Source: Manis javanica
Taxonomy: Eukaryota; Chordata; Mammalia; Pholidota; Manidae
Assembly (NCBI RefSeq): GCF_040802235.1
Contig: NC_133167.1
Coordinates: 95,776,001-95,840,000, forward strand
DNA length: 64,000 nt
Direction: 5' to 3'
The notes under the pieces are model-generated. The model was not told where the DNA came from. It saw only the letters and a program-made list of their open reading frames with translations, and did no database searches. This document shows, piece after piece, positions 1 to 64,000 of this stretch. A program made the translations under genes and the position numbers. The first letter of the stretch is position 1. Each line of letters starts with the position of its first letter.

Positions 1-879
1 GACAGCTGGGGATTTACTGCCTAAGAGCAAGAATAAAGGGGTCCGTGGAAAAAAATTACTAGGTGGAGACATCAAGGGTAGCAGGACTTTTGCTAAGTGG
101 GTTTGATAGGTTTCTTGCTAAAGGCAGACAAGTACTCAGGATATCAAAGGTGGGGGGGCAGGGGTGAGGATCTTGATCACATATCAAGGATTAGGGGATT
201 CTCATTAAAACCAGGCTCAGCAAGGCCTCACCATGAATAGGGTTCAGAGGAATCTGACTCAGGTTTGGTCAAGGAGGGGGTATTTGTCATAAATTGCATT
301 AATTCCTTCTAGATGGCATCATCAAGCTATATATTAGTCTTATTTTTAATGTTGTGTATGTTCCTCCTGTGCTATATTCTCGTGGATATGCTAATAAGAA
401 TATAAATACTGAAAACAGATAATCAGATATCCTTTCCCAGAACTTTACAAGCTTTATTAGAAGGCAACAAATGTGCCATCAGTCCCATATTTCTTTCACT
501 GGAATTTAAAATAAAAAGAGGAATAGGAGCTCAAAGTTCAATAACACATTCAGGATGTTAAATCAACCCTTCTAGTAATTTTATTCCTTTTTCTGCTTTT
601 AGCTCTTCCCTGTAATTAATCAAATAAATAATTACCTTTTACAATGCTTCATCAAGTCACTTTTAATTATTTTCTTCCAGAAATAATTCACAAACTTGAA
701 ACTGTAAATAAAAAACATGATGGCATAAATAGTATAGATATTATAGATTTAGATAGATAGTTGAGAAGAACCATATATATGTGTGCATGTGAATATACCA
801 GTGTGTGTATACAAATGTTTCTTTTTTCAAAGCACATATCTCAATTTGCAGTTATGTATACATCAGTGCAGGCATTTAA
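1..879. other. Unassigned AT-rich intergenic DNA
   Basis: I see no gene, RNA or recognisable repeat here. The sequence is AT-rich with short GATA-like runs around 745-760. It lies far upstream of TUSC3. Confidence 0.5.
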
Positions 880-1016
880 TGGAAGGCTATTTTACAATGT
901 CATAAGAGCAGGGATCATATCTGCTTTTACTAATCCCTGTGCCTGGTATATAGTAGGCACTCACTACATAGCTGTTAAATGAATGAACAATTGAATGGAT
1001 GAATGAATGAATGAAT
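880..1016 (+). repeat. L2 LINE 3' end remnant
   Basis: The stretch carries the typical L2 3' terminus: a 'gtgcctggtatatagtagg' block, a degraded 'cactcactacatagctg' and then a GAATGAATG-type tail (999-1015). Divergence from the consensus I know is high, as expected of an ancient mammalian LINE. It has no coding potential. Confidence 0.65.
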
Positions 1017-1439
1017 TCAACTAGTATCTATTGTATCATTTCTAATGAGCAAAGTAATACAATGATTAAAAAGCAAGCTCTGTTATTACTAATGAACTGA
1101 TAGACTGGCTGGATGTGTTGGGATTAGACAGAGCTGAATAGTGACAGGATAGCATAAATTAATAAATTATATGCATATGTATAAATTAATATTTAACAAA
1201 TATATATACTGAGAAAGCATAAATTAATAAAGAAAAGGAATATAGGAGGGAATACTTACTAAAGAGAGATAACATGATGTGCTAAAAAAAAAACCTAGCT
1301 TTAATTCGAAGTCCTGTCTAGTTCTCACTCCCAAATTTGTGTAACATCAGTCTGAAGCACCTGACCTTCTCGAAATGCAGTGTTCTGGCAAAGTTCCATT
1401 TGCCCTTTCAGATCCACTGGTCCTTCACCACCCTGCGCT

Positions 1440-1910
1440 GTAACTTAATGGGGTGGCTATTATGGGGTACATTGCTGGGCTTGCTTGTTCTGGCTCCCAA
1501 ATGAGTTTGGCTTATGAAGCAATGGTGGTAGATCAAAGGCAGAGAGGATGGGTACGTATTTATTCCACTGGCTTCATCCCAGTTGAATCTATATGGCCTG
1601 GCTGCATCCCTGAACCAGGTGACAGTCCCGTAAGGCAGCCTTCGCTCTCTGGTTCAGGTAACCCCCTCTCGCTGCTCTTTGCTCCTTCAGGCTAGAAGGG
1701 ACCAGTGACTTCTGCAGTTGCTGGCTCTGGGGTAGAGCTCTGTCCTGTGGGGTTTCCTTGCATAGAGACCACACACCTGTAAGCAAAGTATCGAATGAGC
1801 CACGTACTTCCTGCCAGGACTCTGACCGCCATACCCAACCTTATTAAATTGAAATGGGGATAATAAAATCTGCTCTGCCTAATTTCTGGTATTGTCAGGG
1901 GGAAAACCCA
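1440..1910 (+). repeat. Probable old L1 3'UTR-like repeat
   Basis: The block is moderately GC-rich. From about 1684 it contains 'cttcaggctagaagggacc', a 'ggggtttcc' motif and a later 'ccttattaaattg'. This order resembles the 3'UTR of old mammalian-wide L1 subfamilies. The match is loose and from memory. Two overlapping minus frames and one plus frame here look incidental. Confidence 0.33.
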
Positions 1911-2227
1911 CATAATGTGATGTTTTTAATGTAACTGGAGGATGATAAAACCATACACGGAAGTCAAGGACTGTCATTATAAAGAAGATCAGGCTAGGCA
2001 TGTGGTAAGTATTCAATTTGCTGAGAGCATTAACAATGTAATGTAATTCATGGTCTCATGAATAGTATGAGTAGACTGGCCTTTAAGTATTTTTTTAAGT
2101 GCACCAAAAATAACTCATCCACTACCTACTTCAGATTGCTGAGATCATTAACAGAAACAGTAGCCTGCAGTTACCAGTTCCCTAGGACTCTCCCAGGCCC
2201 TGCGCTGCAGTGTCTCCAGTAAACACA

Positions 2228-2372
2228 ACAACCCCATTTCTCAGATAAGAGAAATAATATTCAGAAACATTGAACAGCTTGCTAGTAATGGACAGAAAGA
2301 GTTTAAAGCAAAGATCAAGCTAGTTGCAAAGCCATCATTCTGACTATTTCTCATACTACCATTTTGGCATTA
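2228..2372 (-). repeat. MIR SINE fragment
   Basis: Read on the + strand the order is 'cccatttctcagataagag', a degraded aactgag-type block, then 'agcttgctagtaatgg' and a terminal ctgactatt block. This is the reverse complement of the MIR core. It is an ancient tRNA-derived SINE and now inert. Confidence 0.6.
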
Positions 2373-3424
2373 CTTATTCAAGTTGGAATTATCCTGTTAT
2401 CTGAAGAGTGTGCATTCGTTTTATTTATCAGCAGATGTGAGTTAAATAGATTAGTATTCAGAGGAGCTGTTCTCTCCTGAGTTCTTGAAAATATGACGTT
2501 AGGAGATAATGTGAAGCTGGAGCTATGGATACTGGTTTACCATAAGGATTATGGGATTATGAAGGGCATGGCTGGAATGATGCAGAGACAAGATTTTGCC
2601 TCTTCGTTATCTCAAAGCCAGTCTTGCTTTTAGCTATGTATATGCTTTTTAATATCCAGGTAGAGCTTTCAATCTTAATATAAGATGATCGTCCTAATGC
2701 ATTTCATCTGCATCACATTTTCTTCATGCTTTCAGAATTCTAAAATACAGCAAGGCAAATTTTAAAATCCTTATCACTGCTTTATCCTTCAAACTCCAAC
2801 TAAATAGTTGAGCTCAAAGCACTTATAACAGTCACAGAATAAACTCACAAATCTCTTTCAGGATGACATTAGCCATAAAAAATTAAGAAACATACCAGAT
2901 ACATTGGAAAAATAAAAGCTGCTTAGAAATGTAGTGAAAAGAAGCATGTGCTGACCAGACCGAATGGCCTCAAACTTTCATCCTCTTTTGTTTTTATCTG
3001 ATGCAATAAGTGGTACATGCCAGCTGCTAGACAAGTTTTACCCTTTCTGAACTTTGTAATGATCTACTATTCTTTGTTCGTGTAACATAATTAATACAAT
3101 TACAACGACACTACTAATAATTAGTGTGATGTTTTAAAGCCAACACAGAACTTTTCGGGACTCTACAACTTTAGAGATTACTTTAATATTTCATCTCAAA
3201 AGGCTAATTTGATTTTCTTCAAGCTTTTAAACAATGGCAAACATATTCTTTTTAATTTGCCTGTTTTCCATGTTCCTTCCTCAATTGCAAGTGGCAAATT
3301 GTTTAGTAATATCAAAATTGCAACCAGCTTAAATTTGCTGAATAGAAAAAGATAGCAAGAATTAACAGCAAGATGAAAAATACTGTAAGAAAATATATAT
3401 TACCCCAGAAGTCCAAACACTTGG
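2373..3424. other. Unassigned intergenic DNA
   Basis: No coding exon, RNA gene or repeat family can be recognised. The sequence is AT-rich with no long open frame. Confidence 0.5.
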
Positions 3425-3500
3425 TTTGTACTTCAGACTGTGCCACTTCCTAGAAGGGGACATATCACTTAACCTTACTCGGATTGCCATTAATAAGATG
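3425..3500 (+). repeat. Short MIR fragment
   Basis: The order 'agactgtgccacttcctag', 'cacttaacctta' and then 'cattaataagatgatctta' follows the forward MIR core with gaps. It is short and diverged, so the call is tentative. Confidence 0.4.
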
Positions 3501-3734
3501 ATCTTACAGCTGTGAATGAAGGGAATGTAACTTGCCAACTGTGAAGCATGATAGTGATTCATTTTATTATTAAAAAAATATGTATTTTTCCAAAAAGTCC
3601 AGGGGTTTTGCAGCTAACTGTCCCTTCTGCTTTCCGTCACAGAGCAAATAAGGAATGGAATCAGAATTTGAGCACATCTTTAACCTAAATCATCATGCTC
3701 TGTTCTTCCTATTGCTTATGTGAAGAACCCAAAC

Positions 3735-3905
3735 AATTAACTAAGTTTTCTTAACCTCAATTTTCTGTGCATAAAATGGGGGGAAAAAAATAATAGCTCA
3801 CAACGTTATTTTGAAGATCAAGTTAGCCAAAAAACAAAAACAAAAACAAGCAAAAACCAGCAAAGCAGAGGCCTGGAACATGGTGGATGCTCACCGCTGG
3901 TTGCA
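3735..3905 (+). repeat. MIR SINE interrupted by an A/C-rich expansion
   Basis: The left part reads 'cttaacctcaattttctg' and then a 'cataaaatgggg' block. The right part reads 'gcctggaacatggtggatgc'. Both are forward MIR landmarks. Between them is an (AAAAC)-like low-complexity run at about 3828-3865, expanded inside or next to the element. Confidence 0.6.
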
Positions 3906-4129
3906 TCTGAAATTCAGAAGGGTAGCAGATTGTGTTTAACAAAGATGGATGAACCAATATCCACCCCATCGCACGTGCTCTCTGGGATTATAATCTGACA
4001 CTGGCATCATCCCATCCAGTAGTGATCTCTGTCCCTTCACTTTCATCTCAACCAATAGCGTGCAGCAGAAGTGACCGGAGTGGCTTCTGACACTGGGTGG
4101 TAAATGGCAGAGTGGTTCCTACTTGCTTC

Positions 4130-4685
4130 CCTCTGTCTCGGACCACTCCTGAGAAGTAAAAACGTGTCCACAGAAAGACATGTACAAAATAGTCACAGTT
4201 GCTTTATTTTTAATAGCCCTGAATGGGAAAACTTCCAAAGATCCATCAATAGGTGAATGCATTTTGGTGTATCTGTTAAATGCAATTCTACTTTGCAATA
4301 AAAAGGAATGAATTCCTAAAACACAACATGAGCAAATACCCAAACCCCGTTTTGAGCAAACAAAGTCAGGTAAAGTGAGGATATCCTGTATGATTCTATT
4401 TCATGAAATTCTAGAAGTGGCAAAAATTAACTGAGAATGCAAAAGTGTGGATCAGAGGATTTCCGGGTTGTGGCATTTGTGTGTGTGTGTGTGTGTGTAC
4501 ATGTGTGTGTGTGTGCATGTGTGTATGTGCATGGGTTGGGTTGGGGAGTTGACTGAAAAGAGACATAAAAAGAAATTTGGGGGATAATAGAAATATTCTC
4601 TATTTTGATTGTTGTGTTGTGGTGGTGGTTACACATAGTGTACACTTGGCAAAGCTCAAACCATGTAATTAAAGTGCCTGGGTTC
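4130..4685 (+). repeat. Old L1 fragment (ORF2 C-terminus to 3'UTR)
   Basis: Successive blocks resemble the distal ORF2/3'UTR of old L1s: 'aatagccctgaatgggaaa', 'atccatcaataggtgaatg', 'gcaataaaaaggaatga', 'tgattctatttcatgaaat', and finally 'ggtggttacacatagtgta'. The coding frame is destroyed. A TG repeat (4478-4529) is expanded inside it. Confidence 0.7.
4478..4529. repeat. (TG)n microsatellite
   Basis: An imperfect TG/CA dinucleotide array, interrupted by 'acatg' and 'gcatg', lies inside the old L1 3'UTR. It is probably length-polymorphic. Confidence 0.85.
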
Positions 4686-4964
4686 TAGCCTATTTAAATA
4701 TCCCTTAGCAAAGTTGTTTAAATTTTTTTTTAAATGAGCTGACATGTTAGCCCCCAATCACACTGAAGTTAACTCAATTGGTGTGGCCACATTCCAACCC
4801 ACATATGACCTATGTTGTTTATAGACAGAGAGATAGATGTAGGAATATATAGGTATATATATATATAGGAATATGAATTTATGTAGGAATACATCTCCTG
4901 AATGGAATCAACTTGTTCTCTGTAATGAGAAAAGTTACTCCAGTACCAAGGCATCATTTTCTTT

Positions 4965-5400
4965 TCATTTTATACTAAAAATATGGATGTGTTGGAAAAG
5001 GAGGCCTGGTGCACTGTTAGTGGGAATATCAGCTGGTGCAGCCACTGTGGGAAACATTATGGAGGTTCCTCAAAAAATTAAAAATAGAACTATATATGGT
5101 CTTGCAATTTCACTTTGGGGTATTTATCTAAAGAAAATGAAAACACTAACTCAAAGATATATGTACCCCCATGTTCATTGCAGTATTATTTGCAATAGCC
5201 AAGGGAGGCAAGTATGGGGGGGGGCGGGTGTACACAAGGCACTTTTGCTTGCCCATAAAAAAGATTAAAATCCTACCATTGCAACAACAGGATGGACCTC
5301 AAGGATATTGCACTAAGTGAAATAAGTCAGACAGAGAGAGACAAATACTATATGATCTCTCTTATATGTGGAATGTGAAAAAGAACTGCAGATGTCTATT
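4965..5400 (+). repeat. Old L1 ORF2 3'-region fragment
   Basis: Sequence such as 'gcactgttagtgggaatat', 'gcagccactgtgggaaaca', 'ttgcaatagccaagg' and 'actaagtgaaataagtcag' is the well-known C-terminal part of L1 ORF2. The open frame at 4873-5268 overlaps it but is not an intact L1 frame. Expansion of a G-run near 5215-5226 adds further damage. Confidence 0.8.
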
Positions 5401-5847
5401 AAATGTTAGTTCAGCTGCATTAAGTTGTATGTTTTATAATAAATGCCAAAGAAGATTATCTCACCTATGATGTGCTGCATTAAGTGTAGCAAGATATATA
5501 CAGATAGTTTATAAACTTCTGATTGTGATGATGCCTTAAGAAAAGGAAAAATTAAAACATCTTTATCTCTGATATGAATCATATGTTTCCATCTTTGATT
5601 ACAAAATAATGACATGCACTTGTCTGTCACACACAAAAAATGAAATACTATGAAATCTCTTGAAATACTTCACAAGAAGTGGCAATTTCACACTGAGATC
5701 TTTATATGACAGCTGATGTCATTTCATATCTAAAGTGCATACTCAAAAAAAGAAAAAAGTACAGAGAGTAACAAAGGACTAATTACCCATACGAGAATAA
5801 AATTCACATACTTCACTATTTTCACTTAGGCATTTTTACAGCAGTAG
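5401..5847. other. Unassigned intergenic DNA
   Basis: AT-rich sequence between an old L1 fragment and the ERV-tail retroposon. No gene or repeat was recognised. Its right edge is the left target-site duplication of the retroposon. Confidence 0.5.
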
Positions 5848-6685
5848 TGACACAGTTATCTTTTTTTGTGTGTGTGAGGGCATCTCTCATATTTATTGAT
5901 CAAATGGTTGTTAACAACAATAAAATTCTCTATAGGGGGTTCAATGCTCAATGCACAATCATTAATCCATCTCAAGCCTAATTCTCGTCAGTCTCCAATC
6001 TTCTGAAGCATAACGAACAAGCTCTTACATGGTGAACGAATTCTTACATAGTGAATAAGTTCTTACATGGTGAACAGTACAAGGGCATTCATCACAGAAA
6101 CTTTCGGTTTTGATCATGCATTATGAACTATAAACAATCAGGTCAAATATGAATATTCGTTTGATTTTTATACTTGATTTATATGTGGATCCCACATTTC
6201 TCCCTTTATTATTATTATTATTTTTATTTTTAATAAAATGCTGAAGTGGTAGATAGATGCAAGATAAAGGTAGAAAACATAGTTTAGTGCTGTAAGAGAG
6301 CAATTGTAGATGATCAGGTGTGTGCCTGTAGACTATGTGCTAATCCAAGCTAGACAAGGGCAACAAAACATCCACGGATGCAGAAGATTTCTCTCAAAGC
6401 AGGGGGGGTGAGGTTCTGAGCCTCACCTCTGTTGATCCCCAATTTCTCACCTGATGGCCCCCCTGCGACTGTGCCTGTCTTAGGTTGTTCCTCCCTTGAG
6501 GAATCTTACCCGTCTCTGGCTAACCAGTCATCTTCCGGGGCCATACAGGGAGATGTAAAGTTGGTAAGTGAGAGAGAAGCAATATTGTTTGAAAAGGTGA
6601 GCTTTTTACTTCTTTGCAGATTTATGCCCTGTGACTTCTATGCCCAGCACTTGTCTCGAGGTATCTTTATGACACAGGTATCTTT
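5848..6685 (-). mobile_element. L1-mobilised ERV-tail retroposon, 5'-truncated copy
   Basis: This insertion of about 806 bp (5864-6669) is flanked by a 16-bp target-site duplication: 5848-5863 and 6670-6685 differ at one base. On the minus strand it ends in a degenerate poly(A) (T-rich at 5861-5867). AATAAA is the complement of 5892-5897, about 25 nt upstream of the A tail. It aligns colinearly with the 47.8-48.6 kb copy: LTR U3-R at about 5868-6196, a purine-rich tract next to it, then the retroviral region upstream of the LTR. The homology stops exactly at the right duplication. The poly(A), the long duplication and 5' truncation are signs of L1 machinery, not retroviral integration. Retroviral origin rests on the fuller copy. 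Confidence 0.85.
6021..6077 (-). repeat. Triplicated ~19-bp motif inside the ERV-tail LTR
   Basis: Three near-identical units built on 'ttcttacatggtgaac' run head to tail (6021-6040, 6041-6059, 6060-6077). The same three units occur in the other copy (about 47966-48022), so the triplication predates dispersal of the family. Short direct repeats in a U3 often act as enhancer repeats; that role here is inference. Confidence 0.75.
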
Positions 6686-6769
6686 GAAGCCCCCGCATCA
6701 TGTGTTTGCACAATCCTAATTCTTTTCCTGGAGAAATAAAGGAAGGAGGGAAGCAGAGTAGGGAGGAAG

Positions 6770-7120
6770 GAAGCAAGAAGGAAGAAAAAAATCTAGAGCA
6801 ACCACATAGCCCTATGGGAAAAAAAACCAGCCTGGGACATCATTTCACACTACCCATAAAGGTTAACTTCAAATTGATCATAGACCTAAACACAAGGCCA
6901 AACTATAGATTTTTTTAGAATGAAACCTGAAAGAAAATGTTTGTAATCATGGGGTAGGCAAAGATTTCTTACAAAAGACACAAAAACATGAACTATAAAA
7001 GAAAAACATATTGGACTTTTTCTTTGAAAGACGCTTTTGAGAAAATTAAAAGGCAAGCTACAGACTGGGAGAAAATAATAATAAAAAGAAGAGAAAATGG
7101 CATGGAATATAAAAGACTTA
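6770..7120 (+). repeat. Old L1 ORF2 fragment
   Basis: Blocks such as 'catagacctaaacacaagg', 'atgaaacctgaaagaaaat', 'gatttcttacaaaagacac' and 'aagctacagactgggagaa' are typical of the distal L1 ORF2. Stops and frameshifts are present. A G/A-rich stretch at 6740-6790 precedes it. Confidence 0.7.
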
Positions 7121-8029
7121 ACAGACAAGAGAAGCAATGATGAAATGTTTTTGTTTTTAAAGCTTACTTCTGACAGAGCTAAGGTAAGACACTGCAGCTC
7201 TGTAAAGACGTCCTCAGGGAGGGGATGGGACTGATTGGGTAAAAACAGGGTGAATTCCAAGAGGCTATATTTTTAAGAAGCATGACACATTTTGACAAAT
7301 ACTAAATCATCAGACAAAATAAGAATTGGTGACATTAGAATCTTGTACTGTCCAATGTGATAACTCCAGCTATTTAAATTTAAATTAAAAAATCAAAACT
7401 TTAATTCCTCAGTTACATTACTTATGTTTCAAGTATTCAGTAGTCATAGGTTGCTACCAGTTAATATAGTGGACAGTGCAGAAATAATTCCATCATCTCA
7501 GAAAGTTCTACTGGACAGCTGTGGCTTAGATATTCATCTTTAGACAGGGAAGATACTCAAAGACAATCTCTATATGTAGGATGAGCTAGGTAGGTGGAGG
7601 GTCTAACATTTGGAAAAGGGGGTGCAGGATCAGGAGCAAATTCCTGAGTGTTCCCTGTCATCTTCCTGTGTCAGTTCAACAAGCATTTATTGTCTACCTG
7701 TGTAATAGCTACTGTGTAACTGCTCAAGAGAATATCTAACAAATATATTTCTCAGTCTGCACCCTTGAGGATCTTACACTCCTGTATGTGTTTAGACTTA
7801 TAACTAAAATCCAACAGAGAAAAGAATTGGAGAAAGCAAACTAAACCCAAAAGCTAGTAGAAAGCAGGAAATAACAAAAATTAGAGTAGGGAAAAAAATG
7901 AAACTATAAAAATGCAAAAGGATTAACACCATGCTCAGATATTGAATAAGAAATTCAAGGATAGAGTAAAAGTATTTATTTGAGGATTGAGTCATGAGCC
8001 CCAGTTAACTAAGGAAATCGGAACCATTT
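7121..8029. other. Unassigned intergenic DNA
   Basis: No exon-like structure or clear repeat. The minus-strand open frames at 6886-7260 and 7804-7995 show no protein-family features. Confidence 0.5.
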
Positions 8030-8270
8030 TAGGGGCACTTACTAGGCAAGGTGCTATAGAAACATCTCAAATAATCCATTTACTCTTCACAACAACGAAA
8101 TTAGATAAATATTTTAATTATTCCCATTTTACACAGAGCACAGTCAAGACCTAGCAAGCTAAGGATCTCCAGTTAGGTGATGCTAGGGAATGGCGTAGCT
8201 AGGATTGGAACTCAAGATTATATTGCTCCTAAAGTATATTCTTTCCACCATATCACATGGCTTCTCACGT
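8030..8270 (-). repeat. MIR SINE, nearly full length
   Basis: On the + strand one reads 'gcacttactaggcaaggtg', 'atttactcttcacaacaac', 'attcccattttacacagag', 'acctagcaagctaagga', 'attggaactcaagatta' and a terminal 'atatcacatggcttctc'. This is the reverse complement of the MIR consensus across most of its length. Confidence 0.85.
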
Positions 8271-9689
8271 GTAGTGTTGTCTGGCTTATAGAGAAATGAA
8301 TATAAAATAATTTGCATGAAATTTTCTTGCCAATGATTTTTTTCATTATAGCAAGTGTTCTTATTTGCATTTTTCAGCTATTTCCAAACTGAAAAACACT
8401 ATCCTGAAAGAATGTACCATTGTTCTTGGAAGAAGACATTTTCTATTTATTAACATTAAAAATTGTTCTTCACCTCTGAGATCAAATATATTAAATTTAC
8501 TCAAATTTTTAGGGAGGAAGTGAACATTCACATGAATGAACCATAGTGTTATGAATTTATATCTGTGAAATTTATTTTCAGTTCCTCTGATTTCATATCA
8601 TAATTTGATAACAATTCACAAATTTCAGTGTTTCTTCTGGCTATGTGCAGAAGGAAAATATTAATTAAAATAGGCTACCCTGTTCCACCAGCTTATAATC
8701 ATAGCAAACAAATATTTAATTATTCAGTAATATATGTGAAACATGTAAGATAATCCTTAGCTTTGAGAAAATTTGTATATTTCTAGTGAGAATATATCTG
8801 GTAGGAATTTTCAAGCTGGAATTAGCCTGTTTCCAGTTTCATATGGAAAAAGCAAAGTAAAAGTTTCTCTAACGTATGCCTAAAACTTGATTTGCCTTTC
8901 CGTGGTGAACTTCCAAAATGTTTGCCTCAAATGATTTCTGCATTTTAAAGCCTAAGAGATGGCAAAAGGTTTTCAAACCACAAATAAATAACTGGCCACA
9001 AAAATAAATTTTAAAAACTTTGTCATCCACGACGTTGAACTAAAGGTTCCATATCATACTTACATCAGTTTATGATATTGCTGTGAATAAATCATTTATG
9101 CAAGTGACTTCTGGAGGTGTGAATTTTGTCTCTGACCATTCCTTCCATTATGGACAAAGGTATGTTCAAAGTAGTCCAAACCTCTTTTGTTATCTCAGTT
9201 TCTTTCCTAAGTATTTGCCAAGCCCAAGCTTTCTGTTTAGAGTGGAACATCAAAATAAACCTTTTTTTTTTCCTGAAATAAAGCTCACCTCAGTGATGTC
9301 CGGGCTGGACTAAGGATCTCTGCAAGAAAGTAATGAGCCTAGGACCCTCCAGTTGTAGACTGAAAATAATGTCAATTTAAGATTTTTACCTTCATGTGAT
9401 GTCAGTTACCTTTCTGCCTCTAAAAATCAAGGTCAACTTTATTATGCTGTAAAAGTCTGTTCAGATATTGTTATGCAATGAAATGGCAAATGCATTACAA
9501 ATAGGCAGAATGCACATGTTTACAGAAATATGTTCACTGATCAGACACAAACATTAGTTTATAATATTTGAAGTTGTATCTGAAATTGCACATGAACTGT
9601 ATATCACTACCTAAAGCAAAACCTGAAATAAGTCCCTGAATTTTCACCTTAATGTTATTTACATAAACTACCTGACACAGACACTGTTT
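8271..9689. other. Unassigned AT-rich intergenic DNA
   Basis: No gene or recognisable repeat. The small plus-strand frame at 9083-9313 has no recognisable domain. Confidence 0.5.
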
Positions 9690-9845
9690 CATTCTTTCAT
9701 TCCTTCAGCCAGATCTGGAATCTAATCTCAGCCATGACCCTCACCAAGGATGTCAGCTTGAGTAAATTTCATCTGTTGAGTCTCAGGTTCTTGTGAGAAA
9801 TAATGTTTCATTCTACAAATTGTTCAGATACAGAAAAATGTGTCT
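9690..9845 (+). repeat. Possible degraded MIR
   Basis: The order 'tctaatctcagccatgacc', 'cttgagtaaatttcatctg' and 'tgagtctcaggttcttg' follows the middle of the forward MIR consensus. Divergence is high. Confidence 0.4.
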
Positions 9846-10959
9846 AGAGATAAAAGAAAAAATTATTGAGCCTTTTCTTGGCCATGGCATCAATAAACAG
9901 CTTCCCAAACAAACTATTAAGAACTAATCTATACAGTTTGTTTTCTGAAATATTTGCCTGAACATGTCTATCAACCAGGGATGAGAAAAGGTAATCCACT
10001 TCCACTATAGTTTAAATTTGCAAAGGAAGAAACCGAAAAGTTATATTCTCTTAATAAGCAGATTTTGTTAAGGGCTCTGGAAAGCAAAGAGCTGCAAACT
10101 GAAAATGTCCTGATTTTTGATGACCTTCAAAAAAGAGTAAGATTAATTGAAGTCTTTGTTGCGCCTATCTCAATAAACACCCACTTTCATATACTTTGCT
10201 CTTAATATGACAGAAATGATGCTCAGTGGATTAAAATGTTACTCTCTCCAGGAATATTTGCATCGACATGAGGCTTAAATAGTGGTATCTTAAGTCTGAG
10301 CCAATGAATTGAGTCATAAGGGTGCTCCCTGTACATCCGAAATGTTACGACAATTGGCCAAACGATTAGCTATTATTAGAGAAAGCACCTGTGGTGAAGT
10401 TCTGCCACTTTTCTTTAAAGGTTTACATTGTTTTGTAGCACCCTATATAGATTGAAGTAGGAATCCAATATATTTTTCTTTTTTTCATGCAATACCAGCT
10501 GTTTTAGGGTAGCTTTTTTATCCTAGTGACTTACGGTGTCCATTCCACGATATTTAGAATTTCTTAATGTTGTATGCACTTATTTGGAAGAGCTCTGTTC
10601 TATTATACTGATCAGTATGAGCCGTGGTCTCATTGTCTGGATTAGTGTGGCTTTTTATTATGCCTTGCTATCCTCAGGGAAGTTCCTCTGCCTTTCTTCA
10701 TCTTTTTTCAAAAGTGTTAAGCCTCTCATATCTTTAATCTACCATATAGGCTTATGATCATACTGTAAATTAGAAAAATTCTGTTGGAATTGGAAGGGAA
10801 TTGTACTGACTCTTTATATCAATCTGGAGAATAGCTCTTTTCAGTATACAGTATAATTTCACAATTGATGTTATCTCTAAAAATAGTCAGATTTTCCCCT
10901 GGTGGATAATGATGTATGTTATCAGGTGTTCTGATGTACAGAGGCAGACCCATAAAGCC
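9846..10959. other. Unassigned intergenic DNA
   Basis: No supported feature. The sequence is AT-rich with short poly-T runs. The open frame at 10536-10757 has no family features. Confidence 0.45.
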
Positions 10960-11725
10960 AGTAGTGGGACTCTTTAGATTTTAATAGCTTGCTCCACCTG
11001 TTAGTAATCAGGAAAATGCAAATCCAGACCTTAGTGAAGTGCTGTTTCATCCCTCATCAAGGGCTGAAATTTTAAAATTGGATAATATGAAGCTTACTGA
11101 GAATATAATCCAGCAGGAAAGTTTATACAACACTAGTGGCAACGTAAATTATTACAAACATTTTGGAAAATAATTTGGCACTATCTTACAAAGTTGAACA
11201 CATGAAACCCCTACAACCTAACAATTCCAATCCCAGCTATAAACTCTAAAGAACCTTTCACATGTGAGCACCTGAATGAGATACACAAGGATATTCAGAA
11301 GAGCATCAGTAGGAGAATAGAGGAATACAGTGGTGGTATATGTGCTCATTGAAATATAATACAGTGGTGAAAACAAATAAATACAATTACAGGTAACAGT
11401 ATGGATGAACATTAGAAAAATAATATTGAATTTTAAAAGTGGGTCACAGAAAACTGCATATACTCATATCATTTTATAGAACCTGAAAATAAGCACTAAA
11501 TAATGTAATATTTAGAAGGCATATGCATACAATAAAACCACTTTTTAAAAGTAAGAGACTGATAAACAATAATAAACACACAATTTACTTCTGGGAGGTA
11601 ACAGGAAGATGGGATATGAAAGGAAACATTGATAATATTCTCTTCATTTGAGTGATGTGTTCATAATTATGTATGTTCTGCTCATAACATACATATACTA
11701 TCTATATTTTGTCTTTATTATTTAC
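10960..11725 (+). repeat. Old L1 fragment (ORF2 C-terminus and 3'UTR)
   Basis: Landmarks are 'caggaaaatgcaaatccag', 'ctagtggcaacgtaaatta', 'ttttggaaaataatttggc', 'cctacaacctaacaattcc' and 'gaatgagatacacaaggat'. All are diverged forms of the distal L1 ORF2. The element is dead, with many stops. Confidence 0.7.
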
Positions 11726-11860
11726 TAAAAATATTATAAATTATTGACAGAATAAGTGTGTGTTGGTTCAGGGTATATTTCTGTGAAGTGACTTCCTAAA
11801 ACCAATCAGCCACACCTTTGGAAAAATAAATCAATGTTACGATTATGTGAAATTAATATT

Positions 11861-12387
11861 TGTTAGAGCGTAGGTGCTGGATGGTGAGCCAGGTAGTTCA
11901 ACAAAAGACCGCAGGAGAAACTGAAGTGGAGAAGTTTATTACTGAGAAGTCCTGGACAAAATATGTAGCATACCTCGTGGGGCCACATGGGGAGGTCAAG
12001 GCAGGATACAGGCAGAGGGTGGGGCAGGATGTGGGCACAGTCCGTTATGTTAGGGTACGTGGGTGGAGTCCTCTGGGGTTCCAAAGCTAAGGCTGGCTTG
12101 GTCAATTCAAACCAAAAAGAGTGGGATTTTGGTAAGCTCCACAGGGGACTCATCCAAGGAGCCCCGAGCGGAAGGCCCTGGGAGGCCGTGGAGACCCGTT
12201 GAGGACAATGGCTCTCAGGGAAGGCGTGTCAGGAACTTGCATTTACCTGTAACTCTACAGGCTGTGATCTAGGACGTGTGCTTGCTTGAGGGGGTGGTGT
12301 CAGATTAAGGCCTGGCAGGCTGTTTGGCCAAGCAAAATGGATGCCAGGATGACAAAATCGTGCAGTGACTCAGCTAAACTTTCAACA
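11861..12387 (-). mobile_element. Solo LTR (ERV1-like), 527 bp
   Basis: The block starts TGTTAGAG and ends TTTCAACA on the + strand, so it has TG...CA termini on the minus strand. A minus-strand AATAAA is the complement of about 11937-11942, close to the presumed 3' end. GC content is clearly higher than in the flanks. Overlapping open frames on both strands (11860-12272) are incidental to the GC-rich LTR. I could not find a matching 4-6 bp target duplication at these exact edges, so the boundaries may be off or the locus rearranged. Its family is not recognised. Confidence 0.55.
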
Positions 12388-12409
12388 GTCAGTGCTCTTT
12401 GAAGAAAAA

Positions 12410-13440
12410 TTTATATCTTTAGTTTTTAATGTACATTAAGTAAAACTCACTATGTTGGTACATAATCCTATGCGTTGTGACAGTGCATAGCAGTGTGTGA
12501 CCACCTCTACAATGAATATACTGATAAATTTTAGGAGGAGCTTCTTCTCCCCCTAAAATTTCCTGTCCCACTGTCCTTCTTCACCCCCAGTCCTTGACAG
12601 CCACGCCTATGTTTTCCATATCTATATTTTTCTTTATCCAGAATGTCATGAGAATGGAATCATAATATATACAACCTTTTGCATCTGACGTTTTTCATTT
12701 AGCATATGGAGTTGAGATTCATCAATAGTTTGTTCCTTTTTTATCCTGAATAATATCCCATCACATAGATGTGCCATTTTAGTTATATTTCCCCAACTGA
12801 ATGCATTTGGGGGTTTCTCCACTTTTGGCAATTATGAAAAAAATGCCATAAATATTCATATACAGGTCCTTGTGTGAATTTAATTTTTAACTTCTTGGAT
12901 AAATCCCTAAGAGAGGTATTGTTGGGTCCTGTGGCCCAATATATTTAACTTTATAAGATCTGCCAACAGAAATTGTTTTCCAAGTAGTTCCGTTCTGCAT
13001 TCTACATCTGCATGATGTCATAGAGGTCCAGTTGCCCTGCATCCTTGCCAAGACTTGGTTTTCTCAGGGGGTTTATTATTGTTGTTTGGTTGGGTGGTCT
13101 TACTATTCCAATAGGTATGAAGTTATATTTCATTATTATTTTAATTTGCATTTCCCTAGTGACTAATGGTATTAAGCCTCTTTGCCCATCTGTATATCTT
13201 CTCCGGTGGAGTGTCTAGTCAAATCTTTCACCCTTATTTTTAATTTGGTTGTTTCTTATTATTGATATTTGTGAGTTCTTTATATATGCTGTATACAAGT
13301 ACTCTGCCAAATATGTGATTTGTAAATATCTTCTCTCTGTGGCTTGTCTTGTATTTTCTTGACTGTGACTCTCACATATAAAAATCTTGCAGTTTGATGA
13401 AGTGTAATTTAGTGATTAAGTAATTGGGTGGAGAATCCTA
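12410..13440 (-). repeat. Old L1 3' half
   Basis: The + strand reads like the complement of distal L1 ORF2/3'UTR: 'gtgaccacctctacaatga', 'aatatcccatcacatagat', 'ttttggcaattatgaaaaa', 'tttgcatttccctagtgac' and 'gtgagttctttatatatgc'. It contains many frame breaks. Confidence 0.75.
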
Positions 13441-14600
13441 TTGGTGTCAAATAGGTGAAACTGGTTGATAGTGTTGAGTCTCCTGTTTTTTCTATCTGCT
13501 TATTCTATTGACTACTGAAAAAACAGAAGCGTTAAAGTCACCAAGAATAACTGTATTAACTGCCTCTTGGTTCCGTGATTTCTAGCATCAAATTTAGAGC
13601 CATTCAAGTCATTGTCTCCTTATAAATAATGTGTTATTTTTCTATTGTTACTACCAAACATTTTTCTTTGGTTTTTAGCAGTTTGGCTGTGATGTGTCTG
13701 AGCTTAGGTTTCCTTGAGTTTATACTGTTTGGCATTCATTTTTGCTTCTTGAACCAATCAATTTATGACTTTTACCAAATTTGGGGATTTTTTAACCATT
13801 ATTTCTCCTAATAATTTACCTCACCCATCTCTCCTTTGTGATTCCAATGACATTAATTTAGGACATCTTTGTATTGTTCAGTTCTTTCTTTACCTCTCCG
13901 TTCCTCAGATTGGATGGGATCTATTGATTTTTCTTCCATTAACTTCTTCCTCTCTGATCTCCATTCTGTTATTCATCTAATTCAGTGATTTTTTAAGAAA
14001 ATTCACAGTATTTTTTTGGTTAAATTGTCCATTTGGTTATTTTCATAGTTTCTATTTACTTGCTAAAAAGTTCCATCTTTGCCTTCACTTTATGTGCCTT
14101 TATCTCACTGGAACATACATTCTACTCAAATCATGGTCTGATAAGGCAACATCTAGGTCATCTCAGGGTTAATATGACTGTCTCTGTTCTCCAGAATTGG
14201 TCACTTTTTCTTGGTTCTATGTTGAGTAATTTTGGACTGTATCCTATGCCTTTTGAATAGTATGTTTTAAGACTCTGTTAAAATCCTCTGCAAAATTCTG
14301 ATGTTTCTATTTTAGCAGGGTTCAAGATGGTTCAGAACGTAAGTCTTGCCTTCTATGGCAACAATCATAATGTCAGTTCAGCTTTCAAAACCTTTCCTAC
14401 ACAGCTTTGTGTTCTAATTATGTGCACTAAGGCAGTAGTCTGGAACTTTTATTATAGTTCATGTCTCAACCCCTTTGCTGTGTCTCTTTGGGTTTGTCCC
14501 AGGCATGTGCAGTCTGACATTTGTGCTCATTTATACTCAGAATTAGAACATTCGTTTCTCCATCTCCAAGATTTTGTCCACATCCTTGGATCGCAGTAGG
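13441..14600 (-). repeat. Old L1/HAL1-like 5' region (ORF1 side)
   Basis: It continues the minus-strand L1 upstream. The + strand has 'agattggatgggatctatt', 'attcatctaattcagtgat' and 'tagtttctatttacttgct', resembling the complement of the ORF1 region of old L1 or HAL1. The plus-strand open frames here (for example 13629-13980 and 14033-14260) read through the antisense of the element and have no independent support. Confidence 0.5.
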
Positions 14601-15611
14601 CTCTTTCCCCAGACCTTTGGCCTTCACTCAGAAAGATGACCCTTCGCTCAGAATTGTAGCTGCCCGTGCTGCCAACGTACAGCTCACAGTGCCTGTGGCC
14701 ACTCCTAGGGCAAAGCGAGAAACATAAAAGGTGAAGGAAAAATAACCCCCCCTCCCCCCACCAACATGCACTCTTCAGATCACAGGGATCTTTTTCTGGT
14801 TTCTCTGGTCAGAAAGACGAGGTTTCTCCCAGTGTTGAGCTGCCTTCCCCGCTGCTGTGCAGGCCCATTACTGGGACTACCTTCAAGCGGGCCATGAGAG
14901 AAACAGAGGAAAAGTGCCCATTACCCACACTCTTTGCTTGCAGTGGCCCTCTGCCTGGCCCTTTCCCCAGAAAAACAAAACATGTGGAGTTTTGGCTGTC
15001 GGTGCCCATTGCACTGTTCTGCAACTCGGACTACCACCCACTCAGCACTGGGTGAGGAAAGAGGAAAAGGCAAAGCAAAACCACTTTCCTACAATTGTTT
15101 CTTCAAGTGTTGACTCTCCTCCTTGCCGTGCCTACCCTTCCGTATTTCTCAGCGTTTTCAGGTAGTTTCTTATTTTGTCCCAAGTTTTAGTTGTGACTAG
15201 CTGGAGACAGAGGTTGTAGAAGGCGTACTTGGCACTGACTTCTTATTTGAGTCCCTTGCCCAGGCAGTTCCCACAGGGCAACACAATGAAGGCCAGACGT
15301 TTACCTGTGCTTCTGGTGGACATACCACAGGAGGACACTCACATTAAAGGAGACTCTGATCTTTGTAGGTCGCTGCACATCTTCCCCTCCAGAGATTTGC
15401 AGAGAGAGGTAGATTGATTACTCACGAGCCTGAAATGTAAGCAAAAGTCCCCAGGAAGCAGAGGGAAATTTTACTATCTTTGAATCTCTACCTTTTGGGA
15501 GACAAAATCTTTAGCTCCTAAGGCATGTTTGCTGTTCAAACATGCCCTTTATTTAGAAGTCCCAAATCATGCAGAAATGTAAAAAAATTTGGGTAGATTT
15601 GTCTCCCAACA

Positions 15612-15691
15612 CCAGGAAGAAAGGAAGGGAGGGAGGGATGAAAGCAGAAAAGGAAGAAAAGGCGGAGGAGGAGGGGGGGGGGAGAAGAAAA
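15612..15691. repeat. Purine-rich tract (GGA/GAA)
   Basis: Nearly uninterrupted purines on the + strand, including a G run at about 15671-15682. It is capable in principle of non-B structure. No gene is associated. Confidence 0.75.
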
Positions 15692-16990
15692 ACAATGTAG
15701 AAAGTGGGCAGGTCCAAGAAGAATTAGGCTGTTTTCAGAACCACAGGCAAAACTGCATCACGCAAATCCATCCCAGTGAGGACACTGAAGATGCCAATAA
15801 ATCCGGACCTCATATCATGTCTCCTGTTGGTTCTGGAAACCAGTTGCTAGAATGCTAGAAGTGATGAAACCACGGAAAGTCCTGGTCCTGGAAATATGAT
15901 ATTGCTGCCACTTTTGCCAGCGACTGTCCCAGACACATACGCTGCTAGCTCTGCATCTTTGCACCAAAAACTCTAGATTCAAAATCTGGGGGTAGTGCAC
16001 CTGAGAAGAGGAAGATGGGGCAGGTGCGCCTCCCCAGCCTGAGAAAGGGAGTCTGTCATCTTCAGGTTCCGGAGCCAGCGGAGGGCGCTGTGTTATGCCA
16101 AGAAGAAAGATGCCCAAGTTAGAGCAACTCCCCGGACGTAAGAAATGCAGCAGCAAAGTGCCAAATAGCCACTACAGACATTTTCTTATTACTCAAATTG
16201 CTCAAACATAGGTTAAAACCAAAATATTACTATCATTTCCCACATGTAAGAGTAAAAATACTTATTTTGGCAGGTTGAGTAGGTTATTAGAGAAGCAAAA
16301 ACATTTACTGACACAGTCAAAACAAGTTAGATGTTAAAATATACTTGTCTTAGTTGGGCTTATGTATTTTGCTATATCAATGGCTCTTGACAAACGGAAA
16401 TGATAGTCAAATGATATTTTACGGCAGCATCACTGAAATAAAAAGTAAATATAAGTGCAAAAAACATATGCTCTTTTGGATATTTTATCATGAAACAATT
16501 ATGCATAAAAATAAAAATAAATGCATATAATATACATATATGCATATATGTACCTATCTTTCTATATATACACATAGCAAATCATACTTGTTCTAAGCAG
16601 GTCAGTAAGACCCTTTTAAAAAATGTTTCTAAGTAAATGCTTTTCTTGAGTTGAAGTCCAGTACAAAAAGCCTTTCCTCCCACAGCTATTCCCGAATAGT
16701 TTTGATTTAATTATTGAAATAACAGTCTTAAAGCTATGGATGCTTAATTTTTGCCTGGCGTTTTAAATTCTCTGCCTTTCTTTCGGAGTAGGAGAGAGAC
16801 AAGAGACAAAGAAATTGTGTCAAAAGTATCAGCTAAGTAAAGAGAGAAGTTTAGTACTTGACTATTTGAACCAAACAGAATAGAGGTTCCCATTTTATAT
16901 GCCATGTTCTATTGAATCTAAGATCTGCCATGATCCTTTAACAATGTTCCCTTCAGAATTCTATATTTCATGTATTTCGATGTATTATAT

Positions 16991-17010
16991 GTATATATAT
17001 ATATATATAC
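16991..17010. repeat. (TA)n microsatellite
   Basis: A short AT dinucleotide array in an AT-rich context. Confidence 0.8.
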
Positions 17011-17484
17011 ATATTTCATATTTCTTTTTCAAAATGGTAGGGATCTAATCCATAACTACAAAAACTCTTATCCTTGAGTCATGCAGCATTTAAACACCTT
17101 TTTAAATATTCTTGATGAGAAATAAACACAAGTCTGAAAAGTCTGTTTTCCTGGAATAGAATTTTATGTTTCTTTTCTTTTTTATTTCCTTTTCTTGTGG
17201 GGAACGGAAGGCCAGGTAAAATCATTAGTACGCTCTCGAACAGCTCACCTCGGAGACTCAAAAGGAGGGAAATGACTTTAAACTAGCCGCTCAGAAGGGG
17301 GCCACCCCAGTGAAGTGGGGGGAGGTGATCTGGATGACAATGATCAGGAACTACAATAGGTGCCTTAAAAACAAGTCATGAAAGAACCCCTCCTATAGAG
17401 GGATGAGAAAAAACTCTGATATTGATAAGTGACTTTTGCCTATAAGCATTGCACATGTGACACGTCCTAAAATCGTTTCAAGAG

Positions 17485-17605
17485 TCTGCATGAAGAATGG
17501 ATATAGTTTTGTCATCTTACAGATAAGTAGAGTTTCAGCCTTCCTAATGTTATCTATCCAGCAAATGACAAAAGTCAGTTCCAAACCCATGACTATTTGG
17601 GGACA
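17485..17605 (-). repeat. Possible MIR fragment
   Basis: The + strand has 'catcttacagataagtagag' followed by 'tatccagcaaatgacaaaa' and 'ttccaaacccatgac', which fits a diverged reverse-oriented MIR core. Confidence 0.45.
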
Positions 17606-18679
17606 AGGCCAAATGAAAGGTCTTTGTAGCATCTGCTGCCTTCATGCAATTGGATGGAAAGAATCCCAAGTTGGGCCTATGTTCCTCATTCTTTTTACTT
17701 TATCCCATATAAACTCTCACCTCTGAGCTCACATCCATTTTCAGCATGGTGAACTGTTAATATTATATTTGGAAGATGTGGCATTCCCAGGCAACTTGTA
17801 ACTCTTTGATCAAAACAAATGCTGAGGAGGATGAGGGGTACAACCTTGACCCTTTAAACAGTTAGAAAAATAATTTCTGCTCAGTTTATCTGAAAAGAAA
17901 TATTCCAGCCCACATTCTGTCCTTGCGAGTAGAATAAATGCCACTTTCATGTGAAAATATTACAGAAAAAAGCTGGCTTCATCTGCACCTGCTCTTCAAG
18001 GAGAAGTCCTGTTGACAGTGTCACTCAAAGCATTGCTTTGGAGTTCTGGGCTCATAGGACAAGCAAAAATCTCCATTTTTACTCTGCAGAGACCTAATTT
18101 CACTGACACAATAATTGAATTTCACTAGGAGTAGCAATTGGAACAAGTTGAGAGAATGCAGCATGCTTCCTAGAACTTAACTCAAATTTAATGCACATTT
18201 TACAGCTGGGGGACTTTGGGGAGTGCGGGGTGACACTTATTAACAAGTAAATGTAGGTATTTATATTTTCATAGTACAAAAACTTAAATTGAGTGTTCAA
18301 AGAAAGAACAGAATATGATAAAAAAAAAGAAGTAAGTGATGCAACAGGAAATGTAGACAGTTTAGAATTTGGGATTGGTTTCCTCATCTCACTTTATTCC
18401 TCCTTTGTACTCATACATGCACACCCATTCTCATCCCACTCCCACCCTAGGGATCCCTGCCAGCTCTCTACAACCTTCATTAGCAGAGTGTTAAGTCACC
18501 CTACTAGGGAAGGAATTCTTCATCGACTTTCAAGCCACCCCTCTTCTGTGACACTTGTTGATACCAAGGTTCATTTACTCCATTTTGCTATTACCTGCTT
18601 AAATGTTTTGGTAATTGTCAACTGCTACAATCCAATGACTGCATGTATGGGTGCCCCTTTATACATGATATGTGTTACA
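17606..18679. other. Unassigned intergenic DNA
   Basis: No supported gene. Overlapping frames at 18100-18387 (minus) and 18293-18685 (plus, 130 codons) lack any recognised domain, signal sequence or splice context. Confidence 0.45.
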
Positions 18680-18930
18680 TTATAATGATAGCTAATTGTC
18701 CTGAGCAGTCATTACATTGTCAGGCACTGCTCTAAGCCTTGAAGCCTTACACTATCCTATTTACCCTATGAGGCTCATATGATCACTAGGTCCATTTTAT
18801 AGATGAGGGTAGAGATGTGAAGAAAGTTGCCTAACATTATAGAGCTGGTAAAGGACAGAACTAAGACCAGAGTCCAGAGCAATTTACCATCAGAGATAGA
18901 GCTATTATTCTACCCTTGTTTCCCTGCCCT
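18680..18930 (-). repeat. MIR SINE
   Basis: The + strand shows 'tcaggcactgctctaagcc', 'atcctatttaccctatgag', 'tccattttatagatgaggg', 'tgcctaacattatagagct' and 'ccagagtccagagcaattt', the reverse MIR order over about 250 bp. Confidence 0.85.
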
Positions 18931-20599
18931 TTGTATAGAGATGACAGTTAAGGAAGCATTTGAAATAATTTTTAGGTAGTATCTTTGGATTCAGTTAATT
19001 AGTACCAACATAATTCTTTCCATCTGTCAGCTCTCTGTGCATCTCTCAGCCTCTTAGCCAAATCCCCAAAGCAATTTTGAAATTCCCCTAGATAAACTTT
19101 GAGATCAGAAACTGTTTAACCCTGTAGATACTTCCATTTTTACAGAGTTGTAATGGAAATATAAATAAATAAACTGGAAAATTGGTACTTTAGAGTACTC
19201 TGGGAGACATACCATTACAATAGCTATTTTTTAAAAATAAACTCATCATTTTTGTTTTATATGACAATTACCTTAAGTGTGTTTTTGTTGTCATTTAAAT
19301 TGTGCACATTAACATAAATACACAGAGCAAAGAGAAGTAAGTAATTTCCATTTTGTAAATGTAATTAGCATTAATAGCATGTATGCGCTCTGAAATTCTA
19401 GATGATATAGTTACATTAATTCTCTTCCCCTGATAGATTTAAGTGATTCTGGAATATATTCCTTTCTAATTAGATTGTTCTAACAAGGATAACTCAGTTT
19501 GATGAACATTTAGAGCTCAATAGAACAGAACTTCTGGAACTTTAACAACATAATGAGATATTTTTTAGCTTTCTGTACATCAAGCTTTTAAAGATAGCTT
19601 TAAAATTATTCGTATAATACTTGTTTGCTCCTGCTTAGAAATTTCATTCTGAATAAAGTGAATTTTTTTAACATACCAAAGAGCAGCATGTACCCAAGGA
19701 ATGACTAAGTAATTGTGTGATTTTTCAAATAGGTTTTATGCTCTTATGTAAGAAAAGAATCCATTTAAGGAATGAAAAAAAGCCCAGTTAGTAAAATTCG
19801 ATGTGAACACTAAGCATAATATAATTTTTTTAAGATCTTCAATAATTCCCAAGAAATACATTTAATCACCAAAATGTGTGTCTTATTTATTAATATGCTG
19901 TGTTCTTTTCTGTTCTATTATACTTCATCCTTTTTGTATAGTTCAGAAGTTAATAGAGTATTTGACTTTAACACACTATAACCTTTTTATTTATTAATTA
20001 AAGTGATTCTTAACTGCATCACCAAAGCTAGTAAATCCTCAGATCTTAAGATTTAAGATTAAGATCTAACTTATATTTTAGATATGTTACTTACAAGGGA
20101 CTTAATTCTATATTGTGCTCAAAAATTGGAATTTTCTAATTCCACTGACCAAAAGGCACATGTGCCCCCATCTGATTGTCTATGAGGTTTTATCTCCTCA
20201 ACCCCTTTTCCCTTTTTAAAATTTTTCTAGGATGGTCACTGAAGAAACTTTGCCCACAACCTAGCATGAAATTTTCATCGTAAAGACAGTTTACTTCTGC
20301 AAATAATGATATGCAATCAATTAACTAACTTGGAAAACTGACCCCACTTTTCACATTGGACAACTTACAAGAAATAAATACAGGGAGAAACATATTTGTG
20401 TATATGCAGATGGTGTTTTCACATAAATTGTCAAAGGATTCTAGATCATAAATGATGTTGGCTAAACTTTTTCCTTGTTTTCCTACCTTATTTATGTTTT
20501 ATTTTCCTCTTCCTTGTCTATTTCCCAATTAAGTTTGATAATGCTACACAAATCAGTAAAATATCCATGGAAAGTTTTTGAAGAGATGCTGTATTTCAC
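18931..20599. other. Unassigned AT-rich intergenic DNA
   Basis: No gene, RNA or clear repeat. Very AT-rich with no long open frames. Confidence 0.5.
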
Positions 20600-21020
20600 T
20601 TGTCTTAGTCTCATAGAGCTATTATAATGTTACGGCTTAAATAACAGGAATTTATTTTTTCACAGACCGAAGTCCAAGATCAAGGTGTTGGCTGGTTTGA
20701 TATCTTCTGTGGCCTCTCTCCTTGGCTTGCAGATGGCCACCCCCTGGGCCCCCCTTGCTCCTTCATGACATGACTGCCCCTCTGAGCACATGCTCCTGGT
20801 ACTTCTTGGTATTTTAATCTCGTCTCATAATGACACTTGTCAGATTGTATTATGACCTTATTTACCCTGAATTACTTCTTTGAAGGCCCTGGGTCCAAAT
20901 GCAGTCACATTCTACGCTACTAGGTTCAGGACTTCAACATGTAACTGTGTGTGTATGTGTGTGCGCGCTCGTGTGTGTGTTGGCAGAGAGGGGAGTGATG
21001 ACGTTCAGCCCACAATGTGA
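20600..21020 (+). repeat. Ancient interspersed repeat (ctgctataacaaaata type)
   Basis: It begins 'cttagtctcatagagctat', has 'ataacaggaatttattt' and 'gaagtccaagatcaaggtg', and ends near 'cagcccacaatgtgac'. This is a common mammalian repeat arrangement whose family name I do not assign from memory. A related copy is at about 62550-63160. A TG repeat (20945-20981) is embedded near its end. Confidence 0.6.
20945..20981. repeat. (TG)n microsatellite
   Basis: An imperfect TG array with a central GCGCGC interruption. Confidence 0.8.
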
Positions 21021-22487
21021 CTAATTATTTTTGTGCTGAAGAATGCACTTTCCCTCACACTAGTACCCTTCCTGATGGGGAGATTATCATTATACATTCC
21101 TGCCTCTTGGTCCTTGAAATGGTCAACAATATGTAAGCAGAACTTTTAAAGGCCACCTTGTGGCTCACATTACCTTTTCCTTGGGCAAATTACGGATTAA
21201 GGCTGTTGTATTTGTCTGGTTCCTACAGTAAAGATGATGTAGACCAATCAGCCACTCACCTTCAACAGATTTCTAGGGTGAGCAAGAAACACATTTTTGT
21301 TGATGTAAGCAACTGGTATTTGGGGGATCATTTGTTTGCGTAACCTACAGCTCTTTCTGATTAAAGTGCATGTGCATATACGTCATTGATAGGTTATTAA
21401 ATCCTGCCTGGTTCTTTATACACTAACAGTGAAAACTGAGTCCCTGGTCCCTCATTTTGTTTGCACTGTTTTTTTAAACAGGTAATCAAATTTTTTTATT
21501 GATTGATGAAATGAGCTTATAATGTTTTATAATTAGATGTTTCACTTTAAATCCAAAATCCTGTGCATTCAGCCGCCTTCTCCAAGGCTTCATTTTTCAA
21601 GACATGTAAAGAAAACAAGTTACAGCTTCTACTAGTGATTTCATGGTTAAAAGTGAATATAAGCAAGAAAAAAATTGAGTATCAGCGTGCCTATCACTGT
21701 TCCTTTAACCTATCTTTGAACCACTACAGAATATTCAAGGCTATTTCTGTAACTGTGTGTGTTTGAGATGTATATGTATGAGATGTTCTGTAATTTCAAG
21801 TGTATAAGTTGTTCAATCTAAATTATGGTACATATACTTTTATTTTGGTATATATAAATTGTGGCATATATAATTATATGCAATGAAATATGTAGTGATT
21901 AAAATGATATTTGTAGTTTCTATGACAGGGAAGATTAATGCTGTTTTAGAGTAAGACATGATTATACCAAATAATGACAAATTTGTCTATTCAAAAATTC
22001 TTAGGAATAGGAAAACAATTGGAAAAATCTAGGAAACCCAATTTTGATTGCAGCATCTTTGTGTAATAGGACGAGTGACTTTTTTCTTCTTTTCCAACTT
22101 TCTTATGTGTTTCCAATTTTCACATTGAGCACACATTACTTTTAAAAATAACTTTAAGTAAAAGTAATACTTGTGCAAAACACAGATATTCAAATCATAC
22201 AAAAAATTTTTTTAGAAGTCACTAGCTATAAGCAAAGATTGAAAACTACTCTAAACATTTGCAAAACATACAAAATATTTATCTGCTCATATATATTGAA
22301 CAGGAGAAAAGGGAGAGGAAAAGAGAATGTGTTAGTACAATGTGTTTCTTTTAAAGTTAAATCCTATTAAAATATATTAACTGTATTTTAATTGTATTTC
22401 CAAAAAAAAGAAACTATACTAAAATTGAATGTGTTTCTAAATTTCAGATAAATATTTTTAAATGACATGAGTTAACTAGCTTCTTTA
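21021..22487. other. Unassigned intergenic DNA
   Basis: AT-rich. The small frames at 21158-21343, 21563-21766 and 22173-22370 carry no recognisable feature. Confidence 0.5.
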
Positions 22488-22727
22488 AAAAATGCCCCTG
22501 AGGGCATTACGATTAGCACACATAATGTAGTGGGTGGGGGGCATGGGGAAGGCAATATAACACAGAGAAGACAAGTAGTGATTCTATAGCATCTTACTAC
22601 GCTGATGGACAGTGACTGTAATGGAGTATGTGGGGGTAGACTTGATAATAGGGGGAGTCTAGTAACCATAATGTTCAAGTAATTGTACATTAATGATATA
22701 AAAATAAAAATTAAAAATGCCCCTGAG
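22488..22727 (+). mobile_element. 5'-truncated L1 3' end with 15-bp target-site duplication
   Basis: A 210-bp insert (22503-22712) is bounded by AAAAATGCCCCTGAG at 22488-22502 and 22713-22727, a perfect 15-bp duplication. It contains 'gatggacagtgactgtaat', 'gtctagtaaccataatg' and 'aagtaattgtacattaatg' and ends in an A-rich tail. This is the L1 3'UTR, seen in the opposite orientation at 50.3 kb. The overlapping minus-strand open frame (22472-22765) is antisense to it. Confidence 0.9.
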
Positions 22728-23362
22728 AATAAGAATAGAGAAAAACCATTGTGAGTTTTCATCATGTGTCGTTTCTCTACTCTAAAAGAATGCTGCTTTT
22801 GCTGTATGTTCCCCTTCTTTCTTCTCCCACCATCCTATCATGTATATTATGTCTACTTGAGTGAGATTTTTAATGCTTACATTTGGTTACACAACCCAAA
22901 ATTTTCAAATTAAATTTGCTTTTGATCCAAATGGATTCCGTGTTCCCCACCAGCCCTTTGTCACACACTTTCCATTTCTAAACTCTTTTAGTTGGCTGGG
23001 AGTTTTGCCATCAAACAGTTTTTTTTTTTAAGGGAGGGGTTTGTCCAGGATCTGTTATCTGAGATTTTTCATGTACAAGGAAATTTGCCTTTTGGATAGA
23101 GATACTTACTCTTGGGTCAGGCTTTCTTTCTTAGGAGAATTTGAAGTGCATGTTGCTGTGAAAAAAATTGAAAGCCAGTCTGATTTTCATTGCTTGGAGG
23201 TGACTTGTTTTAATTTCCTAGAATCCTGAGGAAGTTTTTCATTATCACAGGTGTTCAATTCCTTAATAGGATATTCAGCGGTGACAATTTTTCTTGGTAT
23301 AAATGATGCCCTTTAGAACTGTAGAATCAGTTTTTCTGAGTTTTTGAATATCATGCCATATT
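22728..23362. other. Unassigned intergenic DNA
   Basis: No gene or repeat recognised between two truncated L1 insertions. The plus frame at 23041-23229 has no support. Confidence 0.45.
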
Positions 23363-23717
23363 ATATCGGATAACTTTTTTGTATTAAAGTATCCTTGATA
23401 AACAATCTTATGAAGATTTCACATGAGCAACATTGTGGTTTCAACATTTACCCATATTATCAAGTCCCTCCCAGACCCCACTGTAGTCACCATCCATCAG
23501 AGAAGTGAGTTGCTATAGAGTCATTACTTGTCTTTGTGCTGTACTGCCTTCCCCTTGACTTACCGATATTGTGATTGCGAATTGTAATGTCCCTTAATCC
23601 CCTTCACCCTCCAGCTCCACCCACCCTCCCAGCCCTTCCCCTTTGGTAACCGCTAGTCCCTTCTAAGGATCTGTGAGTCTGCTGCTGTTTTGTTCCTCCT
23701 GTATCTGATAACTTTTT
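23363..23717 (-). mobile_element. 5'-truncated L1 3' end, minus strand
   Basis: The + strand 'tcacatgagcaacattgtgg', 'ccactgtagtcaccatccat', 'atagagtcattacttgtct' and 'ctgctgctgttttgttcct' is the complement of the L1 3'UTR, with the same order as at 50.3-50.6 kb. Flanks 23363-23380 and 23701-23717 both contain TATC(G/T)GATAACTTTTT, a probable target-site duplication with one mismatch. More diverged than the copy at 22.5 kb. Confidence 0.8.
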
Positions 23718-26715
23718 ATGTTATCATAAATGTTATCCATCAAAAATGGAGTCAATACATCAGGAACCCCATGTTTCTTTATTTCCAGCCATCTTTTATC
23801 TGTTGTCATAAGCTTTTGTTTTGTGGGATTCCTATTCTTTAAAGATTTTCTGCTTACTATGTGGAACATTGTAGGATTTGTCTCTATTCCTTGATCTATC
23901 GTTCACAACATACTCCTTTTTATTCTTTTTTTTCTTTCTCATTGTTGTGTCTGTAGTATGTTCACATAGTTACCATGTTATCTGATACATTTTCATGGTA
24001 AAATAAAGGCAGCTCTGTGCAGACCAGCTTTTTTCTCAAATACACTAGATGAACTGTCTTTGACACGCTTCCCATTAATTAGAAAACTATGTATCATCTC
24101 CTATGAGCTGTCATTTGAAGATTAGTTATTATTCCACCCCCTTTTCCAAATTTCTTTTCTGACCCCTCTGCTCAGGCTCCGTCAATAGCTGTCTTTACTC
24201 CCTTATCCACACCCCCATGTAAGTGCACCAGTGCAATGCTGCCACCTTCAGGCTCCAGGTTACATACAACTGGAAATTATAAATAGATGCCTTCCTTGAA
24301 AGGAATTACGTTATTTCCCAATAAAGTGTAAATTAAGTTAGGTTCAAAAACAGTATTCCTAGGGTTCATGCTCTCCTTCTAATTTCTAACTGTTTTTCTA
24401 GCCTTTTGAGTTTAGCATATGTTTTGCATGGTCCTCGGTAAGCAGTCAGTGCACCCTTGGTGTTCTCACATCTGTCTGATTCCTCCCTTGTTATGACTTA
24501 GGGACTGGCCTTTGGAAGGTTATGCATTTGGCTCCAGGTGACCTATGCTCTCTTGTCTGTGGACTCCCAAATATTTACTTGCATATTCTGGAAAACTCTT
24601 TCGCTACCCGGTGCCCTAGGAATATCAGCTATAGGGACAGAGACAATCACGATTCAGGATTTTATGCTGATGCAGTGTGTCTCCTTTCTAGAATATACTT
24701 CTCTTCACTTTTCCACATCCTCCTCATGATTCTCATCTTAAATCCCCACTCTGCTCTAAGCCCAATTCCCCAGGAAGCCTATCATCACATTAATCTCTCC
24801 TTCTCAGAAATGAGTATAATTGAACGCTTAATTGTTTTCTGGTTGCTTCAGTTGTGCTCATTTAGATTTATGATTATTTTTAAAGCTATTGAAGCAAACA
24901 CTTCTTTCATTTTCTCCAAATTTTCTAGCGCAATAGAGGACACCGAGTAAGTACTCAAGAACTCCATTAGTGTTCTTTATGTTAGGTGCATCTAAGCATT
25001 TGGTAAAAATGAGAACTAACATAGTTATCCCTTTCTCATTCCTTAGAAGGACATAGAGGAAAAGTAATATTAATCTTGAGCACTAACTCTTCATAAAAAT
25101 AACCTGGCAATATGCTATATTATTCTTAGTACATACAAATGTAGGTAGCTTTTGCTTTACACAGTAGTGCATAGTTGTAAAAATGTACAAATTGAAACCA
25201 TGCAAAACAATCTTAATAACTGGAAAAATTATGCTTGTCCAATGACCTTTAATGTTTTTATCAAAATAAACACTCTTACTATCGGTTATAATATACAGGG
25301 AAATAAAAAATTTAAAAAAACAGTAAAATGTGTGCATTTTGTATATTGTAATTTAAAAGAGAAAATCAAGAAGTGAAGTATTTTATTTCTTTGCAAAAAA
25401 AGAAACCTTAAGAGTAGTTTGAACAGTGCTTACTTTCTTCTCACTGTATAGTTCATGATATGGAACAAGCATCTTTGCTGTGCCTTGGAGAACTATAATA
25501 CTCCATTCCAAGTTTGGACCACCTTATTTATTTATCTGTTACACACTCAGTGTTACAAAATATCTCCAAGAGTTCCTTGAAAGTGAAGTTATTTGTCAGC
25601 ATCACTTCCTCTAGGGCACTTTCATCCCTTTTCTCACAACCACATTCCTCATTTGTGTCTGTAAATTCACCTTTCACAGACTTCCTCTGCCTCCATCTCC
25701 AGTCTTTGGAGTAGCAAAAATGTCAGCATTCCTGTTACCAGCTAGTTTTTCTGTGACCCCACTTTTGTTTGGTGTGAATCTCACTTCCTGTGTTACCACA
25801 TCTTGTGTCTTTGCTGCACTCTTATCTTTATAGGTGAAATCTCTCTTCCAATGACCTTTTTGCAAAATATAATACGGGTTTATCACTGGGAGACACACTT
25901 TGCTGTCCATGCAGGAACTGACTAACGTGCACAGTGATCAATTACCCACAGATTTCAGAAGTGATGTTATTGGTCACTGATTAGGATGTGAATCTTCAAT
26001 ATAAGTAGAGATTGGTGGACTGAAGGACGAGCAGCTAAGTGTGTACTTTATGCAATTCTTCATGGTTAACATAAAGCAGTAACAGACTTGAACAGTGGTG
26101 CTGGGGGACTTAACGAAAAAGCGGTAACTGAAATGTGTGTACATCTGGACTATGCAAAATGAGATTGCTTGTCCTTGGTTGCAATACTTTTTAGATTGGT
26201 CATTCTGTAATTTCCAGGAATAAGCTTCTTTCTCTTCTACAAATTCTAAGATAATTGATCACCTCGTTTTATTTAAATATCTACTTTTTCCTGGTGAACT
26301 TCTATTTACTGAAATGCTTAACATTTAAAGAAAATGCATAGCATGCAAAGAAAACACCAGTTCTCTTTTTACTTTCTCAATATTTATTTTAGCTCAGCAC
26401 ATAAACTGGGTGCCATGCCACCTATTCTGTTATTCCAATATCGGCACAACTTTCTTCATAAGCTGAAGCACCTGTTTACTTAAATAAATTCTAACTTCCC
26501 ACATTTGCATAAAAAATCCAGTTATCCTGTTATTTCTATCTAAATTGTATCTCTCATGTTAAGTGTTTCCAAGAATCACCTGATTTGGGGGACAATTGTC
26601 TTAAAATTTCAAAGCAAATGTCACCTAATTTATTTTCCAGTCTTAGTTTATTGTTCTCATCACGAGACTCGTCAATATGTTGGCAAGGACATTTTCCTTG
26701 CTAAAATGAAGAGTA
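23718..26715. other. Unassigned intergenic DNA
   Basis: About 3 kb without a supported gene. The longest open frame (24522-24950, plus, 142 codons) has neither a known domain nor compositional signs of coding. No splice-flanked exon is evident. Confidence 0.45.
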
Positions 26716-26870
26716 GCGGTATGGAGTCGTTGCAGGCATGGTCATCTGGAATTCGGGTGATCTGAATTCTACTCCTAGCTCTTTCTGAGCAGAAACTCAA
26801 TTTTCCTGAGCATCTGCTTCCTTATCTGTAAAATGATGTTCATTTGGGAAGGGAAGGAGTCTATAAAGTA
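26716..26870 (+). repeat. MIR SINE fragment
   Basis: The order 'tctggaattcgggtgatct', 'tctactcctagctctttct', 'ctcaattttcctgagcatc' and 'ttccttatctgtaaaatga' is the forward MIR core. Confidence 0.75.
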
Positions 26871-27261
26871 GACAAGTTCTATATTTCATTGACTCTGTAT
26901 CCTATCCTGATTGAAGTTACCTTTTCCTGTGATACCTAAAATTTTTCTTTAGTATCAATCTTGAAAACATGTGCTTATCTCTAAAATATCTCTAGTAGCC
27001 TCTTCATCTCAACGAGGAATATGAACATGTTGACTTTGAGATGTATGCCCGGCCCCCACAATAATCTCAATTATTCTAAGCACTCCTCACATTCAAAATA
27101 TAGCATATAAGATAATAATCCAGTCTGTTCCCAAAAAATGAATCATATAAGTTAAGATTAATTCTGATATAACCAGACAATCACATATTGTTAAGTTGTG
27201 TGGCCCCGTTGATTCTGACACAATCAATAGAAAACACACATTTTTTCTTTTGTTTCACTTA

Positions 27262-27660
27262 GGACATTGTATCAGAGGCTATAATCAGAAAGACAGATTC
27301 CTCAACAAATATTTACAACAGAAGGAATTTATTGCAGAGATTTCATTTTACATGGACGAGGAGGGCTAGGAAGGTAATGGTGAGTAATCCCGGATATTAG
27401 GACCAGCACGAAGCCATCACCACTCGGAAGCAGGAAAACACAGAAAAGGTAACTGTTACCACAGGGCAAGGGCCAGAGCCACATCCAAATGCAGCTGAAT
27501 CATGGCAGGACTGTCCCCGGGGAGCTGGAACCGCAGAGAAGGAACGGCCCCACCATGTTGACGCTGGAGGAGGGGGGGAGGAAAACACCCTTGCTTTCTC
27601 CTCTCTGGCTGCACCCCTCAAGCCCTGTGATCCTACGATTTCTAGCAGTTCCTTAAATCA
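27262..27660 (-). repeat. Possible degraded LTR
   Basis: A GC-richer block with AATAAA on the minus strand (complement of 'ggaatttattgcagag' near 27333-27348) close to its left edge, as expected for a minus-oriented LTR. No clean TG...CA ends or duplication were found. The minus frame at 27397-27621 lies inside it and is probably incidental. Confidence 0.3.
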
Positions 27661-27829
27661 GCTCGTACTTCCTAGAAAAATGATCAGATTCTACAATGAG
27701 TTCCTCAAAAGGACTCTTTACATTTCCGTTCATGCTGCACCTTACACAGTTGCTGAACGTCACATTCAACAATGGCTAAGCATGAGCTATGTCATGTATG
27801 TTTCATCTTCAATCATGTATTTCCATATT

Positions 27830-28260
27830 TTGTGCTTGTTTTTTTTTCCTGAGACATAATTGACAGATGTCCACCAATGTTGTTGATACATAGTGAATGT
27901 ATGTCATCATGAAATAAGAGTGATACAGTTTTACTGTTTTAAATTTCATTTTTATACAAATGTATATATGTTCATTTATACAATTCACATATAATAAAAT
28001 TTGTCTTTCTAAGGTATATAATTCAGTGAGTTTTGTTACCATCACCACTATCCAATCCCAAAACATTGTCATGACTCCCCACAGAAAACCTGTATGCATT
28101 AGCTGTCATTCCCGACCCTCCCTTCTACCCAGTCTCTGGGACCCACTCACTTGTTTTCGGACTTCAGAATTGACCTATTCTGTAGAATTCACATACATGG
28201 AATCATACAATATATGGCCTCTTGTGTCTAATTTCTTTCAATTAGCATAATGTTTGGTTT
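27830..28260 (-). repeat. Old L1 3'UTR fragment
   Basis: A poly-T start at 27839-27848, then 'gagacataattgacagatg', 'caattcacatataataaaa', 'ttgttaccatcaccactat' and 'gaattcacatacatggaat' is the complement of an old L1 3' region. The two open frames in opposite strands here are incidental. Confidence 0.75.
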
Positions 28261-30079
28261 ATCTCTGGAAATCTCCTTTTCTAGTTTTATGATTTGATCT
28301 TTATAATTATTGTCTTTTATCATTTAAAAGAAAGCCTTTTATACAATAACATGGGCTTTTAATTTGATGGCTCTTATAATAACCTCAAATTATACCTATA
28401 TGATTTTATCCTGATAGTATGTGCTGTGATACGGAGATTAAAAAATTGAAAATTAAATTGAAAATAGAACAATAAGAGAAATATTTAAAAAATTATAAAT
28501 ATTAACAGGCCTCTTTCAAATCTTTATCTGTTCTCTGTAATGGAGGGAAGATATATATATTGATATAATAATACATTATAATATGTTAATATGTAGAATA
28601 TATAAACATTGTTATTATATAGAGTAATTTTCTTTTTAATTAGTTGAATCAGATTAATATATCAAATTACTTCTTATCAAAAGATACCCTGAGTTTCCAT
28701 ATTTTTTTTTCATAAATTGTAAAATGGCATTAAATAAGCTATATATTTATAGGAATGGTTACCAGGCATGGTAGTAAATTTGAACTTTGAGGGGAAAATG
28801 TAGGGTTAAAACAGCATTATGTCACTAAACATTTATTCAGGAGTTCTTTTAACACACACTTCAAAGAGTCCTTAAAGTTATCAATGATAACAATTCCTCA
28901 TCTTTTCATAAAACTTAACATAAGTTTTATGCTCAAATTTGCATCCAAATATGAAGAAATAATTCTATAAAAAGTAAAAAATACAATCAATCTAAATTAC
29001 ATTGTTCTCTCTTCTCTGTTTGAAAATGTTTATTGAACTATGGCCATGACATTACAAGATTATCCTAAAATTGAATCAATAAATGAAATCTCTGTATGCA
29101 AATAAGTCACAAAATAGCATTTGCTTATACAACAAAACATTATTACAACAGTGTTATGTAGTCCCGTATTTTGGCTCATTGATTTGGTTCCCTGCTCACT
29201 TTCATATGCACATCTGCTGACATAAGATTTATCATCCATCTTTTAATTAAATTGTTGAAGCATGATGGAGGAGTCATGATTGCAAGAATAATGATTGCAT
29301 TTTATTCTCTTATTGGGCTAATTTTAGGACAGTTTGAAAACTTTCTTGGAGATAAAAGCCTAATTGAAACTTACTAAAGTTTGCAAAGATGTTAATATTT
29401 TTTTATATTAATCCCAGGAGTATATTTTATATAACTGGCATTTTTCATATTTCCTGTGTTATAGCTTATAAAATTTCAACTAGTTTATTACTCATAAATT
29501 ATAAAACCTCAAAGCCATAATAGACTCAGTGGTCATATAGTTGTAGAAAGATCTATACCTACCATCAAAGGCAACTGGATGCTTGTTCTTTGTAAAATAT
29601 TTTTATGCATAAAAATTCTCTAGTTCTTTGACCAGTCTTTTCAATATAGATGATAGTTTTGGCATATTATTATATCCACTATAACACTCAATATGCATAA
29701 ATGGTGAAGCTGGAGGCACCTATGGATAAAAGAATTAGGTGCCTCTCTGCTCTCTGGGGGCTCAAAAATTGCCGTTTTACTGATATCATTCTTGCAGCCA
29801 CAACCCCACCTTATACCTAACTGGAATCAGATGGATTCTGAGATTTTATCCAGTTTATCTCTTCATCCTGCTATCCTAATTTTTTTCTAGTCACATGGTA
29901 TCTTTGTTGATCATGCTTTAGATGAATTCAGATTCAACAAATTCTTTCTGCACAGCATAATGGAAACAGACAGGCAATGTTGGGGGGAATGACGCGTGGT
30001 CTCTTGTCAATAAGGATTCCTGATTTTCTAGGTAAATAGACATGTTTAAAAGTATCTTTAACATTATGAAGACTGAAAT
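28261..30079. other. Unassigned AT-rich intergenic DNA
   Basis: Extremely AT-rich, with TA-rich runs near 28550-28620. No coding potential seen. Confidence 0.5.
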
Positions 30080-30212
30080 TAGTGCTACGGTAAAATTGGA
30101 TTTTACTTCCAACTGTACCATTTAACATTATGACCTTGAGTAAGATAGTAAATCTCTGAAAGCCTTCATCTCCTGATTTGTAAATGAGATAACCTATGCA
30201 AACCACTTGATC
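30080..30212 (+). repeat. MIR SINE fragment
   Basis: 'atgaccttgagtaagatag', 'taaatctctgaaagccttc' and 'ctcctgatttgtaaatgag' follow the forward MIR core. Confidence 0.65.
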
Positions 30213-31978
30213 TGGTGTCTGTCACACTTCTGGAAAAAAAAAAAGCCACTCTTAGCTACTTGTTATTTAAATATTAATCTGTATTACTATGAAATCGAGA
30301 ATACTATAGGATGGTATGAAAAATTCCTTCCTCTGTATTGTATGAAATGTCTGTATTTTATAAGTAACCAAATTTTTATTGTGTGTATTAGAAACACATA
30401 GATATAGAAATGATAGGGGAGATTCATGGGTTTATCATGATTTTTCACATGCATTCATATTTCTCTCTACCTATCCAATACCAGCCTGCCACCTGTTATT
30501 GCCTTTACCCATAGGAAATCTCCACCAATGCTGTCATTTATTCAACAAAAACACAGTACAATTTTACTATGTGCTAGGACTAGATATAGAAATGGATGAG
30601 TCTAAATTTGTGTCCTTATAGTCTTGGTGGGAGAGTAATAAAAATGTAAACCAAACACTGGTCATGCACATGTGCTGGTTCTGGGAACCTTTCAGGTGAT
30701 TGTTGAAATAACTGCCTCCAAGTGCTTGGAGTTTCTGGTTGACTAATGACTTTCCCTTGTCTCCTTCCCTCATTCTCCAGCCATTCTGCCAATACAGGAC
30801 AGTTCAGAATTTTTCCTTATCAAAGCTATTTCCTCCTAAGCAGGGGTTATTTCCTACTTCATGCTATGCTGAGATCTGATCCAGGGTATAGGGCTGGAGA
30901 CAATGAGGATGAAAATACCATCTTCAAAGCATTTGCTCCAGGTAGAGTTTTGCAGTGTCTCCAGGCAATGGGCAACTGCTGTCCTCCAGCAAGGGGATTG
31001 CTTATGCCAACCTCGAGAGTTCTGATGGTTAAAAATTCTCAGGCTTGTTCATACAATGCCATATTTCAAGGCTTATGTGCAGATAGTTTACTTGGAAAGT
31101 GATTTCAGGTAGCAAGAGACAGGGGGCAGTGGAAGTGAAAGAGGGAAAGGATGAAAGACAACACAAAGATGTATCATCAAGGAAGCCATGGCTGGAGGAG
31201 ACTGATGCTCAATCCTGTAAGGCCACGTGGCTTTTATGAAAGACTCAGAATGATCTTCCAGGATGACAAAACGGAAGCATCTCTCCATCGGCTCTCATCT
31301 CCCAGTCGTCAAGGGTCTCCCGTTGTGTTCATGTATCTGAGGGTATCTCATACCCTGGCGTGAGGCACGCCCAGAGACACTAAGTGAGAACTACGTGGGA
31401 CAGTCTGAGCTGAGGCTTTGCCCAATGCGCCAGTGTAAAGCTTGGAGGGATTGATCATTAAATGTGTGGCTGAAGGGCTGTGTGTGTGGAGATTTGGGTT
31501 GAACAGAGAGAGGTGTCTGAGTGTGCTATATAATGAAGGGGTGTGGTCCTATTCACCATTTCCCACTATATGATACATATTCCCTAGTATCACTTGTATT
31601 CTTACTCCTTATACAACTTTCATGAGTACTTGTTTTGTCTTACAAAAAATATATAAGCTCTTCCAAGGCCAAGATTTATTTTTTTTACATATTTAAATTC
31701 TAGTTCACCTGGCAATATGCTATGTTCCCTATAGTAGCATGTTAATTAAATATATAACTATATATGATATATAGGTTCATATAAATGTTATATAATGTAT
31801 ACAGAAGCATGCTGATTAAATGTGCAATTAATATATTTCCAACAGCTCAGATATTTTACTTCCCAAATAATTCACTTTAAGAAACTTTTTAAAAATATAT
31901 ATTTCCTGTTCAACTAGGCCATAATCCTAACACTTTAATAGAAACACTTTTTTCTTTGCATATGTTAACTGTTGTGAT
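30213..31978. other. Unassigned intergenic DNA
   Basis: No supported gene. Short frames on both strands (30379-30621, 30746-31102, 31151-31363) show no domains. The stretch 31740-31860 is TA-rich. Confidence 0.45.
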
Positions 31979-32528
31979 CATACTGTTACTGGAGACAGGT
32001 TCTTGGTCTCCTTACAGGAAAGAATTCAAGAACGAATACAAAAGTGTTTAAGCTTTAGGAGTTTATTGAAAAATCAGAGTTTGAAGAAAAGCAAAAACAC
32101 ACACTTGAGTTGCACGTGGGCAGATTCAAGAGGGAGATGCCCGATGATACAATATGGAGCTTTCTTATGTAAAGGGAGATGAATATTTACTAAGAGGAAA
32201 TAGAGTTCAAAGGGAACAGGCAGTCCTCTCTGAGTTCTGGCTTACTCCACTCTCACGCAGGATGGGGGAATTTTTGGCTGTATTTGTTTTGTTTTTCTCT
32301 GGAACTGTTGGGGCAGCCGTCCCCTGACAAGGGGTGTCAAATTCACAATGCCAGTGTCATGGTGATGACAGAATAATGCATTTTCAGTTGATATTTGAGT
32401 CAACCTCTCCATATTGGAGCCAGCCAGCCCCAGCCCGTTTGTTACCTGCATTCTCCACATTCCGCTTAAGCCGTTCAAGTACCCATTTCCCACTCTGGCT
32501 GACTACCTACTCTAACAAAGCCACATAC
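31979..32528 (-). mobile_element. Solo LTR (gammaretrovirus-like), 540 bp, with 5-bp duplication
   Basis: The LTR spans 31984-32523 with TG...CA termini and is flanked by CATAC on both sides (31979-31983 and 32524-32528). That is the short duplication made by a retroviral integrase. On the minus strand AATAAA is the complement of 32062-32067, about 80 nt from the 3' terminus, followed by a U5 with 'gaattctttcctgtaagg'. No internal retroviral genes remain, so it is a solo LTR left by homologous recombination. The frames on both strands within it are incidental. Confidence 0.8.
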
Positions 32529-35040
32529 TTAACTTTGTGTTCTTGAAAGTAGAAATATTAAATAGGAATTAATTAGCACTTTTAAAAAATAGTAAGCATA
32601 TTTACCATAACATTTTAATCTGCAAGCATCCGAACATAATAATAGTGAACAGTTAGGATAATTAATACACTAAATAATTAGTTACCATGTCAAATGGAAG
32701 AGAGTTGTGACTTAAGTAATCTCTAAAATCATTTATCTTTGACTTTGAAATATATTAAAAAACAGTGTCTTGCATTTAGGTAAATTCAAGGGCTTTTGCT
32801 TAAACTGATATTAAAATATGTTTTTTCTTAAATTAAGAATAGACCTTGTAAAAGTGATATCCATTATTACTGTTGAAAGGAATTTAAGATTCAAAGCCAC
32901 ACTGAGGGTAATCCATGCTTAAATAATTGTGGCCATATGTAATTTCCCTGTTTCTTTCATTTTTTTTTTGCAAGTAGATAGAGATGTAGACAGACCTAAT
33001 AACGAACTCATTTTTAGATACCCAAACTTATGGTTTAATCTACAGTAAAAATCTTTCCACTATCATTCTGTCATGAGTGTAAGGTTGAATTTTTCAGAAG
33101 TTATATGATGTGTGATGTCACAACAGATTAAATGCACAAACAGTATGAGAATAAGGCTGTCTTCTATTAAGCCAGACATTAAGAAGACAGGCAAAAATGT
33201 AAAACAATGTCACTCTTTCACTAATATTTTTAAAACATCTTAATCTTTAAATATTCCATATATGTCCCCCTTTTTCTACCCTTTATGCATTCATTTAGAT
33301 ATAATTCTAATGAGTAAGATGATTTTTGTTAGTAATAAAATCAATGTAGATTAAACAGCATTAACTAATAAATTAGGGTACTTAAATTTAGAGCTTTCTG
33401 GTAAGTCCTGGTTTTAGCCCAGAGAAATATCCTCTGACATGTTTCTTATTAATTTAGTTCCTGGAATATATGATGAACTCTTGCAGGAAGCCAACTGACT
33501 TTGTCACAATATTCTACCAATATAACTTAACGAATGATTATAATTCTAGTTAAAGACTTATTTTTGTTAATATGATAAAAACTCACACTTAGCTCAGAAC
33601 TTGTGTTTTCTTTTTTTAAACTATCCATTCTTTCCTTGGAAACAACAAAAATGAACATTTAATGAAATACAATTACTGGTATGTGAATACAAGCATCTAA
33701 GTTTGCTTTTGATGAGTTTAAGAAATAAATTGGGAAGTAAGTTGTGCACCTGGAGATTCAGTATATAATTTACTCATTAATTTTAAAAGTTCAATTCAAC
33801 CTTTTACATATAAATTCAAAGGAAAAGATAATTGAAACAAAGAAAAAGATAAGTTAAATTGGTCACTTGTATCCCAATAAAGTGCAGCATTTTTAAGCCA
33901 TGAGAGCCACAAATAAAAATAGCATTGTTAAGTAAGTATTCTGCAACTAATTTACCTCTGTCTAAGCTCAGACAGTTTGTTTGGCATAACAAAGATAGTG
34001 AAATTATCTCTTCTGCTCACCTGGCTTCATGGATTCCGTTCCGGTGTTTTTCTGGCTCTGTGGAACACATCTTCAATTATTTGAGAATCTCAGACATACT
34101 CTCTACACACTTCTCTGACCCTTTTGGATTCTTTTTCCTTTAAAAAAAAATGTCTACAAATGGCTTGAATTAAATAGCTTTGGTAATTTGCCATTATTCC
34201 TACCTTTCTTTTATATCATTCCATTAAGATCAATTGCATTTTCTTAGTGAGTCTAGGAACCCTGGAAGCATTTTGCCAAAAAATCAGCCAGACTTTGGAG
34301 TTTAACCTCAGAGCATCTGAGATACAAGAATTCAAGAAAAAAGTGCCCTCCTCCCTTCCTACCCACAGTGGCCCCCCACTTACTCACAGTGAACAGGTCT
34401 TTGAAGCCACGTGTCTGGCCTTGACATATGCTCCGCTGGCCTCTCCAGAGGAACTCTCCTTTCCTACTTGGAACATGCTGAACAAATAAGCAAGATGCTG
34501 TTTGCGACAGCCAAATGTTCAACATACAATCAAACCATATGCTGGAGGTTGTTTCTGAAAACATCCCAAACACAAACATAGGTTCTAAAATGTAATTGCT
34601 CAGGTGCCTAATCTTTAGTACTATAATTCCATTTGGTGAATCTTATACTAGACTATTTGCTAACACTGTATTTCAAATATTAATTTATATTGACTTCAGT
34701 AGAAATTCTAGGGAAGAAATCAAACAATAATGACAAGATCATATGCAAAGGGTTTTTATAAACACCACCAAATTATATGAATAAGTTACATGAATAAGTG
34801 TTTTAATACTATGGGAAGTGATATTAGGTTGAGGTTTAACAATATTTCATAAAAATAATCTAATTCCTGCTGATTACACATAGTACTTCCAATATTTTAG
34901 TTATTAAGATACAGATTTAAAATAATTGAATGTAATTTCTCATAATATACAAAATCACTTTTATTCTGGATTATTTCTAGGACCCTGTGGGTAAAATTGC
35001 AATATTTCCAGAATCTCTCACCAGGCCTTAGTGCATCTCC
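32529..35040. other. Unassigned intergenic DNA
   Basis: Mostly AT-rich. The opposite-strand frames at 34247-34489 and 34253-34579 sit in a locally GC-richer patch but show no recognisable domain. Confidence 0.45.
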
Positions 35041-35262
35041 AAATCAATAGGTGTTTTCAAGGGGGAACGAGGGCATATCAGGACCAGAGAGCTTGGGTGG
35101 GACCCCGTTTTTTGCAGCCAGGTCACAAGAGACACAGGTGAGCAGAAGTGGACAACTGCTTGTATGCAATAAATGGGTTTCTCCCACTTTAGTTCTCTCT
35201 TTGTCTTATTTTGGTTTCAAAGGTAATTTGCCCCAGGCTGGGAGATAAATTTTCCCCCTGGA
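35041..35262 (+). repeat. LTR fragment, family shared with 47.35 kb
   Basis: It contains 'gcagccaggtcacaagaga', 'gtggacaactgcttgtatg', AATAAA at about 35169-35174, 'ttctctctttgtcttattt' and 'gggagataaattttccccc'. This is typical of the R-U5 part of an ERV1-like LTR. The same order, inverted and with a deletion around AATAAA, occurs at 47344-47500. The family name is not recognised. Confidence 0.6.
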
Positions 35263-35740
35263 GTTATAGACTCATAAAAAACTTATTTTAAATAGGCAAT
35301 GGTTTGAAAAATACTAAAATTACTTATATATACTAACAAATGAATTTGTTTAGGAAAATGAAAAAGGGCAGCTGGGATTAAATACCAGGGCCTAATATTT
35401 CCAATCATTGGATTTTAAACTGTGTTTCTTGAAGCTCTAGGGGTTTTCCCTTTACACTTTCCTCTGCATGATCCATATGGGCATCTGTGTAATAGTTTGG
35501 GGCAAAAAATGTTGTTATGTGCCTGTATTACATCACATCACTGGGAATGTGGGGCTGAAGTCTCTGCACAATTCCTTCTCCCTGATGGTCTTATCTTCAC
35601 AACGCTGCTGGCCTGTCCCTCCCACAGAAACATGCTGCAAACCTATGCATGTTTCTGAGATAAGGACTGTGCCCATCATTTCTTTCTTCACCCTACCATT
35701 ATTTCCCTAGTGTCTGGTAGAGCAGGAGAGTGCATGTCTG
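35263..35740. other. Unassigned intergenic DNA
   Basis: Nothing recognised. Two overlapping plus-strand frames (35422-35658 and 35468-35710) are unsupported. Confidence 0.4.
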
Positions 35741-35998
35741 GATTCAGTTTAATATTTATTGAGCACTTATGATCACAGTGGGAGTTGATACATAACATTT
35801 ACAATATTAAGCACTCTTCTAAATACTTTGTATGGATTCACTTGTTTCATCTTTATGGTGCTACTGCTATCCTCGTTTTACAAATAAATAACCTGAGGAG
35901 TAGAGAAGTAATCTGCCTACAGTCACACAGCTAACTAAGGTAGGGCAGGGAGTGTCAGCTCAGAACCCATGCTCCCACACACTCTGTGCGGTGTTGGT
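35741..35998 (-). repeat. MIR SINE, nearly full length
   Basis: The + strand reads 'tatttattgagcacttatg', 'gcactcttctaaatacttt', 'tcgttttacaaataaataa', 'cctacagtcacacagctaa' and 'agaacccatgctcccacac', the reverse MIR order. Confidence 0.85.
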
Positions 35999-36084
35999 GC
36001 AGGGAGTACAAACATAAATATAGCTCAGGCTGTTTACTGTTTAATAGGAGGGAAAACAAACATATGTTCAGTATAATGTTAAAT

Positions 36085-36245
36085 GATGATGACATTAGCA
36101 AATATTAAGAGTTTATATGTTCTGAGCTTGTAAGAGTCTCCTTATATGTATTATTTAATCCTCACAATAATCAAAGGATTTTTTCTTCTAGGAAATTAAA
36201 ACTATGTTGCCAAGATGATAAAGAACAGATTAGCACCTGACTGCA
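36085..36245 (-). repeat. MIR fragment
   Basis: 'tctccttatatgtattatt' and 'taatcctcacaataatcaa' followed by a degraded core fit the reverse MIR. Confidence 0.55.
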
Positions 36246-36299
36246 GTTAGCTTAGAGCTGATACGGCTCTGACAGGCCTTATAGTGTTCCTCTCTTGAA

Positions 36300-36700
36300 A
36301 ATTTTAAAAAGTCACAGACCACCAACAGCAGACAAGGCTACTGGGTGACAGTGACAGAGCAGCACAAAACGAGCCCCTTCCAGAATGCTGTTCATTTTTT
36401 GATCAACTTTAATCTGTAGCTTTCATTCATTCTTTTCACCTTCTAGACAACAATTATTATGGTATCTTACCATGGAGCTTCCCTTGCTGACAGCTCCCAG
36501 TCAAATGCAAAACCACACTTGCTGGCATCCTCCCCAAAAAATGAAAAGCAAGTTTAACTCCTATAACATATCTCTCCCAACACCCCGTTACTGGGACTCC
36601 CCACAGCTCCTCCTGGTGAACTATCTTCCTTATCTGCAATGAATCAATAAACCTACCTTTTATTTCAGGTGTGTGTTCGGCAGGTGGATGTTAACAGAAA
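36300..36700 (+). repeat. Possible LTR fragment
   Basis: AATAAA at about 36646-36651 is followed by a T-rich then GT-rich stretch and 'gatgttaaca' near 36687-36696, an arrangement like R-U5 of an LTR. The 5' edge and the target duplication are not resolved, so this is tentative. Confidence 0.3.
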
Positions 36701-37077
36701 CGGAGATTAGTGAATGGCTGAGATTCTCACAGTCGGCCCAGGATGCTAGACTCAGTCATACCGTGCACATTGGAAGCCTCTTGCCATCTCTGCCTGTTAA
36801 GGCATTCAAGGTGTCACCCTGGCCACAGATGGGAGGTAAGTTTCACTCTGAACTGAGCTCTGATTAGTATTTCATTGTGTTTGTTCAGCTCTGGTTTTGT
36901 TTTATTTATTTAGGAACTTGGGAATGAGTTCTTATGGGATGTTTTGGTTGTATGATCAGATTTATACTGTTTTTTGAGTTGTCTGTCTGGCTTTTTAATA
37001 TTCACTTCTATGGTCTGTTTGTTTGGTCTATACGAGGAATAGGCTTTAAGGAGGGGAGGGACAGAGACTTGGTAAGT

Positions 37078-37143
37078 CTGTTCTTAAGACAGCGCTGTGG
37101 AAGGAGGTGTCTGTTCTTAAGACAGCGCTGTGGAAGGAGGTGT
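37078..37143. repeat. Perfect 33-bp tandem duplication
   Basis: The units 37078-37110 and 37111-37143 are identical, each starting 'ctgttcttaagacagcgc'. Perfect identity implies a recent duplication. A palindromic AGCGCT lies in each unit. Confidence 0.95.
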
Positions 37144-37695
37144 CCAGGTGTTCTCAGACTGGTGTTCTTGGGTAAAAGTTGCTTTAGACTACCATTTCAA
37201 AACCTGGTAAGGCATTCCCTCTCTGTCTTTCAGGAAAACATTTATTTGGATTTATCTGCCCAGAGTCAGGGGATTTTGTTTGGCCCTGATCAGCGCCAAG
37301 TTCCAGAGTAATAGGTTGCACAAACACTAACGTAGCTGACCACTGGCACTCTTATGGGGCCTTCTCAATCTAAAACCCCACATGTTTGGGGCCAAACCCA
37401 TTTTTTAAAAATGTTTCGTAAATATAATGTAAAATTTCCCAGAGATAATTTGGAATTGCAGTGAGTACTGGGGGAATTCTGGACATTAGCAGTATGCTTA
37501 TTTGATGGTTCACTTAGAATGAAAGGGAAAAAAACATTCATGAGGATATTGTCTGGACTACAAAAGAGATATTATTTTATTTGATGTAGAAGACTCCTCT
37601 TCTGTTCTATCTCTATACGTCAGTACATCAGGGTTCCACAATCCCTGGCTTTTAAATCGTCTAGCTTGATAAAGTTGTCAAGAATCTCTCTGTCT

Positions 37696-37725
37696 TGTGT
37701 GTGTGTGTGTGCGTGTGTGTGTGTA
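37696..37725. repeat. (TG)n microsatellite
   Basis: A short TG array interrupted by one GC step. Confidence 0.8.
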
Positions 37726-38185
37726 AATGGGTTAAATGGGTTTTCCTGAATCTAAACTTGTCTTTCTACTGAATGCTAGAGTTACAAACAAGAAGAGGAA
37801 GACAGATTTCTAAGATGCTGTGGAGGCAGAATAACTTGGAAACTGAATATGGGTGGTAGCATGGCTGGGCAGAATGAGAAAAGGTAATTAACAACATGGT
37901 GGCACCATTAATTACAATAAAGAATTTAAGACAAGTTTGGGGAGGAAGGGGCAGATGATAAATTTTGATTATGTTGAGTATATCTCAATATAGATGTTTA
38001 GTTGATATAGACCTTAAATTCACTTGTCTGCAAATATACCAAAGTGAAGGCCACTCTCACAGTTTGCAAGGAAAAAGCAAGTAGCTCTTTATTCTTTTGG
38101 GAGTGGTGGCTGTATGGGCAAAAAGGTGCACATAAAAGTGAGAGATTGAAAGCCCAGGAGGTAGATTTATTTGTAAATTCCTTTT

Positions 38186-38350
38186 TTAAGAAGGCAGCAT
38201 AGCAGAGTATATAATAATGGCTATGGAGCTAGACTGCCAAAGTTCACATTCCTGCCTTTTCTTGTTATATGACTGAGTGAGAGCTTCTGGCCTTCATTTA
38301 TCTGAAAATTGTTCTAACAGGACTTATCTGATGAGACTGTTGGGGAGCAG
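38186..38350 (+). repeat. MIR SINE fragment
   Basis: 'gcagcatagcagagtatat', 'ggagctagactgccaaagt', 'ttcattcatttatctgaaa'-like and 'aggacttatctgatgagac' blocks follow the forward MIR consensus from its 5' part. Confidence 0.75.
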
Positions 38351-39439
38351 GAGTTCTTCATCTGGAGTCCATGAAATTTCAGGGCATTGGTGTGCCTTGA
38401 ATTGAAAAAAATTTAACCTTATTTCTATCATTCTCTTAAGAAAAGCTTTGCTTTTTCAATAATGAAGGCAGAGAACAAACCATGGCAGCGTTAGCAGTAC
38501 ATATGGCTTTATTTCCTGTAAAAATTGCCAGCATTTCTTACCACAGTCCAATGGTAGCAGATATTTTGAAGTATTATCATCACTACTGCAAAATTACCCT
38601 ATTTGTTAGAATTGTCACTAGAAATGCTGCTAGATCATGTGATTGCAGAATTTGTTTACATCCCTCATGCCACTTAGCTGGCCAACCATCTCACAATTCC
38701 GTGCCTCTTAGTCAATCATAATCACATTGAGAAGTGTAAATGTGTGTATGTTGATTCTCACTTCTGCCTTGCTTTCTAGCATTCCCAAAATGTTTGCTGA
38801 CCACCAGGTGAAAGGTGATTGTTTCAGTTAATAGTATTTAATTGTAAGTGATTCCTTTATAACTATGATTTTAATTTATGTTTTACTATTTTAAGACTGG
38901 GTCAGTTGGCTTCATTAGACTATCAAAAGTGTTCATGATACAGTTAATGAAGAAATCATGGGTAGAGGAAATAAAGGGTACATATGAGGCACTAGAACAC
39001 TTCCTGGCCTCTATCAAACATTCAGGTCTGCTGCAATTCTTTAAATGTTCACAGGTCAGCAGCTCAATTAAGTCGTACTTAGTTTTGCGTTCAGAATGTC
39101 TAGTACAGCGCTCTGCCCTTTGGCTCTCGTGAATGCTGAATGAATGAAGAAAGGAAGTGATGTGTGGGTTGCTCCCTGGGCCCCTCCGGTGCGGCTGCAA
39201 GGAACAGCTGTGAAGTTGTGGGCGGCTTCTATGCATCCAGGGGACTCTGGATTATGTCGCAGGGCTTCAGAGGGCACAGTGTGTTTGCCATAGCTGTGTC
39301 CCCCCCAAAATGACCCAATGGTAAGGGAGATGGCCTTTGGCTCAGTGGGGCTAGTTTCTTAAAGATCTCCTGTATCATCCAAGGCGGCAGTTAAGTTTGT
39401 CTGAGGCTCCAGGTGAAGTGTGAGACTAACAGGTCCCTC
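38351..39439. other. Unassigned DNA immediately upstream of the TUSC3 promoter
   Basis: No exon is recognised. At 39060-39150 a short block ending GAATGAATGAAG resembles a decayed L2 3' end. Frames on both strands at 38878-39277 are not supported as genes. Confidence 0.4.
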
Positions 39440-39607
39440 GCAAATTCCTGGGACCTAGCTAGTGTCAGGAGCAGGGCGGGGCTGGGGTAAGGTCGGCGAG
39501 GAGCCCCGTCATCTCCCCGCCGCGCGAGCGCCGCACGCGCGCCCAGCCCCTCGCCACGCCCACTTCCTGCCCCTTCGCGGGCTTTCCCAGGTCCCCTCTC
39601 CCGGTGA

Positions 39608-41610
<2,003 letters not shown>

Positions 41611-41611
41611 T

Positions 41612-41832
41612 TGAGTCAGACAGATGGTCCATTTACAACTCAACTCCTATCTAATTGTATGATATCAGGCAAACCACTTAATTCCCTGAATTTTAGTTTA
41701 TTTATTTTAAAATACAGATATAAAACCTACATCTCAGGATTGTCATTGGGATTAAATAAGACTGTGTCTATCAGTGTTTAGTGCAATGTCTATAGCATGT
41801 CAAATGATCAGTAATTGTAGCCATTATTATGT
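41612..41832 (+). repeat. MIR SINE, nearly full length
   Basis: 'tttgagtcagacagatggt', 'caggcaaaccacttaattc', 'tttattttaaaatacagat', 'attgtcattgggattaaat', 'tagtgcaatgtctatagca' and 'cagtaattgtagccatt' follow the forward MIR over its whole length. The plus frame 41560-41781 overlaps it by chance. Confidence 0.8.
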
Positions 41833-44800
41833 GTTCCTCATTTGAATGAAGCATTAGACATGATGAGACCCTAAAATGTAATAAAAACATTAAAAAAATT
41901 TTTTGCTAATTAAGTCAACTTTAGAATCATTGCAAATTATAAAGTTACTGGAATAAATTGTCTATTACCTATTAGCTGAGCTTTCCAAACTCTTACATTG
42001 TTTGAGAACTTCCCAGGAGGAGATTTTGCATCGTGGTGGAATTGGTGTTATTCATGGATTTGTGTGTGTGTATGTGTCTGCATATGTTGTACATATCTGT
42101 TTCTTTAGGAAGACATTTTCATTCATTAAAAAATAGTTTTGTTATAGTCTCTATTTAAGAATATAGTCAAGAGTAGGCCAAAAAATTGGAGATTTTTATA
42201 GTCACTTTCCTTAATTACAATGAAGACAATCATTAAAAACAAATATTTGGATCATTACGCATGTTAAGTGATGAGTTTGTGGATTTGCATTTCTAGTGCA
42301 TCATGCATTTCTTTTATTGTGACAGTTTCTGTTTCTTACATCATTAACACTTATCAGTTAATCAGCTTCAGTTAGAATTGTTTTAATGACCTCTTCTGAT
42401 AATATAAAAAGAGCTCAAATGCTGTAATTCTTTCCAGTGGACTTACTGACTTTGCCGTCATCAAAAGTAGGTATTATAATTTACATTTTCAGCAAAGAAA
42501 ATGTTAGCTAATAGTCTCTGACATGTAGATGACAATGAACATGCAATACGAAAAATTGAGCAGCTTATAATTATTTTTTCAGAGAGAATATGGTTACCTA
42601 AGTGAAATGAAATATTTCTATTCTGACATCTGTATGTCAGAAGCAAAACATTAATGTTTTTAAGCACATTTTACACTGAGATGTATGTATCCAGTTATTT
42701 GTTAGTGGCATAGTCATGGGATAGAGACTTTACATTCTTAGAAAGTGACAGAAAGGGAGAGGATGGAGCTAAGCAATGGAATTTTACCTTTCAGCAAAGA
42801 AATTAAGTGAAGTTTGTAAACATATGAGCAGACCTTTAAGAAATGCGTAGTAATTATACATTGACGCATAGGGAGATTATGCTGATGTCAGGCAGCTGTT
42901 TCATAGAGGCTAGACTTTGTGCACAGTAATTCCTTGAAGAGTGGTTGGAAATGACATTCTTCTTTCAGGAGCCAAAACTCCTTGCCAAGAACTGTGAAGG
43001 CTTAGCCTGCTGCAGTTTCACTGATGATGGCAGAAGGCATGGGATTCCTGGGTCACAGGTGGACGGTTTAGTACAGCAGTAGACTCGCCGGAGTGTCAGC
43101 ATTTGTGCTGATGATGCAGGCCAGGTGACACCTGCAAATGTCAGGAGTTTTGTAGCAGAAGACGAACTTGGAGTTCAGGGAACTAATACTTTTTATAATG
43201 GGCAGTAAGCTTGTTTGACCTCTGCACTAGAGAGAGACATTATCTTTATTAAGCTGGAAAGTAAACAAACCTGTGTTTAGGATACTGGCTTGTAAGGCTG
43301 TGTGATATATGCAAACATCCTTGAAAAGATGGTCCAGAATAAAGTCAGTCAATACTTCTGCTTGCAAATTCAGTAGAAATGCTTGAAAAATAGTTTTTCT
43401 AAGAGACACTAACTTTGTCAAAAGGGAACATTTCAGAATATTTACCTCATACATATACCACCACCATGTTCTCTCCCTGTGTGTATTCTGTTCTACCTGG
43501 AAGACACAGAGAGGAAAGAATGGAAACATGTAACTGAAGCCACAGATTCAACAGCTGTTTTAACTTTTTGCCACATATAATTCTGCATTTTCTCTTTAGT
43601 GTTCTCTTAAGTTTTCCTAAATACTTAGTATTTCTCTTAAATATTCAGTGAGTTTGGATGTGTGATGATCTGTATGTCTGAAACTGACATTGGCTACCTT
43701 AGTAAGCTCTGGGGTTTACTTGGTGTATCAGACTATGTTATGATTGTTTCTTTCCATAAAACTTCCTCCTGGAGCCTCATGTTAATCCCATCAAATAGAT
43801 GATTTACCTTTGGCTAAGTATAGGAGTGACTGTGTCTGCTGGCCAGAGAACAGGCAGATGATGAGCAAATGTGTATTGGTTATATAATGTTAACGTTTTG
43901 CATATGTGTGTGTGCATGTGAGCGTATGTGCATGTAAGCATGTATGCAGATCAAATAAGTAATAGTATATCCTCTATCCAGTTATGTTTTTTTCCATTTC
44001 TCCATATGTGCAGCTTTCACACTGAGCATATCTGAAAGAGGACTCTACCCCTTCCCCCTGCCCCTCTGGCCCATCTGTTTTCTCATTGCTGTTAACAGTG
44101 CTGTTTAATGGGGAACAATTTTTAACATCCTCGAACCTCATTTTTTAAGTAATTGTTAGCCAGTATAACTTCTCTTTGTAATTTTTATCTTGTATTTTGC
44201 TCATTGTACATGAGAGGCGGGCTTCACATAATTTCCTGGGGAGTTGTGCATGGATTTAAAGGGAAATCTTGCAATAACAGGATTCCTCTATTATACATAG
44301 GTACGTAAATATATTTAGTTTGAGTATTAAAACCTCCAAAATGTTATTCAGAAAATAGCTAATACAGTTTTTCATAAAAGTTGATATCTTTGTCTGCCTG
44401 CCTGCCTGCTTGCCTAGTTGTCTCTATTTTTATTTAATACCAGAATAAAAGGCAAAGTGAGCGTATCGAGTGCTTCAAATACTATGACAGAAATCTTGAC
44501 ATAGGAGAATAGCATCCTGAAGCCATTAAGGAACTGAAAGAAATGAAGAATAAAAGGAAGTCTTTACTAGCATATTTATTATTACAGTTTTGATTAATCA
44601 TATAAAGATACCCAACTAGTTTGGCATTTGGGGATAAGAAGAAATTTTCTGTGACTATTACATGAGAGCTCAACTACCTTTTATGACAAGGGGCACTTGA
44701 GAATAGATAGATTAGATGAATTGTGGTATTGATGTTATTAAATGGAACTGTTTATTTTAGAAGTGTATTTTTAGACATGGCTTAATATGTTGTCAATCAA

Positions 44801-45265
44801 CCCAATATGTAGAAATATTTTGGTTCAGAGTTTTCTCTGCTTGGAAACAAAGCAGACCATTGGAAACTTCATACAGGTTTTGTAGTAAAACTTAAGGTAC
44901 AGAACTGATGATAAATTGTGGAATCTGTTTACCATTCATGTTAAATATTAAGTTGAATGATATATCTTAGTATAATTCATTCACTTTAACAAACTTGGAA
45001 GTGGGAAGTAAGACTAAATTATATCAGGAAATGGGGAAAAATAGTCATAAGAGAGCAGATAGAAGTTCGAAAGCCAGGCATTTTGCACAGATTCTATATA
45101 AACTTCATAGTATCTCTGCATGGATTGTTGCAGACAGTTTTGTTTGCCTTACCTTTGGTTTGATTTAAATATTAGGAGAAATTGGGATTGTTCCAAGCCC
45201 CAAGCATTTTATTAGGCAAAGATTATCATGATTGTCCAGTACCTTGCAAATTACTGGTTTAGGAC
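41833..45265. other. Unassigned intronic DNA
   Basis: No exon, RNA or clear mobile element recognised. A GC-richer patch at about 42965-43150 may be an old LTR or DNA-transposon remnant, but I cannot name it. A short (CTGC)n run is at 44394-44413. Confidence 0.4.
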
Positions 45266-45269
45266 TGAA

Positions 45270-45612
45270 CACGTGGTACAAGTAGGCGGGGCTTTTGGCT
45301 AGTTCCCTCCTTCCTCATAAAGGATACAGTGAGGATGAATGTGGGTATGTGTATGAGAATGTGATGCTTAAGTTGCTGAACCCCTCTTGTAACCTGAAAA
45401 TGCAAGCCTGAGGGCAAAACCACCAAGTTCGGGCTGGCAGGCAGAAAACTGGGAAGGGTGTGGGTACTCAGTGACATGACTGAACTGGCCTTACTGTTGC
45501 TGTGGCCGTGGACGCCTTGCTTTGTGAATTAGTACATTTCCTTGTTGTTTAAGCCATTTTTGAATTGGATTTCTGGTATATCTGTATTTAAAGGCATCCT
45601 ACTGAGGAAGGT
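45270..45612 (+). repeat. MLT1-like LTR (ERVL-MaLR)
   Basis: The right end, 'tttccttgttgtttaagcc' then 'tttgaattggatttctg' and 'aggcatcctactga', is the characteristic 3' end of the ancient MLT1 LTR group in plus orientation. The left part is more diverged. The minus frame at 45259-45477 is incidental. Confidence 0.6.
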
Positions 45613-47343
45613 CATCTTGGATTAAGGACTTTACCTATGATTCTACGCTTCTAGTAACTTAAAAATTACCTAGCTATCTGCCCCTCTTTGTCAACTAGAT
45701 ATTAAATAATAGGAGATGATAAGTCTATAGAGCTCTTCCTGATCTTTGAGTATCAGTGGTCCGTATTAGATGAAATCTGTATGTGTTTTGGTGTCTTTGG
45801 AATGAATTTCCATGTGTTCCATTTACTAAATTGCCATTGTTTTCATTGTATGGATTGAAATTCTCAATTTAAATGTAATTTGTCCAAATAAATTATAGGA
45901 AAGAAGTTGGGAATAAATTTATTATGTGCCTTGAAAGCTCTTAGCCCAAGGACGAAGTGGAAGAATCCGTTATGACTCAGATACATTTGCTGTCTGCTGT
46001 ATTCTATGTGAATACTTTAAAAATACTCATTTCTTTTCCTTTAGTGTAATGGATTGGTGTGTAGTTTCATTTTAAAGACATAACAAATAAAATATAGGAA
46101 GATACTTCAATTTCAAAAATGTTCATATTTTAATAATGTTGTTTTGGTTAACATTGGAGTTAAGATTTAGTAAAAGAAAAATTTGGAGGAGAGTTTTGTG
46201 CAATGCAGATGGGTCCATGTTCTTTAAGAGCTGGAATTTTCACAGGGAATAAGGGATTATTCTCATACGTGTGAGAGGAGTGGGTGTGCTGTATCTTGCT
46301 GTTGTTTCCTGTACATTTTTCCTCTTGGAGATTTTATGGGGAGAAAGTGGCTGAGTCAAGGTACAACACTGTCATAACTGTTCTGTAGTTCAACGTAGCG
46401 TCCTGTTGATGGCTACGTGAGTCACCTGCTCTGGTGTCAGAGCATATTCCGAATCATAGGGTAGAGTCACTGTAGATGTGGTGTTTTCTGTCTGTGTGTA
46501 TGGAGGGGTGTTGTGTTGTTTTTTGTTTTTTTGTTAAGAGTGCATTATAGATGTTAGAGCAGGAAAATCAGGTTTCTGGCTAAAAACCAAAGTACAGAGT
46601 AGAAATTAGGTTTTCTGCCACCAGAGTTTATATTTCTATATATCCATGCTCAGTTATACTGTTAGGTTCTTTATTTTTTCTTCCCCTTTACTACTTTGAT
46701 GAGACAATCCCTTTTTCTGTTTTTCCATAGCTGATGTTTTATGAACTGTGTCTTCATGGGTACTTGTTTTTTAAACCCTAAAACAAAGATTTGGCAGATG
46801 TAAAGCAAACCTACTAATACTGCTTAGACTTGACCCTTCTCTCTGAGAGCATAGTTTACATTTATGTTCAGGCCATCTGTATATTCTTAAAACTGATTTA
46901 AATAAAATAGACTAAGGAAAGCCTACATCCTAAGAGTTAGAACTCTATAACCTACATGGGTGAAGAAAGTATGAGAGTATGTTTCTTCCCATTTTTCTTC
47001 CAAAACCTGTGCCTCCTACAATCCTGAAAACTAACTGAAGCAATTTCATGCATCTCTGTGCCAAAACCAGAAATCTGGGCACGTTTCATTTAGTCTCAAA
47101 CCTTTACTCACTTGTGACATTTTTTTGCCGTCTTCTTCCCCCACCCCAGCTAACGGTATCCCGAGACTTCTCTGACCAGTGTTGTCTTTGAGGAGTGGGG
47201 TTGTGTGTGGACGGAACACACAGGGCCCTTAGGGTGCCCACAGGCCAGTTGGGGGAATCAGTGGGTGATGCTTTCTGGGTGGTTTCTATGCAGGCTTCCT
47301 GATGGAATACGCCAGATAGCAAGGATCGCTTCCTTTTACCCTT
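45613..47343. other. Unassigned intronic DNA
   Basis: AT-rich. No exon or repeat family recognised. The minus frame at 47104-47322 is in a GC-richer patch and shows no domain. Confidence 0.4.
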
Positions 47344-47500
47344 CCTGTAACTCCGGGGGGAAAATCCTGGTCAAATACTTTTGAAACCAAAATTAGTCAA
47401 AGGGAGACAAGCAGTCGTCCACTTCTGTTCCCCTGTGTCTCTCACAACCAGGTTGAAAGAAGCTTTCACCCAACCTTTCCAGACTAGATAAGCCCTTACT
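47344..47500 (-). repeat. LTR fragment, inverted relative of the 35.05-kb copy
   Basis: 'ggggggaaaatcctggtca', 'ttttgaaaccaaaattagt', 'aagcagtcgtccacttctg' and 'tgtgtctctcacaaccagg' follow the reverse complement of 35041-35262. About 33 bp around the AATAAA is missing relative to the other copy. It is adjacent to a small L1 insertion. Confidence 0.6.
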
Positions 47501-47505
47501 TGCCC

Positions 47506-47671
47506 TAGTAATTACTTATTATTATTGTTTTTATTAAGGAATCATTAATATACAGTCTTATGCTCCAGTTTCACATGAGCAACATTGTGGTTGCTACATT
47601 ACCCCTATTATCAAGTCCCCCCCCCCCACATACCTCTAGAGTAACTGCCCCATCAGCATAGTAATTACTTA
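47506..47671 (-). mobile_element. Tiny 5'-truncated L1 3' end with 13-bp duplication
   Basis: The 140-bp insert (47519-47658) is flanked by TAGTAATTACTTA at 47506-47518 and 47659-47671 (perfect). The + strand carries the L1-3'-end complement: 'cattaatatacagtcttat'-type tail, 'cacatgagcaacattgtgg' and a C-rich run at about 47618-47628. It stops within the 3'UTR. Confidence 0.85.
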
Positions 47672-47802
47672 CTGGTATGGAAATGGACTGCTACTCTCCA
47701 TCCCCTGGAAGCACCCATTTATGGAGATGCACTAAAGCCAGGTGAAAGATTCTGGAAATATTTCAGTTTTACCCACACTCCTGAACAACATTACCAATAT
47801 CT

Positions 47803-47820
47803 TTTTTTTTTTTTTTTTTT
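47803..47820 (-). repeat. Poly(A) tail of the composite element
   Basis: An uninterrupted T run on the + strand. AATAAA (complement of 47837-47842) lies 16-17 nt upstream on the minus strand, the usual spacing of polyadenylation signal to tail. This shows the element was copied from a processed RNA. Confidence 0.85.
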
Positions 47821-48141
47821 GAGAGGGTACCTCATATTTATTGATCAAATGGTTGTTAACAACAATAAAATTCTGTATAGGGGAGTCAATGCTCAATGCA
47901 CAATCATTAATCCATCTCAAGCCTAATTCTCATCAGTCTCCAATCTTCTGAAGCATAATGAACAAGTTCTTATATGGTGAACAAATTCTTACATAGTGAA
48001 TAAGTTCTTACATGGTGAACAGTACAAGGGCAGTCATCACAGAAACTTTCGGTTTTGATCACGCATTATGAACTGTAAACAATCACGTCAGATATGAATA
48101 TTCGTTTGATTTTTATACTTGGTTTATATGTGGATCCCACA
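47821..48141 (-). repeat. ERV LTR, U3-R part, of the tail
   Basis: On the minus strand the LTR begins TGTGGGATCC at 48141, directly after a polypurine tract, and runs to the cleavage site at 47821. U5 is missing, as expected when the copy comes from polyadenylated RNA. It contains a perfect palindrome GTTGTTAACAAC and the triplicated ~19-bp motif. It is colinear and highly similar to 5868-6196. The LTR family is not recognised. Confidence 0.7.
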
Positions 48142-48155
48142 TTTCTCCCTTTATT
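48142..48155 (-). other. Retroviral polypurine tract
   Basis: On the minus strand AATAAAGGGAGAAA immediately precedes the TG of the LTR. A purine run abutting the U3 is the plus-strand primer site of retroviruses. The same sequence and spacing occur in the 5.9-kb copy (6197-6210). Confidence 0.65.
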
Positions 48156-48892
48156 ATTATTATTATTTTTATTTTTTATAATATGCTGAAGTGGTAGGTA
48201 GATGCAAGATAAAGGTAAAAAACATAGTTTAGTGTTGTAAGAGAGGAATTGTAGATGATCAGGTGTGTGCCTGTAGACTATGTGTTAATCCGAGCTAGAC
48301 AAGGGCATTAAAACATCCACGGATGCAGAAGATTTCTCTCAAAACAGGGGGGGTGAGGTTCTAAGCTTCACCACTGTTGATCCCCAATTTCTCACCTGAT
48401 GGCCCCCCTGCGACTGTGCCTGTCATAGGTTGTTCCTCCCTTGAGGAATCTTACCCGTCTCTGGCTAACCAGTCATCTTCCGGGGCCATACAGGGAAATG
48501 TACAGTTGGTAAGTGAGAGAGAAGCCTTATTGTTTGAAAAGGTTAGTTTTTTACTTCTTTGCATATTTATGCCCTGTGCTTCTATGCCCAGCATTTGTCT
48601 TGAGGTGTCTTTACCACTTGGAAGAATTGTGATACACGGTAAATTCGATATGAGGCACGAATTCTATTTAGGGGTTGTAATTAGGAAGGAAGAAGAAAAG
48701 CTACAGAAGTAGCAGGCGGAAGAAAACCTGGGAAGATTATTTCTTTGACGTATCTTCTTGTAGAGTAACTTAAGCACGTATAGGTTTTAAACTACTAACT
48801 AACTTGCGCACACATATTAACATAATAGGAATACAGTTACATAAACAAAGCAGATCTATAATTACCAGCCATCTCCAGTGAAGCCAAGAAAA
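48156..48892 (-). other. Retroviral 3' region between env and LTR
   Basis: Continuing the env frame past its stop, the first part (about 48892-48780) still encodes a hydrophobic stretch (WLVIIDLLCLCNCI...) consistent with the Env membrane anchor. The rest shows no gene in the sense direction. The part up to about 48617 is shared with the 5.9-kb copy. On the + strand both copies hold a related open frame (6432-6719 and 48377-48712) that is antisense to the element. Confidence 0.5.
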
Positions 48893-49180
48893 CTAGTTAG
48901 GCCCCCTAGGCATTTGTGAAAATTTGTCTATGATATGATGGATATTGTCCAACTGTACTTGAACAGTCTGAGAGAAATCAGACAAATTAAAGCAGCCCAT
49001 TTCTGGAAACTGTTCACATCCCATATGTTCTTTTAACCGTAGATAGTCTGTAGTTGTAAGATTTTGGAGCGCTACAACTTGCACTTCTCCTATTTCTTGG
49101 TTGAGTTCCAACAGTATAGATCCAGTCAAATTTGTTGTTTTACTGTATGCACAGGCCAGCTTAGATATCTCCTTCTTCAT
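48893..49180 (-). pseudogene. Endogenous retrovirus env, transmembrane-subunit remnant
   Basis: This 95-codon open frame has the layout of a gamma-type retroviral TM ectodomain: a heptad-rich N-helix, a segment around LQNLTTTDYLRLKEH that aligns with the immunosuppressive-domain position, then the disulfide-loop region GCEQFPEMGCFNLSD and a C-helix. The loop should read CX6CC; here the first cysteine of the pair is replaced by glycine. An in-frame stop follows before the membrane anchor. Upstream, the fusion-peptide region is disrupted and no surface subunit is present. It is a dead fragment, not a domesticated envelope. The type of TM is recognised by pattern only. Confidence 0.75.
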
Positions 49181-49319
49181 TCCAATGGCAAGTCCAGGAA
49201 ATGGTGGGATGGATGCAGCTACAACTGCAGCATCGCCTGCATCTTTGTGGAGGTTTTTTGATGATCATCTTCTGGTATGAGTCTTCCAGAGAGTGCTGAT
49301 GTTGGAAGTTCTTCATATC

Positions 49320-49614
49320 GTATCTTAGTTCATTTTCTGGGTAGCCAAATTAGGCTTTCATCCTCTGTATGAACACAAACAGACCCTTTGCCCACACTTT
49401 GATATGCCCTTTATACCATTGTGTAGAACTCATTGGAGGTCACCACACAGGAACAGCCTTTTTTTTTTTATTAAAAGAATGGAATATTATCAGAAAAGTG
49501 TACCTCCATAGCCGATCATCTGACACCCTTTAAGTGATCAAAATTAAGGATATTTAAAGCATGCGTTAATCTTTGATTTACCATTAGTTTTATCCTATCA
49601 AGGAGTAATCCCCC
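49320..49614 (-). pseudogene. Endogenous retrovirus pol, integrase C-terminal remnant
   Basis: On the minus strand, broken frames give an integrase-like order: a LTHALNILNF helix segment near 49550-49580, an A-rich lysine run at about 49461-49471, WYKGHIKVWAKG near 49390-49425 and, after a frameshift, SVCVHTEDESLIWLP near 49345-49385. This matches the C-terminal domain of beta/D-type retroviral integrases as I know them. At least two stops and one frameshift are present. The Pol end is joined directly to Env TM, so the surface-subunit coding region was deleted before or during copying. Confidence 0.6.
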
Positions 49615-49617
49615 TTT

Positions 49618-49711
<94 letters not shown>

Positions 49712-50296
49712 TTTCTTCCTTTCTTCCTTTCTTCCTTTCTTCCTTTCTTCCTTTCTTCCTTTCTTCCTTTCTTCCTTTTCTTCCTTCCTTTCTTCCTTTC
49801 TTCCTTCCTTTCCTTCCCTTTCTTCCTTTCTTCCTTTCTTCCTTTCTTCCTTTCTTCCTTTCTTCCTTTCTTCCTTTCTTTCCCTTTCTTCCTTTTCCCT
49901 TTCTTCCTTTCTTCCTTTCTTCCTTCCTTTCTTCCTTTCTTCCTTTCTTCCTTTCTTCCTTTCTTCCTTTCTTCCTTTCTTCCTTTCTTCCTTTCTTCCT
50001 TTCTTCCTTCCTTTCTTCCTTTCTTCCTTTCTTCCTTTCTTCCTTTCTTCCTTTCTTCCTTTCTTCCTTTCTTCCTTTCTTCCTTTCTTCCTTTCTTCCT
50101 TTCTTCCTTTCTTCCTTTCTTCCTTTCCTTCCTCCCTTCCTCCCTTCCTCCCTTCCTCCCTTCCTCCCTTCCTCCCTTCCTCCCTTCCTTCCTTCCTTCC
50201 TCCTTCCTTCCTTCCTTCCTTCCTTCCTTCCTTCCTTCCTTCCTTCCTTCCTTCCTTCCTTCCTTCCTTCCTTCCTTCCTTCCTTTTCTTTTTTTT
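49615..50296. repeat. Large pyrimidine microsatellite (CTTT/CTTC/CCTT)n
   Basis: About 680 bp of almost pure pyrimidine on the + strand. The blocks are: pure CTTT at about 49617-49708, 8-bp CTTTCTTC-type units to about 50125, CCTCCCTT units to about 50190, then CTTC to 50283. It sits exactly where the poly(A) of the minus-strand L1 should be, so it probably grew from the internal poly(A). Tetranucleotide expansion of L1 tails is a known route. Assembly length may be unreliable here. Confidence 0.9.
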
Positions 50297-50635
50297 AAAT
50301 CTTTAATCTACACTTACCTGAAGAATACTATGTTTACTAGGCTCTCCCCTATACCAGGTCCCCCCTATAAACCACATTACAGTCACTGTCCATCAGCATA
50401 GCAAAATGTTGTAGAGTCACTACTTGTCCTCTCTGTGTTGTACAGCCCTCCCCTTTCTCCCTCCCCTCTCATGCATGCTTATCTTAATACCCCCTTACTT
50501 CTTCCCCCCCCTTATCCCTCCCTGCCCATCCATCCTCCCCAGTCCCTTTCCCTTTGGTACCTGTTAGTGCATTTTTGGGTTCTGTAATTCCGCTGCTGTT
50601 TTGTTCCTTCAATTTTTCCTTTGTTCTTATACTCC
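50297..50635 (-). other. L1 3'UTR
   Basis: The + strand order 'actatgtttactaggctct', 'ccatcagcatagcaaaatg', 'actacttgtcctctctgtg' and 'ccgctgctgttttgttcct' is shared with truncated L1 ends at 22.5, 23.4 and 47.5 kb. It follows the ORF2 stop region and is bounded by the microsatellite. Confidence 0.85.
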
Positions 50636-53600
50636 TCAGATGAGTGAAATCATTTGGTATTTCTCTTTCTCCACTTTGCTTATTTCACTGAGCATAATAC
50701 CCTCCAGCTCCATCCATGTTGCTGCAAATGGTAGGATTTGCCCTCTTCTTATGGCTGAGTAGTATTCCATTGTGTATATATACCACATCTTCTTTATCCA
50801 TTCATCTATTGATGGACATTTAGGTTGCTTCCAATTCTTGGCAACTGTAAATAGTGCTTGCGATAAACATAGGGGTGCATCTGTCTTTCTCAAACTTGAT
50901 TACTGCGTTCTTAGGGTAAATTCCTAGGAGTGCAATTCCTGGGTCAAATGGTAAGTCTGTTTCGAGCATTTTGATGAACCTCCATACTGCTTTCACAATG
51001 GCTGAATTAATTTACATTCCCACCAGCAGTGTAGGAGGGTTCCCCTTTCTCCACAGCCTCGCCAACATTGTTGTTGTTTGTCTTTTGGATGGCAGCCACC
51101 CTTACTGGTGTGAGATGATACCTCATTGTAGTTTTAATTTGCATTTCTCTGATAATTAGCGATGTGGAGCATCATTGCATGTGTCTGTTGGCCATCTGTC
51201 TTTCTTTTTTGGAGAACCGTCTGTTCAGTTCCTCTGCCCATTTTTTAATTGGGTAATTTGTTTTTTGTTTGTTGAGGCGTGTGAGCTCTTTATATATTCT
51301 GGACGTCCAGCCTTTATCGGATCTGTCATTTTCAGATATATTCTCCCATACCGTAGGGTTCCTTTTTGTTCTATTGATGGTGTCTTTTGCTGTACAGAAG
51401 CTTTTCAGCTTAATATAGTCCCAACTGTTCATTTTTGCTGTTGTTTTCCTTGCCCAGGGAGATATGTTCAAGAAGAGGTCACTCATGTTTATGTCTAAGA
51501 GTTTTTTCCTATGTTTTTTCCCAAGAGTTTAATGGTTTCATGACTTCCATTCAGGTCTTTGATCCATTTTGAGTTTACTTTTGTATATGGGGTTAGACAA
51601 TGGTCCAGTTTCATTCTCCTACATGTAGCTGTCCAGTTTTGCCAGCACCATCTGTTGAAGAGACTGTCATTTTGCCATTGTATGCCCATGGCTCCTTTAT
51701 TAAATATTAATTGACCACATATGTTTGGGTTAATTTCTGGAGTCTCTGATCTGTTCCACTGGTCTGTGGCTCTGTTCTTGTGCCAGTACCAAGTTGTCTT
51801 GATTACTATGGCTTTATAGTAGAGCTTGAAGTTGGGGAGTGAGATCCTCCCTACTTTATTCTTCTTTCTCAGGATTGCTTTGGCTATTTGGGGCCTTTGG
51901 TGTTTCCATATGAATTTTTGAATAATTTGTTCCAGTTCATTGAAGAATGTTGCTGGTAATTTGATAGGGATTGCATCAAATATATATATTGCTTTGGGCA
52001 TGGTGGCCATTTTGACGATATTAATTCTTCCTAGCCATGAGCATGGGATGAGTTTCCATTTGATAGTGTCCCCTTTAATTTCTCTTAAGAGTGACTTGTA
52101 GTTTTCAGGGTATAGGTCTTTCACTTCTTTGGTTAGTTTTATTCCTAGGTATTTTATTCTTTTTGATGCAATTGTGAATGGAATTGTTTTCCTGATTTCT
52201 CTTTCTATTGGTTCATTGTTAGTGTATAGGAAAGCCACAGATTTCTGTGTGTTAATTTTGTATCCTGCAACTTTGCTGTATTCCGATATCAGTTCTAGTA
52301 GTTTTGGAGTGGAGTCTTTAGGGTTTTTTATGTACAATATCATGTCATCTGCAAATAGTGACAGTTTAACTTCTTCCTTACCAATCTGGATTCCTTGTAT
52401 TTCTTTGTTTTGTCTGATTGCCATAGCTGGGACCTCCAGTACTATGTTAAATAACAGTGGGGAGAGTGGGCATCCCTGTCTAGTTCCTGATCTCAGAGGT
52501 AAAGCTTTCAGCTTCTCGCTGTTCAGTATAATGTTGGTTTTGGGTTTATCATAAATGGCCTTCATTATGTTGCGGTACTTGCCCTCTATTCCCATTTTGC
52601 TGAGAGTTTTTATCATGAATGGATGTTGAATTTTGTCAAATGCTTTTTCAGCATCTATGGAGATGATCATGTGGTTTTTGTCTTTCTTTTTGTTGATGTG
52701 GTGGATGATGTTGATGGATTTTCGAATGTTGTACCATCCTTGCATCCCTGGGATGAATCCCACTTGGTCATGGTGTATGATCCTTTTGATATACTGTTGA
52801 ATTCTGTTTGCTAATATTTTATTGAGTATTTTTGCATCTACATTCATCAGGGATATTGGTCTGTAATTTTCTTTTTTGGTGGGGTCTTTGCCTGGTTTTG
52901 GTATTGGGGTGATGTTGGCTTCATAGAATGAATTTGGGAGTGTTCCCTCCTCTTCTATTTTTTGGAACACTTTAAGGAGAATGGGTATTATGTCTTCTCT
53001 GTGTGTCTGATAAAATTCCGAGGTAAACTGTCCGGTCCCGGGGTTTTGTTCTTGGGTAGTTTTTTGATTACCATTTCAATTTCTTTGCTCGTAATTGGTT
53101 TGTTTAACTTTTGTGTTTCTTCCTTTGTCAGTCTTGGGAGGTTGTATTTTTCTAGGAAGTTGTCCATTTCTTCTAGGTTTTCCAGCTTGTTGGCATATAG
53201 GTTTTCATAGTAGTCTTTAATAATTCTTTGTATTTCTGTGGAGTCTGTCGAGATTATTCTGTTCTCATTTCTGATGCTGTTGATTTGTGTTGATTCTCTT
53301 TTTCTCTTAATAAGTTTGGCTAGAGGCTTATCTATTTTGTTTATTTTCTCAAAGAACCAGCTCTTGGTTTCGTTGATTTTTGCTAATGTTTTATTCTTCT
53401 CAATTTTGTTTATTTCTTCTCTGATCTTTATTATGTCCCTCCTTCTGCTGTCTTTAGGCCTCATTAGTTCTTCTTTTTCCAGTTTCGATAATTGTGATGT
53501 TAGTCTATTCATTTGGGATTGTTCGTCCTTCTTCAAGTGTGCCTGGATTGCTATATACTTTCCTCTTAAGTCTGCTTTCGCTGCGTCCCACGGAAGTTGG

Positions 53601-54475
53601 GGCATTGTGTTGTTGTTGTCATTTGTTTCTATATATTCCTTGATCTCTATTTTGATTTATTCATTGATCCATTGTTTATTTAGAAGCATGTTGTTAAGCC
53701 TCCATGTGTTTGTGAGCCTTTTTGTTTTCTTTGCAGAATTTATTTCTAGTTTTATACCTTTGTGGTCTGACATATTGGTTAGTAGAATTTCAATATTTTG
53801 AAATTTACGGAGGCTCTTTTTGTGAGCTAGTATGTGGTGTATTCTGGAGAATGTTCCATGTGCACTTGAGAAGAATGTATATCCTGTTGCTTTTGCATGT
53901 AGAGTTCTATAGATGTCTGTTAGGTCCATCTGTTCTAGTGTGTTGTTCAATGCCTGTGTGTCCTTACTTATTTTCTGCCAAGTGGATCTATCCTTTGGGG
54001 TGAGTGGTGTGTTGAAGTCTCCTAAAATGAATGCATTGCAGTCTATTTCCCTCTTTAGTTCTGTTAGTATTTGTTTCACATATGCTGGTGCTCCTGTGTT
54101 GGGTGCATATATATTTAGAATGATTATATCCTCTTGTTGGACTGAGCCCTTTATCATTATGTAGTGTCCTTCTTTATCTCTTGTTACTTTCTTTGTTTTG
54201 AAGTCTATTTTGTCTGATATTAGTACTGCAACCCCTGCTTTCTTCTCACTGTTGTTTGCCTGAAATATGTTTTTCCATCCCTTGACTTTTAGTCTGTGCT
54301 TGTCTTTGGGTTTGAGGTGAGTTTCTTGTAAGCAGCATATAGATGGGTCTTGCTTTTTTATCCATTCTATTACTCTGTGTCGTTTGATTGGTGCATTAAG
54401 TCCATTTACATGTAGGGTGACTATTGAGAGATATGTACTTATTGCCATTGCAGGCTTTAGATTCGTGGTTACCAA
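50636..54475 (-). pseudogene. L1 ORF2 (endonuclease-reverse transcriptase), inactivated
   Basis: The N-terminal segment (54475-53657) is an AP-like endonuclease with CCLQETH, the GDFN motif and SDHKG near its end. The middle frames (53605-52988 and 52970-51495) hold the reverse transcriptase, including the FADD active-site motif in [12 protein letters not shown] and the preceding [14 protein letters not shown]. The C-terminal pieces (51486-51172 and 50893-50636) include MWYIYTMEYYSAIRRG. Breaks: a stop at about 53657, a frameshift near 53030, another near 51495, a stop near 51172 and further damage to about 50893. A working protein would be about 1,270 residues in one frame. The element can no longer act in cis. 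Confidence 0.93.
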
Positions 54476-54595
54476 AGATTCAAGGTTAGCTTCTTTAGTA
54501 TCTTACTGCCTAACTTAGCTCGCTTATTGAGCTGTTATGTACACTGTCTGGAGATTCTTTTCTTCTCTCCCTTCTTATTCCTCCTCTTCCATTCT

Positions 54596-55534
54596 TCATA
54601 TGTTGTGTGTTTTGTTCTGTGCTCTTTTTAGGAGTGCTCCCATCTTGAGCAGTCCCTGTAGGATGCCCTGTAGAGGTGGTTTGTGGGAAGCAAATTCCCT
54701 CAGCTTTTGCTTGTCTGGAAATTGTTTAATTCCGCCATCATACTTAAATGATAGTCGTGCTGGATACAGTATCCTTGGTTCAAGGCCCTTCTGTTTCATT
54801 GCATTAAGTATATCATGCCATTCTCTTCTGGCCTGTAGGGTTTCTGTCGAGAAGTCTGATGTTAGCCTGATGGGTTTTCCTTTATAGGTGACCTTTTTCT
54901 CTCTAGCTGCCTTTAAAACTCTCTCCTTGTCCTTGATCCTTTCCATTTTAATTATTATGTGTCTTGGTGTTGTCCTCCTTGGATCTTTTCTGTTGGGGGT
55001 TCTGTGTATTTCCGTGGTCTGTTTGATTATTTCCTCCCCCAGTTTGGGGAAGTTTTCAGCAATTATTTCTTCAAAGAGACTTTCTATCCCTTTTCCTCTC
55101 TCTTCTTCTTCTGGTACCCCTATAATACGAATATTATTCCTTTTTGATTGGTCACATAGTTCTCTTAGTATTGTTTCGTTCCTGGAGATCCTTTTATCTC
55201 GCTCTATGTCAGCTTCTATACGTTCCTGTTCTCTGGTTTCTATTTCTTCAATGGCCTCTTGCATCTTATCTATTCTGCTCATAAATCCTTCCAGGGTTTG
55301 TTTCACTTCTGTGATCTCCTTCCTGACATCTGTGATCTCCCTCCGGACTTCATCCCATTGCTCTTGCATTTTTCTCTGCATCTCATCCCATTGCTCTTGC
55401 ATTTTTCTCTGCATCTCCGTCAGCATGTTCATGATTTTTATTTTGAATTCTTTTTCAGGAAGACTGGTTAGGTCTGTCTCCTTCTCATGTGTCATCTCTG
55501 TGATCTTTGTCTGCCTGTAGTTTTGCCTTTTCAT
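54596..55534 (-). CDS. L1 ORF1 protein, open reading frame intact
   Basis: 312 residues, close to the usual 300-370. It is the trimeric RNA-binding chaperone that coats L1 RNA. Residues about 20-130 are a coiled coil, residues about 135-230 the RRM-like domain (starting NNIRIIGVPEEEE) and the rest the basic C-terminal domain (with ARLSFKYDGG). The coiled coil has an exact 33-bp (11-residue, EMQRKMQEQWD) tandem duplication at 55351-55416. The start codon is the first ATG after the 5'UTR. About 120 bp separate its stop from the ORF2 frame. Being intact while ORF2 is broken suggests the insertion is not very old. Confidence 0.95.
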   Translation of the reverse strand: MKRQNYRQTKITEMTHEKETDLTSLPEKEFKIKIMNMLTEMQRKMQEQWDEMQRKMQEQWDEVRREITDVRKEITEVKQTLEGFMSRIDKMQEAIEEIETREQERIEADIERDKRISRNETILRELCDQSKRNNIRIIGVPEEEERGKGIESLFEEIIAENFPKLGEEIIKQTTEIHRTPNRKDPRRTTPRHIIIKMERIKDKERVLKAAREKKVTYKGKPIRLTSDFSTETLQARREWHDILNAMKQKGLEPRILYPARLSFKYDGGIKQFPDKQKLREFASHKPPLQGILQGLLKMGALLKRAQNKTHNI

Positions 55535-56536
55535 GGTGATAGAGATAGTTTGCAGAGCTGGTATGAGTGACAGCTGGAAGAGCTTCCCTTCTTGTTGGTT
55601 TGTGGCCTTCCTCTCCTGGGAGAATAGCGACCTCTAGTGGCTTGTGCTTGGCAGCTGTGCGCAGACAGGGCTTCTGCTTCCTGCCCGGTTGCTATGGAGT
55701 TTATCTCTGCTGTTGCTTTGGGCATGGCCTGGCTGGTGCTGTTCCTCCAAAATGGTGCAGCCCCGTTGGAGGGGGAGTGGCCAGGAGGCTATTTATCTCT
55801 GTAAGGGGCCTCCGTGCTCCCTGCTGCCCAGGGGGTTAAAGTGCCCAGAGATCCCCAGATTCCCTGCCTCTGGGCTAAGTGTCGTGTCCTGACCCTTTAA
55901 GACTTCCAAAAAGCACTCTCCAAACCAAAAGAACAACAGCAACAACAAAAGAAAAAAAAAATTAAATAAATAATTTTAAAAAAGGGAAAAATGCGTGATT
56001 TTCTTTGTCCTCAGGCGCCGGTCTCAGGCACCCGCCCCCTTGTCTTGCTTCCCTGTTTCCCTAGCATTGGGGTCCCTGTCCCTTTAAGGCTTCCAAAAAG
56101 CACTCGCCAAAAAAAAAAAAATAAAAGCCTCTCCTGTTTCTTTGTTCTCCGGCATCAGCCTCAGGCACCCGCTTACCAGTCCTGCCGCCCTGTTTCCCTA
56201 GTATCCAGGACCCCACGCATGCACTGTGTCTGTGCTCTTGTCCGGATGGCTGGGGCTGGGTGTTCAGCAGTCCTGGGCTCCCTCCCTGCTGACTCCTCTC
56301 CTCCTGCTGGGGGCTGGGGGGCGGGGCGCTCGGGTCCCATCCGGCCGGGGCTTGTGTCTTATCCCCTTCGCTAGGCCCTGGGTTCTCGCAGGTGTGGATG
56401 TGGTCTGGATGTTGTCCTGTGTCCTCTGGTCTCTATTTTAGGAAGAGTTGTCTTTTTTATATTTTCATAGATAAATGTGGTTTTGGGAGGAGATTTCTGC
56501 TGCTCTACCCACGCCGCCGTCTTGGCTCTGCCTCCC
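55535..56536 (-). promoter_or_regulatory. L1 5'UTR with internal promoter
   Basis: A GC- and CpG-rich 1.0-kb leader. It contains two diverged copies of a module of about 187 bp: 'ccctttaagacttccaaaaa' at 55893 and 'ccctttaaggcttccaaaaa' at 56080, each followed by an A-rich run, a 'caggcacccgc' block and 'cctgtttccctag'. Duplicated 5'UTR modules often mark promoter evolution in L1. Plus-strand frames across it are incidental. Confidence 0.75.
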
Positions 56537-56554
56537 ATTACCAACGTTTTATCT

Positions 56555-57140
56555 GCTGCTCTCTTGATTTCCTCCCTCATTCCAGTCATGGATATCCCCA
56601 TTTAATGCTCTGGACGCTGCGAGAGAGAAACGAGTTTCTTTGGCCTCACCTCCCGCCGCTGGGGAAGCTGGTCACTCACCTGCTGGCCCCCTCTCCGCAA
56701 GAGAAATCATGGGCAAGAGGCCGTGGTGAGCCCTAAGCTGTGCCATTTTGGGAAGGGGTGATGCGCACAAAGTCAGGCTGTTCCTCTTACCTACTCCAGG
56801 CCACCCAATCTTGAGGTCTTTTTTTTTTTTTTCTGTAATGGAATGCTGGAACTTCTCTGGAAACTGGGGCTTCCATAAGGGCCCTTTCATCTTTGGGTGA
56901 TTTTCGGGTCACTGTTCAGCGCTGCTCCTGGGTTGTGGTCAGGAAGGGCTACACTGGGTCATAGGCCCCTACAGTATCCCAGCCAAGGCAGAAGCCTGCT
57001 TGCCTGTTTCCCAATGCACAGATGGGCGAGACCCTCCCGGGTCCCTGGGCATGTGGGGTTGGACCCCACAGCTTCCACAAAAGTACTCTGGTTTGTGGAT
57101 GGATGCTTAAGTTTTTTCGTTGAGGGGAGGGAGGGATAAA
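56555..57140. other. GC-rich unassigned segment beside the L1 5' end
   Basis: A GC-richer block contrasting with the AT-rich intron, with a poly-T run at 56818-56832. It shows neither retroviral pol motifs nor L1 5'UTR structure. It may be an old LTR or another repeat. Several frames on both strands have no recognised domain. Confidence 0.35.
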
Positions 57141-57449
57141 AATGACATCACATGATGCTGATGTCATTCCAGTTTCCTTCTTTTTGAAACCTTACCATAA
57201 TTGGCTTTGTGACTTGACACTTAATTGGCTTAATACCAGAATGATGGTTAGCATAGATAATTACAATACCACTGTCTCCTCTACTATATAGTTTGCTATT
57301 GATTTTTATTATCATTTTTCATTAGCCCCCAACTGACATTCTGTATCATTTGGTTTCCTCCCTTTCTGGTCATTTTGCTCTCTCATTCTTTCTTATTTTA
57401 CTGTTTGGTATTGTTATAATGGACTTAGAATGAGTAAAGCAGGCAATGT
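57141..57449. other. Unassigned intronic DNA
   Basis: AT-rich with no recognised feature. Confidence 0.45.
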
Positions 57450-57600
57450 AAATTCTAGCCACATTGTTTATCTTTGCAAGTTTCTATTTGGACCACAATT
57501 TCTTTCTTTATAATTAAGGGATAATTCCTTGCAGAGGGTTTTGAAGGCCAAATGAAATAACATGCTAACTTCATGAAATATTAAGGGTTTATAAAAGTTC
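57450..57600 (+). repeat. Possible MIR fragment
   Basis: 'ttgcaagtttctatttgga', 'ttataattaagggataatt' and 'ggccaaatgaaataacatg' follow the 3' half of the forward MIR loosely. Confidence 0.45.
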
Positions 57601-57617
57601 TAGAAAATGAAATATGG

Positions 57618-57725
57618 ATCTTGTTCCTTAGATATAAACGTGCTCTTGGGCAAGTCACTTAACCTTTGAAGCATCAGTTTGTTCAAATGTAAAATGAGAG
57701 CATTCAATAGGATTAGGATTTCTGA
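57618..57725 (+). repeat. MIR fragment
   Basis: 'gctcttgggcaagtcactt', 'aacctttgaagcatcagtt' and 'caaatgtaaaatgagagca' match the forward MIR core well. Confidence 0.7.
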
Positions 57726-58867
57726 ACCTGGAGAAGTTTCCCATTGGCCCTCTGAAATTATATGTTTTTCATTTGTAGCATAAGTGGGTTTTTCTGTTGT
57801 GAACATCTGTAATGTTTATTAGATTTTTTAAAAGTTAAAAGCTATCAAATCAAACATTTGTTTAGACTCTTTCTAAATGTGTGGTTATATGAAATTTAAT
57901 AGAAGAATTACTTATGGTACTTTCTCTGTAAATTAAAGGTAATTTTATGTCTGAGAGCTTGAATCATACTAACAGTTCTGTTCTGATTTGATTACAATGC
58001 CCATATCATAAAGAAGCTTAATAATTTTTAACAACTTGAGTTACACGATCCATAGAGAATAACTAAAACTCATTGTGACTGAGTGATTTAAGTTTTTTTT
58101 ATTTGACTATCAAATATCAGTTAGATTTACACTTGACTTATCTTTTCCTCTTGCAAATATGTAATCTAAAATGCCACAGATTTTGTACATTGCTATAGTT
58201 TTCAAAGTACTGCATTGGTGCTGTATCTGTAGTAACTCCTGATGGACACAATGTAGAGGGTTGGTCATTTGTTTGAATACAATCCTAAGCACCGTACTGG
58301 TCTCTAGTGTTCTAAGTACATATTGACAATAGAAACAACATCATTTTATAATTTGAAGAGGAATTGGTAAGGGAAATAAGGTATTACTTTCCTTTTCTCT
58401 GTACCCCTTTTCCTTGTGAAGCTGCTTCTGTACAATTAGGTTAGCCTTATGTCATTTCTCTGCATAGATTGTAGTCTTTTTGTTTTTGCATTTTCAGAGG
58501 ATTCTGTCATGTCATGGTAAGTAGGTACCTGTTCCCAGTGACCTGGCTATATTGTGTTTTACTTGTTACTCAAACCAAAACTTCTTTCGTGTGGGGACTT
58601 CCTAGTATTTTGTGTCTTGCCTTCGTAATCATACTAGAAACCCAAAGTAGGTGAGCCTTTTATTTTTTGTGATTGGCTGTTTGATAAGTATGTTGTAAAT
58701 GTTTTCACATCATGTCTTTCCTTATTATTTTAAGTGGAAATAATATTTTTGAAGTAAGCAGTAAAGAATAAATAATTTGAGGGTTGTCTCTCTGAAATAT
58801 GGCACATTTACTGGACAAAGGGGCCATGTTACTGATGTTTCTCTAAAATGTGATCTGTCATTCTGTT
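57726..58867. other. Unassigned intronic DNA
   Basis: AT-rich with no recognised exon or repeat. Small minus frames at 57600-57806 and 58110-58292 are unsupported. Confidence 0.45.
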
Positions 58868-60320
58868 TTTTTAAACAGATATTTGTTGATGAATACTACA
58901 TGTGAGACACCATGCTGGGTTTGGAGGCAGAGTGGTGAATAAGATAGCCACCTGATATCTCCTCTAGCTGATACCTCCTATAGCTCCACAGCCCAGTGAG
59001 AGATGCAGACAGAAAAACAGGCAATTAGAAGGTGTGAAAAATGTATAAACTGGGACCATTGAGTGATAAGGTGTTACGGTAGCACATTGGGGTAAGCTGA
59101 AAACTGAAGAGATGCACATAGGAAATAACCTAATGAAGGGGAGAGTGCTGTAGGCAGAAGAAATAGCACCAGAAGTATGAAAAAGCACAACAGATTCAGG
59201 GGACTCAAAGTCATTCAGTACGGCTAGGCTGAGAAAGCACAGGCTGGCAGAGGGACAGGGCTGAGGCTGGAATGGAAGTCAGAAGCAACTCCTAAAAGAG
59301 CTTGCCTGCCAGCCATGGTAAAGAATCTAGACTCGATCCTGGAATCAGTGGGAGGAACTGAAAAGTTCCGTCTCGGAGGTGAGGAGATGAGGTTTATATT
59401 GAGAAGGATTGCTCTGGCTGTGCTGTGGAAAATAGCTTGGTTGGGATGCAAGATGGGAGGAGGGGCAAGCAGTCTACTCACGAGGCTAGTGCGGAAACCA
59501 GTGTGAGAGGCAGTGATGACTTGACATAGGCTGTGGCTTTGAGAATGAAGAAAAATAACCATATTTTTGAGCTATTTAGGAGCCAGATGAGACCGTTCGT
59601 GGTAATAGATTGTGTTTTGGATAAGGTAAAATGGAGACAAGAATGACAACGATATTTATTTGTAAGAGGACTATTCTATTTACTGAATGGGAAACAGGAT
59701 AAGGAAGGGATTTTGGAAGGAAGATAATATGTTCATTTTTACCATGTGAGATACCTTTGCAAATCTAAACAGAGATTTTGAGAGGCTGTAGAATGTATGG
59801 ATATGTAATCTTTTGATGTGGCCTGAAGACAGAAAGGATTTGGAAATCATTAGCATAAGTGGGAGTTTATGGTGGTTAGAAGTCAGCCAGCCCGGGCATG
59901 TACAATGCAAATAGAAGAGCTCATGCACCCTCAAGAATACCACTATTTCAGTGCCCTGCAGAAGGCAAGCTTGCCGAAGAGACCAAGACTGCTACCAGAG
60001 AGCTAGGAAGAAACCAAGCAGGGTTTGGCTGTCACCAGAGACTCCCTCAAGAAGAGAGGTCACCAGTGATAAATGGTGACTACTGAGAGGCTCAATAAAA
60101 ACTGTAAAGTCCTTTGGATTTAACAAGAGCAGTTTAACTGCAGTGTTAGGGTGGTCACGGGAATGTAGTGGGTTAATGAGTGAGTGGGTTACGAGGAGGT
60201 GGAGATAGCTGCGCTTCTTATCTAGCACTTTTGGGGTTAATGGGTGGAAAGTTAAGTGAGTTGAGAAGAGGCTGAAATGAAGAAAGTAACTATTTTAGAG
60301 CCAGGTGGCTGAGAAGGTAG
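58868..60320 (+). repeat. Ancient LINE-like repeat (L2-type, uncertain)
   Basis: It begins 'atatttgttgatgaatact' and 'gacaccatgctgggtttgg'. It continues through 'gagagtgctgtaggcagaa', 'gccagccatggtaaagaat' and 'aaggattgctctggctgtg', blocks that recur in a common ancient mammalian repeat. Purine-rich and GT-rich without intact frames. Exact family and right boundary are not certain. Confidence 0.5.
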
Positions 60321-60404
60321 GAGGAAGGAATGGGAATTAGAAAACTCTAGGTGGAATTGGCTTCTTTAGGAATGTAAGTAGTTCGTAGGGCTGTTTATAG
60401 AAAT

Positions 60405-60745
60405 TTGACATGCACATGATAGCGTTGCACTTTCCCACCTTGTGAGCTCAGGCATGGTTGCATGACTTTCTTTGGCCAGTGGAATGTGAGTGATGTGTTA
60501 AGTGTCAGTTCTGGGCAGAAGCTCCAAGAGCCATTTTATGCTTTGACATATTCTCTTTTCCTCTAGCACAGTGTCTGGGAATGTTTGGCATGGTGGATGC
60601 TTATCAGCCTGGTCTTTGAGTGACTAGGATGAGCAGAGCCTCTCTGCCAACCCAAAAGATGGAGAAACTCATCTTCATTTTTTTATATACTGAGATTTGG
60701 AGCTGTTAATGCACTGCATGTAATCCAGGCTGTTTTGATTGTTGC
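60405..60745 (+). repeat. Ancient interspersed repeat, plus strand
   Basis: 'ctttctttggccagtggaa', 'tgtgagtgatgtgttaagt', 'gcagaagctccaagagcca' and the right end 'actgagatttggagctgtt' form the known order of an old mammalian repeat. I do not assign its class from memory. Confidence 0.55.
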
Positions 60746-62549
60746 AAGGAGTATTGACCTCTCTCACATTTTGATGGGAGGAATGGCTAAAAGAAGGGGA
60801 TGCGTACAGGTAAACTGTTTACTTGTTAAGGCAGAGACCTCTATTTTCTCTATGAAATGGGAGGAATAGGCTGGTAAGACTGGGACAGTGCATATCATTT
60901 TAAATGGCTAGAATGGGTAGTGGATGATTTATCTAGAATTGTCTATGTTAAATAGCTAGAATAAGTGATTTTACTCAGAAAACAGAAGCATTGCTAAATC
61001 ACAGGAAGGGCCATTTAATCTGGGAAATCATCTGTTTAATACAATCCTTATTTGATTTTCTTCTTTTCCTCTGCTCAGCTCAGAAGGAGAGCTAGAGGGA
61101 CAAGAAAAGTAAATTGGATTAATCCGGGGTTAGAGGTTTTCAGGTGGGTGAGATAGAAAGAATGGAAAGGAGAGATGAAGATAGGCTATGGAGTGAATGA
61201 TGTGAAAAATACAGACAGATCTGATAGGGGAGCAAAGGTGCTCATGGGAGTGGAGGGGTAGGTGTGTTGTGGGGGGAACAAGAATGAGAGAACTGGAAGA
61301 ATAGGTTTTTGTTAGTAGTAGCTTGAATCAGTTTATTGTTTCAGAGATGAGAGACCCTGGTGGGTGGCTGACGTGAAGTTGAGGTTCATTACTGGCAATG
61401 ATGAGGGTAAGTGCTGAAAGGCTGGGGTGTAAGATGGTTTAGTGGACTCCGTTCAATACACAGAGTGACAGGAGAAGACAGGGTAGTGACCCTGGAGTTC
61501 ATTAGATGAGCAAGCTGGAGGATGTTCTGCTCTGAAGGTATGGTTCACTAGCATCAGGAGTTGAACGTGAGGATACAGAACTACAGCTCACTCTTTCCTT
61601 GTCCCTGAGTGGAAGTGAGGAGAAAGAACGGTTTCCATTTTAGTAGCTCTGAAGGTTCTAGCAAAGAGTTTAAGGGAGCTTTCATCACAGATACAGAGCT
61701 GTAAGGAATTAGTTGTGATTTTGGAAATTTCACCTAAGCTTTTCTTAGGAGACAGTATTGCAATCCGAAAATGAGAAATTGTTAGGCAGTTAACGGTAAC
61801 CTTCATTTCTTTTGTATCTTCCTTTCAGTGACTCAAACGTTATGACATTTTTATGGGTCAGATAAACTTTCTCGTATTTGTAGTATTTCACAGATGTATG
61901 GCATATTGCTTCTGTTTAAATGATTTTGTGGAAATTTGGCGACATTTGCTCTTTAGCAAATTGCAGCCCTTTATTTAGCAGCATCAACTTTAGCTAAATT
62001 TCTTAGACTGCTTTAGGTGTGGATCACTTTATGAGCCATAAGCCAACATGAATTCATAATTATTCATAGTTCTCTGATTAAAAATATATTAATTATGTGT
62101 GATTTTTGGATATAAATGACCACAACCAGTAATAAATACAAGTAAGAATCAATTTTTAAGTAAGCTTTCATACCTAAGAAGGAAATGGAAGAACAGCAGC
62201 AGTAACAACCAGGTAGCAGTCTCAGGCTTCAGAGATCTTGGAGATAAAGTCTCTTAATAGCATTTTCTTATAATCAGGGCTGTCATTACAGAATTACTGC
62301 ATGAGGCTAAATACTTCAGTGATTTACCAACCACCATTGATTGTCTCATGGTTTTCTTCTGACATGTTATCATTTGAAGATTGTATAAAAAATGTCCTGT
62401 TCTGGAATAATTTTATCTCTTAGAAAGTGTGGGGTAGCTAGTAACTGCTTTGCAATTTATCTTTCTATCACTCTTGTCTCCTCCTCTGAAGCTGAATAAT
62501 CCCCTATAATCATTAAGAAACAATATAAATACAAAGGTGGTTTGTGAGT
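60746..62549. other. Unassigned intronic DNA
   Basis: The left third is purine-rich and may continue old repeat sequence. No exon recognised. The minus frame at 61588-61806 is unsupported. Confidence 0.4.
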
Positions 62550-63160
62550 ATATTAGTTTTCAATTGATTCATAACAAAATACTGCAAATTTAGTGACTTA
62601 AAATAACGCTTGTTTTTTATCTCATAGTTTCTGGAGGCCGCAAGTCTGGGCACGGCATAGCTAGGTTCTCTATGCAGGGTCTCCCAGGGCTGCAGGCTGC
62701 TGCCATCTGGATCTCTAGGTCCTCTTCCCAGCTCATTCAGTTGGCAGGATTCAACCCCTGCCTATTGTAGGTTTGAGTTTCTGATTTTCTTGCTGGCGAT
62801 GCCCTGGCAAGTCTGTGAGACTACCCTCAGGTCCTAGCCATGTGGCTCCTCCACAGGCTGTTCAAAACATGGCTGTTTGCTTTCCTCCAGGCCAGAAGGG
62901 CTGCCCCTCTAACACATCCCCGTCTTCTAAAATGCTCACCTGGGTAGGTCAGGCCCACCCAGTATAATCTCCCTTTTGAGTATGTCAGAACTGATTAGGG
63001 ACTTTGTATCTGCAAATCTTTGTCTTCTAAGAACATCATTATGGGAGTACTATTCCAATCCATTCACAGGTATTGTCTAGACTCAAGGGGAGGGAATTAT
63101 AAAGGGCATGGGTCATTGGGGATTATTTTAGAGTTCTGTCTACTAAAGCGGTTGAGGGGG
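62550..63160 (+). repeat. Ancient interspersed repeat, relative of 20.6 kb
   Basis: It opens 'tattagttttcaattgatt' and 'ataacaaaatactgcaaat', then 'tagtgacttaaaataacgc', 'ctcatagtttctggaggcc', and ends 'gagttctgtctactaa'. This is the common mammalian repeat order also seen, shorter, at 20600-21020. Confidence 0.65.
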
Positions 63161-64000
63161 TGGCAAGCTTGTACTTCTAGAATTTAATACACTTTTAAAT
63201 GTTGGCTTAAATAAATCAACATGGGTATGGTATGACAGTCAGTGTATATATAGGACATTATTTTATGTAAGATATTTAGCAATGACTATAAAAGTGAAGT
63301 GGTAATATGTATGTATGTCAGTCAGGTTTCAGTCAGATAAATAAAACCAAAAGAAAATGCACATGATGTATATATGTACATATCTGAATTTGTTATAAGG
63401 ATTTGACCTTATGCAATAGTGGGGGCTGCATAAAGTAGTCTCTGCAGGGATATTATTTGCACGTTTGATGCTGGGGCTCTGGTCCAAGGGCAGGTGGGAA
63501 GAGAATATGGCTGTAAGGTGGGGTGTGGAAGACAAGAACAAGCTGTAACCCGTGAGAGTGGAGTGAAACCATTCTCAGCATGAATGGATTTAAGGCTTAT
63601 AGTTCTGAAATTGCATAGCATTGAGAAAATAGTTTACAAAATAAGTAGTTGGAAATGATAAGAATTATTTTAAATAACTCATTTATTTTGTATTGGCAGG
63701 ATACCAGTTAAACTTATAAGTTTGGAAGACTAATAGTTTCTTTTTAACAGGGGCAGCTAACAATTAAAATTTAAAATTAGAAATTGTCAGTCTGTCTAAA
63801 ACTTATTTGTTAGGTGAAATATAATTTTTAAATGCATTTTCCTACATGAAGAAATTTATAGAATTGTTCCCCTCCCCACCCATCGCATTATAGGATAAAA
63901 CAGCATTCTATCAGATATATACTTGCAGTTGCAAAAGAGAAAAATGATTTATTTAGAGTATTAAGTTCAGGTGTGTTTTATTTTTATGGTTGAAATTTCA
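63161..64000. other. Unassigned intronic DNA to the window end
   Basis: No exon or repeat recognised. The overlapping minus frames (63329-63621) are unsupported. Confidence 0.45.

Follow-up and report, generated by a model that had tools for sequence, protein, structure and literature searches.

On the minus strand of a 64,000-nucleotide stretch of the Manis javanica genome (the window), an L1 is followed by retroviral sequence, which raises the question of whether the two were inserted together and, if so, whether they are copied together elsewhere. The arrangement is a single 8.7-kb unit consisting of L1, an A-rich spacer, a piece of about 150 bp, an A-run, a part derived from an endogenous retrovirus (ERV) and a poly(A) (Table 1). 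The first-pass annotation had already placed a minus-strand L1, a repeat, a retroviral segment and a second poly(A) here, and all of these were recovered, from Pfam, TRF and PDB matches and from the sequence itself. As in other LINE-1 elements, ORF1 RNA-binding and C-terminal domains and ORF2 endonuclease and reverse transcriptase domains were found in the window (Pfam); ORF2 is broken.

Table 1. Features of the composite unit and of the second ERV-tail copy in the window
Feature	Position	Strand	Evidence
5' target-site duplication, sense AAAACGTTGGTAATG, adjoining the L1 5' end	56536..56550	-	alignment
L1 with 5' end, 5'UTR to 3'UTR	50287..56536	-	alignment with 20 fetched loci, 14 also reaching the L1 5' end
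L1 ORF1 frame, unbroken	54596..55633	-	Pfam PF02994, PF17490
L1 ORF2 region, several frames (endonuclease, reverse transcriptase)	51172..54502	-	Pfam PF03372, PF00078
A-rich spacer, here grown to a (GAAA/GGAA) microsatellite	49615..50286	-	TRF (49616-50286)
Piece of about 150 bp, with 3' AATAAA and A-run	49470..49614	-	locus comparison
Second internal A-run, end point of short-form copies	49459..49469	-	sequence and locus comparison
Retrovirus-derived segment, about 1.64 kb: integrase C-terminus, Env TM, probable U3-R	47821..49458	-	PDB/Pfam matches (LTR part inferred)
Integrase C-terminal domain piece, 26 residues	49330..49410	-	Pfam PF00552 (IN_DBD_C), E 0.0021, below curated cut-off
Env transmembrane subunit fragment, alpharetrovirus-like	48893..49264	-	PDB 4jpr, 5h9c, E 1.3e-7
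AATAAA immediately upstream of poly(A) site	47837..47842	-	sequence
Terminal poly(A), 19 A in sense	47802..47820	-	sequence
3' target-site duplication, sense AAGATATTGGTAATG, first two A within the A-run	47789..47803	-	alignment
Second ERV-tail copy, 5'-truncated	5861..6669	-	94% identity
Duplication of second copy, 3' side of insert in sense	5848..5863	-	15/16 identical to 6670-6685
Duplication of second copy, 5' side of insert in sense	6670..6685	-	alignment with 5848-5863

The retroviral segment had been labelled pol-IN/env-TM/LTR. The TM frame resembles the avian sarcoma/leukosis TM structure 4jpr (E 1.3e-7) and has 49 protein relatives; it matched no Pfam family. The integrase label is weak, with a Pfam score below the cut-off and the integrase 3jca as best, weak PDB match (E 1.3), and the 3' stretch is probably an LTR (U3-R), judging from its position and poly(A) signal. 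When the 20 loci fetched at 10 kb (see below) were aligned, no other LTR-like match preceded the tail, and a short target duplication of fixed length, as in retroviral integration, was not seen; the copies have duplications of 11–19 bp of the L1 type beside a poly(A). One locus with a tail cut inside TM and without a duplication (L035) was considered as a provirus and rejected, since its flank has L1-like fragments and no sign of SU. The piece of about 150 bp between L1 and the ERV part had no match in Rfam. Pattern scans of viral and prokaryote contig collections gave no match.

The two duplications enclosing the unit in the window, AAAACGTTGGTAATG and AAGATATTGGTAATG, are identical at 12 of 15 positions without gaps and differ by three transitions. 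A duplication of 14 bases, split by CGTTT, had been proposed earlier; the ungapped 15-bp alignment fits better and is not split. With the offset chosen by the analyst, 13 of 200,000 random window pairs matched as well. In a looser duplication search the duplication in the window equalled, but did not exceed, the strongest of the 20 controls, and the case therefore rests on other loci.

A first search of the genome was made with L1 plus the piece of about 150 bp, without the retroviral part, and hence loci with the tail and loci with the retroviral part were counted separately. The best 40 of 2280 first-look candidates were scored, being the window and 39 other places. Each search covered the 40 best-scoring places, so that the sample is biased towards sequences resembling the window. 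In 38 of the 39 other places the tail piece adjoins the L1 3' end; the remaining one (L029) contains the whole tail and is itself truncated inside the spacer, with a perfect duplication (14/14). All 20 of the 39 places that were fetched at 10 kb join L1 to the tail piece, with the same junction sequence when compared directly, and 18 of them carry the retroviral part too. The L1 5' end is reached at 14 fetched loci, the other six being truncated inside L1. At 18 of the 39 places the retroviral part was not read, two of which show the ERV end at the right distance. None of the fetched copies had an intact ORF2, and no live source was seen.

A reverse sample started from the ERV 3' end: with nothing else as query, 23 loci were fetched out of 39 non-self places among the matches listed. 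Ten of these are truncated inside the ERV; the other 13 reach the junction and all run on into L1. Independent copies of ERV mRNA were rejected on this count (0 of 13 sampled junction-reaching tails without L1). Altogether, at least 52 loci in Manis javanica, including the window, have this tail behind L1 (at least 50 after merging one segmental duplication), and in at least 32 of the 52 the retroviral sequence was observed directly (at least 30 after merging). The first-pass annotation had suggested that an L1 lineage had taken up a retroviral 3' end, and regarded absence of the junction from every other locus as decisive against it. The junction was seen elsewhere, at loci with their own flanks, duplications and truncation points, and the proposed lineage is supported by the tails behind L1 in the first search, the retroviral parts of the fetched loci and the reverse sample.

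Across loci the long microsatellite was rejected as a feature of the family, since the spacer measures 15–37 bp at the other measured loci, except for about 235 bp in L043. The piece of about 150 bp is missing from one copy (L048), which nests among copies having it; later loss is therefore likelier than an ancestral state.

Duplications of 11–19 bp enclose the whole unit and exceed all 20 random controls at 12 of the 20 fetched loci, some of these 12 being copies with their truncation point in L1. No duplication above every control was found at the other eight (L011, L014, L016, L019, L025 and L028, with L013 and L024 tied). Insertion of L1 and ERV tail as a single unit, as originally proposed, is thus borne out by whole-unit duplications at many loci. 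Poly(A), duplications and 5' truncation, the marks of target-primed reverse transcription by LINE-1, are all present, and the layout is that of L1 3' transduction: an L1 tail, extra sequence and a second poly(A) inside one duplication. Of the 18 long fetched copies, 17 have the AATAAA in common with the window unit and the second copy in the window, and the poly(A) sites of all these coincide to within a few bases. The copied RNA of a LINE-1 is expected to end at the L1 3' end; judged from the DNA, this appears not to apply here, since 17 of the 18 long copies stop at the ERV poly(A) site.

Pairwise distances in L1 and ERV correlate over 15 loci (r 0.68; none of 2000 permutations as high), and the same six loci split off in both the L1-end tree and the ERV tree (support 100/100); in these alignments the two halves have diverged together, with the same deep split. 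Mean pairwise divergence over the 15 loci is 4.8% for L1 and 5.4% for ERV, or about 2.5% per copy. At a mammalian substitution rate of 2.2e-9 per year the copies would be roughly 11–12 million years old. Two older L1 3' ends, one in the window (22502-22704) and one in the flank of L019, are without the tail; two are too few to time the capture.

The shared junction, the whole-unit duplications, the truncation series, the single poly(A) site and the co-divergence of the halves argue for one L1 lineage that mobilises a captured retroviral 3' end. Very probably the copied RNA of this lineage ends about 1.8 kb past the L1 3' end, at the poly(A) site of the retroviral fragment. L1 and ERV tail would be copied jointly by L1 proteins through target-primed reverse transcription, the L1's own proteins presumably acting in cis, and 5' truncation would yield copies from the full unit of about 8.1 kb down to pieces of the ERV tail a few hundred bases long. 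The capture may have been a 3' transduction by read-through, the L1 lying within an ERV without the env SU region or upstream of it, and possibly took place in two steps, the piece of about 150 bp and its A-run first and the ERV next.

Three short-form copies, consisting of L1, the piece of about 150 bp and a poly(A) (L013, L028 and the inner copy of L024), could represent the ancestral state to which the ERV was added afterwards, an order of events that we consider conceivable if somewhat doubtful. In an unrooted tree, however, they group with the long copy L023 among the long copies (support 85/92), and the short-form label is barely more clustered than random labels would be (56 of 500 shuffles gave as low a value). 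Use of the internal AATAAA as an earlier polyadenylation signal therefore fits equally well.

The capture itself may have been a template switch, in which the L1 reverse transcriptase started on ERV mRNA and jumped to L1 RNA, the chimera becoming the source. The ERV part does resemble an mRNA copy that lacks its 5' end and stops at a poly(A) site, with an A-run before it, and passages of PMC13174262 describe LINE-1 chimeras with other RNAs; a switch alone leaves the piece between two A-runs unexplained, and we think it unlikely.

It is highly improbable that an independent, L1-mobilised ERV mRNA copy landed in the A-tail of an L1 already present, with the outer duplication being that of the L1 alone. 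Such nesting does occur within the family, as one unit is lodged in the A-tail of another (L024) and a second ERV tail lies behind the first in L019. As a general cause it is ruled out by the tail shared by at least 52 loci, the identical junction in the 20 loci compared directly, and the 5'-truncated units L015, L021, L023 and L027, whose perfect duplications abut L1 on one side and lie behind the ERV poly(A) on the other. Spread of the joined block by segmental or ordinary DNA duplication, which would suit three loci with common flanks on one contig (L038, L051 and L052 on C12), has virtually no chance of being the general cause, since loci differ in truncation point and each has its own duplications and flanks.

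In human L1 3' transduction, sequence downstream of the L1 moves with it, and a second poly(A) follows, all within the target duplications of the L1. The pangolin unit shares this layout, but what has been added to it is a retroviral end of about 1.8 kb, which was observed at a minimum of 30 independent loci and falls into subfamilies; it therefore acts like a 3' end belonging to the family itself. SVA elements are non-autonomous, without L1 ORFs, and their SINE-R is HERV-K env/LTR. Passages of PMC10681720 call SINE-R homologous to a HERV repeat. Like SVA, the pangolin unit has an ERV-derived 3' part mobilised by L1; unlike the non-autonomous SVA, its tail is joined to an L1 carrying ORF1 and ORF2. 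To our knowledge, HERV-W processed pseudogenes are not joined to L1, whereas the sampled pangolin tails reaching the junction are all attached to one (13/13). These pseudogenes are ERV mRNA copied by L1 proteins. Passages of PMC5016936 describe retroviral 3' ends (U3-R, poly(A), TT/AAAA target, duplications of 5–15 bp) spread by L1. The chimeric LINE-1 insertions of PMC13174262 are similar in that L1 sequence is joined to another RNA. Judging from its headings, that study dates human-lineage insertions and examines sequence 5' of L1; its main text has no mention of pangolin, ERV or endogenous retrovirus. No published description of an L1 with a captured retroviral 3' end was found in the literature searched, outside subscription papers, Dfam and Repbase.

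The family suggests that a fragment of one genomic parasite, a retrovirus, can become a lasting part of another, L1, copied to dozens of places or more. Sequences carried by L1 are usually rare, locus-specific passengers; in pangolin the retroviral 3' end would be the regular tail of an L1 lineage that has multiplied. This offers a natural test of the dispensability of the L1 3' end, of the benefit of a foreign poly(A) signal for a LINE and of the origin of SVA-like composites. Repeat annotation may score such tails as LTR elements, inflating ERV counts in pangolin genomes. L1s renew their 5'UTR. We offer as a tentative, and rather improbable, idea that the retroviral end is the working 3' end, not a passenger, of a main recent pangolin L1 lineage, where its poly(A) signal, perhaps with RNA export or stability elements, would have replaced weak L1 termination and aided spread. 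If true, a LINE would have renewed its own 3' end by domesticating a retrovirus.

Apart from the composite unit, the window holds a second, 5'-truncated copy of the ERV-derived tail, with a duplication of its own (Table 1).

The 8.7-kb unit on the minus strand of the window (47789..56554) joins an L1 to a tail consisting of a ~150-bp piece and a retrovirus-derived segment. The first-pass annotation had proposed that the source genome be searched with a query across the junction (49500-50400). This query takes in the L1 end and the spacer together with most of the ~150-bp piece, but nothing of the retroviral part. The same junction recurred in the genome. The best 40 of 2280 first-look candidates (candidates, not scored copies) were scored, comprising the window and 39 other places. 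Among the matches listed, the ~150-bp piece adjoined the L1 end in 38 of these 39; the remaining locus (L029, fetched at 4 kb) contained the whole tail and was truncated in the spacer, with a target-site duplication of 14/14. Twenty of the 39 places were fetched at 10 kb, L029 being the only one fetched of the other 19. All 20 loci had the same sequence at the junction of L1 and ~150-bp piece, and 18 contained the retroviral part; L013 and L028 stop at the internal A-run, and L024 has an inner short copy in addition. Eighteen places are known from the search match alone: at two of them (C5:82586748 and C2:212966497) an ERV end was present at the right distance and on the right strand, and the other 16 were read to the junction only.

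Organisation of the unit in the window, in sense order (minus strand)
Feature	Position	Strand	Remarks
Target duplication			
L1	56536 to 50287	minus	ORF1 open, ORF2 broken
A-rich spacer	49615-50286	minus	671-bp (GAAA)n-type microsatellite
~150-bp piece			
Internal A-run			behind AATAAA
Retroviral sequence			about 1.64 kb
AATAAA + poly(A)			
Target duplication			

The spacer was 15-37 bp long in the other measured loci, with L043 (about 235 bp) as the exception; among the measured loci the long (GAAA)n-type expansion is limited to the window and L043. No kin of the ~150-bp piece was identified. Within the retroviral part lie an integrase end (weak match) and an Env TM subunit of alpharetrovirus-like type (match E 1.3e-7); the SU region, expected between the two, is absent. 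Judging by position and poly(A) signal, the remainder would be U3-R. In the 10-kb loci the retroviral part is colinear among all 18 long copies, save that ~360 bp are inserted in L016 and that L017 stops early; the other 17 copies share one poly(A) site to within a few bases. For the TM fragment, fifty protein relatives were found (P0001-P0050), all except three from ENA sources, mostly short contigs; two of them, P0046 and P0049, reach only 44-48% identity and may represent other ERVs.

The claim that L1 and ERV tail were inserted as one unit was borne out by the target-site duplications, for which the unit ends in 20 loci were set by hand from the alignments and compared with 20 random controls. 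Duplications enclosing the whole unit were above all 20 controls in 12 of the 20 loci; ten of these were perfect (14-19 bp), with 11 bp for L020 and 14/15 for L022. They include units truncated inside the L1 (L015, L021, L022, L023 and L027), where the L1 directly adjoins one duplication copy and the second lies behind the ERV poly(A). No duplication exceeded all controls in the other eight loci, among them L013 and L024, which tied with controls, and L019, which has a second, nested tail behind the first. Later family copies nested in the A-tails of earlier ones were observed at L024:7195-7480 and L019:9274-9641 (sense coordinates).

ERV tails were also picked without regard to L1, using the last 301 bp of the tail as query. 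The best 40 of 1302 first-look candidates were scored (39 non-self), and 23 of the 39 places were fetched for the L1-free-copy test, with L029 as a 24th. Of the tails sampled, 13 reach the junction, and all 13 run on into L1, one of them (L048) without the ~150-bp piece. In the other ten the 5' truncation point falls inside the ERV. Six of these (L030, L033, L034, L036, L040 and L041) have perfect flanking duplications of 13-18 bp, one of the two batches having been scored without controls and the other with 20; for L040 and L041 the best of 20 controls tied, possibly by overlap with the site itself. The remaining four showed no clear duplication: the flank of L035 carries L1-like fragments, the tail copy at L044:936-2200 (sense) lies within ORF2 of another L1, and the flanks of L045 and L049 resemble none of the other sequences compared. 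At L035:780-890 (sense) the ERV tail is directly adjoined by a ~45-base L1 ORF2-like fragment, which itself stands behind a piece resembling an L1 3'UTR; this arrangement perhaps reflects an internal jump while copying. A second copy in the window (5861-6669) is a truncated tail of the same series, with a duplication of 15/16. One L1-ERV unit predicts the truncation series observed.

With the 13 junction loci of the ERV-end search, which do not overlap with the junction-search places, L1 followed by tail was found at at least 52 loci including the window, and the retroviral part itself was read next to L1 at at least 32 (the window, 18 and 13). L038, L051 and L052 have common flanks, so the unit there sits in a dispersed segmental duplication; merging the three leaves at least 50 and at least 30 loci. 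These were the three fetched from C12:72.8-82.9 Mb, where eight ERV-tail places with near-equal scores occur among the ERV-end matches listed; the window is on this contig too (C12:95776001-95840000).

Distances in the L1 end and in the ERV part correlate over 15 loci (r 0.68; 0 of 2000 permutations as high), namely the window plus 14 loci from the set of 20, with L013, L015, L021, L022, L024 and L028 excluded because they are short, truncated or nested. Trees were made of the L1 end including the ~150-bp piece (22 rows, four under half filled) and of the ERV (31 rows; L051 and L052 left out as duplicates of L038). L011, L020, L021, L022, L024 (outer copy) and L026 split off in both trees with support of 100/100, and L050 groups with them in the ERV tree. 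L038 had been labelled in advance as a member of this group but falls outside it. End branches in the ERV tree have a median of 0.023 and the inner forks are mostly weak; the pattern is burst-like.

Mechanistically, this is target-primed reverse transcription by L1 in which 3' sequence is carried along. The presence of two A-runs suggests acquisition in two steps, in which an L1 would have taken up first the ~150-bp piece and then the ERV end. Template switching is compatible with this, and so is read-through by an L1 lying within or ahead of an ERV. Since L048 nests among copies having the ~150-bp piece, it probably lost this piece later, between the A-runs. Movement of ERV 3' ends by L1 is already known from HERV-W pseudogenes (PMC5016936) and SVA (PMC10681720). 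An ERV survey of Manis pentadactyla mentions alpha-type ERVs and one gamma-type ERV whose env and 3'LTR are separated by an inserted L1, and its abstract and results contain no L1 lineage of the present kind (PMC12584738); a paper on bat, cat and pangolin ERVs deals with a gammaretrovirus (PMC4643047). No account of an L1 lineage bearing a retroviral 3' end was found in the literature searched.

ORF2 was intact neither in the window nor in any of the 20 loci; the longest stretch left open measures 737 codons. ORF1 is open over 296-297 codons in L011 and L019 and over 312 in the window. A live source was not seen among these loci, which were chosen for their resemblance to the window's junction rather than for youth. 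In the L1 5' region of L011 and L026 (sense about 960-1780), overlapping repeated L1 5'UTR matches were seen, which suggests a tandem 5'UTR duplication in this subfamily.
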